64,000 nucleotides of DNA from contig JAJZCW010000015.1 of NCBI GenBank assembly GCA_021828865.1, forward strand, positions 1 through 64,000, read 5' to 3'. Source of the DNA: Bacillota bacterium. GTDB lineage: Bacteria; Bacillota; Bacilli; Alicyclobacillales; SLC66. The translations under genes were made by a program, and so were the position numbers. The notes beneath the pieces were generated by a model that was not told the DNA's origin, did not search any database, and worked only from the letters and a program-made list of their open reading frames with translations. Shown here piece by piece: positions 1-64,000 of this stretch (position 1 is the stretch's first letter; each line of letters begins with the position of its first letter).

Positions 1-1
1 T

Positions 2-562
2 ATGCAATTATTCCCTGTTGAATTCGCGCATAAGTTGGTTGCTAATTTAATGGGATCAGGGCAGCAAAACTCGGAGGTGGTTGTACCCCCTACGGAAGCA
101 ACCAAACCAGATTTACCTGTATCGCCGAGACCATCGCAATCGGTGACTCAACCAACTTCTGATGGACAAGTGGCAGCTTCGAACAGTTACTCAAGTATGA
201 GCCAATCGGCATCAGGCAGGCAAGTAGAACCAGCAGCACCACCTCCACAGGTGGAACGGGCTGTATTTACTTCGTTTGATGATGCACCACCAACTCATGC
301 GGGCAGAAACCTCGATCTGTTATTGGACATTCCGCTCGGCATCACCGTTGAACTTGGACGTACCAAACGAATGATTAAAGATATTCTGGATTTGGCTCCG
401 GGAGCCATTGTGGAACTGGATAAACTTGCAGGAGAACCGGTAGACATTTTAGTCAACAATAAACTAATAGCTCGCGGCGAGGTGGTGGTGGTTGAAGAGA
501 ATTTTGGAGTTCGGGTAATCGATATCCTTAGTCCCACAGAACGTATTAAAAGATTACAGTAA
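2..562 (+). CDS. fliY: Flagellar motor switch protein FliY/FliN, 3' part only
   Basis: This is the C-terminal part of a rotor C-ring protein that binds CheY and sets flagellar rotation. The frame is open at the left edge, so the gene begins outside the window. The first 20 residues resemble the end of a CheC-like/FliM-type domain. A linker of about 75 residues rich in Pro, Ser and Gln follows. The last 80 residues are a SpoA (FliN) domain with the typical stretch [18 protein letters not shown] and a final [13 protein letters not shown]. The linker plus FliN domain directly before cheY and fliO is the FliY arrangement of B. subtilis. A FliN with a long N-terminus is the alternative, because the CheC domain cannot be seen. 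Confidence 0.85.
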
Positions 563-606
563 AATGAGTATATTTATTCAAGCGATATAGTAAAGGAGAA
601 TGGGTT

Positions 607-969
607 GTGTCTGCTCGAATCTTAATAGTCGATGATGCTGCGTTTATGAGAATGATGATTAAAGAAATATTGACAAAAAACGGTTATACAGTTGTTGGGG
701 AAGCAAGCGATGGTGCACAGGCCGTCGAAAAATACAAAGAATTAAAGCCCGATTTGGTAACGATGGATATTACGATGCCGGAAATGGACGGAATTCAGGC
801 ATTGAAAGAAATTCGCGCAAATGACACAGGAGCAAAAGTAATTATGTGCTCGGCCATGGGCCAGCAGGCAATGGTCATTGATGCCATTCAGGCTGGTGCA
901 AGGGATTTTATTGTCAAACCATTTCAAGCTGAACGTGTCATTGAAGCGATTCGTAAGGCGTTGGGTTAG
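607..969 (+). CDS. cheY: Chemotaxis response regulator CheY
   Basis: This is a single-domain receiver of 120 aa that, when phosphorylated, binds the motor switch. Acidic residues D9 and D10, phospho-acceptor D54 in VTMDITMPEMDG, and the lysine of the FIVKPF motif are all present. The start is GTG 607 after an AAAGGAGAA ribosome site. It lies between fliY and fliO, as in B. subtilis. The cognate kinase gene cheA is not in this window, so its phosphodonor must be encoded elsewhere or replaced. Confidence 0.95.
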   Translation: MSARILIVDDAAFMRMMIKEILTKNGYTVVGEASDGAQAVEKYKELKPDLVTMDITMPEMDGIQALKEIRANDTGAKVIMCSAMGQQAMVIDAIQAGARDFIVKPFQAERVIEAIRKALG

Positions 970-971
970 GG

Positions 972-1526
972 ATGCTGGGTGGACTTGGCAGCGTCTTCTC
1001 TTTACTGCTTAGTCTAGTTTTTATCATCGTGCTTGTGATTGTCTCTATCCGTCTGTTAGGGCGACAATCTGGTATGAGAGTCAACCAACGTCTGGTTCGC
1101 GTGGTTGCTGTTATCCCTCTTGGTACCAACAAAACACTTCAGGTCATTGTGGTTGGGGTAAAGAGGATAATTGTGGTGGGTGTAGGCAATCAAATTGAAC
1201 AATTGGCCAATTTTGAAGATGAAGAATTGGCTGGTGAATTGTTGCAGGCATCCTCATACACTAGTAGTACCACGAAAGGTATTTATTGGATTAAATATTT
1301 ATCTATAATGGGGCGATTATTCCAGTCCCGCAAAAGAGAATCAGTAAAATCTGCAACGAAAATGGAATCTCAGACGCTTGATGAGTGGGGATCGGTCCAG
1401 GAACGTTTGGAATATCTTCGAATGAGACGTAATGATGTACTTAAAGATGCGGATGAAACAGAGAACGGCTCGAATGATTTTTCTTTTCAGGATATATTAA
1501 CAGACTTGTCTAGGAGGTCGAAATGA
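972..1526 (+). CDS. fliO: Flagellar export assembly factor FliO
   Basis: FliO helps assemble the FliPQR export gate. The 184-aa product starts with one strongly hydrophobic segment (about residues 8-30). A small basic/valine-rich beta domain follows (RVVAVIPLGTNKTLQVIVVG), then a charged cytoplasmic tail of about 90 residues. The family is weakly conserved, and the call rests on this topology and on the position between cheY and fliP. The stop overlaps the fliP start by 4 bases (ATGA). Confidence 0.88.
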   Translation: MLGGLGSVFSLLLSLVFIIVLVIVSIRLLGRQSGMRVNQRLVRVVAVIPLGTNKTLQVIVVGVKRIIVVGVGNQIEQLANFEDEELAGELLQASSYTSSTTKGIYWIKYLSIMGRLFQSRKRESVKSATKMESQTLDEWGSVQERLEYLRMRRNDVLKDADETENGSNDFSFQDILTDLSRRSK

Positions 1527-2287
1527 GTAAGAAACGCCTCCTTTATTTAGTTTTGTTTTTAGTTATCTTCGTCTTGATTCCCTCTCCTGATGTTTTTGCT
1601 CAAAGCACAACAGGACTACCTGGTGTGTCACTTTCAGTGACGCCCACCAACAATCCTCAGGCCACTGTCAGTGCGGTGCAAATCATTGTTCTGTTGACGG
1701 TGTTGAGCATCGCTCCTGCAATTTTGATATTAATGACTTCGTTCACTAGAATTATTATTGTTTTATCTTTTGTTCGAAGCGCATTGTCCGTTCAATCAGC
1801 TCCTCCCAACCAGGTTCTGATTGGACTTGCGTTATTTCTTACATTTTTTATTATGACTCCTACTTTTAATGCGGTGAATCATGATGCGTTACAACCATAT
1901 CTTTCAGGGAAAATTTCACAGACACAAGCTCTAACAAAGGCTGAACTGCCTTTTAAGGAATTTATGGCAAAACAGACCCGAATAAGTGATGTGGAGTTAT
2001 TCTTACAATATCGGCATGAATCTACCCCGAAGTCTTTGGTTAGCCTACCTATTACGACTTTGGTGCCGGCTTTTGCTATCAGCGAACTGAAAACCGCTTT
2101 TCAAATTGGCTTTATGATCTATATCCCTTTTCTGATTATCGATTTGGTGGTTGCTACCACACTAATGTCGATGGGAATGATGATGTTACCGCCAACTATG
2201 ATTTCGCTTCCTTTCAAATTATTGTTGTTTGTCATGGTGGATGGCTGGTATCTGGTGGTCAAATCGCTCCTCGCTGGGTTTCATTGA
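1523..2287 (+). CDS. fliP: Flagellar type III export gate protein FliP
   Basis: FliP forms the core of the export gate with FliQ and FliR in the cytoplasmic membrane. The 254-aa protein has an N-terminal signal peptide ending near VFA-QS (about residue 26). The conserved segments MTSFTRIIIVLSFVRSAL and PPNQVLIGLALFLTFFIM follow, then two C-terminal membrane helices with MMMLPPTMISLPFKLLLFV. The length is normal. The ATG at 1523 follows TAGGAGG and overlaps the end of fliO. Confidence 0.97.
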   Translation: MSKKRLLYLVLFLVIFVLIPSPDVFAQSTTGLPGVSLSVTPTNNPQATVSAVQIIVLLTVLSIAPAILILMTSFTRIIIVLSFVRSALSVQSAPPNQVLIGLALFLTFFIMTPTFNAVNHDALQPYLSGKISQTQALTKAELPFKEFMAKQTRISDVELFLQYRHESTPKSLVSLPITTLVPAFAISELKTAFQIGFMIYIPFLIIDLVVATTLMSMGMMMLPPTMISLPFKLLLFVMVDGWYLVVKSLLAGFH

Positions 2288-2320
2288 TGTATAGCAGGAT
2301 ACTTTTTGGGGGGATTTTTG

Positions 2321-2590
2321 GTGGATGGTAATTTTGTAATTGGACTTGGTCAGCAGGTAATATTTTTGGTGCTTGAGGTAGTCGGCCCCATCTTGATTGT
2401 GGGGATGGTAGTAGGCTTGATTATCAATATCTTGCAAGCCACTACACAGATTCAGGAACAGACATTGTCTTTTATCCCTAAAATTGCTGCAGTAATTATT
2501 GTGCTTTTTTTGGCAGGTCCCTGGATGTTATCCCAAATCACTGACTTTGCAGCGCAAATTCTGGGAAACCTAAATCAATATGTTCAATAG
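2321..2590 (+). CDS. fliQ: Flagellar export gate protein FliQ
   Basis: This small two-helix protein of the export gate has helices at about residues 15-38 and 52-75 and the family motif FVIGLGQQ near the start. I chose GTG 2321, which gives 89 aa, the usual FliQ length, with GGGGGGA at 2308-2314 as ribosome site. A TTG at 2306 would add five residues but would overlap that site. The gene lies between fliP and fliR. Confidence 0.95.
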   Translation: MDGNFVIGLGQQVIFLVLEVVGPILIVGMVVGLIINILQATTQIQEQTLSFIPKIAAVIIVLFLAGPWMLSQITDFAAQILGNLNQYVQ

Positions 2591-2601
2591 AGTAAGTCAA
2601 G

Positions 2602-3390
2602 ATGACTATAACCGCGTTTATAATGATTTTTATGCTTGTATTTGTTCGAATTCTTAGCCTTTTTACGATTACTCCCATATTTAGTGCTGCACAGGTTCCT
2701 ACTCTATATAAAATAGGTTTGTCTATTTTTCTTGCACAAATGGTAGTAGTTACGCTTTCATCAAAATCTTTGGCAGACAAAGTACAGTATCTAAATACTA
2801 CTCACCTCTTTTATTATATCGTTCAAGAGGCGATGGTAGGCTTTACGATTGGCCTTGTAGTACTCGCGATCTTTGCAACAGTACAATTTGCAGGGCAATT
2901 GCTGGATACGCAAGTGGGATTTTCCATTGCTAATTTAATAAGCCCAGGTTTGGTGGCACCGGCAGGTATTTTATCCAACTTTCATTATATTGTATTTGCC
3001 ATTATATTTATTAGTGGAAATGGTCTGTCCACTATCGTTCTAGCAATTTTAGATAGTTTTCAGTACCTTCCATTAGGCGTCGCAGTTTTTCGTGGAAATG
3101 TCGCTAATGAATTGCTTCAATTATTGGTCAATCTGACTGCGACAGGTATTCAAATTGCTTCACCCGTTCTCCTAACGGCATTTATGACCAATGTGGCACT
3201 GGCACTTGCGTCAAAATTAGTGCCGCAAATTAATGTTTTTGTCGTGGGTTTTCCTTTAATACTTTTTCTTGGTCTAGGGATACTCGGCATACTGATTCCT
3301 GGGATGGTCTTTGTGATGAACAACCTATTGACCAATATGAACAATCAAATTGCCAGTATTCTACAAGCGCTTGGGGGTACCATCCCATGA
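2602..3390 (+). CDS. fliR: Flagellar export gate protein FliR
   Basis: FliR is the single-copy subunit that completes the FliPQR gate. The 262-aa product has about six hydrophobic segments and the family pattern FVRILSLFTITPIFS near the N-terminus, plus QLLDTQVGFSIANLISP in the middle. It overlaps flhB by 4 bases (ATGA), so the two are probably translationally coupled. Confidence 0.96.
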   Translation: MTITAFIMIFMLVFVRILSLFTITPIFSAAQVPTLYKIGLSIFLAQMVVVTLSSKSLADKVQYLNTTHLFYYIVQEAMVGFTIGLVVLAIFATVQFAGQLLDTQVGFSIANLISPGLVAPAGILSNFHYIVFAIIFISGNGLSTIVLAILDSFQYLPLGVAVFRGNVANELLQLLVNLTATGIQIASPVLLTAFMTNVALALASKLVPQINVFVVGFPLILFLGLGILGILIPGMVFVMNNLLTNMNNQIASILQALGGTIP

Positions 3391-4466
3391 TTACATGGAA
3401 TCTGCAATATTTTGCTGAAAAAACAGAGCCTGCGACTGCCAAAAAAAGAGGAGAACTTCGTGGTAAAGGGCAAGTAGCTCGAAGTATGGATTTGACCATG
3501 GCTATCAGTCTACTCGCTTTTTTGGTAGGCTTAAAGATTTTCGGCGGTGGGCTCTTAAACGCGTTGTTCGTATCCATGCAGATGCTCTTAACAGATGGGA
3601 TTATGCATGCGAGCGCTGGCACTGGGATAACGGCCATTGTCATGACTGTACTCAAGCAGGTTCTTTTTGCATTGCTTCCGCTTATTATTGTAGGATTTAT
3701 CGCAGGGTTGATCGCATCTATTGCACAAACAGGTATTACATTTACACCCAATGTGCTAATACCTGATTTGACAAGATTAAATCCCATCACAGGTTTTCAA
3801 CGTTTTTTTAGCTTGAATTCATTTGGAGAATTGCTAAAATCCACACTTAAAATTTTGATCATTGGCATTGTCATTTATATTGTATTGACCGGAATTCTAT
3901 CTCAAATGTATCAAATGAATCAGGCTGATCCGACTTATATTCTGGAATTTTATATACAGAACGCTCTTCAATTGATGTTTACCGTAGCCGGAATATATAC
4001 TGCGATCGCAATACTCGATTTGTTCTATCAACGGTTTTCCTTTGAAAGAAAAATACGTATGAGCAAGGACGAAATCAAGGATGAAATGAAACAAGCGGAA
4101 GGAAATCCGCAAATTAAGGGCAAGATTCGGCAGCAGGGAAGGACAATCGCGTTTCAGCGGATGATGAGAAATGTACCAAAAGCGGATGTTATCATTACCA
4201 ACCCTACCCATTATGCGGTGGCGCTTCGATATGATGCTATGACCATGCATGCGCCGCAACTTGTGGCAAAAGGGGTAGATAACATTGCACTTAGAATTAA
4301 GGAAATCGCTGTAGAGAATGACGTTCCCATCGTAGAGAATCGACAATTGGCAAGAACGATCTATCAAGTGGTTGAACTGGACGATTTTATACCGGGCACG
4401 CTGTTTGCAGCAGTGGCAGAAGTACTTGCGTATGTATACCGTTTGCGGGGTAGTTTGCAGCGTTAA
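3387..4466 (+). CDS. flhB: Flagellar export switch protein FlhB
   Basis: FlhB controls the switch from rod/hook to filament substrate export. The 359-aa protein starts with the typical EKTEPATAKKRGELRGKGQ, has four membrane segments (about 30-220), and a cytoplasmic domain with the self-cleavage motif NPTHYAVALRYD at about residue 272. All residues needed for autocleavage (N, P, T, H) are present. It overlaps fliR and lies 25 bases before flhA. Confidence 0.97.
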   Translation: MITWNLQYFAEKTEPATAKKRGELRGKGQVARSMDLTMAISLLAFLVGLKIFGGGLLNALFVSMQMLLTDGIMHASAGTGITAIVMTVLKQVLFALLPLIIVGFIAGLIASIAQTGITFTPNVLIPDLTRLNPITGFQRFFSLNSFGELLKSTLKILIIGIVIYIVLTGILSQMYQMNQADPTYILEFYIQNALQLMFTVAGIYTAIAILDLFYQRFSFERKIRMSKDEIKDEMKQAEGNPQIKGKIRQQGRTIAFQRMMRNVPKADVIITNPTHYAVALRYDAMTMHAPQLVAKGVDNIALRIKEIAVENDVPIVENRQLARTIYQVVELDDFIPGTLFAAVAEVLAYVYRLRGSLQR

Positions 4467-4491
4467 ATGTCTGCAAAGGAGGTGATATGAA

Positions 4492-6525
4492 ATGAAGCGG
4501 CTAAGTCTTTTTCCTGTGGTGGCAGTGATTTTTATTGTCGCCATGTTGGTCATTCCTGTTCCTCCCACGCTATTAGACTTTTTGTTGATTATTAATCTAG
4601 CAACCTCGCTTACGGTTATCCTTGTTTCCATGAGTACCAAGGAACCACTTGATTTTTCTGTGTTTCCCGCCTTACTTCTGATCACTACTTTATTTCGTTT
4701 GGCTTTGAACGTGTCTTCCACAAGACTCATTTTAACGAATGGATATGCGGGGCAAGTGATTGAAACATTTGGGAGTTTTGTAATCGGCGGAAACGCAGTT
4801 GTTGGATTTGTTGTGTATTTGATTTTAGCCATCATCCAATTTATCGTTATCACAAGAGGTGCAGAACGTGTAGCTGAAGTGGCAGCCCGTTTTACATTGG
4901 ATGCAATGCCAGGAAAACAAATTAGTATTGACGCAGATTTGAATTCTGGGTTGATCACGGAACAGGAAGCTCGTGAACGTAGAAAAAATATCGAACTAGA
5001 AGCTGATTTTTACGGTGCAATGGACGGTGCCAGTAAATTTGTCAAAGGGGATGCGGTGGCATCGCTTTTGATTGTTGCGGTGAATATCATCGGTGGGTTT
5101 ATTATTGGGATGGTGGAAGGCGGCGGTTCTGTCTCCACCGTATTAAAAACCTATACCCAATTATCTGTCGGTGATGGATTGGTCAGTCAAATACCGGCAT
5201 TATTGCTCTCAACTGCCACTGGTCTTATCGTCACTCGTTCCGCGTCAAGTGGGGACTTTGGCACTGAGATTATGAACCAGTTGCTATTTTCTCCTCGATC
5301 GCTTTATATCGTAGCAGCTGTGATGTTAGTGTTGGGTCTTTTTTCCCCCATTGGCATCTTGATTACCGGCCCTATTGCAGTTGTCATTTTTGTTGCTGCA
5401 AGAAGAATTACGGCGCAGCAAACAAAGTCTGAAGAGCAATTGCGTATTCAGGAAGATGCCGAGCGTGCGAAGACGACTAAAAGTCCAGAAAGTATGTATT
5501 CTATCATTCAATTGGAAGCCATCGAGTTTGAATTCGGATACGGATTATTTCCATTTGTCGATGCCGCTCAAGGTGGAGACTTATTGGAGAGAGTATCCTT
5601 AATTAGAAGACAAATTGCGCTTGATTTGGGAATTGTGGTCCCAATGATCCGTTTTCGTGATAACATTCAATTACGAGCAAATGAGTACGTAATGAGAATC
5701 AAGGGGTCGGAGGTAGCCCGTTATGAAATTTATCCGGGACACTATCTTGCGATGAGTCCTGGTATAGCAGATCCGGAAGTGGTGGGAATTCCGACAAAGG
5801 AGCCTGCGTTTGGATTGCCAGCTGAATGGATCAACGAAAGCATGAGAGAAAGGGCCATGCTGGTCAATTATACGGTAGTGGATCCGCCATCGCTCATTGC
5901 TACGCATTTGACGGAGGTTATCAAACGTCATGCCCATGAATTACTTGGCCGTCAGGAAACGAAGCAACTGATTGATGCGATTAAAGAAAGGCAACCTGTG
6001 CTGGTAGAGGAACTGATTCCGCAGACGTTGACGATTGGAGAAGTGCAAAGGGTACTTTCAAATTTGTTACTGGAAAGGGTCTCTATAAGGGATCTGTCTA
6101 CGGTTTTGGAAACTTTGGCTGATTATGCAAAGATCACAAAGGACCCGGATCAACTCACAGAGTATGTGAGGCAACGTTTGAGTAGACAAATAACTGCCCT
6201 GATCCGAACAGGAGATCAACCAATCACTGCTATTACATTGAGTCAGGCAACAGAGAAAAGGATACAGGAGCATCTCTCCCATTCGGAGCAAGGTGTTCAA
6301 CTTGCTTTGGACCCTCGAATTGCGCAACAATTGATGAAAAGTGTCAATGATCATATTACCCGTTTGGCTTCTTTGGGAAAAAGTGCAGTTTTGCTTGTTT
6401 CCCCTGGTATAAGGGCGCACGTGCATCGTTTATTTATCCGTTCTATGCCTGATCTGTACGTGTTATCGTATTCAGAGATAGATCCTGATGCGCCAATTGA
6501 GAGTGGAGGGGTGGTGAATGTTTAA
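4492..6525 (+). CDS. flhA: Flagellar export apparatus protein FlhA
   Basis: FlhA forms the nonameric export ring that docks chaperone-substrate complexes. The 677-aa protein has about eight membrane helices in residues 1-310. The conserved FHIPEP-family loop FTLDAMPGKQISIDADLNSG lies near residue 135. A cytoplasmic domain runs from about 345 to the end. The ATG at 4492 follows AAAGGAGGTGAT. The stop codon overlaps the flhF start by one base. Confidence 0.97.
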   Translation: MKRLSLFPVVAVIFIVAMLVIPVPPTLLDFLLIINLATSLTVILVSMSTKEPLDFSVFPALLLITTLFRLALNVSSTRLILTNGYAGQVIETFGSFVIGGNAVVGFVVYLILAIIQFIVITRGAERVAEVAARFTLDAMPGKQISIDADLNSGLITEQEARERRKNIELEADFYGAMDGASKFVKGDAVASLLIVAVNIIGGFIIGMVEGGGSVSTVLKTYTQLSVGDGLVSQIPALLLSTATGLIVTRSASSGDFGTEIMNQLLFSPRSLYIVAAVMLVLGLFSPIGILITGPIAVVIFVAARRITAQQTKSEEQLRIQEDAERAKTTKSPESMYSIIQLEAIEFEFGYGLFPFVDAAQGGDLLERVSLIRRQIALDLGIVVPMIRFRDNIQLRANEYVMRIKGSEVARYEIYPGHYLAMSPGIADPEVVGIPTKEPAFGLPAEWINESMRERAMLVNYTVVDPPSLIATHLTEVIKRHAHELLGRQETKQLIDAIKERQPVLVEELIPQTLTIGEVQRVLSNLLLERVSIRDLSTVLETLADYAKITKDPDQLTEYVRQRLSRQITALIRTGDQPITAITLSQATEKRIQEHLSHSEQGVQLALDPRIAQQLMKSVNDHITRLASLGKSAVLLVSPGIRAHVHRLFIRSMPDLYVLSYSEIDPDAPIESGGVVNV

Positions 6526-7904
6526 TGTTCATTAAGCGGTACCTTGTCAAATCAATGCCTCAAGCAGTGGAAATGATCAAGGTGGAACTTGGTCCTGATG
6601 CGGTCATTTTATCTTCGCATAAAGTTCGTGCTCAGGGACTGGCAGGTTTTTTCGGTCGGACTATTTATGAGGTGATTGCGGCCGTAGATGAAGATAAACA
6701 GGTAGGTAAAAATTCTTTATCCGATAAGAAGGTTGACAATGATAGAATGGCTTCTCCGGTAACGCCTGCCAATGTCCGTGCGCAATATCAGGCGAACTCT
6801 AGAACTACTAGAGAAGTCGTTGCCACCATCGAAAAGCCTCGGTATGAAGTGGAGAACAAAGAACGAGCTCATACTGTGGTGGAAGCTGATCAGGATCCGT
6901 CGCCGAAGATACGCAAATGGGAACCGGAGAGAATCATCACTAAAAAGCCCGAATTGCCAGTTGAAGAAACGACGACTATTTCTCCTCCCCCACTTCAGGA
7001 TATTGCACAGGCAAGAGCAGCATACTCGACAAAAGATTCGGTAGCCAATGAATTGAAAGAACTACGCGCCATGTTGACTCATTATGTGATTGAGGGGCCT
7101 GGCACAGAAAAGAATGAAGAATTAAAGCACCTCACATCTTTATGGACAAGCACCGGACTTTCAAGTTCATTGGTGGAACGATTCGTCCAGAAACTTCAAT
7201 CGTATCCATCCGGAATTGTTGATACTGGAATGTCCATTTCAGAAGCTACGCGTGCATTTGTCCACGAATCATTGGCGGCTTCCGCACCTCTTCGTCTAAT
7301 TAAGCCGAGCGATCGTATGGTGGCACTCGTTGGGCCAACAGGTGTAGGCAAAACCACCACGATTGCAAAATTAGCGGCACATGCCAAATTAAAAGAGGGC
7401 AGAGCAGTTGGGCTATTGACAGTAGATACGTTTCGAGTTGCAGCGGTAGAGCAGTTGAGGACCTATTCTGATATATTAAACATTCCATTTGCCATTGCAG
7501 AGTCTGCGTCCGAAATTCAAGATGCAGTAGATCAACTTGCTGATTGCGACTTGGTTTTGATTGATACTACGGGTAGAAGTTTTCTTGATACAGGTCAAAT
7601 TAACGAATTGAAGCAGTTGCTCACACCCATTCCATTAGATTTGACTTATCTTGTCATTAGTTTGACCGCTCGTCCTGCAGAAGCTTTTAAAGTAGCAGAA
7701 TTATTAGATCCTATTGGGTATCAGGGACTGCTTTTTACTAAAGCAGATGAAGCCATTCTTCCGTCACTAGCGATTACCATGGCAGATCAGCTTCGATTGC
7801 CGCTCTCCTATATATCTGCTGGACAGCATGTTCCTAGTGATCTCTTTACTGCTGACAACGCATGGTTCCTTGAGCGCTTTAGTGGAGGTGGAAGCAATGC
7901 CTGA
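6525..7904 (+). CDS. flhF: Flagellar SRP-type GTPase FlhF
   Basis: FlhF sets the place and number of flagella. The 459-aa product has an N-terminal basic domain (MFIKRYLVKSMPQAVEMIKV), a variable, charged linker (about 60-200), and an NG GTPase domain with P-loop GPTGVGKTTTIAKLA near residue 270, then LLTVDTFRVAAVEQL and LIDTTGRS. The C-terminal part overlaps the flhG start by 8 bases. The partner FlhG carries the DQAxxLR activator motif, which fits a working FlhF-FlhG pair. Confidence 0.96.
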   Translation: MFIKRYLVKSMPQAVEMIKVELGPDAVILSSHKVRAQGLAGFFGRTIYEVIAAVDEDKQVGKNSLSDKKVDNDRMASPVTPANVRAQYQANSRTTREVVATIEKPRYEVENKERAHTVVEADQDPSPKIRKWEPERIITKKPELPVEETTTISPPPLQDIAQARAAYSTKDSVANELKELRAMLTHYVIEGPGTEKNEELKHLTSLWTSTGLSSSLVERFVQKLQSYPSGIVDTGMSISEATRAFVHESLAASAPLRLIKPSDRMVALVGPTGVGKTTTIAKLAAHAKLKEGRAVGLLTVDTFRVAAVEQLRTYSDILNIPFAIAESASEIQDAVDQLADCDLVLIDTTGRSFLDTGQINELKQLLTPIPLDLTYLVISLTARPAEAFKVAELLDPIGYQGLLFTKADEAILPSLAITMADQLRLPLSYISAGQHVPSDLFTADNAWFLERFSGGGSNA

Positions 7905-8766
7905 TCAAGCCGAACCGCTTCGCCAGTTGATCAAAGAGCAGTTTTCCCCTGCTTCTTTAAAGCAAACGAGATTGGTAGCTGTGGCCAGTGGAAAAGGTGG
8001 AGTTGGTAAAACCAATATTGTGCTTAATTTGGCATTGACACTCGCTGCGCAAGGTAAAAAAGTGGCGGTTCTTGATGGGGACTTTGGTTTTTCGAATATT
8101 GATATTCTTTTAGGATTAAAACCGGAATATAGCCTGCAGGATATTCTTGATGGTAAAGTAACTTTAAAGAAGGCATTGATGCAAGGGCCTCATAATTTGT
8201 GGTTCGTTTCTGGCGGAGCAGGGATACCTGCTGATGAGACCCGCTCCCAAAAGGCGGTTTCCCGCCTCGCGAATGAACTGCATAGTATGGACGGGGAATT
8301 TGACCAGATATATATTGATTTTGGAGCAGGGTTTGGTGCTTTAACAGAAGAAATGATGCGACTTTGTGATGATCTATTGCTTGTTGTTACACCAGAAAAC
8401 ACTTCGCTTGCAGATGCTTATGCGCTATTAAAAATGATGACCATTAGAGGAAGCGTCCCTCAAGTGCAATTGGTGGTCAATCGCGTGGCATCATTTGTCG
8501 AAGGGTCAGCGACAGCGGAACGTTTCATGCTCGTGGTCAATAAATTTTTAACGATAAACCTGAGAATACTAGGTTATGTACTTGAAGATACTGCAGTTTC
8601 CAGAGCGGTCAATCGGCAAATTCCTTTTGTTATTGGGGAACCTCAGTCTGCTGTGACGAAGTGCATGAGCCAACTGGCAAAAAATTCACTTTCAGAGGAA
8701 TTGAAAGTGACGGATGAACATGGAATAAAGGCCTTTTTTAAGCGGTTTTTTAAGCGTAACTCATAG
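7897..8766 (+). CDS. flhG: MinD-like ATPase FlhG (YlxH)
   Basis: FlhG is a membrane-associated ParA/MinD-type ATPase that counts flagella and stimulates the FlhF GTPase. The deviant Walker A motif SGKGGVGKT is at residues 31-39. The FlhF-activating helix motif DQAxxLR is at residues 3-9 (DQAEPLR). I chose ATG 7897 because AGTGGAGGTG precedes it. An upstream in-frame ATG at 7828 lies inside flhF and would add 23 unlike residues. The resulting length, 289 aa, is normal. Confidence 0.93.
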   Translation: MPDQAEPLRQLIKEQFSPASLKQTRLVAVASGKGGVGKTNIVLNLALTLAAQGKKVAVLDGDFGFSNIDILLGLKPEYSLQDILDGKVTLKKALMQGPHNLWFVSGGAGIPADETRSQKAVSRLANELHSMDGEFDQIYIDFGAGFGALTEEMMRLCDDLLLVVTPENTSLADAYALLKMMTIRGSVPQVQLVVNRVASFVEGSATAERFMLVVNKFLTINLRILGYVLEDTAVSRAVNRQIPFVIGEPQSAVTKCMSQLAKNSLSEELKVTDEHGIKAFFKRFFKRNS

Positions 8767-8768
8767 AG

Positions 8769-9374
8769 ATGAGCGTGAATCTTGTGGGATCAACCAATCA
8801 CTCTTTTCCCAAATTAATAGCGATTGGCGCCTCTACTGGTGGACCGAAGGCGGTACAAACGGTGTTGGAACAACTGCCTAAACATATACCTTCTATTATC
8901 TTTATTGTTCAACATATGCCGGAAAAATTCACAAAGTCTTTTGCCGATAGATTAAGACAGGTGACAGGACATCATGTGTCAGAAAGTAAGGATCAGGAGA
9001 TAGCGGTCCCTGGTCATATATACGTGGCAAAAGGCGGTTCTCATCTTCTTGTAAGAGAAACAACAGAAGGAATACAGCTTATTCACTCGTCGGACCCTGC
9101 CAACACATTGCATCGTCCTTCTGTTGATGTGTTTTTGTATAGTTTTGCAAGTCTAAACGGGGCGAAGCGTGCGGTAATTTTAACTGGTATGGGCGCAGAT
9201 GGTGCCAAGGGATTACATGAAGTGAGGGTCAAAGGAGGAATCACCGCTGTCGAAAACGAAAAAGATTGTGTAGTATATGGAATGCCAAAGGCGGCATATG
9301 ATTTGGATCCGGCCCATCAAGTGCTACCATTGATTTCTGTTGGTGATTTTCTCGCAGGAATTAATCAGCCGTGA
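8769..9374 (+). CDS. cheB: CheB-type protein-glutamate methylesterase lacking a receiver domain
   Basis: The product is only the methylesterase domain that removes methyl groups from chemoreceptors. Catalytic Ser22 (IGASTGGP), His49 (VQHMP) and Asp144 (GMGADG) can all be seen. Classic CheB proteins have about 350 aa with an N-terminal phospho-receiver domain and linker. Here the 201-aa protein starts a few residues before the esterase fold and nothing upstream encodes a receiver. It sits directly after flhG, where B. subtilis has full cheB. It may be constitutively active or controlled by another partner. The ribosome site of ATG 8769 is weak. Confidence 0.88.
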   Translation: MSVNLVGSTNHSFPKLIAIGASTGGPKAVQTVLEQLPKHIPSIIFIVQHMPEKFTKSFADRLRQVTGHHVSESKDQEIAVPGHIYVAKGGSHLLVRETTEGIQLIHSSDPANTLHRPSVDVFLYSFASLNGAKRAVILTGMGADGAKGLHEVRVKGGITAVENEKDCVVYGMPKAAYDLDPAHQVLPLISVGDFLAGINQP

Positions 9375-9416
9375 TATATTTTCGTCATATTTTGCACATA
9401 TAAGGGGGATAACGAA

Positions 9417-9884
9417 ATGGACTTTCATGGATCGATAAAAGTAATAGTTTTTAAAATGGCTGACCAGTTTTTTGGAGTCGATGTGGGACAGGTTATGTCG
9501 ATTGAACGCGTCAGCGATATCACTAGCGTGCCGCAGACAATTTCGTATGTAAAGGGTATCATCAACCTGCGGGGAGTGGTTACACCAGTAATAGACCTGC
9601 GTGAACGCCTCGGATTGCCCACTCAGACATATGCTGCTGAATCCCGCTTGATTGTCGTAAGAAACAACAATCAAGATATTGCGCTGATCGTTGATGCAGC
9701 CAATGACGTCATGGACATAGAAGGCAGTACCATTGAATCTCCTCCTGATGTTATTGGCGGTGTCAAAGCTACTTATTTGTATGGAGTGGCAAAATTGAAA
9801 GATCGGTTGCTGGTTTTGCTGAACCTGAATCAAATTTTGAATGAAAATGAAATTCAACAAGTGCAGATGATTACGGGGGTATAA
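9417..9884 (+). CDS. cheW: Chemotaxis coupling protein CheW
   Basis: CheW links receptors to the histidine kinase CheA. The 155-aa protein shows the two-barrel CheW pattern with VFKMADQFFGVDVGQVMSIE, YVKGIINLRGVVTPVIDLRE and the C-terminal LYGVAKLKDRLLVLLNL. TAAGGGGGAT lies 6 bases before ATG 9417. In B. subtilis cheA lies between cheB and cheW. Here only 42 bases separate cheB and cheW and they contain no trace of it. A CheV can be excluded because there is no receiver domain. Confidence 0.93.
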   Translation: MDFHGSIKVIVFKMADQFFGVDVGQVMSIERVSDITSVPQTISYVKGIINLRGVVTPVIDLRERLGLPTQTYAAESRLIVVRNNNQDIALIVDAANDVMDIEGSTIESPPDVIGGVKATYLYGVAKLKDRLLVLLNLNQILNENEIQQVQMITGV

Positions 9885-9886
9885 CT

Positions 9887-10507
9887 GTGAAAAGCAAGTA
9901 TCAGCTGGGAGACGATGCTGCAGACGCTCTTAGAGAAATAGGTAATATTGGGGCGGCTCATGCTGCCACTGCATTGTCACAAATTTTGCATCAAACGGTG
10001 GAAATGCAGGTTCCCCAAGTTGAGTTGATTCCATTCGACGAAATTGCGGACGTTGTGGGTGGCCCTGAGGCAATTGTAGCGTGCGTATATTTAAAAGTTA
10101 CAGGAGACTTGAGCGGTAATATGTTTTTTATTCAGTCGTTGGATTCTGCGAAGCAATTAACGGGTGAAGTCTTATCTGAAGTGAAACAGGTTGAAGTTTT
10201 GAATGAGCTTGAAATGTCGGCACTTGGCGAAATGGGTAATATTTTGACTGCTTCTTATTTATCTTCGCTTACTGATTTTACAAAATTAAAAATGTATCCT
10301 TCGATTCCCTACATTTCTATTGATATGGCTCAAGCCATTTTAACGATTGGCTTGCTATCCGATGCGCCTATGGGAGATTATGCTTTGGTAATACATACTT
10401 CGATCCATAATTCAAAAGCAATGGAAAAAGCGCATATTTTTCTGCTTCCCGACCCTGGCCAAGAAGTGGTGTTGCTTCACGCGCTTGGAATGGAGATTCA
10501 AAAATGA
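9887..10507 (+). CDS. cheC: CheY-P phosphatase CheC
   Basis: CheC dephosphorylates CheY-P and forms a complex with CheD. The 206-aa protein has both pseudo-symmetric active-site helices: ALREIGNIGAAHAATAL near the start and ALGEMGNILTASYLSSL in the middle. Each carries the Glu-x-x-Asn pair. The length matches B. subtilis CheC. It overlaps cheD by 4 bases (ATGA), fitting stoichiometric production of the two partners. Confidence 0.95.
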   Translation: MKSKYQLGDDAADALREIGNIGAAHAATALSQILHQTVEMQVPQVELIPFDEIADVVGGPEAIVACVYLKVTGDLSGNMFFIQSLDSAKQLTGEVLSEVKQVEVLNELEMSALGEMGNILTASYLSSLTDFTKLKMYPSIPYISIDMAQAILTIGLLSDAPMGDYALVIHTSIHNSKAMEKAHIFLLPDPGQEVVLLHALGMEIQK

Positions 10508-10980
10508 TTCATAAGGTAGGAATGGCGGATGCCAAAGCCGCAAAGGATGGAGATTCTTTGCGTACATTGGGTCTAGGTTCTTGTGTAGGGATTACGCTAT
10601 ATGATGAATTGACAAAAGTGGGTGGAATGGCTCATATCATGCTCCCAGTAAGTAATGTGGACAAAGAAGTGAATCCTGCAAAGTATGCGGATACAGGAAT
10701 TCCATATTTACTTGAAATGGTATTGAGTCTAGGGGCGGCAAAACCAAGGTTAAAAGCAAAGATAGCTGGAGGGGCACAGATGTTTGCCAATGCGCATGGA
10801 CTCGAGGTGATTCGTGTGGGCCCAAGGAATGTGGAGGCCGTTCAAGAGGCATTAGGAAAACTGAATATTCCTATTGTTGCTTCAGCAGTTGGTGGTAACT
10901 TTGGAAGGACCATTGAGCTTGATTGTACGACTGGTAAGTTGGGAATTAGAACTGCACAATATGGCGAGAGCGTGATTTGA
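10504..10980 (+). CDS. cheD: Chemoreceptor glutamine deamidase CheD
   Basis: CheD deamidates receptor glutamines and stimulates CheC. The 158-aa product has the catalytic cysteine C27 in LGLGSCVGITLYD, His44 in GGMAHIMLP and Thr21, the triad known from the family. Overlap with cheC suggests translational coupling. In B. subtilis sigD follows. Here a DUF342 gene follows after 9 bases. Confidence 0.96.
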   Translation: MIHKVGMADAKAAKDGDSLRTLGLGSCVGITLYDELTKVGGMAHIMLPVSNVDKEVNPAKYADTGIPYLLEMVLSLGAAKPRLKAKIAGGAQMFANAHGLEVIRVGPRNVEAVQEALGKLNIPIVASAVGGNFGRTIELDCTTGKLGIRTAQYGESVI

Positions 10981-10989
10981 AGGAGACCG

Positions 10990-12420
10990 TTGAACTGCAT
11001 GGCATCAGAAGACGCCTTAAATAATGTAGGCATCATCACTAACTACATTAAAATATCTGTGAGCAAAGATCGTTTGTTTGCGTATGCAGATTTTCGCGAT
11101 CCACCTCTAGACAATGAGGAGATTAAATTTTCGGGAAGGGACTTGCTTGAATTAATTGAAAAATCCGGCGTACGTAAAGGGGTGATTCCTGAATCAGAGG
11201 CCAATCACTTGATTTTAAGTTGGATGAGCAAAATGGATCATGTGGAAGTTGCTAAGGGAATTCCCCCCACATCGTCTACCGATGACAAGATTGAATTTCT
11301 TTTTGAAAAAGAAATTGTAGCTGCGCCCAAGCAAAAAGATGACGGTTCTGTTGACTATAAAGAGCTTGGCATCTTGCAAATGGTCAATGCTAATGAGCGT
11401 TTGGCTATGATAAGGAGGGGGATTCCTGGAACTCCCGGGGTTGATGTATATGGCAATGAAATTCCCATAAAACCTCCCAAGCAATTAAAGTTACCGAAAG
11501 GTAAATTTACCTATGAGTCATCGGATGGGATCATTCTTTTTTCTGAAATCAATGGGCAGATCATTTATGCAGGAGATCAGAAAATCAGTGTTTCTCCAGT
11601 TTTTCATGTGAAAGAAAATGTGGACTTTTCAACAGGCAATATCAATTTTAATGGCAGCGTGGTAGTTCATGGGAATGTGAATGCAGGATTCCTGATTAAA
11701 GCGGAAGGCAATATTGAAGTGATGGGTATCGTCGAAGCGGCTGATTTAAAGGCAGATGGTGATATCGTCATTCGAGGTGGCATTCAAGGTTCTACCACAA
11801 CAAGAATCATTTCAGGAGGGACCATTCGCGCGCTCTATTTGCAAAATGCAGTGGTGAATGCTATTGGTGATGTGATCGTATCAGACAGTATCATGAATAG
11901 CGTAGTGCAGGCTAATGAGGTAAGAGTTATTGGCAAGCGTGGACTTCTCGTGGGAGGACTGACTAGAGTGAAAAAGGGCTTGTTTGCCCGAATCATCGGT
12001 TCGCACATGGGAGCAAAAACTCGAATTGAACTAACATATTTTAAACAGCTTGAAGAGAGCATCCATCAATTAGAAGGTGAACAAGCGAAAAAAATGCAGG
12101 AGTTGGCCAAAATTGAAGAAGTGATTTCGAAAATGCATCAATTGGAAACACTGCGAAAGACCTTGACGCCTGAACAGGAAGAGAATAAGGCAAGATTGAT
12201 GGAGACATTAGCAGTAGAAAAAGAAAGGCTTCATGAGATTAACCAACAGTATCAGGACAAACTTGCAGAAAAAGCATCAGCGCCAAAGTCCATTGTGGAG
12301 ATCGGTTCAATTGCCTACCCTGGAGTAATTGTTTCGACGGGAAACGAGACGATTGAACTCGAAGAGATTTTGCAATCAACAAAAATTATTCAGGATGAGA
12401 ACGGTTTGCAAAATAGCTGA
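10990..12420 (+). CDS. DUF342 / FapA-family polymer-forming protein
   Basis: This is a DUF342 family member, sometimes named FapA, of unclear function. An N-terminal region of about 180 residues contains RRGIPGTPGVDVYGNEI, a hallmark of the family. A right-handed beta-helix follows (about 190-345, with repeated hydrophobic-Gly rungs such as GNIEVMGIVEAADLKADGD). A charged coiled coil lies at about 355-430, before a short C-terminal beta segment. The start is uncertain: TTG 10990 is 4 bases after AGGAG, while ATG 10999 is 13 bases after it. The gene lies within the che operon, so a role in motility or envelope structure is likely but not proven. Confidence 0.85.
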   Translation: MNCMASEDALNNVGIITNYIKISVSKDRLFAYADFRDPPLDNEEIKFSGRDLLELIEKSGVRKGVIPESEANHLILSWMSKMDHVEVAKGIPPTSSTDDKIEFLFEKEIVAAPKQKDDGSVDYKELGILQMVNANERLAMIRRGIPGTPGVDVYGNEIPIKPPKQLKLPKGKFTYESSDGIILFSEINGQIIYAGDQKISVSPVFHVKENVDFSTGNINFNGSVVVHGNVNAGFLIKAEGNIEVMGIVEAADLKADGDIVIRGGIQGSTTTRIISGGTIRALYLQNAVVNAIGDVIVSDSIMNSVVQANEVRVIGKRGLLVGGLTRVKKGLFARIIGSHMGAKTRIELTYFKQLEESIHQLEGEQAKKMQELAKIEEVISKMHQLETLRKTLTPEQEENKARLMETLAVEKERLHEINQQYQDKLAEKASAPKSIVEIGSIAYPGVIVSTGNETIELEEILQSTKIIQDENGLQNS

Positions 12421-12454
12421 ATCATCAACAGACAGAAAGGAGGAACGAGGAGCG

Positions 12455-12934
12455 ATGTCATACGTTTATGTTTTTTTGGCAGGATTACTTATTGCCATAT
12501 TGGCTTTTAGTGTGAGAAGCATGAGATCGAGCAAACGCCCTCGCCAGGTGCTAGACAACCTGGAGCATTTCATTGAAGAAATGGAAGCAGAAAACGATCG
12601 TTTTGTTGAAATGGTCTCTCATTTGAGAAAAAAAATGGATGAAGAAAACCTGAGTATCAATAACCGGATAGCAGGACTCACTACAGAAATCAAGAGAATG
12701 GGAGATCGTTTGCAAAGTTTGGAGAGATCTAGTTCATTTATGGTCCCTGAAGAAATTGGAAAGATCACTGAGGTGAAAGAACCCCCATCATTTTTATCTC
12801 CCAAATATCAGGAGGTGGCTCGTCTTCTCATTCAGGGAAAGGAAACTCAAGCTATCGCCAAAGAGTTAGGCATTGGTCGAGGAGAAGTAGATTTTGTAGC
12901 TCGTCTATTAGAAAGCGAGCGTGAAGGTCAGTGA
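12455..12934 (+). CDS. SwrB/YlxL-like membrane-anchored coiled-coil protein
   Basis: The 159-aa product has one N-terminal membrane helix (about residues 4-22). A coiled-coil region (about 35-90) and a C-terminal segment with QAIAKELGIGRGEVDFV that reads like a helix-turn-helix follow. B. subtilis SwrB (YlxL), which promotes flagellar export gate activation, has the same order and occupies the same place at the end of the fla/che operon. Sequence similarity cannot be measured here, so the name is by architecture and context. ATG 12455 follows GAAAGGAGGAACGAGG. A longer frame from 12329 would overlap the preceding gene by 92 bases. Confidence 0.7.
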   Translation: MSYVYVFLAGLLIAILAFSVRSMRSSKRPRQVLDNLEHFIEEMEAENDRFVEMVSHLRKKMDEENLSINNRIAGLTTEIKRMGDRLQSLERSSSFMVPEEIGKITEVKEPPSFLSPKYQEVARLLIQGKETQAIAKELGIGRGEVDFVARLLESEREGQ

Positions 12935-13437
12935 ATATCAGACCTAATTTTTATGGAGGAATTGGACTTGGGATCATGGCGGCATCAGTAATTTTGGGGG
13001 TCATTCATCTAAATCTGGTGAATCAGAATGGCAAGCAAACTACAGAACTCGATACGCAAATACATACATTGCAGAAAAATAATCAGCGATTGCATCGACA
13101 ACTGAGTTTTTTACGGCAGGAATCAGCAAACCTTGCCAAAAAAAACGCGACAGTCCGTACCTTAAGTAACAGATCTACCCAACATTCAAATCGCAATGGT
13201 AAAGTAGCTGTAAAACAACTACCATCATCAACAGCCGGCTTTGTAACCATTGTGGTCTATCCTGGAATGTCTGTCGCGAATATTGCATCATTGCTTTCGA
13301 GTTCAGGGATTATCGCTTCGCCTGAAACTTTTATCATTCAGGCAATTAAGTACAATCGTCCGCTTCGTGCCGGTAAATTTACATTTCAAGTCAATGAATC
13401 CATTTCTAAAATTTTATACGTGATGGCAACGAATTGA
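12931..13437 (+). CDS. Small membrane-anchored protein with MltG/YceG-like N-domain
   Basis: The 168-aa product has an N-terminal membrane helix (about 9-28), a short coiled coil, and a C-terminal module VVYPGMSVANIASLLSSSGI to PLRAGKFTF. This resembles the LysM-like substrate-binding domain that precedes the catalytic domain of endolytic transglycosylase MltG/YceG. The catalytic domain itself is absent, so enzyme activity is unlikely. It starts at GTG 12931, overlapping the SwrB-like gene by 4 bases, and ends the motility operon. Function unknown; peptidoglycan binding is inference. Confidence 0.7.
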   Translation: MNIRPNFYGGIGLGIMAASVILGVIHLNLVNQNGKQTTELDTQIHTLQKNNQRLHRQLSFLRQESANLAKKNATVRTLSNRSTQHSNRNGKVAVKQLPSSTAGFVTIVVYPGMSVANIASLLSSSGIIASPETFIIQAIKYNRPLRAGKFTFQVNESISKILYVMATN

Positions 13438-13469
13438 CAAATGGGGATTACTACTCGATAAATGTGCTC

Positions 13470-13498
13470 TTGCTTGAAAATACTGATAATGATATACT
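13470..13498 (+). promoter_or_regulatory. Sigma-A promoter of rpsB-tsf
   Basis: A -35 TTGCTT (13470-13475) is separated by 17 bases from -10 TATACT (13493-13498), which is preceded by TG at 13490-13491 as an extended -10. Transcription would start near 13505, leaving a leader of about 100 nt before rpsB. Confidence 0.6.
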
Positions 13499-13517
13499 CT
13501 TGCAGGTGAAAATCACA

Positions 13518-13579
13518 CGTCAGTTGAGGAAGGTTAAGTCTGCAGAAGCAGGGGACTATTCTGAAGAAACTGACGGAGG
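13518..13579 (+). promoter_or_regulatory. Structured 5' leader of rpsB
   Basis: CGTCAGTT (13518-13525) pairs perfectly with AACTGACG (13568-13575) and closes a domain. Inside it AGTCTGC and GCA...GACT form a second stem around an AGAA loop. The 3' strand of the outer stem runs into GGAGG at 13575-13579, upstream of the true start. Position and structure fit autoregulation by ribosomal protein S2, which is inference. Confidence 0.45.
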
Positions 13580-13602
13580 AAAAACTTGAAGGGAGAATTG
13601 GA

Positions 13603-14316
13603 ATGGCAGTCATATCAATGAAACAATTGCTGGAAGCTGGTGTGCATTTTGGTCATCAGACCCGCCGCTGGAATCCGAAAATGGATAAGTACATCTTTAC
13701 GGAACGGAACGGAATTTACATCATCGATCTTCAGAAAACCGTGAAGAAGGTCGAAGAAGCCTATAATTTTGTCCGCGAAGTTGCTGCAGAAGGAAAATCA
13801 ATTCTGTTTGTTGGCACGAAAAAACAGGCACAAGAATCAGTGAGAGAGGAATCGATCCGCTCTGACAGTTATTTTGTCAATCAACGCTGGTTGGGCGGAA
13901 CCTTGACTAACTTTAATACGATTCAAAAACGAATTGATCGTCTGCGCGCACTCGAAAAGATGGAAGAAGATGGGACGTTCGATGTTCTTCCCAAAAAAGA
14001 AGTCATCTTACTTCGCAAAGAAAAAGACAGACTGGAGAAATTTCTCGGTGGTATTAAGAACATGGAGAAACTACCAGGTGCACTTTTTGTCATTGATCCT
14101 CGTAAAGAGAGAATTGCTGTAGCAGAAGCTCGTAAGCTTGGTATTCCGATCGTCGGAATTGTTGACACCAATTGTGATCCGGACGAAATCGACTATGTGA
14201 TCCCTGGTAATGACGATGCGATTCGTGCTGTCAAATTGCTGTGCGGCAAAATGGCAGATGCAATTCTTGAAGGACGCCAGGGTGGAGAAGAAGAAACCGA
14301 GGAAGTTGGCGTTTAA
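13603..14316 (+). CDS. rpsB: 30S ribosomal protein S2
   Basis: S2 is a late-binding protein of the small subunit that also contacts S1. The 237-aa product starts [20 protein letters not shown] and has the family signatures [13 protein letters not shown] and [11 protein letters not shown], followed by an acidic C-terminus. The start ATG 13603 follows AAGGGAGA. It begins the conserved rpsB-tsf-pyrH-frr cluster. Confidence 0.99.
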
Positions 14317-14319
14317 TCA

Positions 14320-14357
14320 AGCAAAAAGTGATTGTGGCTTGTCCATTATTTTTTGCT
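14320..14357 (+). repeat. Inverted repeat between rpsB and tsf
   Basis: AGCAAAAA (14320-14327) is complementary to TTTTTGCT (14350-14357) with a 22-base loop. The stem is AT-rich and the T-run lies within its 3' arm, so it may act as a weak terminator or processing site that lowers tsf relative to rpsB. No measurement supports this. Confidence 0.35.
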
Positions 14358-14378
14358 AGATGAATAGGAGTGAAATTA

Positions 14379-15032
14379 ATGCCAGCAGTGACTGCAAGTA
14401 TGGTAAAAGAACTTCGGGAAAAAACAGGGGCCGGCATGCTTGATTGCAAAAAAGCATTGGAAAAATCCGAAGGCAATATGGAGAAAGCAATCGAAATTTT
14501 ACGCGAACAAGGGTTGTCTTCCGCTGCGAAAAAAGCAGGAAGAATTGCGGCAGAGGGTGTCGTCGAATCGTACATCCATGCAGGTGGTAGAATTGGCGTG
14601 TTAGTCGAAGTGAACTGCGAAACTGACTTTGTGGCCAAAACGGAGGACTTCAGACTGTTCGTCCGTGATATCGCAATGCACATTGCAGCGACTAGACCAG
14701 AATACCTGAAGCGTGAAGACATTCCACAGGATGTTGTCGATCATGAAGCGGAAATTTTCCGTCAGCAGACGTTGAATGAGGGGAAACCCGAACACATTGT
14801 CGATAAGATTGTTGCCGGTAAAGTAGATAAGTACCTTCGTGAGCTTTGCTTGATTGATCAGGCGTTTGTTAAGGATCCTTCTGTCACGATCAGTGAACTG
14901 GTCAATCAGATGATTGCCAAGATCGGAGAGAACATTTCTATACGCCGTTTTGTAAGGTATGAAATGGGCGAAGGTTTGGAAAAGAAACAAGATGATTTTG
15001 TTGCAGAAGTAATGGCGCAGGTGAAAAAATAA
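14379..15032 (+). CDS. tsf: Translation elongation factor Ts (short form)
   Basis: EF-Ts exchanges GDP for GTP on EF-Tu. The 217-aa protein has the N-terminal UBA-like domain with [17 protein letters not shown] and the core with [14 protein letters not shown]. It is about 75 residues shorter than the B. subtilis protein and lacks the second half of the dimer core, a form common in other Bacillota. ATG 14379 was chosen because TAGGAG lies 8 bases upstream. GTG 14370 overlaps that site. Confidence 0.97.
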
Positions 15033-15062
15033 CAGTGTCATGGAAAAGTGACGATGAGTAAC

Positions 15063-16403
<1,341 letters not shown>

Positions 16404-16440
16404 TGATATTGAGAAGTGTATGGTTCTGGAGGATACTGGG

Positions 16441-17211
16441 ATGAGGCCGTTTGGAATAAGACGTAAGCGACGGGATTCGGCCACAACAGATAATCAGCAT
16501 CAGATTATTCAACATGTTCCTGATCATATTGCGATCATCATGGACGGAAATGGACGATGGGCCAAGGCTAGGGGACTTCCCCGCATTGCGGGCCATCATT
16601 CCGGAATGCTTGCAATGCGCGAAGTGGTGAGAGCGTGCGACGATTTGGGAGTCAAGTATTTAACCCTGTATTCTTTCTCTACTGAAAACTGGAAGAGACC
16701 GCGACAAGAAATTGAATATCTATGGCGCTTGGTTGACGAATTTTTCGCATTGGATATTGAAGAATTGGTGGAACGCAATGTGCGGATCACCATTCTTGGC
16801 GATACGACAGAATTGCCGGCACCTACTCAGGCAACGGTCAATCGAGCCTTGCAATTGACGGCTTCCAATACTGGATTGAGGTTGCAATTTGCCTTAAATT
16901 ACGGCAGCAGAAGGGAAATCGTGGAAGCTGTACAAGCGATTTCCGAAATGACGGTACTAGGAAATATAAAACCAGAAGAGATTAACGAAAAAACATTTAG
17001 TGATGCGCTTGCAACCAAAGGGATACCCGATCCCGATTTGCTCATCAGGACCTCAGGGGATCAAAGAATCAGCAATTTTTTATTGTGGCAAATTGCCTAT
17101 ACTGAATTATACTTTGTAGAGGAAATGTGGCCGGAATTCAAACGTCGGCATTTGGAAGACGCCATACGCGCCTATAACGCGAGAGAACGACGGTATGGCG
17201 GGTTAAAATGA
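16441..17211 (+). CDS. uppS: Undecaprenyl diphosphate synthase (isoprenyl transferase)
   Basis: UppS condenses eight isopentenyl diphosphates onto farnesyl diphosphate to make the lipid carrier for wall synthesis. The catalytic IMDGNGRWA motif with Asp35 and the C-terminal RTSGDQRISNFLLWQ are present. GGAGG at 16428-16432 sits 8 bases before ATG 16441, so I prefer this start (256 aa). ATG 16420 would add seven residues without a ribosome site. cdsA follows 8 bases after the stop. Confidence 0.97.
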   Translation: MRPFGIRRKRRDSATTDNQHQIIQHVPDHIAIIMDGNGRWAKARGLPRIAGHHSGMLAMREVVRACDDLGVKYLTLYSFSTENWKRPRQEIEYLWRLVDEFFALDIEELVERNVRITILGDTTELPAPTQATVNRALQLTASNTGLRLQFALNYGSRREIVEAVQAISEMTVLGNIKPEEINEKTFSDALATKGIPDPDLLIRTSGDQRISNFLLWQIAYTELYFVEEMWPEFKRRHLEDAIRAYNARERRYGGLK

Positions 17212-17219
17212 GGTGAACC

Positions 17220-17999
17220 ATGTTACGTCAGCGTGTGATAACAGCTGTGATCGGAGCGGTGTTGATCTTTGTCGCTGTTAATTTGGGCGGCATATGGTTG
17301 GCTATTTTTTTTGCTGTGATTGCGGCAATTAGCACACTAGAGATAGGTACCATGATGAAAGTGCCACAATGGAGCGTAGAAAGTGTAATAGCCGTACTTT
17401 ACACCGTTCTTATGGTGATTTGGCCGGCTTTTGAGAGGTTTTGGTATATTCTCTTCTATTTGCTTTTGGTATTAACGATTGTCAGAAGAAAGCAATTTTC
17501 TTTTGCTGGTGCAGGAGTGCTTTTCGCTGGGGCACTATATTCAAGCTATGCATTCCGAACCTTGTTGGACCTTCGGCATATGAATTATGGATTCACATGG
17601 GTATTGCTTGTTTTTTTTGCCATATGGGCAACAGATACAGGCGCCTTTTTTGTGGGACGAGCTTTCGGTGGACGTAAGTTGATGCCTGAGGTAAGCCCTA
17701 AAAAAACCGTCTCAGGTGCGATTGGCGGATTTATACTGGCGATTGTCGTCGCCGCGATTTTTGGCAGCTTGAGTGTGAAAAATGGCTTTCATTTATGGTG
17801 GCAATTCGCAAGTATTGGTGCGGTAATTTCTGTTGCCGGGCAAATCGGAGACCTTGTGGAATCCGCCTTGAAGCGCAATTATGAGGTGAAGGATTCTGGG
17901 TGGTTATTACCGGGGCATGGCGGCATTCTTGACCGATTTGACAGCTTGCTCCTTGCCGCCCCCATCGCATATCATTTAATCATATGGTTATTTAAGTGA
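17220..17999 (+). CDS. cdsA: Phosphatidate cytidylyltransferase
   Basis: CdsA makes CDP-diacylglycerol from phosphatidate and CTP in the membrane. The 259-aa protein has about seven hydrophobic segments and the family signature near the end, KDSGWLLPGHGGILDRFDSL, preceded by SPKKTVSGAIGG and QIGDLVESALKR. Its product feeds PgsA encoded further right in the window. Confidence 0.97.
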   Translation: MLRQRVITAVIGAVLIFVAVNLGGIWLAIFFAVIAAISTLEIGTMMKVPQWSVESVIAVLYTVLMVIWPAFERFWYILFYLLLVLTIVRRKQFSFAGAGVLFAGALYSSYAFRTLLDLRHMNYGFTWVLLVFFAIWATDTGAFFVGRAFGGRKLMPEVSPKKTVSGAIGGFILAIVVAAIFGSLSVKNGFHLWWQFASIGAVISVAGQIGDLVESALKRNYEVKDSGWLLPGHGGILDRFDSLLLAAPIAYHLIIWLFK

Positions 18000-18027
18000 G
18001 GAAAAAGAAAGCGGGGCATTCAGTTCA

Positions 18028-19197
18028 TTGCAAAAATCCATTGCAATCATAGGCTCAACAGGTTCGATTGGAACGCAAACACTGGATGTAGTGCGTGCAC
18101 ATCCGGAAGATTTTCGTGTAGTGGCCATGACTGCCAACCGACAGACAGATCTATTGATTGAATTTATTCGTGAATTTCGTCCGGAGTTTGTAGGAGTTCG
18201 AGATGAAGAACAAGCCGAAAAAATTAAGCGCGAATCACCATATTCGGTAGAAGTGGGACTTGGCATCGAAGGGCTTATTGCAGCAGCAACCTGGAGTGGT
18301 GTCGCTATGGTGGTTAATGCGGTCGTGGGAGCCGCAGGCATCATGCCTACTATTGTCGCGCTGAAGAATGGTAAGGACGTGGCACTCGCCAATAAAGAGA
18401 CATTGGTGGCAGCAGGTCAACTGGTATGGCAAGCAGCAGAGGTTGGCAAGTCACAGGTGATCCCGGTGGATTCAGAGCATGCTGCGATTTTGCAATGCTT
18501 GCTTGGCAACGAAATGAATAGTATACAGAAATTGGTTTTGACGGCTTCGGGCGGCCCGTTTCGTGGCTATACTAAAGAAATGTTAAAAAACGTAACAGTA
18601 TCCAACGCACTCGCTCATCCCACCTGGAAAATGGGGGCTAAAATCACTGTCGATTCCTCTACTTTAGTGAATAAGGGCTTTGAGATTATTGAGGCCCATT
18701 ATCTGTATCACACGCCTTATGATCAAATTGATGTGCTGATTCATCCACAAAGCATCATCCATTCGATGGTATATTATCATGATGGTGCAGTCATGGCCCA
18801 ATTGGGTTCCGCAGATATGAGAATCCCTATTCAGTTTGCGCTTTACGGCGGCAATATAAGGGTAAAATCCTCGTGGAACCCACTTGATCTCACCACGATC
18901 AGTTCGCTAACCTTTGAACCTCCGGACCGGAAAACATTTCCGGCGCTTGACCTTGCATACCATTGCGGACGTACGGGAGGTACCTATCCGGCTGTGTTTA
19001 ATGCAGCGAATGAGGCAGCGGTAATTGCGTTTCTTGATGAACAATTACCTTACTACCAAATTGTTGAAACAGTGATGCGTACGCTGGACGCTCATGATTC
19101 CATCTCATCGCCTACGCTGGATCAGGTGATGGAAATAGATGCTTGGGCGAGAATGGAAGCTGCGAGAATTATCCGTGAGAGGAGGGCTTTCTCGTGA
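18028..19197 (+). CDS. dxr: 1-deoxy-D-xylulose 5-phosphate reductoisomerase
   Basis: Dxr converts DXP to MEP with NADPH, the committed step of the MEP isoprenoid pathway that supplies UppS. The 389-aa product starts with the NADPH-binding IIGSTGSIGTQTLDVV and has VDSEHAAILQCL and KITVDSSTLVNKGFEIIEA. The start is TTG 18028 with a weak GCGGGG upstream. It overlaps rseP by 4 bases (GTGA). Confidence 0.98.
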   Translation: MQKSIAIIGSTGSIGTQTLDVVRAHPEDFRVVAMTANRQTDLLIEFIREFRPEFVGVRDEEQAEKIKRESPYSVEVGLGIEGLIAAATWSGVAMVVNAVVGAAGIMPTIVALKNGKDVALANKETLVAAGQLVWQAAEVGKSQVIPVDSEHAAILQCLLGNEMNSIQKLVLTASGGPFRGYTKEMLKNVTVSNALAHPTWKMGAKITVDSSTLVNKGFEIIEAHYLYHTPYDQIDVLIHPQSIIHSMVYYHDGAVMAQLGSADMRIPIQFALYGGNIRVKSSWNPLDLTTISSLTFEPPDRKTFPALDLAYHCGRTGGTYPAVFNAANEAAVIAFLDEQLPYYQIVETVMRTLDAHDSISSPTLDQVMEIDAWARMEAARIIRERRAFS

Positions 19198-20456
19198 TAG
19201 CATGGCTGCTTACCGGTGGACTGAAGTCCATTATCGCCGTTATTGTGGTGTTCATGGTTTTGGTAACGATTCACGAGTTTGGCCATTTTATCGTAGCAAA
19301 AAAAGCAGGGGTATTAGTGCCGCGCTTTGCGATCGGGTTTGGGCCAGCTCTTTTTCGTTTTAAAAAGGGGGAGACGGAATACTCCATCCGATTGTTTCCA
19401 CTCGGTGGTTACGTCATGTTGGCTGGTGAAGTGCCACAAGAGCAACTTTTCAAAATAGGCGAAACGTTGTCTGTTCACGTAAACAATGTGGGGGAAATCA
19501 CTGAAATCAGCGACCCACGAGGCCTACCCGATGGCATTCAGGGTGAATTGAAGCAGGTGGAAATGCAGCACGACTATACCATGTCCTTGCAATTGCAGGA
19601 CGGTGTGGTCTCCTACCCAATTTCCCAAAAAGCCATTCTGATCAACGGAAAAGACAAAATTCCACTCGCACCTCCCGATCGACAAATGCACAATAAGTCA
19701 TTGTTAGCGAGAATGGCGATCGTGCTTGCAGGACCTTTTATGAATGTAGTATTGACGGTGGTGCTTTTTGCCATTGTTGTCGGGGTGATTGGAGCCCCGA
19801 AAACCCCTCCTTCGATTGCCTCCGTGGTTCCCAACACGCCTGCAGCAAGCGCCGGGCTTCATGCGGGTGATGTGCTCGAAGCAGTGAACGGTCATACGAT
19901 GACGAATTGGAATCAATTTGTGATGGCGATTCAAGGGAATCCCAATCAGACTGTACACTTAAAAATTGAGCGAAAGGGGAAAACCTTTAATTTACCTGTT
20001 CGTCCCGAGAAAGACAGTCAAGGAGTCGGGTTCATCGGAGTATCACCTACCACAGTTCACGGACCTGCGATGGCGATTACCGGTGGCGTCACACAAACTT
20101 GGAGCTACACTCAACTCATTTTTGACGCACTTGGCAATCTTTTTACGCACAAGAACGCATTTGTCAAAGATATGGGGGGACCTGTCAAAATCGTAGCTGT
20201 CATTGGGCAACAGGCACAGCTCGGGATGCTCAACCTCGTGAATCTGACGGCAATTCTAAGCCTAAATCTAGCAATTTTTAATTTATTGCCGATTCCGGCT
20301 CTAGATGGCAGTCGGTTTTTATTCATGCTAGTGGAAGGAATACGCGGGAAACCCATTGATCCAAGGAAAGAGTATTTAGTACACGCGATTGGGTTTGCAA
20401 TCTTAATACTGTTCACGGTATTTCGAACCTACTTGGACGTGACTCAACTTTTCTAA
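19194..20456 (+). CDS. rseP: Site-2 protease RseP/RasP
   Basis: This intramembrane zinc metalloprotease cleaves anti-sigma factors and signal peptide remnants. The HEFGH zinc motif is at residues 27-31 in the first helix. A PDZ domain lies at about 200-280 and the third zinc ligand in PIPALDGSRFLF near residue 370. The 420-aa length is usual for Bacilli. In B. subtilis proS follows. Here polC comes next, 41 bases on. Confidence 0.96.
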   Translation: MIAWLLTGGLKSIIAVIVVFMVLVTIHEFGHFIVAKKAGVLVPRFAIGFGPALFRFKKGETEYSIRLFPLGGYVMLAGEVPQEQLFKIGETLSVHVNNVGEITEISDPRGLPDGIQGELKQVEMQHDYTMSLQLQDGVVSYPISQKAILINGKDKIPLAPPDRQMHNKSLLARMAIVLAGPFMNVVLTVVLFAIVVGVIGAPKTPPSIASVVPNTPAASAGLHAGDVLEAVNGHTMTNWNQFVMAIQGNPNQTVHLKIERKGKTFNLPVRPEKDSQGVGFIGVSPTTVHGPAMAITGGVTQTWSYTQLIFDALGNLFTHKNAFVKDMGGPVKIVAVIGQQAQLGMLNLVNLTAILSLNLAIFNLLPIPALDGSRFLFMLVEGIRGKPIDPRKEYLVHAIGFAILILFTVFRTYLDVTQLF

Positions 20457-20497
20457 ATTGATGGCTTGATTTTTTTCTGGAGAGAGGCGACTTATCT

Positions 20498-23400
20498 TTG
20501 CAGTCGGATCTATCGGTTACGGGGACATTACCATCGCATCGAATGTTAGATATGACGAAAATACAAGGTATGGAACAGGAATTGGACGTTGCAGTGCAGC
20601 TTTTACTCGCGCAAAATGTGCGAGTATTTTTATCACAAAAAGAGCGTAAAGTAACAATTTCGGTGTCTGTCAATGAGCAAATGGATCCCATGCAGATGGC
20701 GAGAAGTTGGTTTTCTATTCAACAAGCGTTGCCTAATGTGAGGGTAGTGTTGCAACAAACCGAGCCTGATCCCACTTTAGGTAGTACGCCTTCAATGGAC
20801 GGAGATTGGCAACGCTACGAAGATTATCTGTATGCGGCATGTACGCTACTTGCAGCGAAAGAAACGGGACTTTTGCCACTCTTGAAAAATGTTCATTGGA
20901 CGGTCGATGAACACGGAACTTATCGTTTAATGATCGCTGGGACACTTGATGTGCCGAAGCGAAAGCGGTTGGATGTGTACCTGCAATCTATTTTGCAGAG
21001 TTTGTCAGGTAAGATGATTAATGTGGCGCTTGAATCACATCATGACTCCGAAGAAATCGTTCGGGCGTTTCGCGAGGATATGGACGCGGATACGCTTGAA
21101 TATGTTCGCAAACAAACCGAGGTCTCGCTGCGGGAGGAAGATAAAATCAGCGATAACAGGCCGCTTATATTTGGACAACCATTTTCCGATGAAACAATCC
21201 CCATTTTATCGATTCAGGACGAGATGAGGCGAGCTGTCATTGCAGGTAGGGCCTTTGGTCTAGACACTAGGGAATTACAAAGTGGGCGAAAATTAGTGAC
21301 CTTTCATGTGACTGATCAAACGGACTCGATTACCTGCAAAGTCTTTCTAAAAGGCGGAAACAAGGACAATCAATCGCTGGACTGGGTAACTGAAAACACC
21401 TATGTGCGTGTACGTGGAACGGTCCAATTTGATCCTTATGCCAAAGAATTGACCCTACAAATCAGTGATGCGATGCCTGCAAAGCCGACTGTTATCGTGG
21501 ATGATGCCGTGACGAAAAGGGTGGAATTACATGCGCACACTCAGATGAGTTCGCTTGATGGCATTGTGTCCGCCACGGATCTCATACGTACAGCGAGTGA
21601 ATTCGGTCATTCAGCAGTGGCGATCACTGATCATGCGGCTGTACAAGCCTACCCAGAAGCATTTGCGGCCGGTAAAAAATACAATGTTAAGGTGCTGTAC
21701 GGGGTCGAAGTCAATTTGGTTGATATGGGTCAAGCCATTGTCTTGCAACCAGCGGAAGCGGTACTGGACACGGGCACAGAATACGTAGTGTTTGACACAG
21801 AAACTACCGGATTATCCGCCTATGAGAACGAACTGATCGAAATCGCAGGGGTGAAAATGAAAGCGGGCGAGGTGATCGACACATTTGCGAGCCTGATTCA
21901 ACCATCGGTCTCGATTCCAGAGAAAATCACGGAGATCACCAATATTACCAACGAGATGGTCAGGGGTCAGCCCACAGTGCACGAGGTGTTACCAAGGTTT
22001 TATGAATTCGCTAAAGACTGCATCCTTGTCGCCCACAACGCGGAGTTCGACCTGTCTTTCTTAAAAGAGCAGTGTAGACGGCTGAATCACCCCGCTTTTG
22101 AGCAACCTGTGATTGATACGTTGGCGCTAGCACGGACGCTTTTGCCTGATGATCGGAATCACCGCCTGAAAACATTGACGCAAAAATTCAACGTCAAGTT
22201 GACGCAACATCACCGTGCCCTAGCGGATTCCGAAGCTACTGGCAAGGTATTTTACCACCTACTGGAGATGGCTGACAAAAAATATGGCGTTAATCGCTTA
22301 ACAAGATTGACTGCTATTGGCAAGGAAAGTGGCGATTTTAGCCGAAACAGGGCCAACCACGCCACGGTTTTCGTAAAAAATCAGGATGGACTAAAAGATT
22401 TGTATCGAATTGTTTCGGAGGCTCATGTCAAATATTTTTATAAACAACCCCGTACACCGCGAGCGCTTCTCCAAACGTACCGGGAAAATTTTTTGATTGG
22501 ATCAGGCTGTAAATTCGGGGAATTGTTCCAAGGAATGGTCCGAGGGAAATCCAAAGAAGAATTGAAAGAAACCATGAAATTTTATGATTTTATCGAATTG
22601 CAGCCACCTGATCATTATCAGCCGTTGATTGATTCTGGAGAAATCAGCAGCCTGACCATCGTCAAAGAGTATCAACAAATGTTGCTGCAATTAGCAGATG
22701 AGCTTGAGCTACCCGTCGTGGCAACTGGCGATGTCCATTTTTTGAAATCAGAAGATGCGATTTATCGCGAGATCATCATGTACAGTTCCGGTCCAAAGCG
22801 CGATCAGCAAAAAGTGGTCAAACAACCAGCTCTTACTATGAAAACAACAAGTGAGATGCTAGACGCATTTAACCATCTTGGAAATCGGGCACAGGAAGTG
22901 GTCATCGATAATACGCAAAGAATCGCTGCGCAAATAGAAGTCATTCGTCCTGTACCAGATCGTGTCTATCCACCCAATATGGAGGGGGCAGATGAGCAGG
23001 TAAGAGATCTGGCGACTAAAAGAGTGCATGAATGGTATGGCGAAACATTGCCGGAAGTGGTCCAAGAGCGGCTTGACAAGGAACTGAACAGCATCATCAC
23101 GAATGGGTTCTCTGTCAATTATTTGATTGCGCATAAACTGGTGACGAAATCTCTATCAGATGGATATATCGTCGGTTCGCGTGGGTCGGTCGGATCTTCT
23201 CTTGTCGCCACCTTGCTAGACATCACCGAAGTCAATCCACTTGCGCCGCATTACCGATGCGATGCCTGCAAGCATAGTGAATTTATACTTGATGGTTCGG
23301 TGGGAAGCGGTTTTGATCTGCCGGATAAAAAATGTCCTCACTGCGAGAGTCCGATGATCAAGGATGGTCAGGACATTCCGTTTGAGACGTTCCTTGGGTT

Positions 23401-24838
23401 TAAGGGCGATAAAGTGCCGGATATTGACCTTAATTTCTCTGGGGAATACCAGGCGCGCGCGCACAAATACACCGAGGAACTGTTCGGCCAGGATTATGTG
23501 TTTCGCGCAGGTACCATTTCGACAGTCGCAGAGAAAACAGCTTATGGTTACGTGAAAAAATGGGCGGACGATCAAGGCAAAGTGATGCGAAACGCGGAAA
23601 TCGCAAGACTGGTGGCAGGATGCACCGGTATCAAACGGACGACAGGTCAACATCCTGGAGGGTTGATTATCGTGCCGAATGATCATGAAATTTATGATTT
23701 TTGTCCGATTCAGTACCCGGCGGACGATCTGACGGCGGAAATGCAGACCACTCACTTTGACTTTCATTCTATACACGACAACTTGTTGAAGCTCGACATC
23801 CTCGGCCATGACGATCCGACCGTGCTCAGAATGCTACAGGAACTGACGGGGCTTGATCCTCGCAAAGTCCCCGTCGATGATGAGAAGGTGTATTCACTAT
23901 TTAGTGGGACGGGCGCGCTCGGCGTAAAGCCAGAAGACATCCGTTCTAAAACAGGCACCTATGGCATTCCGGAATTCGGGACAAAATTTGTCAGGCAGAT
24001 GCTAGAGGATACGAAACCGAGCACCTTTGCTGACTTAGTTCGCATTTCGGGATTGTCTCATGGTACTGACGTCTGGCTGAATAATGCACAAGAGTTAATT
24101 CGCAGCCATACTGCACCATTGCAAGAAGTGATTTGCTGTCGCGACGATATCATGGTCTATCTGATCTATCGTGGATTGGATCCATCACGCGCTTTTAAAA
24201 TTATGGAGGGCGTTCGTAAAGGGAAGGGACTGACTGACGAGGACACAGAGTACATGAGAAATTTTGATATTCCTGAATGGTACTTGAATTCTTGCCGAAG
24301 AATAAAATATATGTTTCCCAAAGCTCATGCAGCGGCGTATGTGCTGAATGCAGTGCGGATAGCTTATTATAAAGTACACATGCCACTTAGTTTTTACGCC
24401 GCTTATTTCACTGTCAGAGCAGAGGATTTTGACCTGGAATTGATGGTGCGCGGTGCGGATGCTATCGCCTATCGCATTGAGGAAATTGAAACAAAAGGCG
24501 TAACGGCCACCACTAAGGAAAAATCACTGCAAACAGTGCTTGAAGTGGCGCTAGAGATGACGAGAAGAGGGTATCACTTTCTGACACTTGATTTGACCCA
24601 TTCGGACGCGACGAAGTTCTTGATTCAAGAAGATAAATTGTTGCCGCCATTTGCTGCAGCTCCAGGTATCGGAGCCTCCGCCGCAACAAATATCGTCGAT
24701 GCGAGAAACCAAGGGGAATTTATCTCTGTGGAGGATTTGCAAGAGAGGTCGCGGATTTCCAAAGCGGTGGTGGAGTTGCTGGATCATTATGGTTGTCTTA
24801 ATCACTTGCCGGAGTCTAATCAGTTAAGTTTGTTTTAA
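20498..24838 (+). CDS. polC: DNA polymerase III alpha subunit, Gram-positive PolC type
   Basis: PolC is the replicative polymerase of low-GC Gram-positives. The 1446-aa protein contains, in order: N-terminal domains (1-200), an OB fold (about 230-330), and a PHP domain start (VELHAHTQMSSLDG near 341). It continues with an inserted DEDD proofreading exonuclease (VFDTETTGLSAYENE near 431) and a four-cysteine zinc site (CDACKH and CPHCES near 921-950). The polymerase core has PDIDLNFSGEYQ near 974. The start is TTG 20498. ATG 20543 in frame lacks a ribosome site. Confidence 0.98.
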   Translation: MQSDLSVTGTLPSHRMLDMTKIQGMEQELDVAVQLLLAQNVRVFLSQKERKVTISVSVNEQMDPMQMARSWFSIQQALPNVRVVLQQTEPDPTLGSTPSMDGDWQRYEDYLYAACTLLAAKETGLLPLLKNVHWTVDEHGTYRLMIAGTLDVPKRKRLDVYLQSILQSLSGKMINVALESHHDSEEIVRAFREDMDADTLEYVRKQTEVSLREEDKISDNRPLIFGQPFSDETIPILSIQDEMRRAVIAGRAFGLDTRELQSGRKLVTFHVTDQTDSITCKVFLKGGNKDNQSLDWVTENTYVRVRGTVQFDPYAKELTLQISDAMPAKPTVIVDDAVTKRVELHAHTQMSSLDGIVSATDLIRTASEFGHSAVAITDHAAVQAYPEAFAAGKKYNVKVLYGVEVNLVDMGQAIVLQPAEAVLDTGTEYVVFDTETTGLSAYENELIEIAGVKMKAGEVIDTFASLIQPSVSIPEKITEITNITNEMVRGQPTVHEVLPRFYEFAKDCILVAHNAEFDLSFLKEQCRRLNHPAFEQPVIDTLALARTLLPDDRNHRLKTLTQKFNVKLTQHHRALADSEATGKVFYHLLEMADKKYGVNRLTRLTAIGKESGDFSRNRANHATVFVKNQDGLKDLYRIVSEAHVKYFYKQPRTPRALLQTYRENFLIGSGCKFGELFQGMVRGKSKEELKETMKFYDFIELQPPDHYQPLIDSGEISSLTIVKEYQQMLLQLADELELPVVATGDVHFLKSEDAIYREIIMYSSGPKRDQQKVVKQPALTMKTTSEMLDAFNHLGNRAQEVVIDNTQRIAAQIEVIRPVPDRVYPPNMEGADEQVRDLATKRVHEWYGETLPEVVQERLDKELNSIITNGFSVNYLIAHKLVTKSLSDGYIVGSRGSVGSSLVATLLDITEVNPLAPHYRCDACKHSEFILDGSVGSGFDLPDKKCPHCESPMIKDGQDIPFETFLGFKGDKVPDIDLNFSGEYQARAHKYTEELFGQDYVFRAGTISTVAEKTAYGYVKKWADDQGKVMRNAEIARLVAGCTGIKRTTGQHPGGLIIVPNDHEIYDFCPIQYPADDLTAEMQTTHFDFHSIHDNLLKLDILGHDDPTVLRMLQELTGLDPRKVPVDDEKVYSLFSGTGALGVKPEDIRSKTGTYGIPEFGTKFVRQMLEDTKPSTFADLVRISGLSHGTDVWLNNAQELIRSHTAPLQEVICCRDDIMVYLIYRGLDPSRAFKIMEGVRKGKGLTDEDTEYMRNFDIPEWYLNSCRRIKYMFPKAHAAAYVLNAVRIAYYKVHMPLSFYAAYFTVRAEDFDLELMVRGADAIAYRIEEIETKGVTATTKEKSLQTVLEVALEMTRRGYHFLTLDLTHSDATKFLIQEDKLLPPFAAAPGIGASAATNIVDARNQGEFISVEDLQERSRISKAVVELLDHYGCLNHLPESNQLSLF

Positions 24839-24860
24839 TAAGTAAGCAGAGGGTAGTTTA

Positions 24861-24889
24861 TTGCAATGGAATGGTTGCCGTGCTATACT
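24861..24889 (+). promoter_or_regulatory. Sigma-A promoter of the rimP-nusA-infB operon
   Basis: TTGCAA (24861-24866), a 17-base spacer and TATACT (24884-24889) with extended TG at 24881-24882. The predicted start of transcription is near 24896, giving a leader of about 100 nt before rimP. Confidence 0.65.
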
Positions 24890-24924
24890 AAAAATAATGT
24901 GTGGAAGTATAGATGACGGTTGGT

Positions 24925-24947
24925 AAGAGTGGGGGTTCCCCACTCTT
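24925..24947 (+). repeat. Leader hairpin upstream of rimP
   Basis: AAGAGTGGGG (24925-24934) pairs with CCCCACTCTT (24938-24947) around a 3-base loop. The following bases (TCGTTTG) are only partly U-rich, so termination would be inefficient. The hairpin may be an attenuator or mRNA stabiliser of the operon. Confidence 0.5.
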
Positions 24948-24998
24948 TCGTTTGCTAAAGGTAATAAGGCGCTTTTGGAGATGGGTAGGAGGTTCATT

Positions 24999-25466
24999 AT
25001 GGCAACCAAGCAAAAAATAACAGACCTTGTCACCGAGATGGTCGCGCCGATTTTGCAGGCATCCGAGCTTGAACTTGTTGATGTTGAGTACAAGAAAGAG
25101 GGAGCCAATTGGTTTTTGAGGGTGTTTATTGATCGGGCAAGTGGCGCAGTGGATCTTGATGATTGTGCGCTTGTCAGTGAAGCCCTTTCTGTCAAGCTTG
25201 ATGAAAAAGACCCCATCCCGAACGCTTATTTTTTAGAAGTATCCTCCGCAGGTGCTGAACGCCCACTAAAGACAGAAAAGGACTTCGAACGATCGATAGG
25301 CAAACGAGTTCACGTTACATTTTATGAACCTTATGTTGGCGTTAAATTTATGGAAGGCACGCTACTCCGTTATCAGAAGGATCAACTCGAGATGAAGGTT
25401 GATGAACAGACCGTCGAAATACCTACAGAAAAAATTGCCGGCGCGCGTCTAGCACTCGAATGGTAG
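24999..25466 (+). CDS. rimP: Ribosome maturation factor RimP
   Basis: RimP assists early assembly of the 30S subunit. The 155-aa protein has the two small domains of the family with ELVDVEYKKEGANWFLRVFI and YFLEVSSAGAERPLKTEKDF. ATG 24999 follows TAGGAGG by 5-6 bases, whereas TTG 24975 upstream has no site. It opens the conserved operon with nusA. Confidence 0.96.
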   Translation: MATKQKITDLVTEMVAPILQASELELVDVEYKKEGANWFLRVFIDRASGAVDLDDCALVSEALSVKLDEKDPIPNAYFLEVSSAGAERPLKTEKDFERSIGKRVHVTFYEPYVGVKFMEGTLLRYQKDQLEMKVDEQTVEIPTEKIAGARLALEW

Positions 25467-25508
25467 CATGTGCGGCGGCAAATCTATGAAGGGGGGGTGT
25501 CTTGGCAA

Positions 25509-26594
25509 ATGAATGCTGATTTTATCGCTGCACTTGATCAATTGGAGACGGAACGCGGAATTAGCAGCGGTGTGCTGCTAGAAGCGATTGAGGCGGCTTT
25601 GATTTCTGCCTATAAACGCAATTTCAGCTCAGCTCAGAATGTAAGAGTAGAAATTGACAGATTAACTGGCGAGATCAAGGTTTACGCAAGAAAGACCATT
25701 GTTGACGAACCTACAGACCCACGTATGGAAATTTCCCTGGATGCCGCTCTTGATATCAATCCCAACTATCAACTAGGCGATATAGTGGAAATGGAAGTGA
25801 CACCACGAGAATTTGGGCGCATTGCCGCGCAAACGGCAAAGCAAGTGGTCACGCAACGGATTCGCGAGGCGGAGCGCGGGATTATTTATTCCACCTATGC
25901 GGATATGGAAGAAGATATTATTACAGGAATCATCGCAAGGCAGGATGGGCGTTTTTCCTATGTAGACCTTGACCGCACCGAGGGTTTGTTGCCGGTGACA
26001 GAGCAAATTCCACTGGAAAGATTGCACATGGGCGACCGCATAAAAGCCTATATTTTGCGTGTGGAGAAGACGACCAAAGGGCCTCAGATTATGTTATCCC
26101 GCATTCATCCTGGACTTTTACGGCGGTTATTGGAACTCGAGGTTCCGGAAATTTTTGAAGGGATCGTCGAAGTGAAAGCAGTGGCGAGAGAAGCTGGTGC
26201 GAGGTCGAAAGTGGCTGTGTTTTCAAGGAATAAGGATGTTGATCCGATTGGTGCCTGCGTGGGTCCAAAAGGAATGCGAATACAGGCGATTGTGAGCGAG
26301 CTTAAAGGCGAGAAGATTGACGTGATCGAGTGGAGCAATGATCCGGCGATTTTTGTGGCCAGTGCCTTATCGCCAGCCAAAGTGGTCGATGTCGAAGTGC
26401 TTGAAGGGGAAAAAACGGCACGCGTTGTCGTTCCTGATCATCAATTGTCACTAGCCATTGGTAAAGAGGGTCAAAATGCAAGATTGGCAGCCAAACTCAC
26501 CGGTTGGAAAATCGATATCAAAAGTGAAAGTCAGGTCGGGCGGATGGCTTCTGTTTTTGCTGATTTAGATAAAAACTCTTTTTTCAGTGAATAG
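25509..26594 (+). CDS. nusA: Transcription termination/antitermination factor NusA
   Basis: NusA binds RNA polymerase and modulates pausing, termination and antitermination. The 361-aa product has an N-terminal polymerase-binding domain, an S1 domain (about 130-195) and two KH domains (CVGPKGMRIQ and IGKEGQNARLAAKLTGWKI). It lacks the C-terminal acidic repeats of proteobacterial NusA, as is normal in Bacillota. ATG 25509 gives the usual N-terminus MNADFIAALDQLE. A GTG at 25470 would add 13 residues. Confidence 0.97.
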   Translation: MNADFIAALDQLETERGISSGVLLEAIEAALISAYKRNFSSAQNVRVEIDRLTGEIKVYARKTIVDEPTDPRMEISLDAALDINPNYQLGDIVEMEVTPREFGRIAAQTAKQVVTQRIREAERGIIYSTYADMEEDIITGIIARQDGRFSYVDLDRTEGLLPVTEQIPLERLHMGDRIKAYILRVEKTTKGPQIMLSRIHPGLLRRLLELEVPEIFEGIVEVKAVAREAGARSKVAVFSRNKDVDPIGACVGPKGMRIQAIVSELKGEKIDVIEWSNDPAIFVASALSPAKVVDVEVLEGEKTARVVVPDHQLSLAIGKEGQNARLAAKLTGWKIDIKSESQVGRMASVFADLDKNSFFSE

Positions 26595-26609
26595 GAAGGG
26601 GGATGATTT

Positions 26610-26882
26610 ATGCGAAAAGTTCCTCTTCGTCAGTGTGTGGGTTGTCAAGAACAAAAACCAAAACGAAGTATGTTACGCATTGTGTTCACTCCACAGGGCG
26701 AAATCATGATTGATCCCACTGGCAAAAAGGCAGGGCGAGGCAGTTACATTTGTAATGATCGAAACTGTTTTGACCTCGCCAAAAAACGTAAGGCGCTGGA
26801 TCGAGGCTTAAAGACCCAGGTGGCAGATGAAGTTTATGAAGCACTTTTAAGGCAGATAGATACTTATGAAATCCAAAACTGA
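26610..26882 (+). CDS. rnpM: RNase P modulator RnpM (YlxR, DUF448)
   Basis: This small RNA-binding protein of the YlxR family has been reported to bind and modulate RNase P. The 90-aa product shows the signature PLRQCVGCQEQKPKRSMLRI and the C-terminal half GRGSYICNDRNCFDLAKKRK. GGAAGGGGG precedes ATG 26610. It overlaps ylxQ by 17 bases in the conserved nusA-ylxR-ylxQ-infB order. Confidence 0.93.
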   Translation: MRKVPLRQCVGCQEQKPKRSMLRIVFTPQGEIMIDPTGKKAGRGSYICNDRNCFDLAKKRKALDRGLKTQVADEVYEALLRQIDTYEIQN

Positions 26883-27195
26883 GCTCTTGGGAATGTTAGG
26901 CCTTGCAGCACGTGCGCGACTTCTTGTGATCGGTGAATCTGCCTGTTTGCGCGCCGTTCGGAACGGACAAGTCAAATTGGTGCTCCTCGCTAGTGATGCG
27001 GGAGCCAATGGGGCAAAAAAAATCCTTGATAAGTGTGCGTTTTACAAGGTGCCCGTTTTTCAGTCAATGAGTAAAGATGAAATATCGCAAGCCATTGGCA
27101 AAGAAAACCGTGCGGTGGTAGGAATCATCAGTGAGCAATTCGCAAAAAAACTCGCTCAACTGACAGTTTTAAAAGACGGAGGTGAAGGCGTTTGA
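26866..27195 (+). CDS. ylxQ: L7Ae-family ribosomal-like protein YlxQ
   Basis: A 109-aa protein of the L7Ae/L30e fold with [18 protein letters not shown] and [18 protein letters not shown], probably binding kink-turn RNA. The cellular role is not settled. It overlaps rnpM upstream and infB downstream (TTGA), so expression is coupled with IF2. Confidence 0.92.
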
Positions 27196-30056
27196 CTAAA
27201 TTGCGAGTTTACGAATACGCAAAGCAATTAAACATGTCAAGTAAAGAGATTATTACCATTTTGAGTCGGTTGAATATACCGGTAAACAACCATATGAGCG
27301 TGATGGAACCAGGTATGGTTGAGGCGGTGGAGGGGTTTTTCTCTGAAGTAAAGGCACGCGCCGCAGCACGGACAGCAGCTAAACAGGAGCAAGAAAACGC
27401 GCGTAAGCAAGAAATGCTGAATCAAATGGCAAGCAAGGAAGAACAAAAGCAGGAAAAAACACCGGAGGAATCCGTTCCCACCGTTCTAAAACAGGACAGT
27501 GCAGTGGCAAGTCCAGTGGCAAAAGCGAAAGTGGAACACTCACGTGTAACGTCTAGACCAACAAGACGTGAAGAAGAGGACGAGGCGATTTCTATTACAG
27601 GTGCAAGAACGCAGGCTTATGTGGCCCATCGACCCATGCAACGAACAGGATCAGACAAACCGCAGGACCATCATCAACAAAATTCATCTGCAACCAGAAA
27701 TAATACAAATAATACAAACAACAGAAGACCAGGCGATCGTCCGAGTGAACACACTGGTGAACGCCAAGGGGAAAGATCATTTGACCGGTCAGGCCCTCGT
27801 ACAGGCAATGCACGTCCGAGCGGAGAAAAGCGAAACTTTGATCAACGTGCGCCGCGCACCGGTCAAGGCAATGACAATTTCAAGCGCACGGATGAAAGAC
27901 GGCCATCTAATTACAGGAAAGATGGCGGATTTGGCCAAAATGCATCACCTCAGCAGAGCCAGAGCGGTTCCTCGTCAAGGTACGGGAACAGTGGCGAAAG
28001 AAATGCGCCTACAGGTGGAACGGGCAATCGCAGTAATGGTACGAGAAGCAACCAGGGCGGTACGAGAAACAACTGGCGCGGTAATGATCACGCGAAGCCA
28101 CCAGTTGCTGAAGGCGCCAAGTTTGAAAAACAAGAAGCTACGCGTCCAGCCACCAGCGCCAACTCTTCCCGAAAAAGAACAGAAGGGAATTCGCGGGATT
28201 TTACCCGTACTTTATCTGCTGAAAAACGTGAAAACAGTAAAAAATTGCAACAAGCTAGAAGCAGGTCGCAAAACAAATCTCAAACGGTCAAAATACCGGA
28301 AGGGCCAAAACAGGTTACGGTGGATGGCCCATACAACGTTAGTGAATTTGCTAGGTTAATCCGTCGGGAAGCGTCAGAAGTGATCAAGAAACTGATGTTC
28401 CTTGGTGTGCTTGTCACTATTAATCAAGAAATTGATACGGATACGATGGTGTTGGTCGGGGCAGAATTCGGCACGGAAGTCATCGTACAAGCGCCTCGCG
28501 ATGTGGAAGCAGAGGAAATGCTAATCGAGGAAGAAGACGAGAGTTCACTCGAGACGCGGCCACCAGTGGTCACCATCATGGGACATGTAGACCATGGAAA
28601 AACCACTTTGCTTGACGCCATTAGGGAAACCAACGTTACTGCCAGCGAAGCAGGAGGAATCACGCAGCACATTGGCGCTTATCAAGTGGAAATTAATGAT
28701 CGCAAAATTACCTTCCTTGATACGCCGGGTCACGCGGCCTTTACTACCATGCGCGCTAGAGGTGCTCAGATCACAGATATTACGATTCTAGTGGTCGCTG
28801 CAGATGATGGCGTAATGCCGCAGACAGTTGAAGCGATTAATCACGCAAAAGCAGCTAACGTGCCAATCATCGTAGCTGTTAACAAAATCGATAAGCCGGG
28901 AGCGAACCTGGATCGCATCAAACAGGAGTTGACAGAACACGGTCTTGTCGCAGAAGAGTGGGGCGGCGATACAATTTTTGTCACTATTTCTGCGCTTAAA
29001 AAACAAGGGATCGAAGAGTTGCTAGAAATGATCCTGCTCGTTGCGGATATGGCAGATTTAAAGGCCAGCAAAAGCTCGCGCGCTCGTGGCACCGTCATTG
29101 AAGCACAACTCGATAAGGGGCGCGGGCCTGTAGCAACAGTGCTCGTCCAAAACGGGATGCTACACATTGGCGATGTGGTGGTGGCGGGTAACACGTACGG
29201 AAAAATCCGTGCCATGGTGAACGATCGAGGGCGCCGAGTCAAGGAAGCCACTCCGTCAATGCCTGTTGAAATCATTGGTCTCTCTGATGTCCCAAGCGCA
29301 GGTGATCTGTTTGTTGTTTATGATGATGAGCGTCAGGCTAGGATTGTGTCTGAACGTCGGGCGACTCGTCAACGTGCGGAAGAATTGAATGCGACAAGCA
29401 GGGTGACCTTGGATGATCTCTATAAACAGATCCAGGAAGGCGAAATTAAAGAACTGAACATCATTCTGAAGGGCGATGTTCACGGTTCCGTAGAGGCAGT
29501 CGTAGGATCGTTACAAAAAATTGAGATCAGCGGAGTGCAAGTGAAGGTCATTCACACTGGCGTTGGCGCTATTACCGAATCAGATATTCTCCTAGCCTCT
29601 GCCTCGAATGCCATCGTGATCGGATTCAACGTGCGCCCGGAAGCGAATGGCGTGAAGATGGCGGAAGCCGAAAAAGTGGAAATACGCCTTTACCGAGTCA
29701 TTTATAGCCTCATTGAAGACATTGAAGCAGCCCTTAAAGGTTTGCTTGACCCCGTTTTCAAAGAGGTAGTTGTTGGTCATGCGGAGATTCGTCAATTGTT
29801 TAAGGTATCCAGAGTGGGAACTATTGCTGGTGGATATGTCCAGGACGGAAAAATGATAAGGGATGCTGATGTAAGACTTCTGCGCAATGGCGTGATTGTC
29901 TATGAAGGCAAGCTCGATTCTCTCAAGCGGTTCAAGGATGATGTGAGGGAAGTTAACTCAGGGTATGAGTGCGGTTTTACACTGGAGAATTTTAACGACA
30001 TCAAAGAAGGGGATGTCGTGGAAGTCTATAAAATGGAGGCCGTATCCGCAGAGTAG
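27192..30056 (+). CDS. infB: Translation initiation factor IF-2
   Basis: IF2 brings formyl-Met-tRNA to the ribosome and drives subunit joining. The 954-aa protein has an N-terminal IF2_N domain ([17 protein letters not shown]). A long low-complexity region, about residues 90-375, is rich in Asn, Arg, Gly and Ser. A second IF2_N lies near 380-430 ([17 protein letters not shown]). The GTPase follows with GHVDHGKTT at about 464-472, then DTPGHAAF and NKIDKP, and finally the beta-barrel and tRNA-binding domains. It is far longer than B. subtilis IF2 (about 716 aa) because of the low-complexity insert. The start is TTG 27192. Confidence 0.98.
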
Positions 30057-30446
30057 GTGATGACTGTGAAAGTTCGTGCAGAACGTATTGCGTTTCAAAT
30101 GCAACGAGAAATCAGCGATATTATCCAAAATCAGGTAAAGGACCCACGCGTTGGGTTCGTAACAGTGACTGGTGTGGAAGTGACCAACGATTTGCAACAC
30201 GCAAAGGTATTCGTGTCTGTACTTGGCAGCGAAGATGAGAGGGCCAACTCATTGCAAGCACTAGAGCGCGCAAAAGGATTTATCCGTACGGAAATCGGCA
30301 GACGTATTAGACTTCGACTGACGCCGGAAATTCATTTTAAGCTGGATGAATCGATGGATTACAGCATGAAAATCGGCAAGGTGTTGCACCAGATTTTCCC
30401 AGACGAAGAAACGGACGGTGAAACTCGTGGCAGTGACGGGGAATAA
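30057..30446 (+). CDS. rbfA: Ribosome-binding factor A
   Basis: RbfA matures the 5' end of 16S rRNA in the 30S subunit. The single KH-like domain shows RIAFQMQREISDIIQNQVKD and VTGVEVTNDLQHAKVFVSV. Three nearby starts are possible: GTG 30057, ATG 30060 and GTG 30066. The last gives the usual N-terminus MKVRAERIAF. B. subtilis ylxP, normally between infB and rbfA, is missing here. The 3' end overlaps nrnA by 29 bases. Confidence 0.95.
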   Translation: MMTVKVRAERIAFQMQREISDIIQNQVKDPRVGFVTVTGVEVTNDLQHAKVFVSVLGSEDERANSLQALERAKGFIRTEIGRRIRLRLTPEIHFKLDESMDYSMKIGKVLHQIFPDEETDGETRGSDGE

Positions 30447-31419
30447 CACGTACCAGGAAATTATGGATGCCATTTTGGATGAACCGGATCAAGTGCTCGT
30501 GGTTTGTCACATCAGTCCGGATGGAGATGCCGTGGGAGCGGCACTCGCAATGGTGCATTTTTTGGAACAGGCAGGGAAGTCGTTTGCGGTGGTGAATGAT
30601 GACCCTGTCCCGTCACGCTATGATTTTTTGCCAGGAGTGAATTGGTTCCAACGAACACAATCGGTTGCTCGTAAGTTCAGCACCATTGTGGCGGTGGATT
30701 GTGCAGACCTGAAAAGACTGGGAAATACAACTCAATTGTTTGCTGACTCCCATCGATTAATTAATATCGATCATCATGAGACTAACAATAGGTATGGCCA
30801 CATGAATCTGGTACAGGCGGAGGCCTCCGCCACTTGCCTGGTGTTATACCGAATGTTTCACGCCACAGGAATTGCCATTGATCGCAATGTGGCGATCTTA
30901 CTTTATACGGGAATTCTTTTTGATACTGGTGGTTTCCGTTATAACAATACGACGCCTGAAATACACCATGCTGCAGCAGATTTACTGTCGCGGGGATTTG
31001 AACCTTTTATGATTGCTGACCGCGTGCTTGAATCGCTTACTAGGGAGCAGGTAGAACTCGTTAGATTGGGTCTTTCTACTTTGAAAATCCACGATTTGGG
31101 GCGAATTGCCTACGTAGTCGTCAGTCAGGAATTGTTGCGCATGTCAGGGGCGACTGATGACGATACAGAGGTACTGCTACCCTACACCCGTTCTCTTTCA
31201 GGAATCGAAGTGGGCATTCTTTTTCGGGAGCGGCCAGATGGATCGGTAAAGGTCAGTTTACGTTCAAGAGACCGTGTGGATGTGGCAAGTATTGCCCTTC
31301 AATTTGGCGGTGGCGGGCATGTGCGAGCAGCTGGGTGCAGTCTGGATGGGCCGATTGAACAGTCGGTGGTTCAACTGGTGACTGTGGTGGCAGCTGCGGT
31401 GAAAACCGCCTTTGCATGA
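30418..31419 (+). CDS. nrnA: DHH-family nanoRNase / pAp phosphatase NrnA
   Basis: NrnA degrades 2-5 nt RNAs and, in many Bacilli, 3'-phosphoadenosine 5'-phosphate. The 333-aa protein has the metal ligands H31, D35 and D37 in HISPDGDAVG, the DHH motif at 118-120 (DHHETNN), and a DHHA1 domain with the glycine-rich GGGGHVRAAG near the end. The exact start within the overlap with rbfA is uncertain (GTG 30418, 30427 or 30433). The rbfA-nrnA-truB order is common in Bacillota. Confidence 0.93.
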   Translation: MKLVAVTGNNTYQEIMDAILDEPDQVLVVCHISPDGDAVGAALAMVHFLEQAGKSFAVVNDDPVPSRYDFLPGVNWFQRTQSVARKFSTIVAVDCADLKRLGNTTQLFADSHRLINIDHHETNNRYGHMNLVQAEASATCLVLYRMFHATGIAIDRNVAILLYTGILFDTGGFRYNNTTPEIHHAAADLLSRGFEPFMIADRVLESLTREQVELVRLGLSTLKIHDLGRIAYVVVSQELLRMSGATDDDTEVLLPYTRSLSGIEVGILFRERPDGSVKVSLRSRDRVDVASIALQFGGGGHVRAAGCSLDGPIEQSVVQLVTVVAAAVKTAFA

Positions 31420-31420
31420 G

Positions 31421-32350
31421 ATGAACGGAATATTCGTATTGGATAAGCCAAAAGGGCTTACGTCCCAACAGGCAGTGACAAAAGTCAAAAGAATACTCGG
31501 TGCCAAGAAAGCCGGACATGGGGGAACGCTCGACCCCGATGCGACAGGTGTTTTGCCTATTTATCTTGGGCAGGCAACGAGGCTTTCCGAGTATGCCCTT
31601 GGTGGAGATAAAGAGTATCTGGCAGAGGCAACGTTTGGTTTTTCCACTGATACGCAGGATGCTAGCGGACGAGTAATGGAGACGGGCGATCCCTCTCATT
31701 TGACTGAAGCGCAAATACACGATGCACTGATCAGATTTGTCGGTACTTATGAGCAGATGCCACCAAAGTATTCAGCCCTGAAAGTGAACGGTAAACCCGC
31801 CTATACGCTCGCCCGAGAGGGTAAGGAAGTCGACCTCCAACCCCGCCAGGTTAAGATAGACTACATTCGCGTGGAACAAATTCTACTGAACCCTCAAGAG
31901 TATATGGTTCGCTTTCTAGTAGGATGCGGGAAAGGCACATACATACGCACACTTTGTCATGATGTAGGCCAGTTGTTGGGAGTCCCCGCACATATGTCAG
32001 GGTTACAACGCACAAAGTCCGGCATGTTTTCCATCGCAGAAGCTCATCCCTTTGCTGAACTAGAGGAAAGTAATTGGTCGTTGGTACTACCAATGTCACA
32101 AGGTGTCATGCATTTGCCAATCGTGATGCTTGGTCATGATCTGATTCTGAAAATTCTTCACGGGCAAAGCGTTTCGATAACGAATAATGAGGGCAATCTG
32201 CAGTTGCCGATGGATCGTGAATTCTCTATGGTCAGGGTACATGATGAGGCTGAAACGTTGATCGCCATCTGTGAAGCTCGTGCTGTTGCGCATGAAAGCA
32301 TCCATTTGCGCCCGCAAAAAGTTTTTTTGAATGATGAGGTGGGCATTTGA
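31421..32350 (+). CDS. truB: tRNA pseudouridine(55) synthase TruB
   Basis: TruB makes pseudouridine 55 in the T-loop of tRNAs. The catalytic Asp38 lies in GHGGTLDPDATGVL, followed by YLAEATFGFSTDTQDASG. ATG 31421 gives the classic N-terminus MNGIFVLDKPKGLTSQQ. It lies one base after the nrnA stop, so it is likely translated by re-initiation. TTG 31412 is a less likely alternative. The length is 309 aa. Confidence 0.97.
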   Translation: MNGIFVLDKPKGLTSQQAVTKVKRILGAKKAGHGGTLDPDATGVLPIYLGQATRLSEYALGGDKEYLAEATFGFSTDTQDASGRVMETGDPSHLTEAQIHDALIRFVGTYEQMPPKYSALKVNGKPAYTLAREGKEVDLQPRQVKIDYIRVEQILLNPQEYMVRFLVGCGKGTYIRTLCHDVGQLLGVPAHMSGLQRTKSGMFSIAEAHPFAELEESNWSLVLPMSQGVMHLPIVMLGHDLILKILHGQSVSITNNEGNLQLPMDREFSMVRVHDEAETLIAICEARAVAHESIHLRPQKVFLNDEVGI

Positions 32351-32351
32351 A

Positions 32352-33293
32352 ATGCAAGAACCATTTGTGTATCTAACCTCAGCCAAAGAGATTAAAATAG
32401 ATGACTTGCCACGTGTTTTTGCCATTGGTAAGTTTGATGGGTTGCACATTGCTCATCATGCGGTATTGAAAGAAGCAGTGGAAAAAGCGCGCGCCACCAG
32501 TTCTACACCTTGTATCTTTACCTTTTCCCCTCATCCGCGCTTCGTGCTGACTGGCGATCCAGCGTACGATAATATGCTGACTCCTCCTTATGAGAGAGCA
32601 GAGGTGGCAAGAAGGGTTGGCATCGAGGAGATTTTTGTTGCTGACTTTAACAAAGAGTTCAGGGCGCAGAGCGCAGAAGAATTTTTGAGAAACTACCTGC
32701 TTCCTCTCGGTGCAAAACACCTGGTGGTGGGTTATAACTTTCGGTTTGGCAAAAACGGCGCCACTGACGCAGAGGGCCTTAAAAAAATTGCCAGTGGCTT
32801 TGGCATGACGGTAGACGTCATTGGCTCCATTAATGATCATGGAAAGCCGGTAAGCAGTTCGCGGATTCGCATGTATCTGGAGTGCGGTGCCGCGCTTAGC
32901 GCTTCTGAATTGCTCGGAAGGCCCTATCGGGTGCGCGGTGTAGTGGTAAGGGGCGATGCCCGTGGACGCAGTATTGGTTTTCCTACAGCCAATCTGAAAG
33001 TGACAGAATCATACGTATTGCCCAAAGTCGGCGTCTACGTGGTTGATGTGACGGTTTCAGATAATGTGTATCGGGGAATGATGAACCTTGGATTTCGTCC
33101 CACGGTGGACAACGCGGGGCATTTATCACTGGAAGTGAATTTGCTTGATTATGAAGGCGATTTGTACGGTAGGGAATTGATCGTTGATCTGCTTCACTTT
33201 ATTAGGGACGAAAAAAAGTTTGCCTCACTTTCAGAACTTCAGGAGCAATTGAGAAAAGATCGGGATTTTGCCCGAAAATGGCCAAACATTTGA
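32352..33293 (+). CDS. ribF: Bifunctional riboflavin kinase / FMN adenylyltransferase
   Basis: RibF makes FMN and FAD from riboflavin. The N-terminal nucleotidyltransferase domain has GKFDGLHIAHH (residues 26-36). The flexible middle has SSSRIRMYLECG. The C-terminal riboflavin kinase domain has RSIGFPTANLKV. ATG 32352 with GAGGTGG about 10 bases before is preferred over ATG 32331. It overlaps no gene but follows truB by one base. No FMN riboswitch is visible upstream. Confidence 0.96.
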   Translation: MQEPFVYLTSAKEIKIDDLPRVFAIGKFDGLHIAHHAVLKEAVEKARATSSTPCIFTFSPHPRFVLTGDPAYDNMLTPPYERAEVARRVGIEEIFVADFNKEFRAQSAEEFLRNYLLPLGAKHLVVGYNFRFGKNGATDAEGLKKIASGFGMTVDVIGSINDHGKPVSSSRIRMYLECGAALSASELLGRPYRVRGVVVRGDARGRSIGFPTANLKVTESYVLPKVGVYVVDVTVSDNVYRGMMNLGFRPTVDNAGHLSLEVNLLDYEGDLYGRELIVDLLHFIRDEKKFASLSELQEQLRKDRDFARKWPNI

Positions 33294-33303
33294 TCGTATT
33301 TCC

Positions 33304-33332
33304 TTTACTCGCTTAATTCGGAAGTGTATACT
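33304..33332 (+). promoter_or_regulatory. Probable sigma-A promoter of rpsO
   Basis: TTTACT (33304-33309), a 17-base spacer and TATACT (33327-33332). The -35 is weak. A second CATACT at 33347 has no matching -35 at the right distance. Confidence 0.45.
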
Positions 33333-33378
33333 TGTTATCATTGTGTCATACTGAAATTATGCGTTTCAGCAATGATCG

Positions 33379-33461
33379 ATGCCTGTCATTAGTGCAGTAG
33401 GCGACTTCGCGGTACCCCGCAACCTCGGCGGATACTGGGTGGTTCGTTACCTGGCAGGGAT
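33379..33461 (+). promoter_or_regulatory. Structured leader of rpsO
   Basis: ATGCCTG (33379-33385) can pair with CAGGGAT (33455-33461) with a single mismatch. This encloses smaller GC-rich stems such as GCGG/CCGC and GGT/ACC around 33410-33452. The closing stem ends just before the ribosome site AGAGGAGG of rpsO. The layout suits S15 autoregulation by leader structure, which is known in bacteria. The assignment here is inference. Confidence 0.4.
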
Positions 33462-33481
33462 AAAAGAGGAGGTCATTACAG

Positions 33482-33751
33482 ATGGCAATGACGCCAGAAC
33501 GCAAGGCGGAAATTATCAGGGATTTTGCTGTGCATGAAGGAGATACTGGTTCTCCGGAGGTTCAGGTAGCGCTTCTCACAGAACGCATCAATTACCTGAA
33601 CGAACACTTCAGGACTCACAAGAAAGATCATCATTCCCGTCGTGGATTGTTTAAAATGGTCTATCAACGCGCTCATTTGTTGAGGTATTTGCGTGAACAT
33701 GACATTAATCGTTATCGGACACTCATTACCCGTTTGGGATTGCGTAAATAA
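33482..33751 (+). CDS. rpsO: 30S ribosomal protein S15
   Basis: S15 binds 16S rRNA and nucleates the 30S platform. The 89-aa protein has standard length and motifs [20 protein letters not shown] and [16 protein letters not shown] (here [20 protein letters not shown]). AGAGGAGG precedes ATG 33482. A strong terminator separates it from pnp. Confidence 0.99.
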
Positions 33752-33754
33752 CGA

Positions 33755-33782
33755 AAAAAAGCGGGGTCAATCCCGCTTTTTT
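33755..33782 (+). terminator. Intrinsic terminator after rpsO
   Basis: GCGGG (33761-33765) pairs with CCCGC (33772-33776), extended by A6/T6 on the outside, with a 6-base loop and a run of six T. The A-tract/T-tract symmetry means it could work on both strands. pnp starts only 33 bases later, so it may set the rpsO to pnp ratio by partial read-through. Confidence 0.85.
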
Positions 33783-33814
33783 CTATCTTTTTGCTTTTGA
33801 GAGGAGGTTTTGGC

Positions 33815-36061
33815 TTGGTTTTTCATCAACAAACAACGCTTGGCGGAAGACCGCTCGTTCTCGAGACAGGGAGGCTTGCCAAACAGGCAAATGGGGCTGT
33901 GCTGGTTACCTATGGTGATACCGTGGTGTTAGCAACAGTGACCGCTTCGAAAAATCCAACGGAACTCGACTTTTTTCCCTTGACTGTCAACTACGAAGAG
34001 CGTCTCTATGCGGTAGGAAAAATCCCTGGCGGATTTATCAAACGAGAAGGTCGTCCCAGCGAAAAAGCGATTCTTGCAAGTCGCTTGATCGATCGCCCCA
34101 TTAGGCCGCTTTTTCCTGAAGGATTTCGCAACGATGTGCAGGTGGTCACTTTAGTCCTTTCGGTTGATCAGGATTGTGCACCTGAAATTGCTGCCATGAT
34201 TGGGGTATCTACTGCGCTTGGCGTTTCCGATGTGCCGTTTAACGGACCCATTGCAGGCGTTATTGTGGGTAGAGTGAATAGTGAATTTGTCATCAACCCC
34301 ACTCCCGCTCAGGCGGAAGAGAGTGACATGCACCTTGTCGTGGCAGGAACAAAGGAAGCCATCATGATGGTGGAGGCAGGTGCGAAAGAAGTTCCGGAGC
34401 AGGTGATGCTTGAAGCCATTATGTTTGGCCATGAGGAAATCAAACGCATCATTGCCGTCGAGGCACAATTGATCGCCGAAGCGGGTAAACCCAAAATGCC
34501 GGTGATCGTTCATCAAATTGATGAAACTATTGAAAATACCGTACGTGCCTATGCAATGGACAAGCTACGCAGCGCCATTTATCAGGCAGAAAAACACGCT
34601 CGTCAGGAAGCCATCGATGCGGTCGTCGATGAGACTAAATCGTATTTTGTTGAACAATATCCTGATCATATGAGTGATATTGGCGAAGTGCTTCACACCA
34701 TTGTTAAGGAAGAAGTTCGCAAAGCAATTCTCGACGATGGCATGCGCCCTGATGGACGTTCCCTCGATGAGATAAGGCCCATTTCAGTCGATGCGGGAGT
34801 CTTGCCGAGAACGCACGGTTCAGGACTTTTTACACGTGGGCAAACTCAGGCGTTATCCATCTGTACACTGGGTGCGATGGGAGACGTTCAGATTCTGGAC
34901 GGCATCAGCCCCGAGGAAAGCAAGCGTTTCATGCATCACTACAATTTTCCTCCGTTTTCGACAGGAGAAGCACGTCCGCTTCGTCCGCCGAGCCGTAGAG
35001 ACATTGGCCATGGAGCACTGGGAGAGCGTGCACTGGAACCCATCATTCCTAGAGAAGAAGAGTTTCCGTATACGATTCGGGTTGTCTCTGAGGTGCTTGA
35101 ATCGAATGGTTCTTCGTCACAAGCTTCCATCTGCGCCTCCATTCTTGCCCTGATGGATGCAGGCGTGCCGATTAAGGCGCCTGTAGCAGGTGTGGCAATG
35201 GGTCTCGTTAAAGAAGGCGACCAAGTCGCCGTGCTCACTGACATTCAGGGGATGGAAGATCACCTTGGCGATATGGACTTTAAGGTGGCTGGCACAGAAG
35301 CAGGTGTCACAGCGCTGCAAATGGACATCAAGATCGGCGGGATTACTCGTGAAGTTCTTGAGCAGGCTTTAGCAAAAGCGCACGTGGGCAGGATGTTTAT
35401 TTTGGACAAGATGCTGCAGGCCATCAGTGAGCCAAGGGAAAGATTGTCTCCCTATGCGCCAAAAATCATCTCCATGCGAATCAACCCTGACAAAATCCGC
35501 GAAGTTATCGGTCCTGGAGGTCGGGTGATTAACAAAATCATTGATGACACCGGTGTGAAAATCGATATTGAGCAGGATGGTCGCGTGTTCATCTCCACTC
35601 CGGATCAGGAGGCAGGGGAACGCGCTAGGCAGATTATCGAGGGCATCGTTCGAGAAGTGGTAGTGGGTGAGACGTATGAAGGCAAAGTGATGAGAGTGGA
35701 AAGCTATGGTGCTTTTATCGAAATTTTGCCTGGCAAAGAAGGGCTGGTTCACGTATCCCAGCTTGGTGCAGACAGGGTAAAACGAACTGAAGATGTGGTC
35801 CAGGTTGGGGATCATTTACAGGTAAAAGTGACCGAAATCGACAGCCAGGGACGGATTAATCTGTCTCACCGCGAAGCACTTCGCGATGCGGGAGTGGAAG
35901 TGGCTGAACCGGTGGCACGCACTGAACGGAGTGAGGGCAATCGAGGTCCGCGCCGCGAAGGGAACCATCATCGGCATGGGGAACGTAATGATCGTGAACG
36001 CGGGGAGCGCAGAGGATCAAGCGAGCGCCCTGAAAGGCCTCATTCGCCAGTCAACCACTGA
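33815..36061 (+). CDS. pnp: Polyribonucleotide nucleotidyltransferase (PNPase)
   Basis: PNPase degrades RNA 3' to 5' by phosphorolysis. The 748-aa protein has two RNase PH domains ([32 protein letters not shown]), a KH domain ([19 protein letters not shown]) and an S1 domain ([11 protein letters not shown]). It ends with a tail of about 45 residues rich in Arg, Gly, Glu and His. TTG 33815, seven bases after GAGGAGG, is the likely start; TTG 33791 lies before the site. Confidence 0.98.
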
Positions 36062-36095
36062 GTTGATGTCATGCAAAATGGAACTATAATGAAGG

Positions 36096-36129
36096 GCAGC
36101 CGAAAAAAAGGCTGCTTTTGTTATTTTTT
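36096..36129 (+). terminator. Intrinsic terminator after pnp
   Basis: GCAGCC (36096-36101) and GGCTGC (36110-36115) form a perfect stem with an 8-base purine loop, followed by TTTTGTTATTTTTT. Confidence 0.85.
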
Positions 36130-36143
36130 ATCATCAAATGGCG

Positions 36144-36167
36144 CACACTTTCCTAAAGGAAGGTGTG
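36144..36167 (+). promoter_or_regulatory. Hairpin hiding the ribosome site of ylxY
   Basis: CACACTTTCC (36144-36153) pairs with GGAAGGTGTG (36158-36167), with one G-U pair and a TAAA loop. The 3' strand holds the Shine-Dalgarno sequence GGAAGG of the gene starting at 36173. The fold would therefore repress translation unless it is opened. Confidence 0.5.
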
Positions 36168-36172
36168 ATAAA

Positions 36173-37135
36173 GTGAAGGCCAGATTACTGACAACGATGA
36201 TAATGAGTACCATGTTTTCGGGAATGGCAATGAATCCACTTTGCATGGCTAGCCAAAAACCGGGGATTCAGGATTCCCCCAACATCATCTTGATGCGCAT
36301 CGATAAAGCCTGTCAAAAGCAAGCTGTGAATGCACGAATTGATCCAGTATGGCAATTGATTCCTGCCTTAAACGGTGTCCGGCTTAACCAAAAAGACTCG
36401 ATGATAGGCTGGAACCATAAAAGTCTAGAACTGACTCCGCTTGCATTCGACCAGATTCCCCCCTCCATCGGGACAGAAAAATTCTCCGATTCTCCTATTT
36501 ACAGAGGGAATCCAGAGAAACGGCAGATAGCACTGATGTTTAATGTCGCCTGGGGAGAAGAATACCTGAATTCCATTCTTGCCACCTTAAAAAAGTACAA
36601 CGTTAAAGCAACTTTTTTTATCGATGGTAAATGGGCTTCAACTCACCAATCACTGGTGAAAACCATTTTGAATTCGGGCATGGAACTTGGTAATCACGGG
36701 TATCAACACCATCTGTTCAGCGGACTAGCCAAAGTGCAAATGGCCGCTGACATTTCAAAAACGAATGCCATTCTCCATTCTGCAGCTGGTGTTATACCTA
36801 CGTTGTTCGCACCGCCAGCTGGGGACTTTAACCTATTGACCGTTAAGGTGGCGGCGTCATTTGGCATGAAAACGATCCTTTGGACTGTGGATACCGTGGA
36901 TTGGAAGCGTCCACAACCAGAAGTGATTGCCATGCGGGTATTGATGAAAAAATCAACAGGATCTCTTGTGTTGATGCATCCCACCCTTCCTACCAGCCAG
37001 GCGTTGCCATCCATTATCACCAATTTACAAAAAGAGGGCTACCACCTTGTTACGGTGAGCGATCTAATCAGCCCTGTTCGTCCGGTTCCCAAAAACATAA
37101 AAGAGGCGCTTGCCAGCTTGAGATCGCCTCAATAA
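36173..37135 (+). CDS. ylxY: Secreted polysaccharide deacetylase-like protein YlxY
   Basis: This NodB-fold protein is located as in B. subtilis between pnp and mlpA. GTG 36173 gives 320 aa with an N-terminal signal peptide (about 1-24, SGMAMNPLCMA). The NodB domain spans about 115-300. The usual first motif TFDDG is replaced by MFNVAWGEE. Motif 2 NHGYQHH and a late VLMHP are present. Loss of the first-motif aspartates argues against normal deacetylase chemistry. A longer frame from ATG 36071 runs through the pnp terminator and is unlikely. Confidence 0.88.
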   Translation: MKARLLTTMIMSTMFSGMAMNPLCMASQKPGIQDSPNIILMRIDKACQKQAVNARIDPVWQLIPALNGVRLNQKDSMIGWNHKSLELTPLAFDQIPPSIGTEKFSDSPIYRGNPEKRQIALMFNVAWGEEYLNSILATLKKYNVKATFFIDGKWASTHQSLVKTILNSGMELGNHGYQHHLFSGLAKVQMAADISKTNAILHSAAGVIPTLFAPPAGDFNLLTVKVAASFGMKTILWTVDTVDWKRPQPEVIAMRVLMKKSTGSLVLMHPTLPTSQALPSIITNLQKEGYHLVTVSDLISPVRPVPKNIKEALASLRSPQ

Positions 37136-37136
37136 G

Positions 37137-37164
37137 TTGATATAGTAGGTTCAGTTTGCATACT
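37137..37164 (+). promoter_or_regulatory. Possible promoter upstream of mlpA
   Basis: TTGATA (37137-37142), 16 bases, then CATACT (37159-37164). Both boxes deviate by one or two bases. The position just after the ylxY stop codon is reasonable. Confidence 0.3.
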
Positions 37165-37194
37165 GGGCGTTGAATACGGTGGAGGAGGAAACAT

Positions 37195-38439
37195 TTGGTA
37201 CAGCGTTATATAATATCTAATGGGGTTCGATTTGTATACGAAGAGTTACCGCATTTGCGTTCGGTGAGCATAGGGATTTGGATTGGCACAGGTTCAAGGG
37301 ATGAGACCTCACAATTAAGCGGGATTTCCCATTTTCTAGAACATATGTTTTTTAAGGGGACCACGACTCATCAAGCACGGCAATTGGCTGAACTGTTTGA
37401 TCAGGTGGGTGGGCAGGTCAATGCCTATACTACCAAAGAGTATACGAGCCTTCATGCAAAAGTTCTGGATGAACATGCGGAATTCGCATTGACGTTATTG
37501 GCAGAAATGCTTTTTGATTCGACGTTTGATGAAGAGGAAATGGAACGCGAAAAGAAAGTCATCATGGAAGAGATCAAGATGTATGAGGACAATCCGGAAG
37601 AAGCGGTCCATGACTGGATTGTGGAAAAATCATTTGACGGGCATCCGCTTGGCGTGAATATTCTTGGTACGGAAGCCCATTTACGAAGCTTTGCGCGACA
37701 GGATCTCATCAATTATATGGAATCTCGTTATACACCCGATCAAATTATTGTTTCCATTGCAGGGCGGTTTGATGTGGAGCGAATCCTTATGTTGGTGCAA
37801 GACAAATTTGGGCACTTGTCGCGTACGCGAAAAGAATTGGTGATAGCGTCACCAAGCTATGTGGCCGCGAGTGTCTATGATTCGCGTCACAGTGAACAGA
37901 CACATGTGTGCATGGCTGTGCCGGGTTGCGCGTATACGGATTCACGGATTTATACACTTGCCCTTCTCAATCACTTGCTAGGCGCGAGTTCCAGTTCGCT
38001 TTTGTTTCAGGAAATCCGAGAAGAACGGGGACTTGCCTATAATGTGTTTTCCTATCACAGTGCGTTTCGCGATACAGGCCTTTTCACCATCTACTATGGG
38101 TGCTCACCTGATCAGGCAAGCGAGGTCCATGCGCTAATATTAACCATAATCGATCGACTCAGAACGGATGGCATTGACGAAAACACACTTCAAAAGGCGA
38201 AGGTCCAAGTCATCAGTTCGTTTTGGCTAAGTCATGAGAGCACATCGAGCCGAATTGGAAGAATGGCTAAAAATGAACTGTATTTTGGCAAACAGGTGGA
38301 GCCGGAAGAAGCCGTGGCAGCGATTCAAGCGGTGAGTGTGGATCATTTGCGCACGTTGACACAGGAACTATTTGCAGAACCATGGTCATTTGTGGCATTG
38401 GGACCGGCAGAGCATTCTTTTACCTTCAAGCCAGAATAG
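37195..38439 (+). CDS. mlpA: M16-family zinc peptidase (MlpA/YmxG)
   Basis: This is a processing-protease-like metallopeptidase of the insulinase family. The 414-aa product has the inverted zinc motif HFLEH (H46, E49, H50) and the downstream EREKKVIMEEIKMYEDNPEE with the third ligand. A second, inactive M16 domain follows from about 200. TTG 37195 follows GGAGGAGG. The ylxY-mlpA-dut order matches Bacilli. Cellular substrates are unknown. Confidence 0.93.
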   Translation: MVQRYIISNGVRFVYEELPHLRSVSIGIWIGTGSRDETSQLSGISHFLEHMFFKGTTTHQARQLAELFDQVGGQVNAYTTKEYTSLHAKVLDEHAEFALTLLAEMLFDSTFDEEEMEREKKVIMEEIKMYEDNPEEAVHDWIVEKSFDGHPLGVNILGTEAHLRSFARQDLINYMESRYTPDQIIVSIAGRFDVERILMLVQDKFGHLSRTRKELVIASPSYVAASVYDSRHSEQTHVCMAVPGCAYTDSRIYTLALLNHLLGASSSSLLFQEIREERGLAYNVFSYHSAFRDTGLFTIYYGCSPDQASEVHALILTIIDRLRTDGIDENTLQKAKVQVISSFWLSHESTSSRIGRMAKNELYFGKQVEPEEAVAAIQAVSVDHLRTLTQELFAEPWSFVALGPAEHSFTFKPE

Positions 38440-38449
38440 GAACGAACAG

Positions 38450-38908
38450 ATGGAGAATGGACGTTTTTTTGAGTGGGTGCCGGGTGTTGATTTTGCGTGT
38501 TTGGAGTTACCTCAACGGCAGACAAAAGCTGCTGCGGGGTATGACCTTTTTTCGATTAAGGAAGTTAGGATTACTCCTGGAAGTGTGTTGCTGGTATCGA
38601 CTGGGGTACGGGTAAAACTACCTGTTGGGGAGTTTTTGGCGATTTTTGCCCGGAGCAGTTTGGCGATTAAACGTAAACTGATGCTGGCCAACGGGGTTGG
38701 CGTCATTGACGCGGATTATTATGATAATCCTGATAATGGTGGAGAGATTATGATACCACTTTTCAATATGGGGGAAGAAGAGGTGTTGCTGCCGCGCGGT
38801 GAGCGGATCGCCCAGGGCATATTCATGAGCTACCTCACCAGCACGACAGAGGGTTCATTTTTGGGGAAAAAGCGAGTAGGTGGATTCGGATCCACTGGAG
38901 ATAGATAG
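38450..38908 (+). CDS. dut: dUTP pyrophosphatase
   Basis: Dut hydrolyses dUTP to dUMP, keeping uracil out of DNA and feeding thymidylate synthesis. The 152-aa trimeric-type protein shows motif 1 AAGYDLFS, motif 2 ARSSLAIKR, motif 3 NGVGVIDADYYDN and motif 5 GGFGSTG at the C-terminus. ATG 38450, just after the mlpA stop, is chosen. The longer frame from 38372 would overlap mlpA by 68 bases with unrelated residues. It converges with the following minus-strand gene, only 4 bases away. Confidence 0.95.
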   Translation: MENGRFFEWVPGVDFACLELPQRQTKAAAGYDLFSIKEVRITPGSVLLVSTGVRVKLPVGEFLAIFARSSLAIKRKLMLANGVGVIDADYYDNPDNGGEIMIPLFNMGEEEVLLPRGERIAQGIFMSYLTSTTEGSFLGKKRVGGFGSTGDR

Positions 38909-38912
38909 TGAA

Positions 38913-39647
38913 TCAGTTTTTGAAAAGGATAGGTCCATTGCCGAAAATTCGATTCATACTTTTTTCTAACAGACTTCCAGCTAGAATATGGCCTTTTTCA
39001 TTCGGATGCCAGCCATCATGTGAATAGGGTTTATAGGTTTGATGATGAGCTTTTAGGTATGCCTTCATTTGGTTCATCAGATCAATGTAATACACATTAG
39101 GATTATGGAGTTGCTTGACGACAAGTTGTTCTTGCTTGTCGTATTTTTCTACTTGTACTGGGTACTGCGTATAAGTGGCTTTGGTAATTGGCGGCGAAAC
39201 GACAAGAATCACAGCATGATATGTCAGTGCTGTATTAATTTCCTGTTTTAAATACATGGCAAAGTTCGCATAAGTGGTTTTTGGCAATGCGTCATTCAAG
39301 AGTCCCCAGGAAATCACCACTACGGTAGGATGGATGGTAGAGAGCCATTTGATGTAGTCCCCCTTATACATGGTAGCCAGTTGATGACCGTTTGCTCCAA
39401 CGATGGCGCGGTTGTAAAAAGCGTATTTGACGTTGGTGACCTTCTGATAGGTTTGAAACGCTCGATGCAGGTATCCCTCTCCCTTAGCGTCTTTCCAACC
39501 GTAGGCTACTGACCCTCCAATCGCCATCACCCGTTCATTGACAGGTACAGATGCATGTTTTCTTGATGCAGCAAGCGTGATTCCTCCAAAAATAACAACA
39601 ATGGCAAAGCCAATGAGAGCAAAATACAAGCGACGCATGTGGATCAC
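38913..39647 (-). CDS. Membrane-anchored SGNH/GDSL-type hydrolase
   Basis: This is a secreted or anchored esterase of the SGNH fold; the substrate is unknown. The 244-aa product has an N-terminal hydrophobic segment (about 7-27). The nucleophile block is AIGGSVAYGWKD (Ser46). An oxyanion Gly lies near GANGHQ, Asn lies in SWGLLND, and the Asp/His pair lies in HDGWHPNEKGH near the end. Block I has GGS instead of GDS. It is one of only two minus-strand genes in the window and breaks the conserved dut to dpaA interval. Start GTG 39647 is 3 bases after AGGAG; ATG 39638 is also possible. Confidence 0.85.
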   Translation of the reverse strand: MIHMRRLYFALIGFAIVVIFGGITLAASRKHASVPVNERVMAIGGSVAYGWKDAKGEGYLHRAFQTYQKVTNVKYAFYNRAIVGANGHQLATMYKGDYIKWLSTIHPTVVVISWGLLNDALPKTTYANFAMYLKQEINTALTYHAVILVVSPPITKATYTQYPVQVEKYDKQEQLVVKQLHNPNVYYIDLMNQMKAYLKAHHQTYKPYSHDGWHPNEKGHILAGSLLEKSMNRIFGNGPILFKN

Positions 39648-39758
39648 AATCTCCTCTCTTTCTTTAATGAATTGATGTAAATGGAGCGCTGCGCCGAAAG
39701 AGGGTTGTGTTTAGTGTGCAGGAATACTTTTAAAAACATCTTAATAGATCTTTGATTC

Positions 39759-39787
39759 ACCCCCATTTGGGTATCCGCATATGATGG
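39759..39787 (+). promoter_or_regulatory. Weak candidate sigma-K promoter of dpaA
   Basis: spoVF is transcribed by sigma-K in B. subtilis. CATATGATG (39779-39787) differs from the sigma-K -10 CATANNNTA by one base, and an AC lies at 39759-39760, about 18 bases upstream. The rest of the 229-base gap before dpaA has no better match. The call is tentative. Confidence 0.2.
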
Positions 39788-39876
39788 GCTAGGCGTAACG
39801 GGCAGCCGATCAAAATAGTGGTAGGCTTGCTATTTGTGCGACATGGCGTACAATGAGTGGAAAGGGGTACCCGGAC

Positions 39877-40791
39877 GTGATACTAACGGGGATTAAAATC
39901 GCATTTCTCGGTGGAGACGCGCGAATGGCTGAGGTGATTCGCTATCTGGAAGCATGGGATGCCTCAATACTGCTGTTTGGATTTGATCATTTTCACTTTG
40001 ACGGTCTAGACGTTCGGAAGCAGGAATTAACCATACCAGCGCTCCAGGAAGCGGATGTCATCATTTTTCCAGTAGCAGGCATGACTGAAGAGGGCGCAGT
40101 GGAAGCTCTTTATGCAGACAAACCCCTGCAATTGAATGAAGATTATTTTGCCGCACTCAAGAAAGAGACACTTCTTTTTACAGGGATCTCGAGAAATTAT
40201 TTCTCGTCGATCGTGAAGAAGTATGGGGTGCAAATGATTCGTTTGATGGAACTGGATGAAGTGGCGATCGCCAATTCGATTCCCACCGCAGAAGGTGCCT
40301 TGGCGCTTGCGATGCAGCATACCGATATCACGCTGCACGGCTCAAAGTCTGTTGTGTTGGGACTAGGGCGTTGCGGACTGACACTGGCTAGGATGCTCGC
40401 CGGAATAGGGGCAAGAGTTAGTGTCTGCGCCAGAAGGCCTGCCGATTTGGCGCGTGCGGAGGAGATGGGCTTTCCAGCCTATGCCATGTCGCAATTGGAG
40501 ACTGCACTCGCAGATGCGGAAGTCATTTTTAATACGATCCCCGCAATGGTGTTGACAGCAGATGTGCTAACCCAAATTCCGCATTCTGCAGTCATCATCG
40601 ATATCTCCTCTGCTCCAGGAGGGGTAGACTTTCGCTATGCAGAGAAGCATGGTTTAAAAGCCATTTTGACCCCCAGCTTGCCAGGAATGGTCGCTCCCGT
40701 TACTGCCGGAAGAATACTTGCGCAAATGATTGTGCGGGTCATTGACCAACAACGGAAGCAGGAGGAGTTCAACCATGAAACTGGAAGGTAA
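39877..40791 (+). CDS. dpaA: Dipicolinate synthase subunit A
   Basis: DpaA (SpoVFA) with DpaB oxidises dihydrodipicolinate to dipicolinic acid, the core solute of endospores. The 304-aa protein starts ILTGIKIAFLGGDARMAEVI, the family's Rossmann-like beginning, and has a second dinucleotide site VVLGLGRCGLTLARML near the middle. GTG 39877 follows AAAGGGG by 10 bases. ATG 39853 would add eight residues. ymxH, usual upstream in B. subtilis, is missing. Expression is expected in the mother cell. Confidence 0.96.
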   Translation: MILTGIKIAFLGGDARMAEVIRYLEAWDASILLFGFDHFHFDGLDVRKQELTIPALQEADVIIFPVAGMTEEGAVEALYADKPLQLNEDYFAALKKETLLFTGISRNYFSSIVKKYGVQMIRLMELDEVAIANSIPTAEGALALAMQHTDITLHGSKSVVLGLGRCGLTLARMLAGIGARVSVCARRPADLARAEEMGFPAYAMSQLETALADAEVIFNTIPAMVLTADVLTQIPHSAVIIDISSAPGGVDFRYAEKHGLKAILTPSLPGMVAPVTAGRILAQMIVRVIDQQRKQEEFNHETGR

Positions 40792-41371
40792 AACTATCGG
40801 TTTTGCGGTGACCGGATCTCATTGCACATACAGTGAAGTTTATCCTGAAATTGAGCGTGTGCTTGAGGCAGGAGCAGGAGTTATCCCTATTTTTACAAAT
40901 TCAGTGATGCAGGTCTCTACCCGTTTTGGCGATGCGGGTACTTGGGCTTCTAAAATAGAAGAATTAACAGGGATGAAAGCAATCACGACCATTCCTGAAG
41001 CGGAACCATTAGGACCGACAAAGCGTCTGGATGCGCTGGTGATCGCACCGTGTACGGGAAGTACACTCAGCAGGCTGGCAAATGCACAGACCGATTCACC
41101 TGTACTCATGGCGGCAAAGGCTACCATGCGCAATGATAGGCCAGTGGTGGTCGCTATATCTACCAATGATGGCTTGGGTTTGAATTTGCATAATATTGCC
41201 AAGCTTTTAAATATGAAGAATTTGTTTTTTGTTCCTTTCGGTCAGGATGATCCATTTGCTAAAATGAACTCACTAGTCGCTGAAATGACCAAAATTGTGC
41301 CCACCGTTGAGGCGGCATTGGAAAAGAAACAATTGCAACCTTTATTACTTGAGAGATATAAGGCGATGTAA
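40775..41371 (+). CDS. dpaB: Dipicolinate synthase subunit B
   Basis: DpaB (SpoVFB) is the flavoprotein-like partner of DpaA. The 198-aa product has the flavoprotein fold with GKTIGFAVTGSHCTYSEV and LVIAPCTGSTLSRLANAQTD. GGAGGAG is 8 bases before ATG 40775, inside the end of dpaA. A longer frame from 40730 is not supported. It is followed by the aspartate-pathway genes that supply its substrate. Confidence 0.96.
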   Translation: MKLEGKTIGFAVTGSHCTYSEVYPEIERVLEAGAGVIPIFTNSVMQVSTRFGDAGTWASKIEELTGMKAITTIPEAEPLGPTKRLDALVIAPCTGSTLSRLANAQTDSPVLMAAKATMRNDRPVVVAISTNDGLGLNLHNIAKLLNMKNLFFVPFGQDDPFAKMNSLVAEMTKIVPTVEAALEKKQLQPLLLERYKAM

Positions 41372-41413
41372 AACTACCAAGTAGGTTTGCATCGTCGGGA
41401 GAGGATGGGTTTT

Positions 41414-42457
41414 GTGAGTAGAGACGTCAATGTAGCCATTGTCGGTGCAACAGGAGCGGTGGGGCAAGCTATGATCGCCACGCTCGAGAGAAGAAAGTTT
41501 CCCTATTCGACATTAAAATTATTGGCGTCGAAGCGTTCAGCGGGACAAGAGGTGCAAATTTCGGGGCGTACTTATGTAGTGGAAGAAGCGGTACCAGAAG
41601 CGTTTAAAGGAATTGATATTGCCCTCTTCAGCGCCGGTGGAGATGTTTCTTTAAAACTGGCACCGGAGGCAGTGAAGCGCGGTGCTCTGGTGATTGACAA
41701 TACCAGTGCCTACCGCATGGATCCAGAAGTACCTCTCGTGGTTCCCGAAGTGAACGGCGAAGATATGTTTGGCCATAAAGGCATTATCGCCAATCCGAAC
41801 TGCTCTACCATTCAAATGGTGGTGGCGTTGAATCCGATCTATCGCAAGTACGGAATTAAACGCATCGTGGTTTCCACTTATCAGGCGGCATCTGGTGCGG
41901 GTCAACGTGCCATCAATGATTTGCGGCAAACAGCGCAGGCCATACTTAGGGGCGATGAGCCGTATGCGGAAGTGTTGCCAGTATCCAAGCTCTCAAAACA
42001 CTATCCGCTTGCATTCAACATCTTGCCGCAAATTGATGTGTTTGAAGAGAATGGCTACACCAAAGAGGAAATGAAAATGGTCAATGAGACTAGAAAAATA
42101 TTTCACGACCAGGAAATCGCGGTGACCCCTACGGCAGCTAGAGTTCCTGTCGTATATGGCCATTCAGAGTCGGTTTATGTGGAGACTAGGGCGCCATTTC
42201 AACTAGAAGACATCAAGTCATTGCTGAATGCTGCCGATGGTGTGGTGGTACAGGACGATCCAGCCCAACAATTGTATCCTCAGCCCTATTATGCCGCCGG
42301 TCAATTAGAAGTTTTCGTAGGACGCCTTCGTAAAGACCTGTATGAGGATAATGGTCTCTCTATGTGGGTGGTGGCGGATAATATCCTCAAGGGAGCAGCC
42401 TGGAATGCAGTCCAGATTGCTGAACGCTGGATTTCCAGGGATGGTGTGAAACATTGA
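41414..42457 (+). CDS. asd: Aspartate-semialdehyde dehydrogenase
   Basis: Asd reduces aspartyl phosphate to aspartate semialdehyde with NADPH. The 347-aa protein has the N-terminal nucleotide site VAIVGATGAVGQ and the catalytic Cys130 in NPNCSTIQMV. GTG 41414 about 9 bases after GAGAGG gives the usual N-terminus. It overlaps dapG by 4 bases (TTGA). Confidence 0.97.
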   Translation: MSRDVNVAIVGATGAVGQAMIATLERRKFPYSTLKLLASKRSAGQEVQISGRTYVVEEAVPEAFKGIDIALFSAGGDVSLKLAPEAVKRGALVIDNTSAYRMDPEVPLVVPEVNGEDMFGHKGIIANPNCSTIQMVVALNPIYRKYGIKRIVVSTYQAASGAGQRAINDLRQTAQAILRGDEPYAEVLPVSKLSKHYPLAFNILPQIDVFEENGYTKEEMKMVNETRKIFHDQEIAVTPTAARVPVVYGHSESVYVETRAPFQLEDIKSLLNAADGVVVQDDPAQQLYPQPYYAAGQLEVFVGRLRKDLYEDNGLSMWVVADNILKGAAWNAVQIAERWISRDGVKH

Positions 42458-43674
42458 AAATCATTGTCCAAAAGTTCGGCGGAACCTCTGTTTCTACGCG
42501 TGAAGTGCGGGAACTGGCGATTGAACATATTGAAGATGCGCTTGCACAAGGGTACAAAGTGGCAGTGGTTGTCTCCGCGATGGGACGCTCCGGTGAGCCC
42601 TATGCGACAGATACCCTTTTGAACCTGATTCCCAAAGAGGATAAAGTGAATAATCGGGACCTTGATCTCCTCATGTCTTGTGGAGAGTTGATTTCAGCAG
42701 TTATTTTCAGTGCCATGTTAAGGGCAAGAGGGCATGAGGTGACTGTGCTATCCGGTGCGCAGGCGGGCATTGTCACTAATGGTGATTTTGGTAACGCTCG
42801 CATCGCTAGCATCAATCCAGAAAGAATTCTGTCTGAACTCGAAGCGGACCGTATCGTTGTAGTTACTGGATTTCAGGGAGCGACACCGGATGGAGAGACC
42901 ACGACGCTCGGAAGAGGCGGAAGTGATACCTCTGCAACAGCGCTTGGCGTGGCACTGAATGCGGAACTTATCGATATTTTTACCGATGTGGACGGCATCA
43001 TGACGGCAGACCCGCGAATTGTTTCGAATGCATCACGGTTGCACCAGGTAACCTATGCGGAAATCAGTAATCTTGCCTATTACGGGGCAAAGGTGATTCA
43101 TCCCCGCGCGGTTGAGATTGCCATGCAAAAAAATATTCCCATTCGTGTACGCTCGACTCAATCGAAGGAGCCAGGAACGCTCGTCACGAGTGGCACAGCG
43201 TATTTTGAAGGGCACCACACGAGTGACCGTATTCTGACGGGTGTGACGCATTCGTCCAATATCACGCAAATTCGAGTAAAACGTTCAGAGACTCCCCATT
43301 TTCAGACGATAGTTTTTCAAACAATGGCTAAAATGGGAATTTCTGTAGACTTTTTTAATATCTCACCTGATGAAGTGGTGTATACCATTCCCAATTATCG
43401 CGTGGAACAGGCAATGATGGCACTATCGGAGCTTGGATTTGAAGTCCGTACCGTACCGGACGTCGCCAAAATTGCCGCTGTGGGAGCCGGAATTCACGGC
43501 GTGCCTGGCGTTACAGCGAAAATTGTGGAGGCGTTAAGCGAGGAAGGAATAGAAATTTTGCAATCTGCTGATTCCAATACCACGATATGGTGCCTGGTAC
43601 ATGATCAAGACACCATCAGGGCGGTTCGGGCGATTCATGACAAATTTGGTTTGCATACCCTAGGAGGGGCATAA
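42454..43674 (+). CDS. dapG: Aspartate kinase I (DapG)
   Basis: DapG phosphorylates aspartate, the first step to diaminopimelate, lysine and dipicolinate. The 406-aa protein shows IVQKFGGTSV at the N-terminus, TTLGRGGSDTSATALG and FTDVDGIMTADPRIV, and two ACT domains from about 265. This position in the dpa operon is that of the diaminopimelate-controlled isozyme of B. subtilis. The isozyme type is inferred from position only. Confidence 0.95.
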   Translation: MKIIVQKFGGTSVSTREVRELAIEHIEDALAQGYKVAVVVSAMGRSGEPYATDTLLNLIPKEDKVNNRDLDLLMSCGELISAVIFSAMLRARGHEVTVLSGAQAGIVTNGDFGNARIASINPERILSELEADRIVVVTGFQGATPDGETTTLGRGGSDTSATALGVALNAELIDIFTDVDGIMTADPRIVSNASRLHQVTYAEISNLAYYGAKVIHPRAVEIAMQKNIPIRVRSTQSKEPGTLVTSGTAYFEGHHTSDRILTGVTHSSNITQIRVKRSETPHFQTIVFQTMAKMGISVDFFNISPDEVVYTIPNYRVEQAMMALSELGFEVRTVPDVAKIAAVGAGIHGVPGVTAKIVEALSEEGIEILQSADSNTTIWCLVHDQDTIRAVRAIHDKFGLHTLGGA

Positions 43675-43676
43675 AC

Positions 43677-44570
43677 ATGTTTGGCAGATTGATCACAGCA
43701 ATGGTGACTCCTTTTGACGAAAAAGGGGAGCTTGATTTATCCCGTTTGCCTCGACTGATCGACCATTTGTTAAGCACTGGAACCGAAGGGCTAGTTGTAT
43801 GTGGGACGACCGGTGAATCACCAACATTGTCTCATGACGAAAAATTGGCGCTTTTTTCTGCAACAGTGGAGTACGTGTCGGGAAAGGTGCCGGTCATTGC
43901 AGGGACAGGCGGCTATGACACAAGAAGTGCCGTAGAGTTTACACGAGAAGTGGATAAACTTGGTGTTGATGGATTTTTGCAGGTTTCGCCATACTACAAT
44001 AAACCTTCCCAAGAAGGCCTATATCGACACTTCAGGGAAATTGCAGGTTCTACAGATAAACCTGTCATTATCTACAACATACCTGGAAGAACCTCAGTCA
44101 ACGTGCAAGTGGAGACCATGGTTCGATTGGCTGGTATTCCTAACATTGTGGCGGCAAAGGAGTCTTCAGGAGATTTTGCGCAAATATCGAGAATGATTTC
44201 GGAAACTCCGGATGACTTTATGGTATATAGCGGAGATGACAAGTATGCGTTGCCCATCATGGCACTTGGAGGGACAGGGGTTGTGAGTGTCGCTGCTCAT
44301 GTGGTGGGGAATGCCATGTCGGATATGGTAAACGCCTTTTTTGCAGGGGATCTGAGCACAGCACGCAATCTTCACCATGAATTGTTTCCAGTTTTTGAAG
44401 GGCTTTTTCGCACGACCAATCCGGTACTTGTTAAAGAAGCGCTCAATCTAATCGGTGTTCCCGTCGGATCTGTCAGGTTACCCTTAGTTTCGGCAACCAC
44501 AAATGAGAAGCAGGAACTAAAAGAAGTGCTCAGCAAATGGACGTCTGAAGTGCAAGTGGATGTCAATTGA
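43677..44570 (+). CDS. dapA: 4-hydroxy-tetrahydrodipicolinate synthase
   Basis: DapA condenses pyruvate and aspartate semialdehyde. The 297-aa TIM barrel has GTTGESPTLSHDEK, YYNKPSQEGLYRHF and the Schiff-base lysine K161 in VAAKESSGDF. TAGGAGGGG precedes ATG 43677. With dpaAB and asd-dapG it forms one pathway to spore dipicolinate. Confidence 0.98.
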   Translation: MFGRLITAMVTPFDEKGELDLSRLPRLIDHLLSTGTEGLVVCGTTGESPTLSHDEKLALFSATVEYVSGKVPVIAGTGGYDTRSAVEFTREVDKLGVDGFLQVSPYYNKPSQEGLYRHFREIAGSTDKPVIIYNIPGRTSVNVQVETMVRLAGIPNIVAAKESSGDFAQISRMISETPDDFMVYSGDDKYALPIMALGGTGVVSVAAHVVGNAMSDMVNAFFAGDLSTARNLHHELFPVFEGLFRTTNPVLVKEALNLIGVPVGSVRLPLVSATTNEKQELKEVLSKWTSEVQVDVN

Positions 44571-44630
44571 ACGGTCGGCTATAATCAGACTACCAAACTG
44601 GTGCGGCCTTTTTAACATGGAGGTGTACAA

Positions 44631-46301
44631 TTGAAAAATAATTCCCAGAAATTATCGATCATTCCCTTGGGCGGATTAGGCGAAATCGGCAAAAACATGA
44701 CAGCCTACATATATGGGAATGACATTATTGTTGTAGATGCAGGTCTTAAATTTCCAGATGAAGAAATGCTTGGGATTGATATTGTAATTCCCGATATTAC
44801 ATTTCTTGTGGAAAATAAGCATAAAGTCCGGGCGATTTTTTTGACACACGGGCATGAAGACCATATTGGCGGATTGCCTTATGTGTTGAAAAGCATTCCT
44901 GTCCCCGTCTATGGGACCCGTCTGACATTAGGACTTGTAGAACCAAAACTGCGGGAGCACGGGATTCTTGATCAAACAAAACTGATCACGATCAATAATA
45001 AAAGCGAAATCAAGATTGGCCACTTTACTGTCACATGCTTCAACGTCAGTCATAGTATCCCGGATTCGGTGGGGTATGCCATTGATACGCCAGAGGGGCT
45101 TGTGGTGCAGACGGGGGACTTTAAGTTCGACCAGACGCCTGTCAGTGGGGAACCGCCTGATTATGCCAAAATGACGGCTCTCGGGGAGCGTGGTGTACTG
45201 GCGCTATTATCTGACAGTACCAATGCGGAACGGCCAGGAATGACCATGTCGGAGCGCACCGTTGGCGTGACGATTGACGATGTTTTTCAATCTGCAGAGG
45301 GCAGGGTCATTTTGGCCACTTTTGCGTCCAATATTCATCGCATTCAGCAGGTCATTTATTCTGCAGAGCGGACAGGCCGTAAAGTGGCTGTGATCGGGCG
45401 CAGCATGGTGAACAACATCGGAATTGCCAAAGATCTTGGATATCTAAAAGTGAATCCATCGACGCTTATTGAACCGGATGAAATATCTCGTTACAATGCA
45501 CGGGAAGTGGCGCTTTTAACCACAGGTTCGCAAGGGGAGCCGATGTCAGCGTTAACGCGTATGGCTAGAGCTACCCATCGCAAGGTAGAGATCATACCAG
45601 GTGATACGGTCATCATCGCGTCATCCCCAATTCCTGGGAATGAAAAATCAATTTCGAGAACGATTGATCAACTTTTCCGGGTAGGCGCGCACGTGATCTA
45701 TCAGTCCGTTTCTGGCGTTCATGTATCCGGTCATGGCAGCCAGGAAGATTTGAAACTCATGTTGAATTTTATTAAACCCAAGTATTTCCTGCCGGTTCAC
45801 GGTGAACATCGGATGCAGAGAAAACATGCAGAATTAGGCGAAGCAACAGGAGTAAACCCTGATCAGATCTTTTTGCTTGACATTGGCGATGTGATTGAAT
45901 TCCAAGGTGGCGTGGCACGTCTAGGAGGCAGGGTCACTGCAGGTTCCGTGATGATTGACGGACTTGGTGTAGGCGATGTGGGTAACATCGTGCTGAGAGA
46001 CAGGAAATTATTGTCTCAGGATGGAATCTTGGTGGTGGTCGTTACCTTGTCTAAACAGACGGGTACTATTCTATCTGGGCCGGATATCATTTCTAGAGGA
46101 TTCGTCTATGTTCGGGAGTCTGAGGAATTGCTGGAAGAAGCGAATCGGATCGTATCTGCTACGCTGCAAAAACTGGTTAGTGAAGAAAATGTCAACGACT
46201 GGTCAGGGCTCAAAACAGGGGTTCGTGACTCGGTAAGCCGTTTTCTTTATGAACAGACACGCAGGCGACCAATGGTGCTTCCGATTATTATGGAAGTCTG
46301 A
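44631..46301 (+). CDS. rnj: Ribonuclease J
   Basis: RNase J combines endonuclease and 5'-3' exonuclease activity in mRNA decay and rRNA maturation. The 556-aa protein is a beta-lactamase/beta-CASP enzyme. Its intact zinc motif HGHEDH occupies residues 73-78. GYAIDTPEGLVVQTGDFKFD and PVHGEHRM follow. The position after dapA is that of B. subtilis rnjB. Unlike RNase J2, the catalytic histidines and aspartate are kept, so this is likely an active enzyme. Start TTG 44631 follows ATGGAGGTG. Confidence 0.95.
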   Translation: MKNNSQKLSIIPLGGLGEIGKNMTAYIYGNDIIVVDAGLKFPDEEMLGIDIVIPDITFLVENKHKVRAIFLTHGHEDHIGGLPYVLKSIPVPVYGTRLTLGLVEPKLREHGILDQTKLITINNKSEIKIGHFTVTCFNVSHSIPDSVGYAIDTPEGLVVQTGDFKFDQTPVSGEPPDYAKMTALGERGVLALLSDSTNAERPGMTMSERTVGVTIDDVFQSAEGRVILATFASNIHRIQQVIYSAERTGRKVAVIGRSMVNNIGIAKDLGYLKVNPSTLIEPDEISRYNAREVALLTTGSQGEPMSALTRMARATHRKVEIIPGDTVIIASSPIPGNEKSISRTIDQLFRVGAHVIYQSVSGVHVSGHGSQEDLKLMLNFIKPKYFLPVHGEHRMQRKHAELGEATGVNPDQIFLLDIGDVIEFQGGVARLGGRVTAGSVMIDGLGVGDVGNIVLRDRKLLSQDGILVVVVTLSKQTGTILSGPDIISRGFVYVRESEELLEEANRIVSATLQKLVSEENVNDWSGLKTGVRDSVSRFLYEQTRRRPMVLPIIMEV

Positions 46302-46352
46302 ATTAGACACCATCATTTGGTTCACACTAAACCCTGTTAAGGGGGGAATCAA

Positions 46353-47099
46353 ATGGTGCAAAATCCAGGCAACTTGGGAGAATACACGACATCTCCTTCG
46401 GAATCTCCTGTGGACATGCAGGATCCAGGCGTCTCAACACTTGAGAAATTCGGGCAAACGCAAGTATTACAGAACGAATCCAACATCTATTGTTTGACAA
46501 TTATTGGACAAGTGGAAGGCCATTATGTCCTTCCACCGCAAAACAAGACGACGAAGTATGAACATGTCATTCCTCAGTTGGTTGCAGCAGAGCAGAATGA
46601 TAATATTGAAGGCGTACTCATTATCCTCAATACAGTCGGTGGGGATGTGGAAGCCGGTTTGGCGCTGTCAGAGATGATTGCTTCGCTGTCTAAGCCCACG
46701 GTCACACTGGTCTTGGGGGGTGGGCATAGCATTGGTATTCCCGTGGCGGTGGCAAGTGATTATTCATTTATTGCGGAAACAGCATCTATGACAGTGCATC
46801 CCATTCGCCTGAATGGGCTTGTCATTGGGGTACCGCAAAGCTTTGAATACTTAGAGCGCATGCAAGAGCGTGTGACGCGGTTTATCACCCAGCATTCACG
46901 AATTTCTGAGGCTACCTTGCGCGAATTGATGATGAAAACCGGCGAGTTGACCCGCGATATTGGAACCACCCTGATTGGACCCGATGCAGTCGAATATGGG
47001 CTCATCAACGAAATTGGCGGGGTGGGGTCGGCAATGGCCAAACTGAAGGACATGATTGAAGAATATCGATTGCGCAAACCAAAGGGTGGCATACAATGA
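46353..47099 (+). CDS. tepA: ClpP-class peptidase TepA
   Basis: This is a ClpP/crotonase-fold serine peptidase family member (YmfB/TepA) linked to protein secretion and spore proteins in Bacillus. The 248-aa product has [19 protein letters not shown] and the nucleophile region [14 protein letters not shown], with STVHP-like [18 protein letters not shown] lies before ATG 46353. It overlaps ylzJ by 4 bases (ATGA). Confidence 0.93.
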
Positions 47100-47314
47100 T
47101 ATGGTCAATCGTTCCTTCCGAATTTATTTTTCAGAATCTTTACGAACCGCCTACTCAGGGGAAAAAAGAAACCTTGCACGTAGGTGGAGTGGTCATGGTT
47201 GTGGAAGTAACAGGTTTTGGACAAGCCAAAATCGAACGGTTAATTTCGCCTAATGCCGGGGATTACCTAAAGCCGGAATGGATGCCAGGACAGGTGATTC
47301 GCTTGTTTCCATAA
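47096..47314 (+). CDS. ylzJ: YlzJ-like small protein
   Basis: A 72-aa protein with [12 protein letters not shown] at the N-terminus and a C-terminal [13 protein letters not shown]. It matches the YlzJ-like family by place (between tepA and spoIIIE) and length. Function unknown. Translation is coupled to tepA by the ATGA overlap. Confidence 0.85.
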
Positions 47315-47338
47315 GGTTCCGCGATGCGGAACCTTTTT
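47313..47338 (+). terminator. Intrinsic terminator after ylzJ
   Basis: AAGGTTCCGC (47313-47322) pairs perfectly with GCGGAACCTT (47326-47335) around GAT, then TTTAA. The T-run is shared with the stem's 3' end. It overlaps the ylzJ stop codon. Confidence 0.8.
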
Positions 47339-47403
47339 AATGCAGGAAACCGATCATGTGTTCGCGAACTAGTTGTGAATGGTGAGAATTTGGAGGAAGT
47401 TTG

Positions 47404-49935
47404 ATGGCTAAGCTGGATCACACGAAACGTTTACTCAAATACGAGATATTTGGCTTGGCGCTACTGGTGCTGGGACTGGTCATACTGGGGGATCTGGGTG
47501 CGGTAGGACAATCCCTCGATGATCTGTGTGTCGTATTAGCTGGCAACTGGCACTTCTTGCTTCCTCTTTATCTGTTATGGATGGCGGGTTGGATCATGAT
47601 CAAGCGCCATCGCTTTCGTTTTACTTCACTGCAAACTGGAATTTTGATGTTGCTTCTTGTGGTATTAACTTGGAGTGAAATGGATCTTTATGCGTTAGCG
47701 GTGAAAGCATACGGGAGCAATCCTAACTTGTTGGCGCTAACTCGGACAGGGATTAATACGCTTTCCGCTTCACTAAAGGTCCTTGTGGAAACCAAAAACG
47801 GGGTAATGCCTCCTGCAAGTGCGGGTGGCGGGATGATCGGTTTTGCTCTTTTCAGCGGATTAAAATATCTGTTTGCCGTTACTGGAACTACACTCATTCT
47901 GATCGCATCGACTTTAGTAGGGTTAGTGTTCATTACCAGGCGCTCTCTAGTTACGACTCTTGGCAAAGGATCGAAGTATTTTGAAAAACGCATTGATCGC
48001 GGTTGGACGCGAGCGGTGAAATGGTTCTCCCGCTCTTTGCAGGCGGAAGGCAATAAGAAAAAAGTCCGTCGTCAATCAGAAAAAAGCACACCATTGCAGA
48101 GCAGTGAAGATGAAATTCACGAGGAGTTGCCAACTAGTAAAAGAAAAGGTCGCAAAAGGAGAAAAGACAATTCGATGGCGCAGGATGCGGTGAAGACGTT
48201 TGATGAATTGAATGAGGAAAACACCATGTCTTCCAATTCTTTTCCTTTTCCTGACTTTGGAATGCCATACCATGAAGAGCCGAATTTTGAGCATTTCATC
48301 ACTACGGAAAGTGGGCAAATAGAAGCCGATTGGCAACACGACGAACTCCACGTCGAGGACAACGGAATTAATGAGCCACAATTTGAGGTGCAGGCTGAGG
48401 ATCATCGAATCGTCGTTCGGTTGCCAGAGCGCGAATTTCAGGAATTGGCGCCGGACCCACTCTTCACATCATCCGTTGGGGCACAGGTGACACCCAACCA
48501 TCCTGTGCGTCCCTATCGATTACCAGACCCACGACTTCTCCATCGAAGTGAGGCTAAAAAAGGGGAAAGAACCGCATCACAGCGAGAACTTCAAGCAAAT
48601 GCGGCGAAGCTGTCCGAAACATTTGAGAGTTTCGGCGTACATGTTAAAGTGTTGGGCTATAGTCGCGGACCGGCTGTGACGAGGTATGAGATACAACCTG
48701 CGACAGGGGTTAAGGTTTCGCGGATTCTCAATCTGGCAGATGATCTCGCGTTGGCGCTTGCCGCGAGGGATATTCGCATTGAGGCGCCGATCCCCGGCAA
48801 GTCGGCGGTGGGGATTGAAGTGCCGAATAATGAAGTGGCTGTGGTGACGCTGCGCGATGTGATTGAAACCCCTACATTTCAGGAAGCAAAATCACCACTT
48901 TCCTTTATCCTTGGTAAGGATATCGCAGGTAATGCCATTATTGCAGATCTGGCCAAAATGCCCCATTTGTTAGTGGCAGGAGCTACTGGATCTGGGAAAA
49001 GCGTATGTATCAATGGGCTTATCTCTAGTATGCTTTTTCGTGCAAAACCGGATGAAGTCAAGTTTATTATGATCGACCCCAAAATGGTGGAACTCGGTGT
49101 ATATAATGGCATTCCCCATCTTTTCTCGCCAGTCGTGACAGATGCTCGTAAAGCGGCTGGTGCCTTGCGAAAAGTAGTGGCAGAAATGGAGCAGCGCTAT
49201 GAGCGTTTTTCCAAGGCCAAAGTTAGAGATCTTGAACGCTACAATCAATACGCTATCAGTCAGGGAATTCCGACTCTGCCACTGATCGTGGTGATTATTG
49301 ATGAGTTAGCGGATTTGATGATGGTAGCACCAGGTGATGTGGAGGACGCCATTTGTAGACTCGCACAAATGGCTAGGGCAGCGGGCATTCATTTGGTGGT
49401 AGCCACTCAGCGCCCCTCAGTTGATGTCATTACGGGGCTGATCAAGGCAAATGTCCCTTCGCGAATTGCCTTTTCCGTATCATCCGGTGTGGACTCCCGC
49501 ACCATTCTTGACATGGCTGGCGCTGAAAAATTGCTTGGTAGGGGAGATATGCTTTTTATGCCTGTAGGCGCCTCCAAACCCATTCGTTTGCAAGGGGCAT
49601 TTATTTCTGAAAATGAAGTCGAAAAACTTACCGAATATGTGCGCAAACAACAAGAAGCCGAATATGTGGAGGACTTTAGCCACCTTGAAATCGAGAAAAA
49701 TGATGCCAGTGCTGATTATGATCCGCTTTATGAAGAGGCGGTACGACTGGTGGTGGAGTCTGAGCAGGCCTCTGTTTCCTTTATACAAAGAAAATTAAAA
49801 GTGGGATACGCTAGGGCAGCGCGTATTGTCGATCAATTAGAGCAATCTGGAGTGATCGGACCATTTGAAAACAGTAAGCCAAGAGAAGTGTTACTAAGTC
49901 GGGAAGCTTGGGTAGAGCGTCAATCCAATATGTAA
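47404..49935 (+). CDS. spoIIIE: DNA translocase SpoIIIE/FtsK
   Basis: This translocase pumps the chromosome into the forespore or clears the division septum. The 843-aa protein has four N-terminal membrane helices (about 15-190), a charged linker (about 205-370) and a motor with Walker A GATGSGKS at 526-533. Walker B is [10 protein letters not shown], followed by [22 protein letters not shown]-terminal gamma winged helix reads [23 protein letters not shown] 47404 lies 7 bases after GGAGG. SpoIIIE rather than a second FtsK is inferred from the tepA-ylzJ neighbourhood. Confidence 0.96.
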
Positions 49936-49998
49936 ATGTGGACATGTTTTCCTGTTTGATGCGTATACATGTATTCAGCATCTGCAGGAGGTTCACAA

Positions 49999-50553
49999 AT
50001 GTTCATAAAATGGATAACGAGAAAAAAAGTGTGGCTAATATTGGTTGGCGCTATTGGTTTGGCGTTTTTGTACATGTGGTTGGGGTATTATCCAAAACAC
50101 ACGACCAGTCTTGTACCTATCTCGCCGCCTGTCAAATTTTCAAACCTCGCCATTTCAGCAGGAGTGGAAAAAAAGCTTTCGCTTGCGTTGACTAGCGCTG
50201 TGCCGGAACTTGAAGAAGTCTATTATCAATTGTTAAAAAACGGGGATTTAATGATTGTGGGAACCGCATCTTTAGACGGGTATGGAGATGAGTATAGCAT
50301 TGCATCTGACATGACAACTCGCTTTTTGCAAACCGCCTACCAAGTGTCACCTATTCCTGTTGACTATGCTGCGCTTTACACCACTTATCATGGAAGGTAT
50401 ATGATGGCGGCTGGGCTTGGAAGGAAGGCGTTACAGGAAGTGTCGCTTACCGCACTTGCTGCGGACCAGGGGACGGAGCTGATGAATCAGTTGGTCCATA
50501 TCGATAATTTTAATGGGGCGCTATCCACTCAGGCGTTTGCCGAGTACCGATAG
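49999..50553 (+). CDS. Unrecognised membrane-anchored protein
   Basis: I do not recognise this 184-aa protein. It has a basic N-terminus, one membrane helix (about residues 9-29) and an extracytoplasmic part with several Tyr-rich segments (LYTTYHGRYMMAAG). No lipobox or catalytic motif is seen. AGGAGG lies 7 bases before ATG 49999. It sits directly after spoIIIE, where B. subtilis has other genes. Sporulation-related expression is possible but unsupported. Confidence 0.75.
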   Translation: MFIKWITRKKVWLILVGAIGLAFLYMWLGYYPKHTTSLVPISPPVKFSNLAISAGVEKKLSLALTSAVPELEEVYYQLLKNGDLMIVGTASLDGYGDEYSIASDMTTRFLQTAYQVSPIPVDYAALYTTYHGRYMMAAGLGRKALQEVSLTALAADQGTELMNQLVHIDNFNGALSTQAFAEYR

Positions 50554-50560
50554 CGCCTCC
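50515..50560 (+). repeat. Compound hairpin between convergent genes
   Basis: GGGGCGCTA (50515-50523) pairs with TAGCGCCTC (50551-50559) with one G-U pair. Inside, ACTC-A-GGC and GCC-GAGT form a second stem with a GTTT loop. No T-run follows on either strand. It spans the stop codon of the plus-strand gene, between it and the minus-strand gene ending at 50587. It may be a bidirectional stop or 3'-end stabiliser. Confidence 0.4.
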
Positions 50561-50586
50561 AGAATCTTCGTCGTGCACCGTACTGT

Positions 50587-50934
50587 TTAGGGTTCGTAAC
50601 GGTGATTTTCCGCGCCAACTATATACAGTTGCGTAAAGCCAATCTGGGATTTGCGAATGTGTTTGATGAGCTGTCTGAAAATCGCTTCATGGCCCGTTTT
50701 AAAGAGCGTCTCTATGATGGTGTGGGCGGTGAATGGCTCATCTAAACTGGCTCGAACATTGGGATCATCTTCAAGATGACCGATCCATTCGTCCTGATAC
50801 CTTTCTCCACGTCTCTCTGCATACGCGCTATGGTAAAGATCCTTTACTGAAAAAGGGGCTTCGATGGTCTTCAGATAGAAATTTAATTGATAAAACGCTT
50901 GGGCCACTGACCGATGGTCCTTATTTGTATTCAT
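50587..50934 (-). CDS. Unrecognised 115-aa cytosolic protein
   Basis: The family is not recognised. The product is hydrophilic, without membrane segments, with a charged middle (AYAERRGERYQDEWIGHLED) and a probably helical C-terminal half. On the minus strand GAGGTG lies 6 bases before the ATG, which supports a real gene. Competing plus-strand frames here lack ribosome sites. It converges with the preceding gene and diverges from the lipoprotein gene. Confidence 0.65.
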   Translation of the reverse strand: MNTNKDHRSVAQAFYQLNFYLKTIEAPFSVKDLYHSAYAERRGERYQDEWIGHLEDDPNVRASLDEPFTAHTIIETLFKTGHEAIFRQLIKHIRKSQIGFTQLYIVGAENHRYEP

Positions 50935-51040
50935 TGCTTACACCTCAAATTTATTATGAGACAACATGAGTTAACTAGCAAGTCTGGATTCTATGATGGT
51001 ACAATAAATGAACAAAATAAAATTGATGGGGTCAGGATTA

Positions 51041-52042
51041 ATGCATCATCGTTTGCGCGTGATTTTGAGTTTTCTAAGTATGGCGACTGTTTTTTCTCTT
51101 GCAGGTTGTGGTTTTATCAATGTGGCGGATCTGACTCCCACAGTCAAAAAGACAAGTGTGCTGGTGGTGGGGCCAAACACATGGTTGAAAAGCGCACAAG
51201 TGGCAACGAGGATAGCTGAATCACCGCAAGGAGTAAGTGTCATTTCGCTTGGGACTGATGGCGTGGCCTTGTCCAGTTTGCTGAAGCAAATTGAAAACTC
51301 TACAGCCAATTCGGTCATCCTGATACAACCAAGTGCTAAATTGATGCAATTGCCAGCAAAGCATCCCAATACGCATTTTTATTTGGTTGGAAATTCAACA
51401 GGAGTTACGGGGAAGAATATCACATCGCTTACCGCTAGCGATCAACAGTTGGCATCTATTGCCGGGTATATTGGGGGTGGAAGTACTGCACGCGGGCAAT
51501 CCATCAATATCTTGCCGGGTTATACCGTTCCCTCCACGGTCAAGACGTCAGTGGTGGATGCCGTGTATTCGGGGGCTCATGCTGCTTTTTCATCGAATCC
51601 AGTGCAGTGGGTCAATCCACCAGTCAGTACCACCATCTCTCAAGGAGTATGGGTGGTGTGGGGGACAGTGCCAGCAAGCGATCTTTCAAGACTGGTGACC
51701 GCCAATCAAAAGTTAGTCGCTGTGAACAGCAACAACAACCTGTCAGGCACAGCCGTTCTCGCAAGCTATTCAGAAACGTCATTGATTGCAAACGGCGTCG
51801 AAGCAGCACTGAATGCGATTTATCACCATCAATCCCTTCCGTCGGTGTGGAATGTGTCTGTCCAATTTCAACTGAATACCGTTTCCAGTTGGCAGCATCA
51901 AGTCGGTGTGAGCAATTACGAACAGATGATCTCCACAGGCACGCTCTCGCCCACAGGGTTTCTACAAAACGTACCAAGCGTAAGTACCGCGCAATCGCTA
52001 CATCTGCCGGTTCCTCCTACGCTTAATACCACAACAGGTTAG
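51041..52042 (+). CDS. Lipoprotein resembling BMP-family substrate-binding proteins
   Basis: The 333-aa product has a signal peptide with lipobox LAGC and modified Cys23. Alternating beta/alpha segments such as SVLVVGPNTWLKSAQVATRI and IAGYIGGGSTARGQ loosely resemble BMP (basic membrane/nucleoside-binding) lipoproteins found at this locus in other Bacilli. Typical BMP motifs are weak, so this could be a degenerate or diverged member. No permease or ATPase gene is next to it. ATG 51041 preceded by TCAGGAT gives a compact signal peptide. ATG 51008 is an alternative. Confidence 0.65.
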   Translation: MHHRLRVILSFLSMATVFSLAGCGFINVADLTPTVKKTSVLVVGPNTWLKSAQVATRIAESPQGVSVISLGTDGVALSSLLKQIENSTANSVILIQPSAKLMQLPAKHPNTHFYLVGNSTGVTGKNITSLTASDQQLASIAGYIGGGSTARGQSINILPGYTVPSTVKTSVVDAVYSGAHAAFSSNPVQWVNPPVSTTISQGVWVVWGTVPASDLSRLVTANQKLVAVNSNNNLSGTAVLASYSETSLIANGVEAALNAIYHHQSLPSVWNVSVQFQLNTVSSWQHQVGVSNYEQMISTGTLSPTGFLQNVPSVSTAQSLHLPVPPTLNTTTG

Positions 52043-52052
52043 GAGTGATAGT

Positions 52053-52814
52053 TTGAACGAATGGTATCTTGAATATCATATTTATAAAGACCGTTTTGGC
52101 CTACTTGGAGACATAGCCTCACTGCTTGGCATGATGGCCATTAATATTGAGACTCTCAGGGATATTGAGGATCGAAGAAGGGGTTTTTTGATTCGCACCG
52201 ATGATCCTGCCAAGATAGAGAGCTTGCGCACGTTGCTTGAATATGTAGAAAATATTAAAGTGACTGCATTGCGGCAACCCACATTATTGGACCGATTGGC
52301 GCTTCGACATGGCAAATTGATAACAAAATCGGAACAGGAAGAGAAAGTGAATACCTATCAATTTACTCGTGATGAACTGGGTATGTTGGTAGATTTTCTC
52401 GGGGAACACTTGAAGGTTACCGGGAATCAGGTGATGGGGATAAGAGGAATGCCGCGAGTCGGGAAAACCGAATCCTTGGTGGCTGCCAGTGTGTATGCAG
52501 GGAAAAGATGGACGGTTGTTTCTTCCACTCTGCTGAAGCAGACCATTCGTACTGATTTGGAAGATGAGGAGTTCAGCACCGATGATCATGTGTATATCAT
52601 TGATGGCATTGTGTCTACACTGAGGGGGAACGAAGATCATATGCGATTGGTGAAACGCATTTTGAGACTCGATGCACCTAAAATTATTGAGCATCCAGAT
52701 ATTTTCGTTCAGCACTCGGAATTTAATTGGAATTTGTTTGATCGCGTGATTGAATTGCGCAATACTCCTGATGAAGAAATTACATATGAAGCGCTCGAGC
52801 ACTTAGGTCAATAG
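52053..52814 (+). CDS. ymfK: YmfK-like protein (DUF3388)
   Basis: The 253-aa product begins with an ACT-like segment (YHIYKDRFGLLGDIASLLGM) and continues with a region carrying a P-loop-like GMPRVGKTES near 132. This matches the YmfK/DUF3388 family, whose role is unknown, and the gene is placed before ymfM as in B. subtilis. Start TTG 52053 follows TAGGAGTGAT. Confidence 0.85.
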   Translation: MNEWYLEYHIYKDRFGLLGDIASLLGMMAINIETLRDIEDRRRGFLIRTDDPAKIESLRTLLEYVENIKVTALRQPTLLDRLALRHGKLITKSEQEEKVNTYQFTRDELGMLVDFLGEHLKVTGNQVMGIRGMPRVGKTESLVAASVYAGKRWTVVSSTLLKQTIRTDLEDEEFSTDDHVYIIDGIVSTLRGNEDHMRLVKRILRLDAPKIIEHPDIFVQHSEFNWNLFDRVIELRNTPDEEITYEALEHLGQ

Positions 52815-52829
52815 GATTAGGGGTAGGGG

Positions 52830-53789
52830 GTGTTTCGCCTGCAAAGCAATGGCCCAGGCTCCTCTAAGGAGGCAGAGCATCAAGTAGCCCGTTTGCATGA
52901 GTTGGGTGAATATCTAAAACGGACTCGGGAAGAGAAAGGAAAGACAATTGATGAGGTGGTGGAAGCCACCAAAATACGCAGCCGGTACGTCCAGGCGATC
53001 GAATCAGGGGACCTCAGTGTATTGCCCGGAATTGTCTATGCGCGTGGTTTTGTGCGTGGATATGCGGATTATTTGGGGCTTGACGGCGCAAAGATAGCGA
53101 ATCAATATTTGGGCAGTTCAGCCGAACAAGCACAAGAAGAACGAGAGGTACAAAAACCTACTGTCTCTGTGCCTGCAATGCCACCGCGTAAGGCAAAGCC
53201 CTCTAGTAATAAAGTGATGGCTGAACGGAAACAACGCGGGGTGGTAGGTAAGCCAGTTAATAAACACCGATCGAAGTCATCTGGCATCATGTGGGTGGCG
53301 GGCGTGGTGCTACTTTTTACTGCTGCGGTCGTTGCGTATACTTCTTTGAGTTCATCACCTTCCCATCCGCAGTCCAAGTTGCCATCAACGGGTACAGTTA
53401 TCAATCCGAAGGCCACAGGTTCTGCGGTAGCGCAGTCACATGGCACTAAACCAAAGCATCATCCAAAGGCAGTCTTGCCATCGGTCAATTTTGTCCAAAC
53501 AGCGACAGGCAGATATTCGGCCACTTACTCAGTCATCACGAATCAACCGTTAACGATAGCGGTTAAAGCGGTGTCAGGGAAGTGCTGGTTTGAGGTAACG
53601 GCAGATGGTAATGTGATTGTCCCCAGCTTAACTCTTCAACCTGGCGAACAGCAGACTTGGAAGGCAAATTCAAGCATGTCGATGATTGTGGGAAACAGTT
53701 CACATATTGAAATGACGATTAATGGGGTCAATGCCCCCTTGAATAAGCATTCAAACGGAGGCTTCACCTATACCTTTAATCGCAAGTAA
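52830..53789 (+). CDS. ymfM: RodZ-like HTH membrane protein (YmfM)
   Basis: The 319-aa protein has a cytoplasmic HTH_25 domain (LGEYLKRTREEKGKTIDEVV to GFVRGYADYLGLD, about 25-95), a basic linker, one membrane helix (about 150-172) and an external DUF4115-like beta domain. This is the RodZ architecture, linking MreB to cell shape. B. subtilis YmfM sits in the same place before pgsA. GTG 52830 overlaps a G-rich ribosome site region. Confidence 0.9.
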   Translation: MFRLQSNGPGSSKEAEHQVARLHELGEYLKRTREEKGKTIDEVVEATKIRSRYVQAIESGDLSVLPGIVYARGFVRGYADYLGLDGAKIANQYLGSSAEQAQEEREVQKPTVSVPAMPPRKAKPSSNKVMAERKQRGVVGKPVNKHRSKSSGIMWVAGVVLLFTAAVVAYTSLSSSPSHPQSKLPSTGTVINPKATGSAVAQSHGTKPKHHPKAVLPSVNFVQTATGRYSATYSVITNQPLTIAVKAVSGKCWFEVTADGNVIVPSLTLQPGEQQTWKANSSMSMIVGNSSHIEMTINGVNAPLNKHSNGGFTYTFNRK

Positions 53790-53814
53790 GTTTAACTGAG
53801 GGGGAGTTTTAATC

Positions 53815-54306
53815 GTGGCGAAAGAGTCATCTTTTGATATTGTGTCAAAGACAGACATGCAGGAAGTGGTCAACGCGGTCCATCAGGCGCAGAAGGAAAT
53901 CGAAACTCGATTTGATTTCAAGGGGAGCAAAAGTAGTCTAGAGTTACAAGGAGAAGAGATCGTAGTGATCGGTGATGACGAATTTAAGTTGACGAGTGTC
54001 ATCGATATCCTGCAATCCAAATTGGTGAAGCGGAATGTGACACTCAAATCCCTCGATTATGGCAAAATTGAACCGGCATCACAGGGAACTGTCAGGCAAA
54101 CCATCAAAATCAAACAAGGTATTTCTCAGGACGTGGCGAAGCAAATTGTGAAAGCAGTCAAGGACTCAAAAATCAAAGTCCAGGCTTCTATACAGGGGGA
54201 TCAGGTACGTGTAGTAGGAAAAGACAAAGACGATTTGCAGTCTGTCATTCAACTTTTGAAGAGCCAAGACTACCCAGTTGATTTGCAATTTGTGAATTAT
54301 CGATAA
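53815..54306 (+). CDS. yajQ: YajQ-family nucleotide-binding protein
   Basis: The 163-aa protein starts with [18 protein letters not shown] and has ETRFDFKGS and [19 protein letters not shown], clear signs of the YajQ/DUF520 family. Some members bind cyclic di-GMP and affect transcription. Whether this one does is unknown. GTG 53815 follows GAGGGGGAG. It is not at this locus in B. subtilis, which lies downstream of ymfM. Confidence 0.95.
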
Positions 54307-54324
54307 AGAGGTTACAATTACTTT

Positions 54325-54353
54325 TTGACACATTTATAAAATAGCGATATAAT
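54325..54353 (+). promoter_or_regulatory. Perfect-consensus sigma-A promoter of rimO
   Basis: TTGACA (54325-54330), exactly 17 bases, TATAAT (54348-54353). This is the strongest promoter in the window. Transcription should start near 54360, about 78 nt before rimO. Confidence 0.88.
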
Positions 54354-54366
54354 TTCAAATTGGGTA

Positions 54367-54438
54367 ATGAGACCAAAAATCAAGTGGCGGTTTTACCGCT
54401 ACATTTTTTTGTCAAAAAGCTTCTGGAGGAACAAGTGA
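54367..54438 (+). CDS. Putative 23-aa leader peptide upstream of rimO
   Basis: An ATG at 54367 opens 23 codons ending at TGA 54436-54438, which overlaps the rimO ATG (TGATG). The peptide is strongly basic and aromatic: it starts MRPKIKWRFYRY and ends SFWRNK. Codons 6 to 15 span the terminator hairpin and T-run, so a translating ribosome would break the hairpin. The ribosome site is weak (TTGGGT just upstream), which is the main argument against it. No homologue is known to me. Confidence 0.35.
   Translation: MRPKIKWRFYRYIFLSKSFWRNK
54384..54410 (+). terminator. Intrinsic terminator inside the rimO leader
   Basis: GTGGCGGT (54384-54391) pairs with ACCGCTAC (54395-54402), with one G-U pair and a TTT loop, followed by T7 (54404-54410). 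It lies 25-50 nt after the predicted transcription start and 27 bases before rimO, the layout of an attenuator rather than a gene-end terminator. Confidence 0.75.
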
Positions 54439-55769
54439 TGACAGTGCAACGCGTTTCAATTGTCACTTTAGGCTGTGAAAAAAATCTGGTAGATTCAGAA
54501 GTGATGTCCGGATTGATTGAAAAAAAAGGCTATGTGATGACCGAGGATCCGGAAGAAGCGGATGTTGTCATTGTCAATACGTGCGCTTTCATTGATGTCG
54601 CTAAGCAAGAATCGGTGGATACCATTTTGCAAATGGCGGATATCAAAGTGAAAGGGTCCAGCAAGAAATTACTCGTTGCCGGCTGTATGGCTCAGCGATA
54701 TGCAGATCAATTATTGGAGGAAATACCCGAGATCGACGGGGTTGTGGGTACGGGTGAATTCACTCGCATCACTGAGTTGATGGAACGTGTGGAATCTGGT
54801 GAAAGACCTAAATTTGTTGGGAATCCTGTGTATATTTATGATGAGTTGACACCGCGCAAATTGCCGGAACACCTTTCCTCTGCTTATGTCAAAATTGCAG
54901 AAGGTTGCGATCATCAGTGTACGTTTTGTGTGATTCCCAGGATGCGTGGGAAATTTCGCTCACGTCCCATTGAGAGTATCGTGAGGGAAGCCGAAGAACT
55001 GTCGCGTAAGGGAGTCAGGGAAATCAACCTGATTGCCCAGGACACCACACAGTACGGTTATGATTTATACGGTAAGCGCCGATTGGCGGACCTGTTGCGA
55101 GCATTGAATGAAGTGGAAGGCATCGAATGGATTCGCCTTCACTATGCCTATCCCGGGTATTTTACTGACGAATTAATTGCGGCATTTCGAGACTTGCCAA
55201 AAGTGGTGAAGTACATTGATCTGCCGTTGCAGCATTCGGAAGATCATCTTTTGCGATCTATGCAACGCCCAGGGCATCAAGCCCACATTCGTAAACTGAT
55301 TGCAAAAATTCGCGAGGAAGTTCCGGATGTGGTGATTCGCACTTCCATTATCGTCGGATTTCCAGGGGAAACAGATGAGGATTTCGAGAACTTGAAGCAA
55401 TTTGTCCGGGACCTTGCATTTGATCATGTTGGAGTTTTCACTTACTCTGCAGAAGAAGAAGCGCCATCCTCTCTTTTTGCTGATCAAGTAGAGAGCGAAA
55501 TCAAGGAACGCCGCGCAAACGAACTGATGGAAGTCGCGCGTGTGGTGGCATCTAAGCGCCTGGAACGTCACATTGGACAGGTGGTCCGCGTTTTGATTGA
55601 AGAAAAGAGTGAGGAATACGAAGGCCAGTATGTTGGACGCACACCGTTTGATGCGCATGAAATTGACGGCGTAGTGCATGTCATTGGCAATAACCTGACA
55701 GTGGGAAGTATTGTTCCGGTACACATTACCCACTCGCTCGAATTCGATCTTGTTGGGGAGGCCATCTAA
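54438..55769 (+). CDS. rimO: Ribosomal protein S12 methylthiotransferase RimO
   Basis: RimO is a radical SAM enzyme that methylthiolates Asp of ribosomal protein S12. The 443-aa protein has the N-terminal UPF0004 domain with TLGCEKNLVDSE, NTCAFID and AGCMAQR. The radical SAM cluster is CDHQCTFC (C157, C161, C164), and a C-terminal TRAM domain follows. The GCEKN form and length fit RimO rather than MiaB. ATG 54438 is 8 bases after GGAGG. A longer in-frame version from 54360 would start at the predicted transcript end. Confidence 0.95.
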   Translation: MTVQRVSIVTLGCEKNLVDSEVMSGLIEKKGYVMTEDPEEADVVIVNTCAFIDVAKQESVDTILQMADIKVKGSSKKLLVAGCMAQRYADQLLEEIPEIDGVVGTGEFTRITELMERVESGERPKFVGNPVYIYDELTPRKLPEHLSSAYVKIAEGCDHQCTFCVIPRMRGKFRSRPIESIVREAEELSRKGVREINLIAQDTTQYGYDLYGKRRLADLLRALNEVEGIEWIRLHYAYPGYFTDELIAAFRDLPKVVKYIDLPLQHSEDHLLRSMQRPGHQAHIRKLIAKIREEVPDVVIRTSIIVGFPGETDEDFENLKQFVRDLAFDHVGVFTYSAEEEAPSSLFADQVESEIKERRANELMEVARVVASKRLERHIGQVVRVLIEEKSEEYEGQYVGRTPFDAHEIDGVVHVIGNNLTVGSIVPVHITHSLEFDLVGEAI

Positions 55770-56348
55770 GTGAATCTGGCAAATCGAATCACGGTGGCAC
55801 GAGTCATTCTGGTTCCGTTTGTCATGGTTTTTTTGCTTATTCCCACTCCTGGTTGGGGGTGGCATATGGCAAACAGTTGGGTTTCTGGAGGTGCGATTAT
55901 CGCGACAGTGATTTTTATTGTCGCATCAGCCACTGATACGCTTGATGGGTACATTGCAAGAAAAAGAAATTTAATCACTAATTTTGGAAAATTTATGGAT
56001 CCACTTGCCGATAAGCTGTTGGTTTCGACAGCGTTGATATCGCTAGTCGCGCTAAATAAAGTACCGGCTTGGATCGCCATCATTGTGATTGGTCGAGAAT
56101 TTGCGGTGACTGGTCTTCGCTCTGTTGCTTCGACATCTGGGACGGTGATCGCAGCCAGTTGGCTTGGGAAATGGAAGACCGTCACGCAAATGATTGCAAT
56201 CGTGTTACTTATGTTAAATAATTTTCCATTTGTCTATATCGGCTTTCCCATGGATCAGGTAATGCTCTATGTTTCTGCATTGATGACGCTTTGGAGTGGG
56301 TTTGACTACTTCTACAAAAATCGCCATGCCATACGTGCGGACGAATAA
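55770..56348 (+). CDS. pgsA: CDP-diacylglycerol-glycerol-3-phosphate 3-phosphatidyltransferase
   Basis: PgsA makes phosphatidylglycerol phosphate in the membrane. The 192-aa protein has the full CDP-alcohol signature DG-x2-AR-x8-G-x3-D-x3-D (DGYIARKRN to MDPLAD) and several membrane helices. GGGGAGG precedes GTG 55770. It uses CDP-diacylglycerol made by CdsA encoded upstream. Confidence 0.97.
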   Translation: MNLANRITVARVILVPFVMVFLLIPTPGWGWHMANSWVSGGAIIATVIFIVASATDTLDGYIARKRNLITNFGKFMDPLADKLLVSTALISLVALNKVPAWIAIIVIGREFAVTGLRSVASTSGTVIAASWLGKWKTVTQMIAIVLLMLNNFPFVYIGFPMDQVMLYVSALMTLWSGFDYFYKNRHAIRADE

Positions 56349-56362
56349 TGGCGGAGGGTGCT

Positions 56363-57616
56363 GTGAACGCTGAATTTATTGCATTAGGAACAGAAATATT
56401 ACTCGGAGACATTGCCAATTCTCATGCAAGGTTTTTGTCGCTTGAGTTCGCCAAACTTGGAATTGGCGTTTATTATCATGCGGCGGTGGGAGATCACTTG
56501 GGGCGGATTGTCAGCCAATTACAACTGGCACTCGAACGCTCACAAGTGATCGTCATTACGGGAGGACTTGGTCCCACTGATGACGACTTGACGAGAAATG
56601 CGGTTGCAAAGGCTTGCGACTTGCCACTTGTCTATGATGAAGATGCGTTTCAGTCACTCATTGTCCCTTATTTTGATAAACTGGGACGACCCTATCTAGA
56701 GGTACATAAGCGGCAAGCAGAACGGATAGGCGATGCAAAGTTTTTGCCTAACGCGCGCGGGACTGCGCCTGGTCAGTACTTGGAGTGGAATGGGCGACAC
56801 TTGTTCTTACTTCCGGGTCCGCCGCTTGAAATGCAAGGGATGTATAGCGACGAGGTCAAACCAATTCTTGAGCGCATCTCTGGTTCGGGATCGATTACGA
56901 GCCGCGTGCTGCACCTGTTTGGCATCGGTGAATCGGCTGCTGAGGCCAAGGTGCTGGATCTTTTGCAGACGCAGTCCAATCCCACCATTGCACCTCTTGC
57001 AGGTGAAGGGGAAATGCTTTTTCGCATTACGGCTAAAGCACAAACCAAAGAAGAGGCGCTTGCGCTTATTGCTCCTATAGAAAAGGAAATCACAGCTCGT
57101 TTGGGGCAATACATCTATGGTTATGATGAGGATACACTATCACTGGTTGTATTTCGGCGATTGCTTGAGAAGCGTGTGAAAGTAGGATTCGCAGAAAGCT
57201 GCACTGGCGGCCTATTGTCATCGATGCTGGTTGACATTCCAGGCAGTTCAGAAGTGTTTGCAGGAAGCGTAATCGCCTATCACAATGAAGTCAAAGTAGC
57301 GCAACTGGGTTTAAGTGAATCGATACTGTTGAAAGATGGCGCGGTTAGTGAAGAGACAGCAAAACAAATGGCACTTGGCATCCAGAACAGATTAAACTGC
57401 GACTTTGGCGTTAGTGTGACGGGAATCGCAGGTCCAACCGGAGGAACAGCGGATAAACCGGTGGGGTTAGTTTATGTGGCCGCCACAAATGGACAAACCA
57501 CCACAGTGGCTAGGCATGTGTTTCCTGGAAGCAGGATGCAGGTGAGGGTAAGGGCTGCAAAAGCGGCACTAAAACAATTATTGGATTTGTTAAATGATAC
57601 AGAGGTGAAAATATGA
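56363..57616 (+). CDS. cinA: CinA-family protein (competence/damage-inducible; NMN amidohydrolase type)
   Basis: The 417-aa product has an N-terminal MoeA/MogA-like domain (FIALGTEILLGDIANSHARF; VIVITGGLGPTDDDLTRNAV). Its C-terminal PncC-like domain (GFAESCTGGLLSSMLVDIPG; VTGIAGPTGGT) is known to deamidate nicotinamide mononucleotide. GTG 56363, 5 bases after GGAGG, gives the usual N-terminus. ATG 56348 adds five residues. In B. subtilis recA follows directly; here a helicase gene intervenes. Confidence 0.94.
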   Translation: MNAEFIALGTEILLGDIANSHARFLSLEFAKLGIGVYYHAAVGDHLGRIVSQLQLALERSQVIVITGGLGPTDDDLTRNAVAKACDLPLVYDEDAFQSLIVPYFDKLGRPYLEVHKRQAERIGDAKFLPNARGTAPGQYLEWNGRHLFLLPGPPLEMQGMYSDEVKPILERISGSGSITSRVLHLFGIGESAAEAKVLDLLQTQSNPTIAPLAGEGEMLFRITAKAQTKEEALALIAPIEKEITARLGQYIYGYDEDTLSLVVFRRLLEKRVKVGFAESCTGGLLSSMLVDIPGSSEVFAGSVIAYHNEVKVAQLGLSESILLKDGAVSEETAKQMALGIQNRLNCDFGVSVTGIAGPTGGTADKPVGLVYVAATNGQTTTVARHVFPGSRMQVRVRAAKAALKQLLDLLNDTEVKI

Positions 57617-59205
57617 CGACTTTTTTAGATTTTCAATTAAGCAAAAAACTCCAAGACGCCATTGATGAGATGGGTTATGAAGAACCATCTCCAATTCAAG
57701 CTACCTGTATTCCTTTGGTGCTAGAGGGCAAGGACGTGATTGGACAAGCCCAGACAGGTACCGGTAAGACCGCTGCTTTTGGGATTCCCCTCGTAGAAAA
57801 AGCATCAACGGGTCGCTTTGTGCAGGCGATTGTCCTGCTTCCTACCCGGGAACTTGCGATTCAAGTAGCGGGTGAAGTGAGGAGAATCTCTAAATTCAAG
57901 CGGATTAAGGTGCTCCCTATTTATGGCGGACAGTCGATTGGCCATCAAATTCGTGCACTGGAGCAAGGGGTGCAGCTCATCATAGGCACTCCTGGTCGGG
58001 TGCTTGACCACCTTCGCAGAGGCACATTAAAACTCGATCGCGTACAGTCGGTAGTGCTTGACGAAGCGGATGAAATGCTCGATATGGGCTTTATTGAAGA
58101 TATCGAGACGATTTTGCAAGCTACACCAAATGAGCGGCAGACACTTCTTTTCTCGGCCACTTTCCCGCCTGAAGTCAAGCGCCTCGCGATTCGTTACATG
58201 AACAAGCCAGAGCACGTGCAGATGGTGAGTGGCGAGATGACCGTCCCGCTTACAGATCAGGTATACTATAAAGTGCTGGAGCGCACCAAACTTGACAGCA
58301 TGTGTCGGGTAATTGACAGTGAAGACGTGTCGCTTGGCATCATTTTTTGCCGGACCAAACGCGGTGTCGATGAACTGACCGAAGCCCTCATTGGACGCGG
58401 TTATATGGCGGATGGCCTGCACGGCGATATGAGCCAGGCGCAAAGGGATCGAGTCATGAAAAGGTTCCGCTCCGGTGACATTGAACTTCTCGTAGCCACT
58501 GATGTGGCGGCAAGAGGCATTGATGTGGGAAATGTGACCCACGTGTTCAACTATGATATCCCGCAAGATACAGAAGCCTACGTTCACCGCATTGGCCGCA
58601 CTGGACGTGCTGGCAAACGCGGGCTTGCCATCACCTTGGTGACACCGCGTGAATTCAAACTGTTAAAGATGATTCAACGAGACACGAAAGCCACCATTGA
58701 AGGACGGGATCTCCCTACACTTGCGGATGTGGCGGAGCGTCAGGCTGAAATTTGGAGGGAACGTTTGCATGTCGCAGTGCAGGAAGGCGGACTTTCCCAT
58801 TATAAAGCCGTATTGGGGCCGCTTGTGGATGAGGTTGACCCTGTGGACTTAGCCGCTGCAGCTTTGAAATTGGCTTCAGACGGAGACCTTGAAGTGAACA
58901 ATTATGACCAATACGATTTTGGCGATACAGGTGGAGCACCAGGAATGGTGAGGTTTTTTATCAACCTTGGCAGAAGTGCCAAAATGGGTCCCAGTGAGTT
59001 AGTGCGTACGATCTCGTCTGAATCAGGGATACCGAGTTCTGCAATTGGCAAAATTGATATCTTTGATAAGTTTTCGTTTGTGGAAATTGAAGAAGATTCG
59101 GCGCCTTTTGTCTTTGAAGCGCTTCGTCAATCGCGCGTCAACGGTTCCAGGGTCAATATCGAACCGGCAAGGCCTAGAGGCGCTGGTCAATCGTATCGCA
59201 GATAA
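57613..59205 (+). CDS. DEAD-box RNA helicase with DbpA-type C-domain (CshA/DeaD-like)
   Basis: This ATP-dependent RNA helicase is probably active in ribosome assembly or RNA decay. The 530-aa protein has a Q motif, a P-loop AQTGTGKT with K52, and PTRELAIQ. DEAD lies at 150-153 and SAT near 182, and the C-domain carries HRIGRTGRAG. A DbpA-like RNA-binding domain occupies about 430-520 (VRFFINLGRSAKMGPSELV). The ATGA overlap with cinA indicates one transcript. Its position between cinA and recA is unlike B. subtilis. Confidence 0.94.
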   Translation: MTTFLDFQLSKKLQDAIDEMGYEEPSPIQATCIPLVLEGKDVIGQAQTGTGKTAAFGIPLVEKASTGRFVQAIVLLPTRELAIQVAGEVRRISKFKRIKVLPIYGGQSIGHQIRALEQGVQLIIGTPGRVLDHLRRGTLKLDRVQSVVLDEADEMLDMGFIEDIETILQATPNERQTLLFSATFPPEVKRLAIRYMNKPEHVQMVSGEMTVPLTDQVYYKVLERTKLDSMCRVIDSEDVSLGIIFCRTKRGVDELTEALIGRGYMADGLHGDMSQAQRDRVMKRFRSGDIELLVATDVAARGIDVGNVTHVFNYDIPQDTEAYVHRIGRTGRAGKRGLAITLVTPREFKLLKMIQRDTKATIEGRDLPTLADVAERQAEIWRERLHVAVQEGGLSHYKAVLGPLVDEVDPVDLAAAALKLASDGDLEVNNYDQYDFGDTGGAPGMVRFFINLGRSAKMGPSELVRTISSESGIPSSAIGKIDIFDKFSFVEIEEDSAPFVFEALRQSRVNGSRVNIEPARPRGAGQSYRR

Positions 59206-59208
59206 TGC

Positions 59209-59249
59209 AAAAATCCCTCTCGGCATTGGCTTCAGAGAGGGATTTTTTT
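59209..59249 (+). terminator. Intrinsic terminator between helicase gene and recA
   Basis: AATCCCTCTC and GAGAGGGATT (core TCCCTCTC 59214-59221 with GAGAGGGA 59235-59242) enclose a 13-base loop, followed by T7 (59243-59249). Confidence 0.88.
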
Positions 59250-59261
59250 ATAGTAAAGTTA

Positions 59262-59275
59262 CGAACAAATGTTTG
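59262..59275 (+). promoter_or_regulatory. LexA/DinR operator of recA
   Basis: CGAACAAATGTTTG matches the Gram-positive SOS box CGAACRNRYGTTYG at every position. It overlaps the -35 region of the recA promoter, so bound LexA would block polymerase until DNA damage. Confidence 0.88.
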
Positions 59276-59301
59276 TGTTTTTCCTCTCTTATTTGTACAA
59301 T
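59273..59301 (+). promoter_or_regulatory. Sigma-A promoter of recA
   Basis: TTGTGT (59273-59278), 17 bases, TACAAT (59296-59301). The -35 overlaps the end of the LexA box. Confidence 0.65.
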
Positions 59302-59367
59302 AGCGGTGAGTAGATTATTAGGTTAGGTAAAGATGAACGGCAGGCGTCAGGGAAAGGTGTGAATGAT

Positions 59368-60420
59368 TTGGCAGATCGAAAAACGGCGTTAGATTTGGCA
59401 TTGAAGCAAATTGAGAAGCAGTTTGGTAAGGGTTCTATCATGAAGTTGGGTGAAGCCAGGGCGTTGATGAATGTAGAAACTGTATCGACAGGATCTATTG
59501 CGATCGACATCGCACTTGGCGTCGGGGGATTTCCTCGGGGGCGAATTGTTGAAATCTATGGACCTGAATCTTCCGGAAAAACCACAGTGGCTTTGCACGC
59601 TATTGCAGAAGTGCAGAGATTGGGAGGGCAAGCCGCATTTATAGATGCAGAGCATGCACTCGATCCTCAGTATGCCCATAATCTTGGAGTTAATATTGAG
59701 GAATTGCTGATATCTCAGCCGGATACTGGAGAGCAGGCGCTTGAAATCGCTGAAGCATTGGTCAGGAGCGGAGCGGTAGATATCATCGTCATCGATTCTG
59801 TGGCCGCGTTAGTTCCAAAGGCTGAGATTGAAGGAGAAATGGGCGATGCGCATGTAGGCTTGCAAGCACGTCTCATGTCGCAAGCACTGCGCAAACTGAG
59901 CGGAGCAATCAATAAATCGAAGACCATCACTATTTTTATTAATCAGATTCGCGAAAAAGTAGGAGTCATGTTTGGCAATCCGGAGACAACGACTGGTGGT
60001 CGTGCTCTTAAATTTTACGCTAGTGTGCGCTTGGAAGTGCGCCGTGCTGAAGCGTTAAAGCTCGGAAATGACCTCGTCGGCAACCGCACCAAAGTAAAAG
60101 TAGTCAAGAACAAAGTAGCACCGCCGTTTAAGCAAACGGAAGTGGATATTATGTTTGGGGAAGGGATTTCGAGGGAAGGTAGTATCGTGGATATCGGTAC
60201 CGAACTCGACATCATCCAGAAAAGTGGCGCATGGTACTCGTATGGCGATGAGAGGTTAGGCCAAGGTAAGGAAAATGTGAAACAATACCTCAAAGAGCAC
60301 AAGCAAGTGGCAGATACCATCGAACTAAAAATACGCGAACTCACATTGACAGGAGTAAATGCCGCCCCAATTCAAAATACAGATGCGGAAGATGATCTTG
60401 CTTTTGATTTTGATGAATAG
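59368..60420 (+). CDS. recA: Recombinase A
   Basis: RecA performs strand exchange and triggers LexA self-cleavage. The protein has the N-terminal [19 protein letters not shown], Walker [22 protein letters not shown] and an acidic tail. No intein is present. TTG 59368 gives the family-like start MADRKTALD (350 aa) with AAAGG 10 bases upstream. GTG 59359 would place the site only one base away. The LexA box upstream marks it as an SOS gene. Confidence 0.97.
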
Positions 60421-60442
60421 TTAATTGAAGAGGCGTCATCTT

Positions 60443-61096
60443 ATGAGCGAACACGTTGCACTCCACGTGGCATCCATAACGCCAGACATTCGCCGACAAG
60501 CATTACGATATCTGTTGCTAACTGACGGAAGAACGTTAGGTCCGTACCAAGCCAGCAGTATTATCGCTTGCAGCGTGTCAAAAGGGTGTGAGTTTGATGA
60601 GTCGCTAGAGCGACAACTTGAACGTGCGGATCAGATTTATGCTGCCAAGCAGTTGGCTATGTCGTATTTGGGTTATGCTCATCACACGGAAATGGAAGTG
60701 CGTCATTATTTAAATGGCAAAGAAGTGACTCAAAGCATTAGCGAAGAGGTCATTGGATGGCTTCGGGAACAGCAATGGGTTAATGACGAGGAAATTGGCC
60801 AATACTTGATACAAAGAGCGAAGCAACCAGGCTCCACAAAAAGCAAAAAAATGCTGGCATCCAAAATGATGAAACGCGGTTTATCAAGTGCATCCATAGC
60901 AAGTGTCATGCAAAATGAAATTTACGACGAGATTCCTGCAGCCATATTGCTTGCTGAAAAAAAATGGAACGAGTTCGTTCGCAAACAAGTAGACAATCCA
61001 AAGATGAGGTTGGCAGCTTACCTGAGCAGAAGAGGATTCTCCAATTCAACAATTCGTAAGATACTTAAAGAGCTAAATGAATTTGAATCAAATTAA
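60443..61096 (+). CDS. recX: RecA regulator RecX
   Basis: RecX modulates RecA filaments. The 217-aa product is built of repeated three-helix modules, visible as AMSYLGYAHHTEMEVRHYL, the middle REQQWVNDEEIGQYLIQRAK and the C-terminal AAYLSRRGFSNSTIRKIL. ATG 60443 with AGAGG 9 bases upstream is preferred over TTG 60425. It follows recA by 22 bases and is probably co-transcribed from the SOS promoter. Confidence 0.9.
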   Translation: MSEHVALHVASITPDIRRQALRYLLLTDGRTLGPYQASSIIACSVSKGCEFDESLERQLERADQIYAAKQLAMSYLGYAHHTEMEVRHYLNGKEVTQSISEEVIGWLREQQWVNDEEIGQYLIQRAKQPGSTKSKKMLASKMMKRGLSSASIASVMQNEIYDEIPAAILLAEKKWNEFVRKQVDNPKMRLAAYLSRRGFSNSTIRKILKELNEFESN

Positions 61097-61168
61097 CTTT
61101 ACAAAATTTACAATTAAAGTAAATTAGAATAGATTAAAAATCATTTCTCAGCAAAAAGTGAAAATTGG

Positions 61169-61197
61169 TTGACAGGGTTTTACAAGTATCGTACAAT
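61169..61197 (+). promoter_or_regulatory. Sigma-A promoter of rny
   Basis: TTGACA (61169-61174), 17 bases, TACAAT (61192-61197). The predicted leader before rny is about 125 nt. The rest of the 233-base gap after recX contains the leader hairpins and nothing gene-like. Confidence 0.75.
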
Positions 61198-61301
61198 TTA
61201 ATTGCGTATATCTGCTTATTTATCGTTATTGCAGACGATTCCATTGTATTCGCGTGTGCTCGGAATGACTGTTAAGGGATTCCTTTTTTGAATCTCGGCG
61301 T

Positions 61302-61323
61302 CCTTGCTTACAATTTAGCAAGG
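61302..61323 (+). promoter_or_regulatory. Hairpin overlapping the rny ribosome site
   Basis: CCTTGCT (61302-61308) pairs perfectly with AGCAAGG (61317-61323) around an 8-base loop. The 3' arm contains the start of the Shine-Dalgarno AAGGGGG (61320-61326). Translation of rny could be throttled by this fold. Confidence 0.5.
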
Positions 61324-61329
61324 GGGCAA

Positions 61330-62892
61330 TTGATTGACGTGATACACTTTGCTGTATTTATTATCAGTCTTTTGGTTACCGCGATCATCGTTGCCATTGC
61401 AGTGGTTTTCTGGTTTACGTCCCGAGGTAAGGGTGTTGAGACATCGCTTTCTGCGGCAAGGGCGCAGGCAGAACAAATCATTGAGGCTGCGAAAAGAGAA
61501 GCCGAAAGAAAGATTAAGGAATCAGTTTTAGAAGCAAAAGAAGAGTCCCATCGGATTCGCAATGACGCGGAACGCGAACTTCGCGAACGCCGTTTAGAAG
61601 TTCAGAGATTAGAGCGCAGATTACTGCAAAAGGAAGAAGCGCTAGATCGTAAGACTGAATCCATGGAGAGACGAAGTGAAGCCTTGGCTTCAGAAGAACA
61701 AGCGGTAGAGGACCTTAAGAAGAATCTTGAGGACTTAATGGCTGAGCAGGTATCGGAATTGGAGCGTATTTCAGGTCTTACGCAAGACCAGGCGAGAGAA
61801 CAGATTCTTTCTCAAGTTGGTGCTGAGTGCAAGCATGATGCAGCACTTCTAATGAAGGAAATTGAACTTCAGGCAAAAGAAGAAGCTGATCGTAAAGCAA
61901 AGGAAATTATCGCAACTGCCATACAACGGTGCGCTGCCGATCATGTAGCGGAAACTACAGTATCTGTGGTATCTCTGCCAAGTGACGAAATGAAGGGCCG
62001 AATTATTGGGCGTGAAGGTCGTAACATACGCACGTTAGAGATATTGACTGGAGTAGACTTGATTATTGATGACACGCCAGAGGCGGTTATTTTATCAGGC
62101 TTTGATCCGATTCGCCGTGAAGTGGCGAGAATCGCGCTGGAGAGACTCGTGGCGGATGGGAGAATTCATCCGGCGCGTATCGAAGAAATGGTGGAAAAAG
62201 CACGGCGTGATGTCGATGACCGCGTTCGTGAAGAAGGCGAACAAGCCGTTTTTGAAGTGGGAATACATGGAATTCATCCTGATTTTGTGAAGATATTGGG
62301 CCGACTTAAATATCGTACGAGTTACGGTCAAAATGTTTTGAAACATTCCATTGAAGTAGCACATCTGGCTGGCCTTATGGCTGCTGAACTGGGGCTGGAC
62401 ATCACTTTGGCTAAACGTGCCGGATTGTTGCATGATGTGGGGAAAGCTATTACCCATGAAGTGGAAGGTTCTCACGTGGAAATTGGTGTTGATTTGGCGA
62501 AAAAGTACAAAGAACATCCCATTGTGATTAACGCGATCGCTGCACATCATGGAGATGTGGAATATACTTCGCCCATATCTGTACTGGTGGGAGCAGCAGA
62601 CGCATTATCCGCAGCACGCCCTGGTGCCCGTCGGGAATCGCTCGATGTGTACTTGAAACGATTGGAACGGTTGGAGGAAATCGCAAGTTCCTATGAGGGC
62701 GTGGACAAGTCTTTTGCCATTCAGGCCGGACGGGAAATTCGTATTATTGTAAAACCTGAGCAAGTTGATGACGCCGAATCTGTTCGTGTGGCGCGTGAAA
62801 TTTCTAAGCGCATCGAAAGTGAATTGGATTATCCCGGGCAGATTAAAGTTACCGTCATTCGCGAGACAAGAGCAGTAGAATACGCAAAATAA
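61330..62892 (+). CDS. rny: Ribonuclease Y
   Basis: RNase Y is the membrane-bound endonuclease that starts mRNA decay in many Bacillota. TTG 61330 gives 520 aa, the typical length. It has an N-terminal membrane helix (about 5-27), a long coiled coil (about 35-190), a KH domain ([15 protein letters not shown] near 225) and an HD domain ([12 protein letters not shown] near 368). TTG 61288 would add 14 residues upstream of the ribosome site. It precedes ymdB as in B. subtilis. Confidence 0.96.
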
Positions 62893-62921
62893 GGCGGCCA
62901 ATTGGCTGCCCTTATTTTTTT
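62891..62921 (+). terminator. Intrinsic terminator between rny and ymdB
   Basis: AAGGCGGCC and GGCTGCCCTT form a stem with one bulged C and an AATT loop, followed by ATTTTTTT. It overlaps the rny stop codon, and ymdB starts only 16 bases later, so read-through probably feeds ymdB. Confidence 0.7.
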
Positions 62922-62936
62922 GGATGGGGCGGTTAT

Positions 62937-63716
62937 GTGAACCTTTTATTCATAGGAGATGTGACAGGAAAAGCGGGAATTACCTATTTGGCGGAACAAC
63001 TAAAGCAATTGAGGCGGGAAGAAACGCTTGATCTGATTGTGGCAAATGGAGAAAATGCTGCAAAAAACGGAAGAGGAATCACGATTGGAGCGCTCGAAGA
63101 ACTGTATGATTCAGGGGTAGAGCTTGTCACACTTGGCAATCATACATGGGATCAAAAGGAGATCTATGATTCCCTCGATAGGGATATGCGTATATGTCGA
63201 CCGGCCAACTTTCATGAGGATGCTCCGGGGCGAGGGTACCTCAATTGCGAAGTGAACGGGAAGCAGGTAGCTGTGATCAATTTGATCGGGAGAACCTATA
63301 TGGGGCTGTATGAAAGTCCTTTTCAGATTGCCGACAAAATAGTTTCGGAAATTCGTCAAACCACCTCTTATATTTTCGTTGATTTTCACGCTGAAGTGAC
63401 ATCTGAAAAACTGGCGTTGGCATGGTATTTGAACGGAAAGGTATCTGCCGTTGTAGGGACGCATACACATGTGCAGACTGCAGATGAACGGATTTTACCC
63501 GGTGGAACCGCCTATATCACAGATGTCGGCATGACAGGTCCTCGTGATGGGATTATTGGTCTTAAGAAGGGACCGATGATTCAAAAATTTATCGATCAAA
63601 TGCCGAACAAGCACGAACTCGAAGAAGGGCCTAGACAATTTTCAGCTGTGCTGATTACTATCGATGAATCTGGTAAATCCACAGCGATCAGGCGCATCTT
63701 ACGCACTGAAGATTGA
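62937..63716 (+). CDS. ymdB: Metallophosphoesterase YmdB (cyclic nucleotide phosphodiesterase family)
   Basis: YmdB-family enzymes hydrolyse cyclic nucleotides and influence biofilm and motility decisions in B. subtilis. The 259-aa protein has the metal ligands in FIGDVTGKAG, NGENAAKNGRGIT, LGNHTWD, DFHAEVTSEK and GTHTHVQTADE. Start GTG 62937 follows GGGGCGG. It forms a pair with rny. Confidence 0.94.
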   Translation: MNLLFIGDVTGKAGITYLAEQLKQLRREETLDLIVANGENAAKNGRGITIGALEELYDSGVELVTLGNHTWDQKEIYDSLDRDMRICRPANFHEDAPGRGYLNCEVNGKQVAVINLIGRTYMGLYESPFQIADKIVSEIRQTTSYIFVDFHAEVTSEKLALAWYLNGKVSAVVGTHTHVQTADERILPGGTAYITDVGMTGPRDGIIGLKKGPMIQKFIDQMPNKHELEEGPRQFSAVLITIDESGKSTAIRRILRTED

Positions 63717-63745
63717 CAATTCAAAAACCGGGGGAGAGGGTAACT

Positions 63746-64000
63746 GTGTACAGAGGGTTGAAAGTGTTGGATGGTCATGCGGATATTTTATATCGCATGG
63801 AGACAGAGGGACTTTCTTTTTATGACGCGGATTCAAAATTGCAACAAAGTGCGGCAAAACTGCAAAAAAGCGGGATCGATGTGCAGGTATTTGTCACGTA
63901 TGTAGATCCGTCATTTACGCCATCTGAGCAACTATATAAAGTGTTGTCATCGCTTCATCGGTTTCACACTGATGTGGAAAAAAACGGGGCCGTTGAGTTA
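63746..64000 (+). CDS. Membrane dipeptidase (M19 family), 5' part
   Basis: The gene runs off the right edge; 85 codons are visible. The N-terminal LDGHADILYRM carries the DxH-type zinc ligands of renal-type dipeptidases, followed by SGIDVQVFVTYVDPSFTPSEQ. GGGGGAGAGG lies before GTG 63746. The family cleaves dipeptides. The exact substrate cannot be judged from this part. Confidence 0.8.
   Translation, partial: MYRGLKVLDGHADILYRMETEGLSFYDADSKLQQSAAKLQKSGIDVQVFVTYVDPSFTPSEQLYKVLSSLHRFHTDVEKNGAVEL

Follow-up and report, generated by a model that had tools for sequence, protein, structure and literature searches.

A terminator-like hairpin with conserved stem letters lies between promoter and rimO in one family of Bacilli and is a predicted attenuator

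The rimO locus

In the window, i.e., the whole stretch of 64,000 nucleotides that was analysed, rimO is the first of four genes in a row, and a promoter sequence and a terminator-like hairpin separate it from yajQ (NF003819), the gene upstream of the leader. The features of the locus are as follows.

54325..54353, forward strand: sigma-A-type promoter sequence, TTGACA-17-TATAAT, matching the consensus at 12/12 positions
54360..54383, forward strand: predicted RNA 5' end at about 54360 (putative start site) and variable leader
54367..54438, forward strand: 23-codon open reading frame, frame not conserved
54384..54402, forward strand: terminator-like hairpin, GTGGCGG-TTTTA-CCGCTAC (from folding and family conservation)
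54403..54413, forward strand: A spacer (A54403), T7 (54404-54410) and GTC, which is GYC in the family (from sequence and family conservation)
54425..54429, forward strand: GGAGG, likely ribosome site of rimO (from sequence)
54438..55769, forward strand: rimO, ribosomal protein S12 methylthiotransferase (TIGR01125), first gene of the predicted operon
55770..56348, forward strand: pgsA (TIGR00560), its start abutting the rimO stop
56348..57616, forward strand: cinA (NF001813)
57613..59205, forward strand: CshA-like DEAD-box RNA helicase with a DbpA RNA-binding domain (PF00270, PF03880)

Against TIGR01125 the rimO product scores 523 bits (cut-off 357), and its TRAM_2 domain covers residues 379-443. 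The helicase scores 84 bits with PF03880 and 599 bits with NF053631, the latter under the cut-off of 646. The ends of rimO, pgsA, cinA and cshA overlap or abut, and the helicase gene is the last one before a terminator-like hairpin and recA; from this layout, the four genes probably form one operon. The same gene order is found in all 15 rimO-bearing genomes of the host family, with one cshA ending at the end of its contig. A relative of the helicase is also present at the same place in two genomes, G091 and G121, which both lack the stem of the host family. The hairpin 3' of the helicase gene and, after it, CGAACAAATGTTTG, which resembles a LexA site, lie at 59209-59275 of the window, before recA.

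The initial annotation had described a perfect TTGACA-17-TATAAT promoter before rimO and a terminator-like hairpin with seven T behind it, and both descriptions are borne out. Promoter-like sites in general are at chance level in the surrounding 10 kb (15 found, 14.2 expected), and the one at 54325-54353 is unique among them in matching all 12 positions. Terminator-like sites in the 10 kb around the leader are above chance, 15 against 9.0 expected (sd 2.5). The hairpin consists of eight pairs and a loop of three. Folded alone together with its A, it reaches -12.4 kcal/mol (z -5.4), and none of 200 shuffles is as good; the complete leader of 81 nt folds much as its shuffles do (z -0.7, with 37 of 200 at least as stable). 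When the window was searched for the motif at up to three mismatches there was one match, which rules out a repeat element.

An inverted repeat is also seen, with TTTTTGACA at the -35 element (54321-54330) and TGTCAAAAA past the T tract (54410-54418). By eye it is found mainly in the genus of the window, and it is likely incidental.

Conservation of the leader in the host family

Of the 61 genomes searched, among them that of the window, 18 belong to the host family, and 15 of these have a RimO orthologue. The other three (G006, G011 and G013, which are 99%, 73% and 88% complete) have weaker matches only, as do the 41 genomes from the sister family, which belongs to the same order; all these are taken for MiaB- or MtaB-type enzymes. 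The set also includes two genomes of the class that belong to other families, and one of them has rimO.

All 15 rimO-bearing genomes of the family have TTGACA-17/18-TATAMT (TATAAT or TATACT) before rimO, and in all 15 leaders GTRGCGG-(4-7 nt)-YCGYTNC is followed by A or AA, at least seven T, GYC and then rimO. The family leader alignment, A1, contains 19 invariant columns. Identities were obtained by comparing eight representatives of seven genera pairwise. Across genera the stem is 87.5% identical (343/392 comparisons), as against 30% (1226/4100) for the fourfold-degenerate sites of rimO in the same representatives. The promoter hexamers are 96% identical and the promoter spacer 30%, GYC is 86% identical and the next six bases 29%, while the first 16 positions of the leader are 41% and the 16 nt adjoining the hairpin 25% identical. 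These contrasts indicate that the hexamers, the stem, the T tract and GYC are constrained and that most of their surroundings are close to saturated.

In 14 of the 15 genomes, 72-89 nt separate the -10 element from the rimO start, 22-26 nt separate the end of GYC from the start codon (50 nt in the remaining one), and 10-25 nt separate the predicted +1 from the hairpin, the full range of the last distance being 10-80 nt. The predicted RNA up to the terminator would be 38-54 nt long in 14 genomes and about 110 nt in one. Such an RNA, of about 40-55 nt, could itself be the product of the locus, with rimO transcribed by leakage, as each of the 15 copies has a promoter sequence of its own and a terminator-like hairpin. 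However, the product of this small RNA gene would be poorly conserved outside the hairpin, both beside it and at the 5' end, and the motif is missing where rimO is missing; we consider this origin of the pattern very unlikely.

Counting pairs over the 12 distinct rows of the alignment, no pair has changed on both sides, three of the seven stem pairs never vary, and one pair is open in four rows. Since two-sided changes are absent, covariation does not prove the helix. The helix is instead suggested by its stability, by the T tract and by one-sided changes that mostly keep the pairing, within a sample of seven genera from one family. The initial annotation had proposed aligning the upstream regions of relatives and looking for a conserved hairpin, reading frame and compensatory changes. 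In this alignment the hairpin is present in 15/15 leaders, the reading frame in 2/15 and a two-sided compensatory change in none.

The stems of the family fold at about -7 to -13 kcal/mol. Set against 15 ordinary terminators from outgroup loci, which range from -10.2 to -24.1 kcal/mol, they lie at -7.0 to -11.6 kcal/mol, and most of the ordinary terminators are stronger. A terminator score is below zero for all 15 family hairpins with the A spacer included and above zero for all 15 with it left out; of the 15 ordinary terminators scored in the same way, 11 are above zero. For 4 of the 15 full leaders (L004, L007, L008 and L014) the minimum-energy structure, by eye, does not contain the hairpin.

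A near-palindromic stem near the RNA 5' end could also serve as an operator at which a protein binds the DNA, or as a 5' hairpin that stabilises the mRNA. However, the spacing of the arms varies by three bases, and a conserved G-T position pairs in RNA only, both of which argue against an operator; the variable loop (4-7 nt) fits an RNA hairpin better than an operator of fixed spacing. Neither an operator nor a stabilising hairpin requires the invariant T7 tract, and we regard both as very unlikely.

The motif occurs once per genome

The pattern that covers all 15 leaders occurs exactly once in each rimO-bearing genome of the family, before rimO, and a scan of the three family genomes without rimO gave zero copies. 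With one copy per genome, a regulon of many genes is ruled out. A covariance model agrees with the pattern: in the 61 genomes it has 15 matches with E-values of 1.9e-5 or better and at least 41.6 bits, followed by a next best match at E 0.09 and 25.3 bits, and the extra matches in three family genomes reach only E 0.16-0.84.

Scanning the collection with the pattern gave 69 stretches. In 11 of them RimO follows no more than 900 bases further downstream, with 73-97% identity across the compared part. The other 58 have no RimO downstream and are taken as chance. Among the carriers with the motif before rimO are the named organisms Sulfoacidibacillus thermotolerans Y002 and Ferroacidibacillus organovorans SLC66. 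Both species are acid-lovers, which fits their listing in the literature.

The rimO leader in other Bacilli

A search of the class covered 398 genomes and found rimO in 100, of which 92 lie outside the host family; the upstream regions of all 92 were examined with a script and in part by eye. In 87 of these loci the best promoter-like sequence matches at least 10/12 positions, and the -10 element is usually 38-50 nt from the rimO start. These sequences often have TATACT and are often continuous with the T tract of a preceding terminator.

Hairpins were called terminator-like at -6 kcal/mol or better, and the leader, from the -10 element to the start codon, was scanned alone. Such a hairpin is present in 15/15 loci of the host family against 6/92 in other Bacilli. 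The six belong to all four genomes of family f14, the sole genome of f29 and one genome of f28, and none of them has the stem sequence of the host family. The covariance model was run on all 92 loci (73 + 19) and none of its matches is convincing, the best having E 0.21. The outgroup RimO proteins closest to those of the host family, at 63-67% identity, are among those of families f14 and f29. The leaders of f14 (L116, L117, L118 and L122, from one genus) have a conserved hairpin of their own, GGTCTGG..CCGGRCC, followed by TTGATATTTAGG, with a poor T tract. The promoter-hairpin-rimO layout is the rule in the host family, is found with other hairpins in two other families, and is rare elsewhere.

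Two minor observations concern individual outgroup leaders. Those of f14 have an ATG at or beside the predicted RNA 5' end. In L115, from a family with a single genome, the rimO leader is about 160 nt long and ends with AAAAAAGGCTT..AAGCCTTTTTT just before the ribosome site, possibly a further promoter-terminator-rimO case.

Before the rimO promoter the picture is reversed, as a terminator-like hairpin is found there in 74/92 outgroup loci but in 5/15 of the family, where by eye the five are long, loose and overlap yajQ. The terminator behind the promoter may have taken over the job of the one in front of it, and would then be a plain insulator which ends the transcripts from yajQ and damps rimO by a constant factor, with no regulation. 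However, the expected place of an insulator is ahead of the promoter, and an insulator needs neither a fixed stem sequence nor GYC after the T tract. We think a plain insulator unlikely.

The leader reading frame

The initial annotation had placed a 23-codon leader gene at 54367-54438, ending on TGATG. The reading frame is there, and its TGA shares A54438 with the ATG of rimO, but its role as a leader gene is not confirmed, since an ATG-started 23-codon frame ending on TGATG is found in only 2 of 15 genomes. Of the attenuator proposed with it, the terminator layout before rimO is supported in 15/15 and control by a leader peptide is not. The ATG follows the predicted RNA 5' end by about 7 nt. 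Starting from a TTG at 54360, the rimO frame likewise runs through the hairpin without a stop, so an open frame at this place is weak evidence.

The two genomes that have the reading frame differ in three of its codons, each time with a change of amino acid; of the 67 codon differences between their rimO genes, 14 are non-synonymous and 53 synonymous. The sample is small; the chance of three non-synonymous changes out of three at the pooled ratio is about 0.012 by our own arithmetic. In a third genome of the genus, a one-base insertion puts the ATG into the frame of rimO. In a fourth, TGA directly follows the matching ATG, and a GTG-started frame of 20 codons ends on the same TGATG overlap. 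Further, since the loops are 4, 5, 6 or 7 nt long, no single frame can pass through the hairpin family-wide. A conserved leader peptide is thus rejected for the family: the rarity of the frame, its non-synonymous changes and its breaks give no support to a peptide of fixed sequence. An extended N-terminus of RimO running through the hairpin was rejected as well, because in some genomes the frame that begins at the 5' end is closed before it reaches rimO. In the 15 leaders, inspection of single-sequence folds by eye found no alternative pairing common to the genomes that could act as an antiterminator.

Leader-peptide attenuators are known from amino-acid operons and from genes of the erm type. 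The leader in the window has in common with them a terminator between promoter and gene and a short reading frame across it. Unlike them, the rimO leader has neither a conserved frame or peptide nor a conserved competing hairpin.

The act of translation could matter without a fixed peptide, if ribosomes starting at an AUG very near the 5' end trailed the polymerase, melted the hairpin and so permitted read-through. Some ATG-started frame crosses the hairpin in 15/15 leaders, above shuffled leaders, under which the chance is 0.18-0.60 per genome; taking a single genome per genus, the joint chance over the seven genera is about 7e-4 by our own arithmetic, provided they are independent, but the genera have a common ancestry. 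An ATG at +5 to +14 is likewise found in 14/15, above shuffled leaders, and over +3 to +14 ATG is the commonest triplet, in six of seven genera. But outgroup families, nearly all of them without such a hairpin, often have an ATG at +3 to +14 as well (7.9 against 4.8 expected, sd 1.9, over 19 families). The frames, their lengths and their stops vary between genera, the frame from the 5'-most ATG continues into rimO in 7/15, and by eye most of the AUGs have no ribosome site before them. Gating by translation would also leave the fixed stem sequence unexplained, and it appears rather improbable to us.

Relation to known leaders

Naville and Gautheret 2010 (PMC2965389) describe the rimP leader (RF01770) as a terminator between the promoter and a ribosome-maturation gene, with a conserved stem sequence, no larger conserved element and, in most species, no visible antiterminator, and infer that a protein reads it. 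The rimO leader is alike in being a conserved-stem terminator without antiterminator before a ribosome-related gene, and its stem letters too are conserved beyond pairing (87.5% against 30%, with flanks at 25-41%). The two differ in their stem, GGGc..gCCC for rimP as given there and GTRGCGG..YCGYTNC for rimO, and in their gene string. RF01770 has no match in 53800-54600 up to E 5 and none in the 18 family genomes; since the model detects only 1 of 14 control genomes (E. coli), its absence from the family says little. The main text of PMC2965389 does not name rimO.

A second likeness is to the rplJL leader of B. subtilis, a ribosomal-protein leader which, according to PMC4538822, is attenuated by a leader terminator. 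This is also a translation-related operon under a leader terminator, as is predicted for rimO. Unlike leaders of the rplJL type as portrayed there, the rimO leader has no antiterminator that we could find and no match to an Rfam leader, and its part before the hairpin can be as short as 10 nt.

At gathering score, Rfam has no match in ten rimO loci, seven of them from the host family, and the best match on the leader is SpF25 with 19.8 of 48 bits (E 1.6). Among the literature matches listed, no title or beginning of an abstract mentions a rimO leader, subscription journals being mostly outside this scope, and the match on rimO with attenuation concerned S. rimosus instead of the gene. The leader appears to resemble a known kind of conserved-stem terminator while matching no described Rfam family.

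A predicted attenuator

We suggest that the hairpin with its conserved stem and T7 is an attenuator that heads rimO-pgsA-cinA-cshA and is read by a protein recognising the stem, a proposal to which we give slightly better than even credence. Polymerase would start near 54360 and be at the end of the T tract some 50 nt later, where most polymerases would stop, giving a released transcript of about 50 nt. The remaining ones would continue through rimO, pgsA, cinA and cshA, in a proportion set by a stem-reading protein that acts in termination or antitermination. Partial read-through is to be expected, since the hairpin is moderate and its U tract is preceded by one or two A. The hairpin is thereby likely to set the output of the four genes.

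As little as 10 nt before the hairpin leaves little room for a riboswitch or an antiterminator. With no conserved alternative pairing or reading frame, conservation of the stem is what points to a protein as the reader. RimO itself is disfavoured as its own RNA-binding regulator, as its TRAM region is acidic in all 15 genomes (net charge -4 to -9). NusA is a general candidate, and the helicase with the DbpA domain is a candidate by its position.

The leader is a short candidate cis-regulatory RNA, present throughout the family and with no match in Rfam release 15. If it works as predicted, one early terminator would be shared by an RNA helicase and two enzymes, one that modifies the ribosome and one of phospholipid synthesis. 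As the stem letters are fixed like those of the rimP leader, what reads such stems becomes testable in named species. It can be speculated further, as a long shot, that the leader represents a new family of attenuators in which the stem is the site of a dedicated antitermination protein, possibly the DbpA-domain helicase of the operon. Such an operon would sense the helicase that it encodes, and so set ribosome modification by RimO and phosphatidylglycerol synthesis by PgsA together.
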